DNA of 10,452 nt from contig JAIRVC010000105.1 of the NCBI GenBank assembly GCA_031254095.1, forward strand, positions 1-10,452, given 5' to 3'. The notes under the pieces are model-generated. The model had not been told where the DNA came from. It made no database searches and was given only the letters and a program-made list of their open reading frames with translations. Shown piece by piece: positions 1-10,452 of this stretch. The first letter of the stretch is position 1. Each line of letters begins with the position of its first letter. This stretch comes from Acidobacteriota bacterium. Its GTDB lineage: Bacteria; Acidobacteriota; UBA6911. The position numbers and the translations under genes were made by a program.

Positions 1-2175
1 GAACCGACCATTTTCTACATGGACGTCAGGGCTCACGGCAAAACGTTTGAAGCCTATTACGAAAGAGCCAAGAGCGTATCCGGCGTTCGTTACGTCAAGT
101 GCATGGTTTCGCGCGTCCGCGAGGATTTCGCCACCCAAAACCTGCTGATTTCATATGTTGACGAAGCGGGGAAAATCGTCGAGGAAGAATTCGACATGGT
201 GGTTCTGTCCGTCGGGCTAAAGCCCGCGGAAGATACGGTCGCGATGGCAAAACGGCTCGGCGTTGAAGTCGATAAGTACGGCTTTGCCAAAACACAGTCA
301 TTCACCCCGCATACGACTTCCAAAGATGGTGTTTACGTCTGCGGCGCGTATCAGGGTCCAAAGGATATTCCGGAAACCGTGGCGCAGGCCAGCGGCGCGG
401 TCGCCGACGCCATGACGCCGCTCGCGGCGGTACGCGGGACGATGATCCGCAAAAAGGAATATCCGCCGGAAATCGACGTGAAGGACGCGGAAACGCGCAT
501 AGGCGTTTTTGTCTGCAATTGCGGCATCAATATCGGCGGCGTCGTCAATGTGCCGGCCGTGCGCGAGTATGCGCGGACGCTTCCGGGCGTCGTCCATGTC
601 GAGGAAAATCTCTACACCTGCTCGCAGGACTCCCAGGCGAAACTCAAGGAAACCATCAAGGAACACAGCCTGAATCGCGTGGTAGTGGCGTCCTGCTCGC
701 CGCGCACACATGAACCGATGTTCCGCGAAACCGTTCGTCAGGCCGGGCTGAACAAGTATCTGTTTGAAATGGCAAATATCCGCGATCAATGTTCCTGGGT
801 TCACATGAAACAGAAGGACGAGGCGACGGACAAGGCCAAGGATCTTGTCCGCATGGCGATTGCGAACGCTCAGTTGATACAGCCGCTTACAGAAATCGGG
901 TTGCCGGTTGTGCAGAAGGCCGTAGTGGTCGGCGGCGGCATCGCGGGCATGACATCCGCTTTGAAGATCGCCGATCAGGGTTATGAAGTTTTCCTCCTTG
1001 AAAAGGAAGACAAACTCGGCGGCAATCTCTGGAACCTGTATTCAACTCTGGACGGACAGGATCCGCGCGCGCTGCTGGAAAAGACCATAGAGCGCGTGAA
1101 GAATCACCCGATGATCCATCTGATGATGCAGACCGTGCTTGTCGAATCCGGCGGGTCGAAAGGGAATTTCCACACAAAGGTCAAGCTCCCGTCTGGCGAG
1201 ATTCAAAACATTGATCACGGCGTCGGCGTAATCGCAACCGGCGTTCACGAATATAAGCCGACCGAGTTCCTCTACGGCCAGGATAAACGCATACTGACGC
1301 AGCTTGATCTGGAAAAGAAGATCGTTGAAAATCCGGACGAAATCGCCGGCGCGAAAAACATCGTTATGATTCAATGCGTTGGCAGCCGGAACGAAGAGCG
1401 TCCCAACTGCAGCCGCATCTGTTGCGTTACGGCCGTCAAAAACGCCCTGAAAATAAAGACGATGAATCCCGGCGTCAATATTACGGTTCTGTATCGCGAC
1501 GTTCGGACATACGGCCTTATGGAACCCTGGTACGCAAAAGCCCGCGAAGAGGGCGTGCTGTTCGCGCGGTTTGTGCCCGAGGAAACGCCCGAAGTTAAAA
1601 AGGACGGATCAGGGCTGACGGTTTCGTATCTCGACAGGGTCATCCGCGAGCAGGTGACGGTAAAACCCGATTTTGTCATTCTTTCGGCGGCATCGCTGCC
1701 GCGCCCCAACGAAGACGTGGCGAGCGCGCTCAAAATACCGAGAATCCAGGAATGTTTCTTCCTGGAAGCGCATATGAAACTGCGGCCTGTCGATTTCGCT
1801 TCCGACGGCCTGTATCTGGCTGGCGGCGCGCACGGGCCCAAGCTGATTACCGAGACGATTACGCAGGCGAGCGCGGCCGCCGCCCGCGCCTGTACGATTC
1901 TCTCTAAAGAAAAGATGATGGTCGGCGGCGTAGTCGCCGTGGTTGACGGCGAACGTTGCGCGGCCTGTCTGACCTGCGTCCGCGTCTGCCCCTACGACGT
2001 TCCCGTCATTAACGAAAATGGCGAGGCGGAAATTGATCTGGCAAAGTGCAAAGGCTGCGGAAGCTGCTCCGCGGAATGCCCGGCGCGCGCCATTGATCTG
2101 ATGCATTTCTGTGATACGCAGCTTTGGGAAAAGGCAAAGGCGATGGTGGTTGAAGCGGAAGCCGCCGCCGTATAA
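1..2175 (+). CDS. hdrA: HdrA-type FAD/iron-sulfur subunit, double-module form (5' end missing)
   Basis: Heterodisulfide-reductase subunit A family flavoprotein, the electron-bifurcating core of Hdr complexes in the cytoplasm. The frame is open from base 1 (EPTIFYMDVRAHGK), so the gene begins upstream; the ATG at 19 is internal. Codons 1 to about 150 are the C-terminal half of one HdrA FAD domain, ending in GVYVCGAYQGPKDIPETVAQ. A complete second module starts near nt 496 with VCNCGINIGG (Cys at nt 514 and 520), then YTCSQDSQ, ASCSPRTHEPMF and NIRDQCSWVH. Its FAD-binding GGGIAG lies at nt 931-948, followed by QCVGSRNEERPNCSRICC. Two ferredoxin-like [4Fe-4S] motifs (CxxCxxCxxxC) close the protein at nt 1957-2079. 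The 724 visible residues already exceed a usual single HdrA of about 650. A selenoprotein MvhD partner follows 26 nt downstream. The family call is certain; the bifurcating role is inferred. Confidence 0.95.
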   Translation, partial: EPTIFYMDVRAHGKTFEAYYERAKSVSGVRYVKCMVSRVREDFATQNLLISYVDEAGKIVEEEFDMVVLSVGLKPAEDTVAMAKRLGVEVDKYGFAKTQSFTPHTTSKDGVYVCGAYQGPKDIPETVAQASGAVADAMTPLAAVRGTMIRKKEYPPEIDVKDAETRIGVFVCNCGINIGGVVNVPAVREYARTLPGVVHVEENLYTCSQDSQAKLKETIKEHSLNRVVVASCSPRTHEPMFRETVRQAGLNKYLFEMANIRDQCSWVHMKQKDEATDKAKDLVRMAIANAQLIQPLTEIGLPVVQKAVVVGGGIAGMTSALKIADQGYEVFLLEKEDKLGGNLWNLYSTLDGQDPRALLEKTIERVKNHPMIHLMMQTVLVESGGSKGNFHTKVKLPSGEIQNIDHGVGVIATGVHEYKPTEFLYGQDKRILTQLDLEKKIVENPDEIAGAKNIVMIQCVGSRNEERPNCSRICCVTAVKNALKIKTMNPGVNITVLYRDVRTYGLMEPWYAKAREEGVLFARFVPEETPEVKKDGSGLTVSYLDRVIREQVTVKPDFVILSAASLPRPNEDVASALKIPRIQECFFLEAHMKLRPVDFASDGLYLAGGAHGPKLITETITQASAAAARACTILSKEKMMVGGVVAVVDGERCAACLTCVRVCPYDVPVINENGEAEIDLAKCKGCGSCSAECPARAIDLMHFCDTQLWEKAKAMVVEAEAAAV

Positions 2176-2192
2176 AGGAAACGCTGATTAAA
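2176..2192 (+). repeat. Copy A of a 17-nt intergenic repeat
   Basis: AGGAAACGCTGATTAAA starts directly after the hdrA stop codon and runs into the mvhD ribosome binding site (AAGGAG, 2191-2196). It matches copy B at 2660-2676 in 14 of 17 positions and copy C (minus strand, 5515-5531) in 13 of 17. All three copies lie between genes. Function is unknown; a scrap of a dispersed repeat or a transposon end is possible. Confidence 0.55.
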
Positions 2193-2201
2193 GGAGTTGG
2201 C

Positions 2202-2639
2202 ATGGAAGCAGTACAGGAAAAAACGGCTGTTCCGGGATTCGAACCGGAAATCGTGGCGTTCTGTTGCGAGCATTGAGCGTACAGCGCCGCGGACCTGGCA
2301 GGTTCGATGAGACTCAGTTATCCGACAAACATTAAAATTGTCAAAGTTCCCTGCACCGGAAGAGTCGATGTGCTGACGATGCTCAAGGCTTTTGAAGCCG
2401 GCGCCGACGGAGTTTGCGTCGCGGGATGCCTCGAAGGAGAATGTCATTTCCTGAAGGGCAATCTGCGCGCCCGAAAGAGAGTAATGTATCTCAAGCAGTT
2501 GTTGCAGGAATTGGGAATTGAACCGGAACGCGCGGCAATATACAACCTGAGTTCCGCTCAGGGACAGCGGTTTGCCCAGATAGCGCAGGATATGACGGAC
2601 ATTATCCGCGCGCTTGGGCCGACCCCGGTCAAAGGATAG
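2202..2639 (+). CDS. mvhD: MvhD/VhuD-like iron-sulfur subunit, selenoprotein (TGA at codon 25 = Sec)
   Basis: Small [2Fe-2S] protein of the MvhD/VhuD family, which carries electrons to the HdrA flavin. The ATG at 2202 follows AAGGAG (2191-2196) by 5 nt. Translation gives FCCEH, an in-frame TGA at 2274-2276, then AYSAADLAGSMRLSYP and a normal family body (VPCTGRVD, GVCVAGCLEGECHFLKGN) to TAG at 2637. Homologues have a Cys where the TGA sits (FCCxxC-type motif), and VhuD of some methanogens is a known selenoprotein, so Sec is the natural reading. With Sec the product is 145 aa, the usual family size. A bacterial-SECIS-like hairpin follows the TGA. Conventional gene calling would start at Met36 (2307) and lose the cluster-binding N-terminus. 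Frameshift or decay is unlikely because the same frame is conserved on both sides. Confidence 0.9.
2274..2306 (+). promoter_or_regulatory. Bacterial SECIS element with its Sec-encoding UGA
   Basis: UGA occupies 2274-2276. Bases 2290-2296 (CGGACCU) pair with 2300-2306 (AGGUUCG) in a 7-bp stem with one G-U pair, closing a GGC triloop at 2297-2299. The loop begins 20 nt after the UGA and its first two bases are G. Known bacterial SECIS elements have a small apical loop with a G in the first two positions, about 16-37 nt behind the UGA, and this fits. It would bind SelB. Pairing was done by eye, with no energy calculation. Confidence 0.75.
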
Positions 2640-2658
2640 CACTGTCGCGATTCAATCT

Positions 2659-2688
2659 AGGGAAACACTGATTAATCCCTGTTTTTTT
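2659..2688 (+). terminator. Weak intrinsic terminator or attenuator between mvhD and metV
   Basis: AGGGA (2659-2663) pairs with TCCCT (2676-2680) across a 12-nt loop, and seven T residues follow at 2682-2688. The stem is only 5 bp, so termination is probably partial. It lies 20 nt after the mvhD stop and just before the strong metV ribosome binding site, so it could lower metV-metF expression relative to hdrA-mvhD. The hairpin contains repeat copy B. Confidence 0.4.
2660..2676 (+). repeat. Copy B of the 17-nt intergenic repeat
   Basis: GGGAAACACTGATTAAT. It matches copy A (2176-2192) at 14 of 17 positions and copy C (5515-5531, minus strand) at 15 of 17. It forms the left arm and loop of the terminator-like hairpin before metV. 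Confidence 0.55.
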
Positions 2689-2707
2689 AGTTAATTAGGA
2701 GGTTTTA

Positions 2708-3379
2708 ATGATAGTAGGGAACAGGAAGTCGCTGGAAGAAATCCTGGAACTTGTTAAGCCCTATAAGAAAATACTGCTTCTGGGGTGCCGGGAGTGTATC
2801 ACGGTCTGCGCGGCGGGCGGCGAAAGGGAAGTCGGCGTACTTGCGTCCGAATTGAAAATAGCCCGCAAGAAAGAGGGCGGAGATATCGAAATCAAGGAAT
2901 TCACACTGGAGCGTCAGTGCGACGTGGAATATATTGATCAGATAAAGCCGTTCATTGACGAATACGAAGCCGTGGTTTCGATGGCCTGCGGTGCGGGCAT
3001 CAACTACACGGCCGACTGTTTTCCAAAGAAAATTGTCCTCCCGGCCATCAACACGACTTTTATGGGTGTATCGACCGAGCAGGGCGTCTGGAGCGAGCGG
3101 TGTCAGGGATGCGGCGAATGCATTCTGCACCTGACCGGAGGCGTCTGCCCCGTCGCCCGCTGCGCCAAGAGCATTTTCAACGGCCCCTGCGGCGGCTCGG
3201 CTAATGGCGTCTGCGAAGTCAACAAGGACACCGACTGCGCCTGGCAGTTGATAATTGACCGCTTGAAAGGCCAGGGAAAACTCGAAAACTACGAAAAGAT
3301 TATTGACATTAAAGACTGGTCCTCCGCCAGAGACGGCGGGCCGCGAACCAGAATCAGGGAAGATTTACGACTTAACTAA
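2708..3379 (+). CDS. metV: Methylenetetrahydrofolate reductase iron-sulfur subunit MetV
   Basis: MetV (MTHFR C-terminal-domain family) partners MetF in methylene-THF reductases of acetyl-CoA-pathway anaerobes and passes electrons to the MetF flavin through iron-sulfur clusters. The ATG follows a strong AGGAGG (2697-2702) by 5 nt. The 223-aa protein has an N-terminal GCRECITVC motif (Cys27, 30, 34) and a dense Cys block: C132, C135, C138, C147, C152, C161 (CQGCGEC, GGVCPVARC, NGPCGGS), with further Cys at 169 and 177. No membrane segment or signal peptide is seen. It sits directly upstream of metF and downstream of hdrA-mvhD, as expected for a MetFV-Hdr type complex. The family assignment is firm; cluster types are from family knowledge. 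Confidence 0.92.
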   Translation: MIVGNRKSLEEILELVKPYKKILLLGCRECITVCAAGGEREVGVLASELKIARKKEGGDIEIKEFTLERQCDVEYIDQIKPFIDEYEAVVSMACGAGINYTADCFPKKIVLPAINTTFMGVSTEQGVWSERCQGCGECILHLTGGVCPVARCAKSIFNGPCGGSANGVCEVNKDTDCAWQLIIDRLKGQGKLENYEKIIDIKDWSSARDGGPRTRIREDLRLN

Positions 3380-3440
3380 ATTTGCGAATGGCGATTGAGA
3401 AGAACCGCGAATCGGAAACCGGCAATCGTCATTTGTGAAT
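3380..3440 (+). other. Long imperfect stem-loop between metV and metF
   Basis: Bases 3380-3397 pair with 3423-3440 without a mismatch if G-U pairs are allowed (18 bp, four G-U). The 25-nt loop contains a possible small CCG/CGG hairpin. The stem starts at the first base after the metV stop and ends 7 nt before the metF ribosome binding site. No T-run follows, so this is not a standard terminator. An mRNA-processing or stability element, or a dispersed palindromic repeat, is possible. The loop and flanks repeat GCGAATCGG-like words. Confidence 0.45.
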
Positions 3441-3462
3441 CGAAAGTGGAGGATTTGAGACG

Positions 3463-4386
3463 GTGAAGACGAAATCTAATATTGAGCGTCTCCTGGAAGC
3501 GGGAAAATTTGTTGTAACATCCGAATGCGGACCGCCGAGAGGCGCTGACGCTGAGGTTATTCGTAAAAAGGGAGCTTTGCTCAAAGGCGTGGTGGACGCG
3601 GTGAACGTCACCGACAACCAGACCTCCATCGTGCGCATGAGCTCGCTTTCGGCGTGCCTGATTCTGAAGGAAATGGGGATTGATCCGATCTGGCAGGTTG
3701 TCTGCCGCGACCGTAACCGCATCGCGATTCAGAGCGACATCCTTGGCGCGGCCGCGCTGGGCATCAACAATATACTTTGTCTTTCGGGCGATCATCAGAG
3801 TTTCGGCGACAACCCGAAAGCCAAGAATGTGTACGACATCGACTCAACGCAGCTTATCGGCGCAGTTAAACAGCTCAGAGACGATGGCAAATTCCTTGGC
3901 GGCGATGACGTCAAGGAGGGCAGGCCCAACCTGTTTATCGGCGCCGCGGAAAATCCTTTCGGCGATCCTTTTGAGATTCGCGCCATGCGGCTTGGAAAGA
4001 AAGTACGCGCCGGTTGCGAATTTATTCAGACCCAGGGAATCTACAATCTGGAAAAATTCGCCAAATGGATGGAGATGGTTCGCGATCTTGGCCTGCATGA
4101 GAAATGCGCTATTTTAGCGGGCGTGATTCCGCTCAAGTCCGCGGGTATGGCGAAATACATGAAGTCTTCCGTACCCGGCATGGACATTCCCGACGAGTTG
4201 ATCGACCGGCTCAAAGGCGTTCCGAAAGAAAAGCAGGGAGAGGAAGGAATCAAAATCTGCGTCGAGCAGATACAGCGGGTCAAAGAAATACCCGGCGTAC
4301 GCGGCGTCCACGTTATGGCGATTGAGTGGGAAGAAAAAGTGGCCGAAATCGTCAAGGCCGCCGGCCTTTCCCCCCGCCCTGAATAA
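3463..4386 (+). CDS. metF: Methylenetetrahydrofolate reductase catalytic subunit MetF
   Basis: FAD-containing TIM-barrel enzyme that reduces 5,10-methylene-THF to 5-methyl-THF, feeding the methyl branch of the Wood-Ljungdahl pathway. The start is GTG at 3463, supported by GGAGG (3448-3452) 10 nt upstream. The 307-aa protein shows SECGPPRGAD near the N-terminus (Glu21 aligns with the catalytic Glu of MetF), LCLSGDHQ (Asp110 in the conserved G-D motif), AAENPFGDP, GCEFIQTQGIYN and AGVIPLKS, all typical of the family. Length is normal. With MetV next door and an HdrA-MvhD pair upstream, the donor is probably reduced through MetV rather than NADH binding directly to MetF; that is inference. A strong terminator lies 26 nt after the stop. 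Confidence 0.95.
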   Translation: MKTKSNIERLLEAGKFVVTSECGPPRGADAEVIRKKGALLKGVVDAVNVTDNQTSIVRMSSLSACLILKEMGIDPIWQVVCRDRNRIAIQSDILGAAALGINNILCLSGDHQSFGDNPKAKNVYDIDSTQLIGAVKQLRDDGKFLGGDDVKEGRPNLFIGAAENPFGDPFEIRAMRLGKKVRAGCEFIQTQGIYNLEKFAKWMEMVRDLGLHEKCAILAGVIPLKSAGMAKYMKSSVPGMDIPDELIDRLKGVPKEKQGEEGIKICVEQIQRVKEIPGVRGVHVMAIEWEEKVAEIVKAAGLSPRPE

Positions 4387-4412
4387 TTTCGCGGATTTGC
4401 CCGTTTCTTTTT

Positions 4413-4454
4413 ATACGCACAGAGGGTTGGAAAATCCTCTGTGCGTATTGTTTT
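4413..4454 (+). terminator. Intrinsic terminator after metF
   Basis: Bases 4413-4428 pair with 4433-4448 over 16 bp, with one G-U pair and a GGAA tetraloop at 4429-4432. TGTTTT follows at 4449-4454. This is the strongest hairpin in the window and marks the 3' end of the hdrA-mvhD-metV-metF unit. The T-run is short and interrupted. Confidence 0.8.
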
Positions 4455-4511
4455 GTATGCCTCTGTCGTACTCAATGCGCGCGCCTTCCCCCTGCGCGCC
4501 CGTTTGCGCCC

Positions 4512-4566
4512 GGAGAGCGGCTGACGCTCTATGAATATAACGTCTGATGAACATAACGATAGATAA
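4512..4566 (+). promoter_or_regulatory. Leader of the YitT-like gene: SD-sequestering hairpin, duplicated start and overlapping mini-ORF
   Basis: The SD-like GGAGAG (4512-4517) is partly inside a 6-bp hairpin, AGAGCG (4514-4519) with CGCTCT (4525-4530), which ends directly before an ATG at 4531. That ATG opens an 11-codon ORF, MNITSDEHNDR, ending at 4566. The real gene start at 4547 is in another frame, and its first 12 bases repeat 4531-4542 with one change, so both begin MNIT. This looks like a 16-bp tandem duplication of the start region. A regulatory role is speculative. Confidence 0.35.
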
Positions 4567-5437
4567 GGAAATTTCCGCGCGGCGCGCGATCCGGCGTCTG
4601 GCTCTTATTACATTCGGCGCCGCTTTAATGGCTTTCAATATAAACACGTTTGTACACGCTGGCGGCCTTATCCCCGGCGGTTTTACCGGCCTTACTCTGC
4701 TTATCAAGGAAATATTTCTTCGCTACCTGAACGTTACCGTTCCTTACAGCGTTATTCTTTATGTTCTGAACGCCGTACCCGCGATTTTCTGCTTTAAATT
4801 TGTCGGCAAAAAATTCACTTTGTACTCTGTATTGATGATTTTCCTTAGCGGCCTGATGACGGATTTCATGCCTGAAATGTTCATCGACGTCATTCAGCTG
4901 CATGACATTCTGCTCTCCGCGGTGTTTGGCGGTATGCTGAATGCCGCCGCGATTCTTTTGTGCCTGTTTGCCGACGCCACAAGCGGAGGTACGGATTTTA
5001 TCGCCATTGCCGTCGCAGAAAAACAGCGTAAGGATGCCTGGAATTACATTTTTGTTGGAAACTGCGCTATTCTGGTCGTTGCCGGCAGTCTTTTTACTCT
5101 GGAAAAGGCGCTGTATTCAATTATCTTTCAATTTACGACAACAATGGTCATCAACTCTCTGTACGGCGCCTATCATCAAAAGACCATCCTTGTCATAACC
5201 GCCCGTCCCACGGAGGTTTATTCGATTATCGACGAGAAAACCCACCACGGAGCAACCCTTTTAAAAGGGATCGGCATGTATAACATGGAAGAACGGAGCC
5301 TTTTGTATTCGGTGGTATATTCAAACGAGATTGCGCCGGTAATGAAAGCCATACACGCGATAGACCCCGGCGCTTTTATCAATATCATTAAAACCGAGCA
5401 GGTAAACGGCAGATTCTTCAAAAGACCCAAGGATTGA
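4547..5437 (+). CDS. YitT family integral membrane protein (YitT + DUF2179)
   Basis: Multi-pass membrane protein of the YitT/DUF161 family, whose substrate is generally unknown. Hydrophobic stretches begin at about residues 17 (LALITFGAALMAFNINTFVH), 67 (YSVILYVLNAVPAIFCF), 91 (LYSVLMIFLSGLM), 121 (LLSAVFGGMLNAAAILLCLF) and 166 (YIFVGNCAILVVAGSLF). The family motifs GGLIPGGFTGL (about 39-49) and DATSGGTDFIA (about 143-153) are present. Residues from about 213 (KTILVITARPTEV) form the soluble DUF2179 domain. At 296 aa it is full length. No good ribosome binding site lies close to the ATG at 4547. It follows the metF terminator and converges on the ATPase gene, so it is probably not part of the C1 operon. 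It ends in TGA, showing that TGA is a normal stop here. Confidence 0.9.
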   Translation: MNITIDKEISARRAIRRLALITFGAALMAFNINTFVHAGGLIPGGFTGLTLLIKEIFLRYLNVTVPYSVILYVLNAVPAIFCFKFVGKKFTLYSVLMIFLSGLMTDFMPEMFIDVIQLHDILLSAVFGGMLNAAAILLCLFADATSGGTDFIAIAVAEKQRKDAWNYIFVGNCAILVVAGSLFTLEKALYSIIFQFTTTMVINSLYGAYHQKTILVITARPTEVYSIIDEKTHHGATLLKGIGMYNMEERSLLYSVVYSNEIAPVMKAIHAIDPGAFINIIKTEQVNGRFFKRPKD

Positions 5438-5540
5438 GCCGCCTCACGGCGGTCAGTGGTTAGTGGTCAGAAAAATCCGCCGCGAACCATATCTTTGATG
5501 GTAACTTGCAGGCAATTAATAAGTGTTTCCTTAATATTTC
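5438..5540. other. Convergent intergenic region with competing short hairpins
   Basis: CCGCC (5439-5443) can pair with GGCGG (5448-5452) just after the YitT-like stop, or GGCGG can instead pair with CCGCC at 5477-5481. ACCAT/ATGGT forms another small stem around 5487-5502. None is followed by a convincing T-run on either strand, so no clear terminator is seen for the converging genes. Low-complexity CAGTGGTTAGTGG words lie at 5455-5467. Confidence 0.3.
5515..5531 (-). repeat. Copy C of the 17-nt intergenic repeat (minus strand)
   Basis: Read on the minus strand it is AGGAAACACTTATTAAT, 15 of 17 identical to copy B and 13 of 17 to copy A. It lies 10 bp beyond the ATPase stop codon, in the convergent gap. 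Confidence 0.5.
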
Positions 5541-6779
5541 CTAATACGTCATCCATTCCAGAACATTTACGATCTTTATTCCGTCATGCAGGCTTTCCAA
5601 CGGATAATCCCTGGTCAGGATGTATTTTGGATTATGGTCGGAAATCATGTTGAGCGACGCGATCTCGCGTTGGAAAGTTTCTTTGCTGCCGATGTCGTGC
5701 GACACCTGATAATACTCGGTATAACCATCTTTTACCGCCACAAAATCGACTTCCGAGCGGTTGATTTTACCTGTGTGGATCATGTACCCACGGCGAAACA
5801 GTTCCAAAAATACCGCGTTTTCGAGGATGCGCCCCATGTCGCCCTCTCTGCCGAGAAGCAGATAGCGCAGGCCGATGTCGGAAAGGTAGTATTTTGCGTT
5901 TGTCTGGAGATGCTTTTTACCTTTTATGTCGTACCTTCCTACTTTATAAAGCACGAAAGCATCAAGCAGGCCGCTTAAATAATTCTCTATCGTCGGAAGC
6001 TGAATATCTCTGCCGCCGGATTTCATCGTGTTTTGGATATTGCGGAGAGACATTTCGCTTCCGATATTATCGAACATGAATTTTATTACGCTTTCAAGCC
6101 GTGAAACATTCGCGACTTTTCTTCGCTCCACTATATCTTTCAGTACTATCGTATTATAGACGCCGCGCAGGAACATTTGAATTTGTTCATTGTCCCAGCC
6201 GTTTTTTTTGTTCAACAACGAATTGCTTTCAGCAGTCAGTTGAACAGTGTAGGGAAATGAACTGTTGCGAAGGTAATCGCCGAACATTTTGTCCGGCGCG
6301 GCGTTATAAGGATACGCAGAGACGTATTCCTTAAATGATAAAGGAAGCATGTGTATTTCAACGTACCTCCCGGATAATAGCGTCGCGAACTCGCCCGAAA
6401 GCATTCTTGAGTTTGAGCCGGTTAAATACAAATCGATATTTTCCGCCAGCCGCAGACTGTTTACCGCCTTTTGAAATTCGGGAACGCTTTGAATTTCGTC
6501 GAGGAAGACGTAATTCATTGTATCGCCGACGCAATTTTCCTTAATATGGTTGTGCAGAACCCGCCAGTCAAGAAATTTTTCATTCGCCGCGTCTTCAAAA
6601 TTTATATCAAGAATCCGCTTGCCGGAAACGCCGTTTTTCTGTAGATACCTCTGGTACAGCTTAAACAGTGTCGATTTTCCACAGCGGCGGATTCCCGTTA
6701 TTATCTTAACGACATCGGATTTATCCTTCCAACCCGCCAACCTCATCAAATAATCCGGCCGCTCTATCGCTTTTTGCAT
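5541..6779 (-). CDS. AAA_14/DUF4143 family ATPase
   Basis: Cytoplasmic P-loop ATPase of the archaeal-ATPase-like AAA_14 + DUF4143 group; the biological role of the family is poorly known. The 412-aa product has Walker A GIRRCGKST (29-37), Walker B NYVFLDEIQ (89-97, Asp94-Glu95), a sensor-like LTGSNS (119-124) and GRYVEI with Arg138. The C-terminal half carries the DUF4143 region (IENYLSGLLDAFVLYKVGRYD, LSDIGLRYLLLG) and a nuclease-like fold motif, LENAVFLEL, then SEVDFVAVKDG and YYQVS, where the catalytic-type Lys is absent. The start ATG (6777-6779) has only a weak GGG upstream. Its sequence looks more A/T-rich than its neighbours (line 6121-6180 has 26 G+C in 60), and it is oriented against the flanking genes, which suggests an accessory, possibly acquired gene. 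Autoregulation through the upstream repeats is possible. Confidence 0.9.
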   Translation of the reverse strand: MQKAIERPDYLMRLAGWKDKSDVVKIITGIRRCGKSTLFKLYQRYLQKNGVSGKRILDINFEDAANEKFLDWRVLHNHIKENCVGDTMNYVFLDEIQSVPEFQKAVNSLRLAENIDLYLTGSNSRMLSGEFATLLSGRYVEIHMLPLSFKEYVSAYPYNAAPDKMFGDYLRNSSFPYTVQLTAESNSLLNKKNGWDNEQIQMFLRGVYNTIVLKDIVERRKVANVSRLESVIKFMFDNIGSEMSLRNIQNTMKSGGRDIQLPTIENYLSGLLDAFVLYKVGRYDIKGKKHLQTNAKYYLSDIGLRYLLLGREGDMGRILENAVFLELFRRGYMIHTGKINRSEVDFVAVKDGYTEYYQVSHDIGSKETFQREIASLNMISDHNPKYILTRDYPLESLHDGIKIVNVLEWMTY

Positions 6780-6806
6780 AATAATCGCCCATATTTTGCA
6801 TTGTAG

Positions 6807-6834
6807 TTTATAACAAACTTGTTGTTTCGAGCAA
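6807..6834 (-). promoter_or_regulatory. Putative promoter of the ATPase gene
   Basis: On the minus strand, TTGCTC (6834-6829) and TATAAA (6812-6807) are separated by 16 bp, resembling sigma-70 -35 and -10 elements. Transcription would begin near 6800, giving a leader of about 20 nt. The -35 hexamer lies inside direct-repeat unit 1, so a protein bound there would block it. Confidence 0.4.
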
Positions 6835-6842
6835 ATATGTCA
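6825..6842 (+). repeat. Direct repeat unit 1 (operator-like)
   Basis: TTTCGAGCAAATATGTCA. It matches unit 2 (6867-6884) at 15 of 18 positions with an offset of exactly 42 bp, four turns of B-DNA. It covers the -35 hexamer of the ATPase promoter. Confidence 0.5.
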
Positions 6843-6866
6843 CACTGCACTATGTCAGATTTGCCA

Positions 6867-6884
6867 TTTCGAGCATGTTTGTCA
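6867..6884 (+). repeat. Direct repeat unit 2 (operator-like)
   Basis: TTTCGAGCATGTTTGTCA, 42 bp from unit 1. Weaker similarity extends leftward over about 34 bp, so the pair may come from an old 42-bp tandem duplication. Confidence 0.5.
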
Positions 6885-6964
6885 TAGTGCGGTAATGCAA
6901 AATATGTATCATCGGGATAAAAAATGCAAGTTTTTATAACTCTATAGCCCCCTCGTCTTTGTTG

Positions 6965-6970
6965 TATAAT
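6965..6970 (+). promoter_or_regulatory. Consensus -10 box upstream of mnmE
   Basis: A perfect TATAAT lies 58 bp before the mnmE start. The region 16-18 bp upstream (around 6941-6948, TCTATAGC) is a poor -35 match, so the promoter may be weak or activator-dependent. It is placed right to drive mnmE-mnmG. Confidence 0.45.
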
Positions 6971-6983
6971 GCTGTTTTCCCAT

Positions 6984-7025
6984 ATGGAGGCGTTACGGCA
7001 AGCTCACGCACTCCAAAACGACTAA
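6984..7025 (+). other. mnmE leader: 13-codon ORF and hairpin holding a GGAGG
   Basis: An ATG at 6984 opens MEALRQAHALQND followed by TAA (7023-7025). It is in the mnmE frame and ends one codon before the mnmE start. GGAG-GCGT (6986-6993) can pair with ACGC-CTCC (7006-7014, A7010 bulged). The only SD-like sequence near mnmE, GGAGG (6986-6990), is in this stem. The ORF has no SD of its own and would be nearly leaderless from the TATAAT above. Whether it is translated is unknown. Confidence 0.25.
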
Positions 7026-7028
7026 TTA

Positions 7029-8396
7029 ATGGACATAACCGACACAATTTGCGCGCTTTCCACCCCTCCGGGGCGTTCAGGCATCGCCTTTGTGCGCCTA
7101 AGCGGCGCGGATTGCCCGGCCGTATTGCGGCAAATCACCGGAAAAGCGCCGCCGGAGCCGCGAAAAGCCTGTTTGAGACGCCTCAGAGACCCGCGTTCGG
7201 GCGAAGAAATCGACGAAGCGGTTGTTACATTTTTCAAAGCGCCTCATTCATACACAGGCGAAAATCTGGCGGAAATTTCCCCGCACGGTAATCCGTCGAT
7301 TATTGCGGCGCTTCTTGATGTCCTGTGTCATCTTGGAGCGAGGCTTGCGTTGCCGGGCGAATTTACGATGCGGGCGTTTCTGCGCGGCCGGATCGACCTC
7401 GCCGGCGCGGAGGCTGTACGTGACATTATCGAAGCCAGGACGCTTTATCAGGCGCGCGTGGCGGGACGGCAGCGGGGCGGAGCGTTGGCAAAAGAACTTC
7501 AGCCGGTCAAAGACAGGCTGATCGAAGCCATTGTGAATCTGGAATCGGCGGTGGAATTCGCGGAAGAAGACCTTACAACGGCTTCGCGCGAAGCGATTTT
7601 TGATCTGCTCGGCGGCGCGGCACAACGCGCGGAAAAATTGATTAATTCCTTCCGCAAAGGCCGTTTTGTCCGCGAAGGCTTCACCCTTGCGATCGTCGGG
7701 CCGCCCAACGCGGGAAAAAGCAGCGTCTTTAACGCCCTGCTTGGACGCGACCGGTCAATCGTCACGGATATTCCGGGAACGACGCGCGATCTGGTGTCGG
7801 AAGACGCGGCCATCGGCGGCATTCCGGTGCGGCTCGAAGATACGGCGGGATTGCGAGCGGACGGCGGTGAAATCGAAAAACTTGGGATGGAGCGCAGCCG
7901 CCGGGCCGCGGCGGACGCGGACGCCGTTTTACTGGTTGTGGACGCGAGCCGGAATCTTTCGGAAGAAGAATACGGCCTGCGGCGGCAGTTGACCTCTCCC
8001 GCGGGAATTGTCATTTTCAACAAATCAGACCTGCCCGCGCGCGTTACGGAAGAGGAAAAACAGGCGCTTTCCGGCTCATGGCCGCATGTCCACACTTCCG
8101 CAAAAACCGGACATGGAATAGACGAGGCGCGAAACGTAATTTTGAAACAGATTTCCGGCGGGGAAGAACCGGATCGTGATGATTTTCTGATTACCAATCT
8201 GCGGCATTGTCAGGCGCTGGAAAAGGCCCTGACCGGTATGGAACGCGGCGCTGGCGCGCTTAAAAATGGGATGTCGGAAGAATTCGCCCTCTTTGATCTT
8301 CGCAAGGCTCTTGACGCGCTTGGGGAAATCACCGGCGAGACGAACACGGAAAATCTGCTGGATGAAATTTTCTCCCGTTTCTGTATTGGAAAGTAA
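7029..8396 (+). CDS. mnmE: tRNA uridine-5-carboxymethylaminomethyl modification GTPase MnmE
   Basis: MnmE, with MnmG, installs the 5-carboxymethylaminomethyl group on wobble U34 of certain tRNAs using a folate C1 unit and GTP hydrolysis. The 455-aa protein has the N-terminal folate-binding domain starting [20 protein letters not shown], a helical domain, and an inserted G domain: G1 GPPNAGKSS (224-232), G2 region IPGTTRD, G3 DTAG (271-274), G4 NKSD (331-334). It ends in the conserved FCIGK with its catalytic-type Cys. The start at 7029 is fixed by a TAA two codons upstream in the same frame and by alignment to the family N-terminus, yet no ribosome binding site precedes it. It lies 5 nt before mnmG. 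The usual upstream neighbours (rpmH, rnpA, yidC, jag) are absent, replaced by the ATPase gene. Confidence 0.97.
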
Positions 8397-8401
8397 AAGG
8401 A

Positions 8402-10354
8402 ATGCCACAGGATTTGAATTATTACGATGTCGCCGTTGTCGGCGGCGGTCACGCGGGATGCGAAGCCGCCGCCGCCGCCGCCCGCATGGGCGCGCGAACG
8501 CTTCTTTGCACGCTTGACCTTTCGCGCCTTGCGCAGATGTCCTGCAATCCGGCTGTCGGCGGCATCGCCAAGGGACATCTTGTACGGGAAATCGACGCCG
8601 CGGGCGGCATCATGGGCGAAGTTGCCGACAATACCGGAATACAGTTTCGCCTGCTGAACGCGAGCCGCGGCCCGGCGGTTCAAGCTCCACGCTGCCAGTC
8701 AGATAAGTATAAGTATATCAAATACATAAGCGAATTATTGCGCCGCGTTCCCGATCTTTCACTCCGCGAGGCGGAGGTCGTTGGGCTGATCATCGAAAAT
8801 GACACAGTAAAGGGAATCGAACTCGGCGACGGCGGCAGGATTCGCTGCCGGTCGGTAATCCTGACGACTGGAACCTTTCTGAACGGCGTGATTCGTATCG
8901 GCGACAAAAGCTGGACGGCGGGAAGAATCGGCGAAGCGTCGTCCATTCCGCTGGCGGCGGCCTTGAGGGAACGCGGTTTTAACCTTGGCCGTCTAAAAAC
9001 CGGAACGCCGCCGAGGCTGGACAAAAACACCATTGATTTTTCGCTGTTTGAAGAACAGAAAGGAGACATAAACCCGGTTTTCTTTTCTTCGCGAACCCGC
9101 GCCGCCAGTTTGCCGCAGATTTCCTGCTACCTTGGTTACACCAACGCCCGGCTTCATGCCGTCATACGGGAAAATCTCGAAAAATCGGCGCTATACGGCG
9201 GTCACATCACCGGCGTCGGCCCACGCTATTGCCCAAGCGTGGAAGATAAAATTGTGAAATTCGCGGATAAAGAGCGGCATCAGGTTTTTCTTGAACCGGA
9301 AGGACTGGACGCGGACGAAATCTACCTCAACGGCATGTCTACGAGTATGCCCGTCGAAGTGCAGAAAAAAATGGTCGGGGCGATTCCGGGGCTTGAAAAC
9401 GCGCGTATACTCCGCCCGGCTTACGCGATTGAATATGATTTTGTCGATCCGCGCGAGCTTTATCCTACGCTAGAAACAAAGCGCGTCGGAGGGCTCTACC
9501 ACGCGGGACAGATCAACGGCACTACCGGCTACGAAGAAGCGGCGGCGCAGGGATTTGTCGCGGGCATCAACGCCGCTTTGAAAGCGCAGGCAAAGGAACC
9601 CGTCATTTTTTCGCGTGAGGAAAGCTATATCGGCATTATGATCGACGATCTCGTAACCCGCGGAGTTGATGAGCCCTACCGTATGTTTACATCGCGTTCG
9701 GAATTCAGGCTGCTGCTGCGCATTGACAACGCGGATCGGCGCTTGCGTCCGCTTGGACACCGTCTTGGCCTGGTTCCGGAAGACGATTACCACGAGTTTG
9801 AGAAAAAATATAATTCCGTCGAGCAATTAAGAAATTTTTTGAAGCAGCATCGCTGGCGACCCGAGGAAACGCCGTGTCCGGGACTCATGGAAAAACCCGG
9901 CATAAGCGAAGCGAAAGGGGCGACGCTTGAGGAAATTTTACGGCGTCCGGAAGTTCTTTTGCGCGATATGGAGCCGCTTTTACGCCTGAACAATCAATGG
10001 CCTGATTCCGAGGAAGTCCGGCGGGCGGCGGAAATTGAGGTTCGCTATGAGGGGTATATCCAGCAGCAGTTGAAAGACGCCGCGAAAATGCGCCGGATGA
10101 GCGCCCGAAAGATTCCCGCCGGCTTTGACTACAACACGGTGGACGGCCTCAACCGGGAAATAAAGGAAAAGCTTAACCGGATACGCCCGGCGGATATAGC
10201 CATGGCCGGAAGAATTCCCGGCGTTACGCCCGCCGCCGTATCAATAATTAACGTACAACTGGAAATCCTGCGGCGGCGGGCGCGGGGCGGGGTAATTGAT
10301 AGCGACGAATATAAGGACAACTTGAAAAATGTACCCCACCCCTCCGCTCCGTAG
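8402..10354 (+). CDS. mnmG: tRNA uridine-5-carboxymethylaminomethyl modification enzyme MnmG (GidA)
   Basis: FAD- and NADH-dependent partner of MnmE in tRNA U34 modification. The 650-aa protein begins with the Rossmann motif [12 protein letters not shown] (GGGHAG at 14-19), then [16 protein letters not shown] (Cys48), [57 protein letters not shown] (Cys277), [28 protein letters not shown] and [15 protein letters not shown]. The C-terminal helical domain that contacts MnmE and tRNA is complete, with [19 protein letters not shown] near the end. Length is slightly above the usual 620-630. The ATG abuts an AAAGGA and also has GGAAAG further upstream; the 5-nt gap to mnmE indicates cotranscription. 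A parS site follows 3 bp after the stop. Confidence 0.97.
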
Positions 10355-10357
10355 AAA

Positions 10358-10373
10358 TGTTTCACGTGAAACA
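10358..10373. promoter_or_regulatory. parS: parS centromere site (ParB binding)
   Basis: TGTTTCACGTGAAACA is a perfect 16-bp palindrome identical to the widely conserved chromosomal parS consensus. It lies 3 bp after mnmG, in the origin-proximal neighbourhood where mnmG, rsmG, parA and parB are commonly clustered. ParB would bind it and spread for chromosome segregation. Neither parA nor parB is within the window. Confidence 0.93.
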
Positions 10374-10381
10374 ATATGATT

Positions 10382-10390
10382 TTATCCACC
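10382..10390 (+). promoter_or_regulatory. Possible single DnaA box
   Basis: TTATCCACC matches the DnaA box TTATCCACA at 8 of 9 positions, 9 bp after parS. Only one such site is seen here, so it may be chance; it does not by itself indicate an origin. Confidence 0.25.
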
Positions 10391-10412
10391 ACTGGATTTA
10401 GTTAAATCGAAT

Positions 10413-10452
10413 ATGCTCGCAAGGGACGGCTTAAAACAGTTATTGCAGGAGT
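10413..10452 (+). CDS. rsmG: Start of a gene, probably rsmG (16S rRNA G527 methyltransferase), cut by the window end
   Basis: An ATG at 10413 opens MLARDGLKQLLQE, running off the right edge. An in-frame TGA at 10377 limits the start, and no clear ribosome binding site precedes it. The short helix-like N-terminus and the position after mnmG and before the expected parA-parB suit RsmG (GidB), but 13 residues cannot prove identity. A small palindrome, GATTTA-GT-TAAATC (10395-10408), lies just upstream. Confidence 0.45.
   Translation, partial: MLARDGLKQLLQE

Follow-up and report, generated by a model that had tools for sequence, protein, structure and literature searches.

The mvhD gene of an Acidobacteriota bacterium (assembly GCA_031254095.1, contig JAIRVC010000105.1) raises the question of whether a TGA codon within a conserved reading frame is read as selenocysteine (Sec), or whether it ends a shorter product, marks a decaying gene or is read as another amino acid. 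The window, i.e., the whole stretch of 10,452 nucleotides that was analysed, carries the gene order hdrA-mvhD-metV-metF (Table 1). The mvhD frame runs from ATG 2202 to TAG 2637-2639 and has a single in-frame TGA, codon 25, giving 145 amino acids when TGA is translated as U. The gene (2202-2639) almost certainly encodes a selenoprotein MvhD in which UGA codon 25 is decoded as Sec; the reductase complex to which it is assigned, and the function of that complex, are less sure than the decoding.

Table 1. Features of the mvhD region, in window coordinates.
Feature	Coordinates	Strand	Basis
hdrA, C-terminal 724 aa, 5' end lost at contig end	1..2175	+	NCBIfam HdrA2, E 2.9e-176
Ribosome binding site of mvhD, AGGAG	2192..2196	+	Read from sequence
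mvhD (frhD/flpD), predicted selenoprotein, 145 aa, Sec25	2202..2639	+	Translation, PF02662, homologues
TGA codon, predicted to be read as Sec, CxxU = C22-E-H-U25	2274..2276	+	TGA/Cys alternation among homologous loci
Putative SECIS-type hairpin GGACCUGGCAGGUUC, 6 pairs, loop GGC	2291..2305	+	Synonymous-site conservation, pairing in TGA genes
metV, PF12225 (methylene-THF reductase C-terminal family)	2708..3379	+	E 1.4e-37
metF, methylene-tetrahydrofolate reductase	3463..4386	+	PF02219, E 1.1e-40

The window hdrA has Fer4 and Pyr_redox_2 domains (Pfam), and its NCBIfam HdrA2 score of 588 bits misses the 1100-bit cut-off, the gene being truncated by the contig end. The window metV has no NCBIfam match. 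Residues 17-139 of the mvhD product align with positions 1-123 of the 123 of profile PF02662, FlpD (E 1.7e-49; 167 bits, cut-off 22.3), and the match therefore spans codon 25. The reading of the earlier note, in which the frame runs from a good ATG with a ribosome binding site through the TGA into a full MvhD body, is thus borne out. The NCBIfam VhuD model matches the product at E 3.2e-45 and 153.5 bits, under its curated cut-off of 215; judged by these profile scores, the window MvhD appears to be related to VhuD but is not filed under it.

Translation table 11 leaves an open frame of 110 aa that begins with Met36 at 2307. The protein database entry for the window contig (P0005) is this 110-aa form, as the earlier note had predicted for standard annotation, and database forms of 110-115 aa start at the same Met in P0005, P0007, P0009, and P0012. 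Such entries would agree with translation from Met36 or some other internal start, giving a shorter MvhD that lacks CxxU, with the TGA ending a short upstream peptide. They would, however, also be expected of any gene finder that stops at TGA. An AGGAG precedes ATG 2202, residues 13-35 are conserved at the protein level whether the gene has TGA or Cys, and the synonymous sites of the hairpin described below are conserved in TGA genes only; an internal start is very improbable. With the full-length selenoprotein as the preferred product, a gene finder halting at the TGA trims MvhD to Met36 and loses the CxxU motif, so that a selenium dependence of methylene-THF reduction is easily overlooked in these Acidobacteriota and Thermodesulfobacteriota.

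Homologous loci were taken as the best 80 of 111 relatives from a protein scan of species genomes. Among these 80, codon 25 is TGA in 48, TGC in 21, and TGT in 11 (32 Cys in total), proportions that are not those of nature, as the loci were drawn with peptide patterns of the window query. The codon-25 table also takes the window and two paralogues of its own genome, L016 (TGT) and the remote L018 (GGC). As the earlier note required of its reading, homologues have Cys or Sec at this position, with few and remote exceptions (Gly in L018; Ser in L163, L164, and L165). A nonsense change or sequencing error in a decaying mvhD gene would be in keeping with the 110-aa frame, which is all that table 11 leaves, and with the missing selA of the own assembly (see below). 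It is nevertheless very unlikely because the same TGA is shared among loci (48 of the best 80 others, and nine of the ten genomes of the genus, own included); the protein downstream of the TGA is conserved, and the synonymous sites near codon 25 are frozen.

Residue 25 is Cys in the near relatives P0002-P0004, which are 87-90% identical. Together with the window they represent a recent Sec/Cys switch and useful natural pairs, and if Sec binds a cluster, these closely similar pairs offer a direct test of selenium at an iron-sulfur site. Sec is dispensable for the complex, since P0002-P0004 and 11 metV-linked homologues have Cys.

A bacterial SECIS element is expected just downstream of its TGA. 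The hairpin of the window starts 14 bases past the TGA codon, and it was assessed by comparing synonymous sites between 32 Cys genes and 49 TGA genes, one of which is the window's own. At the third bases of codons 30-34, entropy is 0, 0, 0, 0.14, and 0.14 in the TGA genes, and 1.87, 1.00, 1.06, 1.44, and 1.56 in the Cys genes; third bases of codons 26-29 and 38-49 are variable in both sets. The frozen stretch GGACCTGGCAGGTTC (window 2291-2305) is identical in 46 of the 49 TGA genes, and Arg37 is encoded by AGG or AGA in 48 of them and mainly by CGN in the Cys genes. All six hairpin pairs are present in 48/49 TGA genes vs 1/33 Cys genes (L016 counted). In 2000 random draws of codons from the Cys genes, the mean hairpin stability of the TGA genes was reached in 2.1%. 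Folded alone, the 57 bases around codon 25 show no exceptional stability (z +1.00; of 200 shuffles, 165 were as stable or more so); the minimum-energy structure differs from the hairpin, and the centroid has five of the six hairpin pairs. The Rfam search gave no SECIS match and four sub-threshold matches, all to families other than SECIS. The evidence for a SECIS thus lies in the synonymous sites, since the single-sequence fold gave no support, and it is by comparative conservation that the hairpin is identified as the probable SECIS directing Sec at codon 25.

The window's own assembly (2.09 Mb, 399 contigs, 76% complete) holds a tRNA-Sec (70.6 bits vs cut-off 47; called by ARAGORN as tRNA-SeC with anticodon tca), a SelB (375 bits, over cut-off), and a SelD (370 bits, over cut-off; L014:228-1286, minus strand). 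The selD gene itself has an in-frame TGA within the motif UAAK, so that the protein is probably a Sec-containing selenophosphate synthetase. In searches of 14 control genomes for tRNA-Sec, SelB, and SelD, all 14 gave matches at the loose threshold, and 5, 2, and 2, respectively, exceeded the cut-offs; it is therefore the cut-offs that carry this evidence. Of the four genes that the earlier note had named for such a system, selB, selC, and selD were accordingly found, and selA, the lack of which the earlier note would count against Sec in a complete genome, had no match in the 76% complete assembly. Across 60 genomes (own included) selA was matched in 50, in 49 of them over cut-off, and all nine other genomes of the window's genus have it over cut-off. 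Missing data are the likeliest reason for its absence from the own assembly.

That UGA has been reassigned, or is read as Trp or Cys instead of Sec, would account for the open frame and for nothing else among the observations. Against it stand the tRNA-Sec, SelB, and SelD, the Cys at position 25 of homologues with a hairpin downstream of the TGA, and the continued use of UGA as a stop nearby, where the YitT gene at 4547-5437 ends in TGA; such a reading is extremely improbable. Decoding as Sec, as proposed in the earlier note, is strongly supported: the codon 25 shared as TGA or Cys, the hairpin frozen in TGA genes only, the tRNA-Sec, SelB, and SelD, and the selA of the genus mark mvhD as a selenoprotein gene and not a pseudogene. 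UGA codon 25 would be decoded by tRNA-Sec and SelB, steered by the hairpin 14 bases after the codon.

Selenoproteins of this family are known. The following statements refer to those parts of each paper that were available. In PMC1794560, 19 FrhD selenoproteins are given, from organisms including Deltaproteobacteria and Clostridia, and FrhD/MvhD/VhuD with CxxU are described as an experimentally verified family (PMC13188914). A Sec-containing MvhD has been called in Desulfobacterium autotrophicum (PMC2702500) and Desulfococcus multivorans (PMC5109826). FrhD and HdrA selenoproteins are listed for Moorella without locus (PMC1794560), and the Sec genes of two Sporomusa were annotated by hand, without gene names (PMC11385720). 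The window MvhD resembles this family of methanogens, Deltaproteobacteria, and Clostridia in its PF02662 domain, its CxxU motif, and the alternation of Sec with Cys. Known members, as described in the available text of these sources, lie beside hdrA/hdrL, hydrogenase or formate dehydrogenase genes, whereas the window mvhD lies between hdrA and metVF, in Acidobacteriota. MvhD/FrhD selenoproteins with CxxU are thus already known, bacteria included, and the window provides a further, well-supported example; less documented are the metV linkage of TGA-25 genes, their nesting in a Thermodesulfobacteriota clade, and, in some relatives, a TGA at a second conserved Cys, position 76. No statement of a selenoprotein MvhD in a metVF complex, or in Acidobacteriota, was found in the literature covered, in which subscription papers are mostly missing, and absence is not proven. 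No word starting with "seleno" occurs in PMC9430772 or PMC13040438 as available.

The position of MvhD between HdrA and MetVF (next to MetVF in the earlier note) is supported by the Pfam domains and by the gene order in the window and its relatives. In relative L020, hdrC and hdrB (Fer4_17 and CCG proteins) are followed by hdrA (1499 aa), mvhD, metV, and metF, and in L019, hdrB by a complete hdrA (1505 aa), mvhD, metV, and metF. The complete hdrCBA-mvhD-metVF set is seen in a relative only, because hdrC and hdrB of the window would lie past the contig end. According to the available part of PMC9430772, the gene set of L020 is that of the HdrCBA-MvhD-MetVF reductase of Moorella thermoacetica and Sporomusa ovata, and the HdrA proteins of L020 and L019 are near in size to the Moorella HdrA, which is cited there to residue 1487 and as 162.8 kDa.

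A metV match within 3500 bases downstream was found for all 44 assessable TGA-25 genes and for 11 of 30 Cys genes (Fisher value 2.6e-10, relatedness of the loci ignored). The base of this comparison is 81 loci (the 80 and the window), of which five TGA and two Cys loci were too short. In 42 of the 44 TGA genes, mvhD and metV are separated by 244 bases or fewer; in the other two, L091 and L094, the gap is about 1,560 bases and the MetV proteins are also the least alike (43%). Cultured bacteria that have TGA-25 with metVF include Desulfoferrobacter suflitae (L075) and Desulfoprunum benzoelyticum (L091).

By homology and gene order, mvhD would sit in an operon of the hdrCBA-mvhD-metVF type of an Acidobacteriota genus, and its product probably serves as the [2Fe-2S] shuttle in a methylene-THF reductase complex of the Moorella type (HdrCBA-MvhD-MetVF) and would pass electrons to or from HdrA. 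Sec would replace the second Cys of a CxxC near the presumed cluster. It may alter the potential of that cluster or protect it; the tuning of an iron-sulfur site feeding HdrA that was suggested in the earlier note may be read in this sense.

An acetogenic role with CODH/ACS in the Wood-Ljungdahl pathway is doubtful, since CdhC (PF03598, acetyl-CoA synthase domain) occurs in only two of the ten genomes of the genus, vs nine of ten that have a TGA-25 MvhD with metV. Formyl-THF synthetase (FTHFS) occurs in nine of the ten, and no CdhC was found in the own, incomplete assembly. From this distribution, much of the genus probably uses the complex for non-acetogenic C1 metabolism, e.g., the oxidation of methyl-THF or the use of methylene-THF as electron acceptor.

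In the window's genus the TGA-25 gene is followed by a metV match in each of the nine genomes that have it, own included, and no TGA-25 was found outside this genus in 396 Acidobacteriota genomes among FlpD matches of E 1e-42 or better. Five weaker and remoter FlpD matches have an in-frame TGA (G001:C168, G007:C227, G008:C60, G009:C211, and G058:C95). A tree, rooted by midpoint only, was built from 51 joined MvhD-MetV-MetF rows (43 TGA, 8 Cys); the other 30 of the 81 loci, in which one or more of the three genes was missing or too short, were left out. The tree requires four Sec/Cys changes. The four Acidobacteriota rows (window included) form one clade (100/99), nested within a clade of 20 TGA rows, the other 16 of which are titled Thermodesulfobacteriota or its families, Deltaproteobacteria, or uncultured bacterium. 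This nesting in a mainly Thermodesulfobacteriota clade suggests that the operon was exchanged laterally once between Acidobacteriota and Thermodesulfobacteriota. With the midpoint root, exchange into Acidobacteriota would be the simpler reading.

TGA also occurs at a second position, 76, in L106, L108, L109, L159, L160, and the second MvhD copy of L075 (L075:2080-2487), lying about 1.5 kb inside the first five of these loci. A pattern search for TGA at 76 matched 46 of 396 genomes, of which the five coinciding with FlpD matches were counted (G008, G031, G058, G070, and G082). Every position-76 TGA is followed by a hairpin, around CCTGGAAGG. The form ATTACCTGGAAGGTAAT is present in five copies, three of them from one genus, and that of L106 is ATTTCCTGGAAGGAAAT, which differs on both sides of one pair. 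A metV match lies downstream of all these genes except the L075 copy. In L106, a metVF-linked bacterial gene from the genus of the window, TGA stands at 25 as well as at 76; L106 can be likened, by description only, to some archaeal FrhD/VhuD, for which multiple Sec residues are reported in the available part of PMC13188914.

In an alignment of 124 rows, some genes being present twice, Cys is invariant at residues 22, 51, and 81; residue 76 is always Cys or Sec, and so is residue 25 apart from a single Gly. Among solved structures, the MvhD proteins of 5ODC and 7BKB are related to the window MvhD by sequence. Five near-invariant cysteines are one above the need of a [2Fe-2S] cluster. Such a cluster is carried by the MvhD of methanogens, according to the available parts of PMC6019823 and PMC12350162. 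A tentative and rather unlikely generalization is that selection for selenium in HdrCBA-MvhD-MetVF reductases acts on the cluster site of MvhD and not on one fixed residue, so that Sec is placed at 25, at 76, or in one genome at both, each with its own SECIS hairpin. If residues 25 and 76 were both cluster ligands, these proteins would be a natural case of Fe-Se bonding, in a [2Fe-2S] cluster situated at the entry point of a bifurcating flavoenzyme.

Besides its double-TGA MvhD, genome G008 has Cys-only copies, L162 and L167, which adjoin hdrA, L167 adjoining a metV-like gene as well; these are possible selenium-free isoforms. Downstream of metF, the window carries a gene for a YitT-family membrane protein with DUF2179 (plus strand), the TGA-terminated gene mentioned above, an AAA_14/DUF4143 ATPase gene (5541-6779, minus strand), and the adjacent tRNA modification genes mnmE and mnmG (7029-10354, plus strand).
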